From NCBI GenBank assembly GCA_030831885.1, contig JAURKF010000074.1:1-8089 (forward strand): a DNA stretch of 8,089 bases, given 5' to 3'. This document shows positions 1-8,089 of this stretch, in pieces (position 1 is the stretch's first letter; each line of letters opens with the position of its first letter). The notes under the pieces were generated by a model. It searched no databases, was not told the origin of the DNA, and worked only from the letters and a program-made list of their open reading frames with translations. Made by a program: the position numbers and the translations under genes. Origin of the DNA: Flavobacteriales bacterium. GTDB taxonomy: Bacteria; Bacteroidota; Bacteroidia; Flavobacteriales; UA16.

Positions 1-115
1 AGGCAAGTGCTAAATCGCGTTGCGAACTATGCGGCTTCGTTGGGACAATTTCAAGTTTGCCCTTTCTACCTGAAGAATGATAATCCAACGCTTCTTTCTT
101 ACGAATCTGACTCAT
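1..115 (-). CDS. maeB: NADP-dependent malic enzyme, N-terminal 38 codons (partial at left edge)
   Basis: Malic enzyme decarboxylates malate to pyruvate in the cytoplasm, making NADPH or NADH. The minus-strand reading from the ATG at 115 begins MSQIRKKEALDYHSSGRKGK and continues with the block EIVPTKPHSSQRDLALA. It matches the start of MaeB-type malic enzymes from memory (in E. coli the block reads ALDFHE, then GKIQVSPTKPLATQRDLALAYSPGVA). The gene leaves the window at base 1, so the catalytic NAD(P)-binding domain and the usual C-terminal phosphotransacetylase-like domain cannot be seen. No alternative start is possible upstream: the frame meets TAA within about 40 bases and holds no ATG or GTG. 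The start is preceded by a T-run and GGT with no Shine-Dalgarno. The upstream minus-strand gene ends 62 bases away, with a terminator hairpin in between. The family is secure from this short stretch; the cofactor and full domain layout are inferred. Confidence 0.88.
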   Translation of the reverse strand, partial: MSQIRKKEALDYHSSGRKGKLEIVPTKPHSSQRDLALA

Positions 116-118
116 ACC

Positions 119-149
119 AAAAAAATAGGGGACGAAGATAGTCGTCCCC
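119..149 (-). terminator. Intrinsic terminator after the 178-900 gene, abutting the maeB start
   Basis: A perfect 8-bp inverted repeat (GGGGACGA at 128-135, TCGTCCCC at 142-149) encloses a 6-base loop. Read on the minus strand, the GC-rich stem is followed by TA and seven T's (125-119), the standard Rho-independent layout. It has no T-run on the plus side, so it acts on minus-strand transcripts, those coming from the 178-900 gene. Its T-run ends only three bases before the malic enzyme ATG, so it may also lie in that gene's leader. Confidence 0.85.
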
Positions 150-177
150 CAGCTTTACATGTGGAATACAGTGTTGG

Positions 178-900
178 TTACTTACTCACCACCATTCGTT
201 GAATGCCGACTGTGCGGCCATTCTCGTTCAGTTTACATGTGTATATGCCATTTGCCATCTCGGCGGCATTAACTAAAACTATTCCCCGCGCCGAGGTAAG
301 GTTATGATTGGCCACGAGAGTTCCCGTGGCGCTGTAGATCAAAAGTTCAGCTTTTGTTGGTTGAGTCACGAATTGGTAACTTATACCAGAAAGGCTGTTG
401 GCTGGATTGCCGAGAATCTCAAGTTGAGCTTTATTCTCGAATTCTTCTACGCCAATAATGCATGCCTGATCAACACAAAAGTTTACATCGTAGCAAAGTT
501 GGTTTGATGGGTCAGCAGCGTCAAACCAACAGAAACGGGCAATACTCTGTCCCGCGTTACCATTGTGCCTGTACTTACAATAGAAGGAGAAGGAAGTATC
601 ACCATCCGCAACTGATACAATTTCAGTAGATAGCTCATTATTCGTTGCCCAAGGACCACAAATTTCTCCCCAACAGAACTGATGCTCAGCCCCGGTTACG
701 TTTTGAATAATCTCTCTTCTGCAGCGGATGTCGCGTGAAGAACCTGAAATATTAATAACATCCCAGTGAGCACTGATTATTTCAGTGGTATTGGAAGATG
801 TTCCCAATACAGTATTGACCTCGTTGTGAAACTCTATGAATTGGGAGAATCCTTGATTGCAAAGCATTAACAGACAATAGGAGAATAAAAGATATTTCAT
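178..900 (-). CDS. Secreted protein with C-terminal T9SS type A sorting domain, Cys-rich middle domain
   Basis: A 240-residue secreted protein of unknown function. Residues 1-20 form a signal peptide (hydrophobic stretch YLLFSYCLLMLC, cleavage likely after FSQ or before it). Residues 21-150 form a beta-rich domain with eight cysteines (60, 76, 81, 108, 124, 136, 142, 147) including FCWGEICGPW and ARFCWFD. This pattern recurs in small Bacteroidota T9SS cargo proteins, whose role is not established. Residues 160-240 are a Por secretion tail (T9SS type A sorting domain): LLIYSATGTLV, then MANGIYTCKL, ending in VGIQRMVVSK. The usual PNP motif reads GNPAN here. The frame is open further up to 1011, but the ATG at 900 is chosen because it directly precedes the signal peptide and lies 17 bases downstream of a good -7 box. 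A terminator follows the stop. The protein is expected to cross the outer membrane and be anchored or released at the surface. Confidence 0.85.
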   Translation of the reverse strand: MKYLLFSYCLLMLCNQGFSQFIEFHNEVNTVLGTSSNTTEIISAHWDVINISGSSRDIRCRREIIQNVTGAEHQFCWGEICGPWATNNELSTEIVSVADGDTSFSFYCKYRHNGNAGQSIARFCWFDAADPSNQLCYDVNFCVDQACIIGVEEFENKAQLEILGNPANSLSGISYQFVTQPTKAELLIYSATGTLVANHNLTSARGIVLVNAAEMANGIYTCKLNENGRTVGIQRMVVSK

Positions 901-907
901 AATTGGA

Positions 908-923
908 ACGTTTGTACAAATGT
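908..923. promoter_or_regulatory. Palindrome overlapping the minus-strand promoter, possible operator
   Basis: TTTGTACAAA at 911-920 is a perfect 10-bp palindrome. Adding two further complementary pairs (908/923 and 909/922, with one mismatch at 910/921) gives an imperfect 16-bp dyad. It overlaps the -7 box and the expected transcription start, where a repressor would bind. A dyad of this length can occur by chance in AT-rich DNA, so this is only a candidate. Confidence 0.25.
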
Positions 924-924
924 A
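917..924 (-). promoter_or_regulatory. Bacteroidota-type -7 promoter box for the 178-900 gene
   Basis: The minus strand reads TACATTTG, an exact match to the Bacteroidota -7 consensus TAnnTTTG. It lies 16 bases upstream of the ATG at 900, which would put transcription start near 910 and give a very short leader. No TTG-type -33 box is seen at the expected distance; a T10 tract lies about 24 bases further upstream. Assignment rests on the -7 match and its position. Confidence 0.45.
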
Positions 925-1047
925 ATTGGCTATGGCATTGATTCTTTTAAAAAAAAAAGGTGCTCCTTGTTTTTTAATCAATTCTGTTGGATTCAAAATC
1001 AAAGTGTACACGCTTGACGCTTGATTCTTAAATTCGGCCCATCGTTC

Positions 1048-2526
1048 ATGAAAAAAATTCTTCTAATACTGACCTTATTTTCTTCATTGTGTTCCCCAGC
1101 ACAATACACTCCAGGTTCTCTTGCTCCCGACTTTAATGTGCAAGATATCGAGGGTAACACAAGGAGTCTATATAGCCAACTCGACTCAGGGAAAACCGTG
1201 ATATTGCATTGTTTTGCTGCGTGGGATAGCTATGCTTGGGAATACTATCAGCAACAAACCTTGGAGACGTTTGCTTCTTTATATGGCTCTAATGGCAGTG
1301 GCAACGCAGAGGTTTGGAGGGTGGAATGTGAAACTCAGAATTCATTGAGTCAATTGCAGGGGCCAGCTTTGAGCAGTGGCAACGTTGCTTTTGATACGCA
1401 AGGAGACTGGCTAACTCAATCGACCTTGCCTGTTATTGATGATTCAACCCTTTCAGTTCAATTGGCATTGCCTTATCTGCCGTTATTGTTGGTAATCTGT
1501 CCGGATAGAATTGTTCGATTCGCTGATCAGTTGTCGCTTGGAAATTTGACCAATCTTGTATTCCAAACTTCCTGTCCTCCGGTAGCTGAGGGTTTCGATC
1601 CTGCGCTTATTTCTGCTATAACATCTCGAGAATGTGGTAGCAATTTCATAGACATACAATTGGTGATTAAAAATCTTGGCACGGATACTATTTCAAATGC
1701 GTCCATTGTGTTAAGTGGAGCAATTAATAATCAGTCTATTTTATGGGAAGGTCAGCTTGCTTCATACGGTTCAGATACAATTCAAATCACAGGCCTAGAA
1801 GTATTATCTGACACGGACATTCGCATTGCCATTGAAGATGACAATGTCAATTCTTCAAACGACTCATTGAGTGTCGGATCGGATGTTGGTTTTTCAACTC
1901 AACTCGTGAAACTCGAGCTCGCATTGGATGCTTATCCGGAAGAAATATCCTGGGAAATTCGAAATGAATCAGACTCGGTTATTTACTCCGGGGGTGGATA
2001 TGAAGTAGATTACCAATACATCAGCAATGTGTTTCAATTGCCCGCTTCGGGTTGCTATCAGCTTTTTATAAATGATACCCAAGGCGATGGTTTGCATGGA
2101 AGTCAGTATGGCGGTTTCGACGGATTCTGTAAACTTTATAGCATGACCGATTCCACCACTATCGAGGAAGAGATGTTTTTCTACGATGGCTCTTTCGGTT
2201 TCACCACGATTGCAAATACTCCGGCCTTTCTGCAATACTCCTTTGATGCAGGCTCTCCGCTATGGGTTGATGAAATCCCATTACCTAAATGGGTTCTTTA
2301 TCCTAATCCTGCCGACAATATGTTGAACATAAACATTACATCTGGTAATGGACCAATTGAAATCTCGATGTTGAATGCTGCAGGTGAATTAGTTTTTAGA
2401 CAACAAATCAAAGAATATACAACAGCCATTAGAGTTGACGTTTCCTCGTTACCTTGCGGCATGTACATGTTTACTTTGAAGTCAACGGACAATTATTTAG
2501 GAACTCGGTTGATTATTAATCAGTGA
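1048..2526 (+). CDS. T9SS-sorted multidomain protein with redox-dead thioredoxin-like domain
   Basis: A 492-residue secreted protein. Residues 1-18 are a signal peptide ending SPA before Gln19. Residues about 24-175 are a redoxin/TlpA-like domain (LAPDFNVQDIEGNTRSLYS, then KTVILHCFAAW), but the active site WCxxC is replaced by W59-D60-S61-Y62-A63, so both catalytic cysteines are gone. Pro145 in YLPLLLVICPD fits the cis-proline position, so the fold is probably kept. Residues about 185-285 look like a CARDB/Ig-type domain (IDIQLVIKNLGTDTISNASI). Residues about 287-365 resemble a beta domain common in T9SS cargo (SWEIRNESDSVIYSGG, SGCYQLFINDTQGDG). Residues about 414-492 are a T9SS type A sorting domain (VLYPNPADNMLNI, ending TRLIINQ). 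The ATG at 1048 is chosen over TTG 1021 because it starts the signal peptide. The next gene follows after 47 bases. A binding or structural surface role is inferred; the partner is unknown. Confidence 0.85.
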   Translation: MKKILLILTLFSSLCSPAQYTPGSLAPDFNVQDIEGNTRSLYSQLDSGKTVILHCFAAWDSYAWEYYQQQTLETFASLYGSNGSGNAEVWRVECETQNSLSQLQGPALSSGNVAFDTQGDWLTQSTLPVIDDSTLSVQLALPYLPLLLVICPDRIVRFADQLSLGNLTNLVFQTSCPPVAEGFDPALISAITSRECGSNFIDIQLVIKNLGTDTISNASIVLSGAINNQSILWEGQLASYGSDTIQITGLEVLSDTDIRIAIEDDNVNSSNDSLSVGSDVGFSTQLVKLELALDAYPEEISWEIRNESDSVIYSGGGYEVDYQYISNVFQLPASGCYQLFINDTQGDGLHGSQYGGFDGFCKLYSMTDSTTIEEEMFFYDGSFGFTTIANTPAFLQYSFDAGSPLWVDEIPLPKWVLYPNPADNMLNINITSGNGPIEISMLNAAGELVFRQQIKEYTTAIRVDVSSLPCGMYMFTLKSTDNYLGTRLIINQ

Positions 2527-2573
2527 TGAACGGTACAATAGTTGAAAATGGCGCGGCCTTAAAAAAATAAACC

Positions 2574-3068
2574 ATGATAAAGTCTCTTTTTTTCTTATTA
2601 GCTGTTGGCTTATCTGTAACCATGTCAGCACAGGTAACCTCACTTCCGGAGGTAACGTTGAAGAATCTGGAAGGAAAGGATGTCAACACGGCACATCTTT
2701 CCAACGATGGTAAGCCAATACTCATTTGCTTTTGGGCTACTTGGTGTAGCCCGTGCAAAAAGGAGTTGAATACATACGCAGAATATTATGACGATTGGAA
2801 AGCGGAAACAGGAGTTAAGATTTATGCTGTAACTATTGATGATCAGCGCACAGTTACAAGTGTTAAGCCCTACGTAAACTCAGTTTCCTGGGAATACGAA
2901 ATTTTATCGGATGTAAATAAGACCTTTTCTCAAGCCATGGGGGTTAATTCACCGCCTCATACTTTTTTGCTGAATGGCAAAGGTGAAATTGTTTGGCAGC
3001 ATGTGGGCTATACTCCGGGCGACGAAGAAGAAGTTCATGAGCAATTATTAAAATTGGGACAACATTGA
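2574..3068 (+). CDS. TlpA-family thioredoxin-like periplasmic oxidoreductase
   Basis: A 164-residue exported thioredoxin-fold protein that should exchange disulfides on envelope proteins. Residues 1-19 form a signal peptide (LFFLLAVGLSVTMSA, then Gln20). The single domain covers residues 23-164: the entry LPEVTLKNLEGKDV is typical of TlpA/ResA/redoxin proteins, the active site is W57-C58-S59-P60-C61 inside FWATWCSPCKKE, and Pro128 in SPPHTFLL is the cis-proline. It has no lipobox, T9SS tail or extra domain, so it is expected to be soluble in the periplasm. The upstream context AAAAAAATAAACC fits the A-rich start regions of Bacteroidota. It lies 47 bases after the T9SS-sorted pseudo-thioredoxin and 31 bases before a DUF6029 barrel gene, so it probably shares their transcript. 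A reductant role is likely by analogy with TlpA/ResA. The specific substrate is unknown, with the Cys pair of the downstream barrel an obvious candidate. Confidence 0.9.
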   Translation: MIKSLFFLLAVGLSVTMSAQVTSLPEVTLKNLEGKDVNTAHLSNDGKPILICFWATWCSPCKKELNTYAEYYDDWKAETGVKIYAVTIDDQRTVTSVKPYVNSVSWEYEILSDVNKTFSQAMGVNSPPHTFLLNGKGEIVWQHVGYTPGDEEEVHEQLLKLGQH

Positions 3069-3099
3069 TGCTAATTCTTTTTATCGTGACCCTTACCTT

Positions 3100-4803
3100 A
3101 TGATGCGTATTTTATTTTTCATCCCGCTCTTATTGTTCTTTAATGATGCTTTATGTCAGGAGCAATCGGGAGATGCAGAAAGCAAAGGTCAGCTTCATAG
3201 TAATGTTCAGGTATTGTTTCAAAATTATAATCCCGATGACATTATTGGAGCGCAAGTGCCCGATGCAAAGGCTGCGCTGAATTCTTTCGGAAATTTTACA
3301 TATACGCATGGAAAGATTACTGCAGGAATTCGATTTGAATCGTATCAAAACGCTATTCTCGGGTTCCCGAATCGATTCAAAGGGTCTGGAATTGGAAGTC
3401 GATACGTTCGATATAATCAAGATAATTTCGATATTACAGTAGGTAACTTCTACGAACAATTTGGCAATGGACTTTGCTTTCGAACTTATTGGGAGCCTAA
3501 TTTGGGTATTGATAATGCAATGGATGGTGTGCGCATTATCTACAAGCCGATAAAAGGATTTGCGTTAAAGGCAGTTTACGGAAGACAGCGCTATGATTTC
3601 GATAGTCGCATTATTGATGGCGCCGGTATTGTTCGCGGCATGGATGCGGAATGCAATATCAATGATCTTATACCGCGTTGGTCTGAAAAATCTCTACGGG
3701 TCACAGTTGGTGGGAGTTTTATAAGTAAATACCAATCAGGAGAATCTTTCGAGCGTGATGAAGAAGTATTTCGATTGCCGAATAACGTCGGTGCAACCGC
3801 AGGTCGTCTCGGTATTGTTTACAAAAATTTTCAATTCAATGGTGAATACGTCACTAAGATTAATGACCCAAATGCAGACAATGGGTATATTTTTAAAAAG
3901 GGCGAAAGTATTCTAGCTAATCTGACCTATAGCACAAAGGGATTTGGAGCCACAGCGAGCGCAAAGTATGTCGACAATATGGCCTTTCGTAGTGATCGTG
4001 ATGCTCTTCTCTTTGATGTCCCAATTAATTATTTACCGGCTATTACCCGGCAGCATACTTATAACCTGGCAGCAACTCTATATCCATATGCAACCGTAAT
4101 TAATGGTGAAGTTGGCGTAAGTGGAGAGCTATTCTATATGTTCAAAAAGGAGAGCCTTCTTGGAGGAAAATATGGTACATATATTTCATTGAACGCTGCC
4201 GCTGTGAATAGCTTGGATACTTTGCATACAGGAGGTGTGAATCAGTTGGTGAATGGTTATGATGTCAATTCGTATGGTTTCGGAAAGACAAAATTTGTTC
4301 GTGATGTCAACGCCGAAATTCGAAAGAAAATCAATAGTAAGTGGAGCATGAATTTAGTGCATTATTACTTTGAGTTTAATACAAGCGTTACTCCGGTTAC
4401 CCAAGATTTTAAAGGACTTGTATATGCCAATGTTGACGTGTTGGATATGCAATACAAATTCAAACCGAAGCATTCGGTTAGAATGGAGTTACAATCATTA
4501 CTCACAGAACAGGATAAGGGCAACTGGGCTACTGCACTTGTTGAGTATGCCTTTTCGCCCAAGAATCAGCGATTTAGCAGTCGCAATTGGTCTTTTGCCA
4601 TCATGGATCAATACAACTATGGTAACGAAAATCGAGAAAAGAGGGTACATTATCTATATGGAAACATAGGATACAGCAAAGGTGCGACTCGGGTTATGAT
4701 TGGTTATGGAAAGCGACGTGCTGGAATTTTCTGTATAGGAGGTGTATGCCGCGCGGTACCCGCCTCCAATGGAATTGAAATAAATCTCACTTCAAGTTTT
4801 TAA
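3100..4803 (+). CDS. DUF6029-type outer-membrane beta-barrel protein
   Basis: A 567-residue predicted outer-membrane barrel. Residues 1-19 are a signal peptide ending ALC before Gln20; Leu at -1 rules out a normal lipobox. The rest is alternating hydrophobic/polar strands rich in Tyr, Phe and Gly (GNFTYTHGKITAGIRFES, FDITVGNFYEQFG, VRIIYKPIKGFALKAVYG), ending in a terminal Phe (INLTSSF) as in BAM-assembled barrels. I recognise the overall pattern as DUF6029, a Bacteroidota family without assigned function. Mature cysteines are C126, C185 and the close pair C545/C550 in GIFCIGGVCRAVPASNG, just before the last strand. The start has two adjacent ATGs (3100, 3103); either gives the same signal peptide. 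It sits between a TlpA-like thioredoxin gene and an Omp28-type lipoprotein gene that begins 2 bases after its stop, so the products probably work together. Channel or transport function is plausible but not shown; no ligand can be named. Confidence 0.82.
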   Translation: MMRILFFIPLLLFFNDALCQEQSGDAESKGQLHSNVQVLFQNYNPDDIIGAQVPDAKAALNSFGNFTYTHGKITAGIRFESYQNAILGFPNRFKGSGIGSRYVRYNQDNFDITVGNFYEQFGNGLCFRTYWEPNLGIDNAMDGVRIIYKPIKGFALKAVYGRQRYDFDSRIIDGAGIVRGMDAECNINDLIPRWSEKSLRVTVGGSFISKYQSGESFERDEEVFRLPNNVGATAGRLGIVYKNFQFNGEYVTKINDPNADNGYIFKKGESILANLTYSTKGFGATASAKYVDNMAFRSDRDALLFDVPINYLPAITRQHTYNLAATLYPYATVINGEVGVSGELFYMFKKESLLGGKYGTYISLNAAAVNSLDTLHTGGVNQLVNGYDVNSYGFGKTKFVRDVNAEIRKKINSKWSMNLVHYYFEFNTSVTPVTQDFKGLVYANVDVLDMQYKFKPKHSVRMELQSLLTEQDKGNWATALVEYAFSPKNQRFSSRNWSFAIMDQYNYGNENREKRVHYLYGNIGYSKGATRVMIGYGKRRAGIFCIGGVCRAVPASNGIEINLTSSF

Positions 4804-4805
4804 GA

Positions 4806-5675
4806 ATGAAAAGTGCAATCGCGCAACGGATATGGTTTGTTTTCGCAATGGCATTCGTGTTGAACGCGTGCGATGAAGTGGATCAACCCATCATTGAATA
4901 CGGGTCATATCGCATAGATTTATACGGACCTGCGCCTGCTTTTTCTCCTTTGGGAACACCGGTGCAAAAGGTATTGTTGGAAGATTTCACCGGCCACGAT
5001 TGTGGAAATTGTCCCAATGGCCATTTACGTGCTGCTGAACTGCTCCACACGTATGGCGATAGCCTAGCAGTTGTTGCAGTGCATGCCGGATCACTTGCAC
5101 AGCCATTGCCGCCGGAGTATCCCGATGATTGGACAACAACGGAGGGAGAATATTACTTGCTAACTCAGGTAGGGCAGGACATTATGCCTAAGGGTCGCAT
5201 AAATCGCCGACCCGGTGCTTCTACCATTTTTTCACCCTCGGCATGGGCTGCCCAAGTTTCGGAAGCAATCACGGAACAACCCTTGGTCAGTTTGCAAGTT
5301 AAGGCCGATCATCGCGCTGCCAACAGCCATTGGAACGTGCATGTTTTTTCTGAGTGGCTTCAAAATGCTAGTGGTAACTATAAATTGGTGTTGATGCTCA
5401 CCGAATCGGGAATAGTTGCGCCGCAGCTATTTTATGGCAATGATCCGGAGTATATCGAAGAATACCATCATGAACATATGCTCCGAGCTACAGGAACCGG
5501 AGCCACGGGCTTAACGGTGTTTACCAATCCTTCAGCAGGAACGAGTGAAGTCGAGAGTTATACTTTCGATTGGAACAATGCGTGGATTGCTGACAGCTGT
5601 GAGGTGATTGCTTTTTTGACTGATGGTGATAATGGTCGAGTTCTAAATGTTGCCAAAACAAAATTGGTTCAATGA
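4806..5675 (+). CDS. Omp28-related outer-membrane lipoprotein with thioredoxin-like CGNC site
   Basis: A 289-residue lipoprotein. The signal peptide ends in the lipobox L19-N20-A21-C22, and the next residues Asp23-Glu24 are acidic, a feature associated with surface export of lipoproteins in Bacteroidota. The Omp28 family is named after a Porphyromonas outer-membrane protein. Residues about 53-160 form a thioredoxin-like domain: VLLEDFTGHDCGNCPNGH carries C66-G67-N68-C69, AVVAVHAG follows as a core strand, and Pro128 in IMPKGRINRR sits at the cis-proline position. The rest is a beta domain with a conserved-looking histidine patch (YHHEHMLRATG, 220-230) and C265 near the end (CEVIAFLTDGDNGRVLNVAK). 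It begins 2 bases after the DUF6029 gene and overlaps the next gene by 4 bases (ATGA), so translation is probably coupled. The intact CxxC suggests redox activity, or perhaps metal binding, at the outer membrane; which one is inference. Confidence 0.88.
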   Translation: MKSAIAQRIWFVFAMAFVLNACDEVDQPIIEYGSYRIDLYGPAPAFSPLGTPVQKVLLEDFTGHDCGNCPNGHLRAAELLHTYGDSLAVVAVHAGSLAQPLPPEYPDDWTTTEGEYYLLTQVGQDIMPKGRINRRPGASTIFSPSAWAAQVSEAITEQPLVSLQVKADHRAANSHWNVHVFSEWLQNASGNYKLVLMLTESGIVAPQLFYGNDPEYIEEYHHEHMLRATGTGATGLTVFTNPSAGTSEVESYTFDWNNAWIADSCEVIAFLTDGDNGRVLNVAKTKLVQ

Positions 5676-6307
5676 CAAGGGTGCTATTGCTTTTAATTGC
5701 TTGCCTGTTCCAGGGAGTTTTATTTGCTCAGCAGGATGAAGCTTCTTCTGGTCGCAGTTTTAAAGGGGGCCTTCTACTAGGAGCAGTAACCTCGCAAATT
5801 AGTGGTGATGGGCTAGGAGGATGGGACAAATTCGGAATGACAGCAGGCGCATGGGTTCAGGTTCCTTTTTCAGAACGTGCTTCAGCCACAATGAGTATTA
5901 GATACATCAACAAGGGAAGCCGAACCAAACTGGACACAATAACATTCAATCGATTTGGCTATTACCTGAACTACATTGAAGTTCCTCTTTCTTTTTCATA
6001 TTCTCCTTCGAGAAAATATACTGATCAATTATTCATCAATTTTGGGCCTTATGCAGGATATCTGTTCAATCAGAAAATAATTTCGAATGGCTACGATTAT
6101 GAAGTGAATCCGCCATTTGAGCGTCTCGATATTGGTCTTGAACTTGGAGTTACTTTTTGGGTTACTCCGAAATTTGGAGCAAGTCTAGTTTCTTCCTCTT
6201 CGGTGTTGCCCACACGTCCGAATCCATCGCAAGTCAACCAATTTAGTTATTACGAAAAGGGCAATTACAACCAAACCTTGCAATTGGTTATTTTCAAAGG
6301 TTTTTAG
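5672..6307 (+). CDS. Small outer-membrane beta-barrel protein (PF13568 type)
   Basis: A 211-residue predicted barrel of about eight strands. Residues 1-19 are a signal peptide (VLLLLIACLFQGVLFA, then Gln20). Strand-like segments follow (FKGGLLLGAVTSQISG, MTAGAWVQVPF, ATMSIRYINKGS, QLFINFGPYAGYLF, DIGLELGVTFWVTPKFGASL). The segment YYLNYIEVPLSFSYSP is the signature I associate with the Bacteroidota outer-membrane beta-barrel family PF13568, and the chain ends on an aromatic residue (VIFKGF). The mature protein has no cysteine, unlike its neighbours. Its ATG overlaps the stop of the Omp28-type gene by four bases, so it is the last gene of the tightly packed group and likely translationally coupled. 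Function is unknown: these barrels are usually structural or partner subunits, and here it may pair with the lipoprotein or the DUF6029 barrel. The convergent minus-strand gene ends 6 bases away. Confidence 0.85.
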   Translation: MTRVLLLLIACLFQGVLFAQQDEASSGRSFKGGLLLGAVTSQISGDGLGGWDKFGMTAGAWVQVPFSERASATMSIRYINKGSRTKLDTITFNRFGYYLNYIEVPLSFSYSPSRKYTDQLFINFGPYAGYLFNQKIISNGYDYEVNPPFERLDIGLELGVTFWVTPKFGASLVSSSSVLPTRPNPSQVNQFSYYEKGNYNQTLQLVIFKGF

Positions 6308-6325
6308 AAAGCATTAGAGCTTTTT
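6308..6325 (+). terminator. Weak candidate terminator at the end of the envelope operon
   Basis: A 5-bp stem (AAAGC at 6308-6312, GCTTT at 6319-6323) with a 6-base loop runs into five T's (6321-6325). It directly follows the stop at 6307 and overlaps the end of the convergent gene. The stem is short and AT-rich, so termination here is uncertain. No other hairpin is seen between the two convergent genes. Confidence 0.3.
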
Positions 6326-8089
6326 AAAGTATTCGAATCGCATTGCTTCAACCAAGTTTTTTAATGCAGTGTATTCATTTTTCATACATGCATCAATCAT
6401 TTCAACTCCCTTTTCTACGCTCCTTCTGCAGTTCATAACTGCTGTTCGACTATTTGTTCCGTTCTCATATTCACTGATAGAATAAAATGCTGAATAGAGC
6501 TGACTGTTGAGGGTGTGCGAATCGTTTTGAATTCCTTTTTGGTTTTCTTTTCCGAAATAGTATTCTCGAATAGGATCAATTTTTTTCTGCAAGGAGTCGA
6601 TTCGTTCGTTCACTTTTTTCTTCGTGCTGTCGACAGCGTAGGTTAATGCATCCTTTAAAAGCGAAATTGATTTTTCTGCTGCGCGTATTTTCGAATAAGC
6701 ATTCTCAGCGGATTCAACCAGCGCTGAAGCTTCTTTGAGAAGTGATTCATAATCGGTGTGGTTCTCTTCTTTCCATAGCAGACCGGGTTGAACACCGATT
6801 GTTACGGTGGAGCTGTCTTTCTCTTGATTCAGAGTGTACACCACCTTGTAGGTTCCTGGTTTCACCTTCGGCCCATTGCCTTCCTCTTCTGAGTCTTTCT
6901 TCGGGTCTTCTTTAGATGGAAATCGGACACCCTTTGTTTCAAAATACCAATACACGACATTATAACCGGTATCCGGTTCATGCTTGAGCGTGCGCAGTGT
7001 ATCACCGGCAAGTGACAATACATGAATTGTCATTTTTTGCTCTTTGTTATTTTTGCTATCACTCCCTTTTTTGTCGACCTTTTTGTCTTTTTCCTCCTGT
7101 TTTTTTGGTGATGATTTTTTGCTTTCATCGATGCTGTTTTTCGTCTCCGATTTCTTTTCGGGAGTATGCCAAAAGCACAGGGCAGCCCGTTTGCTCTTGT
7201 TGGCGCCTGAGAAATAGGTATCGGCCGGGAAACGTTCGCCTGCGGGTTGCATAGTCGCGCTTATGCAGGCATCAGGTGATGGTAAGGCCACTAGTGCTTT
7301 TTCAAATTCTACTGCTCCAATGCGGGCATATGCTCTTAGTGGCGCGATATTATCCAAAATATATGCGGCCCTTCCGAATGTGCCGATAATCAAATCACTC
7401 TCGCGCGGGTGTATCTTCAAATCCTGCGTAGCAACATGCGGATAATTGTACGACCAACGAAGCCATTGCGATCCCTTGTTGAACGAAACGTACAGACCAT
7501 GCTCAGTGCCTAAGAAAACGAGAAGAGGCTCTTTACTATCCTGCACCACGCTCAAGCAATGTCCGTTTAATTCGGTGCCAATCGCTTTGTTATGCCAAGA
7601 CTTTCCATAATCAGCAGTGTAGAAAAGGTATGCATTTGAATCACCGTGGCGGTAATTATTTACAACGACCCATACTTCTCCGGCAGCAGCCCCCATGGTG
7701 ATTTGTGCTACCCAGGCTGCCTTCGGAAAGTCCTTTATGGATGGTGTCAAATTATTCCATGTCTTTCCGCCATCGCGCGTAAGTTGAACATTGCCATCAT
7801 CTGTGCCTACCCAAATTTCTCCTTTGTTGAATGGACTTGCAGTAATACAGAGTATGGTGCAGTGGTTTTCTGCATTGGTAACATCCGGCGTGAGTCCTCC
7901 GGTCTTATCTTGATTTTTCAGTTTGAGGGAATCATTCGTTGACAGATCGGGTGAAATGATTTCCCAACTTAAACCATGATCTTTTGAATAATGAACATAT
8001 TGAGATCCGAAGTAAATCGCTTCATTATTGAATGGGTCTTTACCAATAGCCGCATTCCAATTGAAACGGAGCTTTTTCCCATCCGGATG
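6314..8089 (-). CDS. BNR/Asp-box beta-propeller protein (VPS10/sortilin-like), C-terminal part, cut at right edge
   Basis: The frame is open from the window edge to a TAA at 6314-6316, giving 591 C-terminal residues. Four Asp-box repeats are visible: SKDHGLSW (35-42 of the visible part), TRDGGKTW (104-111), TADYGKSW (158-165) and the degenerate SFNKGSQW (202-209). The blocks IYFGSQYVHYS, GGLTPDVTNAENH, EIWVGTDDGNVQLTRDGG and DLIIGTFGRAAYILDN are typical of the ~1000-residue VPS10-like 'BNR glycosyl hydrolase' group common in Bacteroidota. After the propeller come a Lys/Glu/Ser-rich linker (311-352), an Ig/FlgD-like domain (353 to about 440; IHVLSLAGDTLRTL, KVKPGTYKVVYTL) and a helical, partly coiled-coil C-terminus. 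No T9SS tail is present. TTG 7750 looks like a start but lies inside an Asp-box blade (DGGKTWNNLTPS), so the real start is outside the window. Enzyme activity is unproven for this group; a binding or peptidase-associated role is also possible. Confidence 0.88.
   Translation of the reverse strand, partial: HPDGKKLRFNWNAAIGKDPFNNEAIYFGSQYVHYSKDHGLSWEIISPDLSTNDSLKLKNQDKTGGLTPDVTNAENHCTILCITASPFNKGEIWVGTDDGNVQLTRDGGKTWNNLTPSIKDFPKAAWVAQITMGAAAGEVWVVVNNYRHGDSNAYLFYTADYGKSWHNKAIGTELNGHCLSVVQDSKEPLLVFLGTEHGLYVSFNKGSQWLRWSYNYPHVATQDLKIHPRESDLIIGTFGRAAYILDNIAPLRAYARIGAVEFEKALVALPSPDACISATMQPAGERFPADTYFSGANKSKRAALCFWHTPEKKSETKNSIDESKKSSPKKQEEKDKKVDKKGSDSKNNKEQKMTIHVLSLAGDTLRTLKHEPDTGYNVVYWYFETKGVRFPSKEDPKKDSEEEGNGPKVKPGTYKVVYTLNQEKDSSTVTIGVQPGLLWKEENHTDYESLLKEASALVESAENAYSKIRAAEKSISLLKDALTYAVDSTKKKVNERIDSLQKKIDPIREYYFGKENQKGIQNDSHTLNSQLYSAFYSISEYENGTNSRTAVMNCRRSVEKGVEMIDACMKNEYTALKNLVEAMRFEYFKKL
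7034..7159 (-). other. Low-complexity Lys-rich linker inside the propeller protein
   Basis: Forty-two codons encode a highly charged segment made almost only of K, E, S, D, N and Q, with KK repeated many times (for example KKSSPKKQEEKDKKVDKKG). It separates the propeller from the Ig/FlgD-like domain. The plus strand is correspondingly T-rich here (many TTTTT tracts). It is likely a disordered spacer, and such tracts often vary in length between strains. Confidence 0.75.

What the first reader, a model, noticed from the sequence alone, without database searches (positions are those of the whole stretch)
2574..6307. Candidate envelope thiol-redox unit: TlpA thioredoxin, DUF6029 barrel, Omp28-type CGNC lipoprotein, small barrel
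Seen: four adjacent co-directional genes with gaps of 31 and 2 bases and a 4-base overlap. Two encode thioredoxin-fold proteins with intact CxxC sites in different places (WCSPC predicted soluble periplasmic, CGNC on a lipoprotein), and they flank a barrel with a close Cys pair. Known: TlpA proteins reduce or exchange disulfides; DUF6029 and Omp28 have no settled function. Inference: the two redox proteins maintain or switch a disulfide in the DUF6029 barrel, which may gate transport or capture of a metal or thiol ligand. I know of no description of such a system.
Basis: partly seen in the sequence, partly recalled or inferred. Interest (0 to 1): 0.7.

Follow-up and report, generated by a model that had tools for sequence, protein, structure and literature searches.

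The report
Thiol-redox gene set around outer-membrane barrel
Many bacteria of the Bacteroidota phylum keep together genes for a thioredoxin-like protein inside the outer membrane, a large membrane barrel with a strictly conserved pair of cysteines, and a thioredoxin-like protein probably on the cell surface; this suggests an undescribed thiol-redox system that reaches the cell surface and may be linked to type 9 protein secretion.

Summary
TlpA, DUF6029 and a surface-type thioredoxin form a conserved core in Bacteroidota: in a 296-genome sample, 71 of 80 DUF6029 loci have TlpA nearby (69 within 260 nt) and 70 of 80 a further CxxC thioredoxin-like gene; 58 of 62 Omp28 genomes carry DUF6029. In two species TlpA and the barrel are one protein. 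The barrel's Cys pair is in 154 of 160 loci (the rest cut, broken or doubtful) and lies in the last extracellular hairpin of a confident 24-strand model. Omp28 has invariant CxxC and Trx proline; its closest solved fold is HBP35, a surface thioredoxin with shown activity. Two T9SS-secreted neighbours were missed: a thioredoxin-like protein whose CxxC is lost here, and a PorA-like protein with its own invariant Cys pair. The small barrel is lineage-specific. SprA_N matches 79 of 80 DUF6029 genomes. Best reading: a thiol-exchange module, TlpA inside, Omp28 outside, acting on the barrel's Cys pair. Conduction across the outer membrane and a PorA/T9SS output are inference. No description as a system was found in the open-licence library searched.

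The parts
178..900 (-). PorA-like T9SS-secreted protein, divergently transcribed; Cys pair C76/C81 (FCWGEIC, codons 675-673 and 660-658) present in 46 of 46 aligned relatives and in the 13 left out of the alignment
   Evidence: TIGR04183 23.4 vs cut-off 23; PorA-N 6kjk, E 0.004, the match covers the Cys pair; PorA-N-like ORF within 3 kb of DUF6029 in 63 of 80 close and 27 of 80 phylum-wide loci
1048..2526 (+). Secreted AhpC/TSA-like (thioredoxin-fold) protein with T9SS sorting domain; CxxC replaced by D60/A63 here, present in 78 of 86 aligned sequences (window included)
2574..3068 (+). TlpA/ResA-like soluble periplasmic thioredoxin, WCSPC (C58 2745-2747, C61 2754-2756)
   Evidence: WCxPC in 141 of 143 DUF6029-linked TlpA, lipobox-like pattern in 8 of 143
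3100..4803 (+). DUF6029 outer-membrane beta-barrel, 24 predicted strands
   Evidence: (pLDDT 94.2)
4732..4749 (+). Codons of C545-IGGV-C550, the conserved Cys pair in the last extracellular hairpin of the barrel
   Evidence: C545 97 of 97, C550 96 of 97; C-x3..6-C near the C-terminus in 154 of 160 loci; exceptions cut, broken, truncated or doubtful
4806..5675 (+). Omp28 lipoprotein: lipobox C22 followed by acidic residues, thioredoxin fold with C66/C69 and P128, then beta-sandwich
5672..6307 (+). Small OMP_b-brl_2 barrel; lineage-specific accessory, not part of the conserved core

Best explanation
This is the Flavobacteriales form of a conserved envelope thiol-disulfide module found in T9SS-bearing Bacteroidota. 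A soluble TlpA-type thioredoxin sits on the periplasmic side of a 24-strand DUF6029 barrel; Omp28, a thioredoxin-fold lipoprotein (or, elsewhere, a T9SS-secreted version), sits on the outer face. The barrel's C545-C550 pair in its last extracellular hairpin is a redox-active disulfide handled by the surface thioredoxin, and TlpA, fed by CcdA/DsbD, supplies or receives the reducing equivalents through or around the barrel. Small T9SS-secreted proteins with a Cys hairpin (PorA-like) are likely further substrates. Shown here: gene association, the fusions, conserved cysteines, predicted folds and topology. Inferred: who exchanges with whom, direction of flow, passage across the membrane, and the output.
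Against: I found no biochemical or genetic data for these genes as a set. A conserved disulfide can be purely structural. Extracellular loops are more conserved than periplasmic turns but not than the strands (p 0.92). DsbD_TM occurs in 60 of 60 genomes with and without DUF6029 and does not discriminate; an adjacent CcdA/DsbD was found in only 2 of 160 loci. Association statistics are not corrected for phylogeny. In 10 of 80 phylum loci no further CxxC gene was found near the barrel, and in 9 of 80 no TlpA (one of these loci, L160, is a doubtful family hit).
Confidence: 0.55

Rival explanations
1. Assembly aid: TlpA (and perhaps Omp28) only form or correct a structural disulfide in the barrel hairpin during biogenesis, as Dsb proteins do for LptD (recalled); there is no relay and no switching.
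For: The Cys pair is nearly invariant and its spacing C-x4-C around a Gly-Gly turn between two short predicted strands suits a structural cross-strand disulfide. TlpA is periplasmic and could meet the barrel before insertion; the TlpA fusion at the periplasmic N-terminus fits.
Against: TlpA/ResA-type WCxPC proteins are mostly reductants (recalled). It does not explain the surface thioredoxin (Omp28, HBP35 fold) or its replacement by other thioredoxin-fold proteins in the L140-L158 loci read.
Confidence: 0.22
2. Redox-tuned transport: the barrel is a porin or exporter (polysaccharide, hemin, metal or small thiols) whose loops are gated by the hairpin; the thioredoxins are accessory.
Against: The constant neighbours are thioredoxin-fold genes. 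Polysaccharide-export genes were not searched for near DUF6029.
Confidence: 0.13
3. Signalling sensor of the T9SS (overlaps with the best explanation): the module sets the redox state of a PorA-like surface protein, which reports to PorXY-SigP.
For: PorA-N profile in 50 of 296 genomes, 42 of them with DUF6029 (p 7e-21) and within 10 kb of it in 30 (15 of the 46 profile rows come from loci of this same sample). PorA-N aligned over its Cys pair. PorA relays a surface signal to PorXY-SigP and reaches the surface in T9SS mutants (PMC7712824, abstract and sections 8 and 11). Omp28-PorA-N-CTD fusion in L113. SprA_N in 79 of 80 DUF6029 genomes.
Against: The identity with PorA rests on a weak profile match (E 0.004). 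53 of 80 phylum loci show no PorA-N-like ORF within 3 kb, including L123-L132 and L134-L160. 8 of 50 PorA-N genomes lack DUF6029. Nothing seen shows that PorA's cysteines matter.
Confidence: 0.2
4. Mere co-location of unrelated envelope genes.
For: Related genomes share gene order; the association tests were not corrected for phylogeny.
Against: Proximity persists while order and strand change (nearest Omp28 within 10 kb: downstream same strand 39, upstream same strand 7, upstream opposite strand 4) and while the small barrel and sortilin-like genes mostly vanish (1 and 4 hits in the phylum set); fusions.
Confidence: 0.03

Closest known systems
DsbD/CcdA - TlpA/ResA periplasmic reductive pathways
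   Same: TlpA-type WCxPC protein; in L125 CcdA directly precedes TlpA-DUF6029-Omp28, in L081 DsbD follows DUF6029
   Different: Known pathways end in the periplasm (recalled); here an outer-membrane barrel and a surface-type thioredoxin are added
HBP35 (PG0616), T9SS-secreted surface thioredoxin of Porphyromonas gingivalis
   Different: The window's Omp28 is a lipoprotein without T9SS tail; hemin binding of Omp28 is untested; no barrel partner is mentioned in the HBP35 passages read
PorA (PG2172/PGN_0123) and Omp28 (PG2173) of P. gingivalis
   Same: The two families have consecutive locus tags there (PMC9722745 passages); PorA-N is the best solved relative of the window's 178-900 gene
   Different: That PG2174 is DUF6029 and PG2175 the TlpA (PDB 2m72) is recalled, not tested; no paper seen links them functionally
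Porin-cytochrome conduits (MtrCAB)
   Same: Same architecture in outline: periplasmic redox protein, barrel, surface redox lipoprotein; chain 6r2q_B of the Mtr complex is among Foldseek's matches (rank 21; that chain B is MtrB is recalled)
   Different: TlpA and Omp28 motifs are CSPCK and CGNCP, not CxxCH; thiols instead of haems; homology to MtrB not shown
Omp28-related 00502 of Paraprevotella
   Same: Omp28-related, T9SS-dependent surface protein (PMC9477747, passages)
   Different: Reported to recruit trypsin; the word thioredoxin does not occur in that paper's main text

Membership tests
DUF6029 (PF19494) | Profile match over the whole protein above the curated cut-off | tested here: met
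   557 bits, residues 9-567, cut-off 27
Omp28 (PF11551) | Profile match above the curated cut-off | tested here: met
   85.3 vs 34.9 bits
Omp28 family outer membrane lipoprotein (NF033782) | Profile match above NCBI's cut-off | tested here: not met
   148.7 vs 150 bits, just below
Surface thioredoxin of HBP35 type | Thioredoxin fold with CxxC and cis-proline position followed by beta-sandwich | tested here: met
Surface thioredoxin of HBP35 type | T9SS sorting domain | tested here: not met
   Window Omp28 has a lipobox and no sorting-domain match
TlpA/ResA-like thioredoxin | AhpC-TSA/Redoxin fold with WCxxC behind a hydrophobic N-terminus | tested here: met
   (signal peptide judged by eye)
ResA (NF002854) | Score above cut-off | tested here: not met
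   80.3 vs 170 bits
PorA | PorA-N (FimH-like) domain | tested here: inconclusive
   Best hit of the profile among PDB sequences but E only 0.004
PorA | T9SS C-terminal domain | tested here: met
   TIGR04183 23.4 vs 23 bits; Pfam PF18962 23.5 vs 27, below its own cut-off
Chaperone-usher outer-membrane usher | Usher family sequence profile | tested here: not met
Porin-cytochrome conduit | Multihaem CxxCH partners | tested here: not met
   CxxC motifs are CSPCK and CGNCP, not CxxCH
Thiol-disulfide oxidoreductase | Disulfide reduction or exchange by TlpA or Omp28 in vitro | not testable with these tools
   No assay possible

The most novel reading that the evidence does not exclude
DUF6029 is a thiol conduit through the outer membrane: reducing equivalents pass from CcdA/DsbD to TlpA docked at (or fused to) the periplasmic mouth of the barrel, through the barrel's conserved cysteine pair, to surface thioredoxins (Omp28/HBP35 type), which set the redox state of PorA-like surface proteins and so report the outside redox state to T9SS control.
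Probability: 0.22. Interest if true: 0.95.

Novelty: new variant of a known kind. Interest (0 to 1): 0.75.

Why it matters
No thiol-redox pathway reaching onto or across the bacterial outer membrane through a barrel is known to me, and the one paper found that names DUF6029 only suggests polysaccharide secretion. The result gives DUF6029 and Omp28 a testable role, places TlpA physically on a barrel, and offers a reason why PorA-like proteins carry a conserved cysteine pair. It could also bear on how disulfides of T9SS-secreted proteins are controlled on the cell surface.

Tried and rejected
Selenocysteine: two Omp28 frames carried an inside stop. In L122 the TGA is near the end of the frame and reads as the natural stop; in L089 the frame ends at TAA. 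Rejected as selenoproteins. Split Omp28 in L140-L158: it looked like a broken gene; the eight loci read show separate thioredoxin-fold genes (mostly CPHC), a lipoprotein and/or a T9SS-tailed one. Many double hits of Omp28 and PorA-N are the shared T9SS tail in my Omp28 profile; only L113 (Omp28 core, PorA-N, tail) was kept as a fusion. DsbD as a discriminating partner: present in 60 of 60 genomes, uninformative. No solved relative of DUF6029 by sequence at E up to 1. BAM of Bacteroidota (PMC12578637): a word search found no thioredoxin, disulfide, Omp28 or DUF. Families absent from the fold lists are not excluded by that.

Selections: A1 was 21 of the 120 listed homologues. Barrel alignment A2 holds the window and 96 of 147 candidates after a redundancy filter; left out before that were L160 (28-bit hit), L069 and frames under 480 or over 625 aa, hence also the fusion L088. 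A3 holds the window and 87 of 98 non-redundant Omp28; the 11 dropped by hand all have CxxC. A4/A5 hold the window and 45 of 58 non-redundant PorA-like proteins; the 13 others also have the pair. Of 160 loci, 6 barrels lack the Cys pair: 3 cut by contig ends (L016, L069, L073), one frame broken at an ambiguous stretch (L106), one truncated frame (L107) and L160. My T9trx, T9a and Omp28 profiles include T9SS tails and over-count; therefore recounted with CxxC inside the matched stretch and gave the same 70 and 77 of 80. The adjacent CcdA/DsbD count (2 of 160) comes from phmmer with those two proteins only. The lipobox count is a regular expression. One search used the DUF6029 places of the genomes that could matter (49 of 81 typed).

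Full report
Observation. Two neighbours were missed. A co-directional gene ends 47 bases before TlpA (1048-2526): an AhpC/TSA-like fold with a T9SS sorting domain. A divergent gene (178-900) encodes a small protein with a sorting domain just over NCBI's cut-off and under Pfam's.

Neighbourhood. One scan of genome contigs gave 80 loci with record titles, the best 80 of 189 relatives, mostly MAGs labelled Flavobacteriales or Bacteroidetes. With profiles built from the window, the genes T9SS thioredoxin-like, TlpA, DUF6029, Omp28 and small barrel recur, with the secreted gene in many loci moved behind DUF6029 and doubled. To leave this lineage I searched 296 genomes spread over the phylum: DUF6029 in 80, Omp28 in 62, both in 58, Omp28 alone in 4, DUF6029 alone in 22 (Fisher p 4e-38, not corrected for phylogeny). 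A Pfam Omp28 match lies within 10 kb of 50 of 81 DUF6029 places (46 on the same strand). I fetched 80 regions of this sample, one of which (L160) is a doubtful family hit. TlpA lies within 2.7 kb in 71 of 80, within 260 nt in 69; at least one further thioredoxin-like gene with CxxC inside the matched stretch lies within 5 kb in 70 of 80, and both in 64. In the first set the figures are 72, 69, 77 and 70 of 80. Of 153 long ORFs more than 3 kb away in the same regions, none has a TlpA within 260 nt. Order and strand change between lineages, whereas the small barrel and the sortilin-like gene give only 1 and 4 hits in the phylum set. So the core is TlpA, DUF6029 and a surface-type thioredoxin.

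Fusions and extensions. In genome G295 (locus L088) TlpA with its signal peptide runs without a stop into the mature barrel and no second signal peptide remains. A search of 117 genomes of that family found a second case, G317 (L163), 66.6% identical over 673 residues, so a sequencing error is unlikely. Pfam confirms both parts in L088. In L125 CcdA, TlpA, DUF6029 and Omp28 are contiguous on one strand (ORF gaps 8, 3 and 1 nt by the coordinates). In L081 DsbD follows DUF6029 directly. These are 2 of 160 loci. DsbD_TM itself occurs in 60 of 60 genomes tested, 30 with and 30 without DUF6029, so it only shows that an inner-membrane donor is available. In L113 an Omp28 thioredoxin with CxxC is fused to a PorA-N domain and a T9SS tail.

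The secreted neighbours. The thioredoxin-like T9SS protein has CxxC in 78 of 86 aligned sequences and has lost it in the window. The PorA-like protein has its Cys pair in 46 of 46 aligned and in the 13 left out. Its N-domain profile finds PorA-N of P. gingivalis first among PDB sequences, though weakly (E 0.004), aligned through the Cys pair. The profile hits 50 of 296 genomes, 42 with DUF6029 and 8 without, and lies within 10 kb of DUF6029 in 30; 15 of its 46 rows came from loci of this sample, so adjacency is partly built in. 53 of 80 phylum loci have no such ORF within 3 kb, all of L140-L158 among them. PorA relays a surface signal to PorXY-SigP and reaches the surface in T9SS mutants (PMC7712824, abstract and sections 8 and 11). 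In P. gingivalis PG2172 is PorA and PG2173 an Omp28 lipoprotein (PMC9722745, passages). That PG2174 and PG2175 are the barrel and TlpA is recalled, as is the identity of PDB 2m72 (matched over 139 residues at E 1e-39) with PG2175. SprA_N is found in 227 of 296 genomes and in 79 of the 80 with DUF6029 (p 7e-10); the exception, G233, looks Porphyromonas-like by TlpA identity (66% to 2m72).

Mechanism. The anatomy is a periplasmic thioredoxin, a barrel with one conserved surface Cys pair, and a surface-type thioredoxin. The simplest reading is that Omp28 exchanges thiols with the barrel pair, with TlpA on the inner side supplying or receiving equivalents. The fusion fixes TlpA at the periplasmic mouth. 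How equivalents would cross is open: the hairpin may dip into the lumen, a small thiol may shuttle, or TlpA may only help assembly (the LptD-like rival). I give about 0.55 to the module acting on the barrel pair and 0.22 to true conduction across the membrane with a PorA output. The signalling rival overlaps with the best explanation, so the odds do not sum to one.

Literature. Full-text searches of the open-licence library found one paper naming DUF6029, which suggests polysaccharide secretion from similarity to Wzi-like barrels (PMC9603273, passages), and seven naming PG2172-PG2175, of which passages of six were read; those passages do not describe the four as a system. Searches for surface or outer-membrane thiol relays gave nothing that looked relevant in the listings. 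Subscription papers are not covered.

Noticed in passing
window 1048-2526: Secreted thioredoxin-like protein of the cluster has lost its CxxC (D60/A63) although 78 of 86 aligned sequences keep it; C151, C176, C196 and C336 remain and are present in 85 or 86 sequences.
   Followed up: partly
window 658-675 and 4732-4749: The Cys hairpins of the PorA-like protein (FCWGEIC) and of the DUF6029 barrel (FCIGGVC) look alike (C-x-G-x-x-C); shared partner or convergent turn.
   Followed up: no
L140, L142, L143, L145-L147, L149, L156: Loci with T9SS-type tails such as QNYPNPFNPST: a thioredoxin-fold lipoprotein and/or a T9SS-tailed one (mostly CPHC) stands where Omp28 would be, next to TlpA-DUF6029.
   Followed up: partly
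window 4561-4584 (DUF6029 residues 488-495): Insertion of eight residues (KNQRFSSR) in a predicted periplasmic turn, absent from the 20 other sequences of A1.
   Followed up: no
window 6314-8089: Convergent sortilin/BNR-repeat protein, open at the window end; 36 profile hits in the 80 close loci, 4 in the phylum set.
   Followed up: no
window 4806-5675: Weak match of the Omp28 N-terminus to NCBIfam NF045500, Omp28-related selenoprotein (41.8 vs cut-off 200): by its name, selenocysteine relatives are catalogued, which would fit a redox role.
   Followed up: no
L013 and L021: One MAG (CANGVZ01, isolate RE-15aug16-25) holds two contigs each with a DUF6029 locus.
   Followed up: no
L113: One ORF with three PorA-N repeats (495 aa) near an Omp28-PorA-N fusion and DUF6029.
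   Followed up: partly
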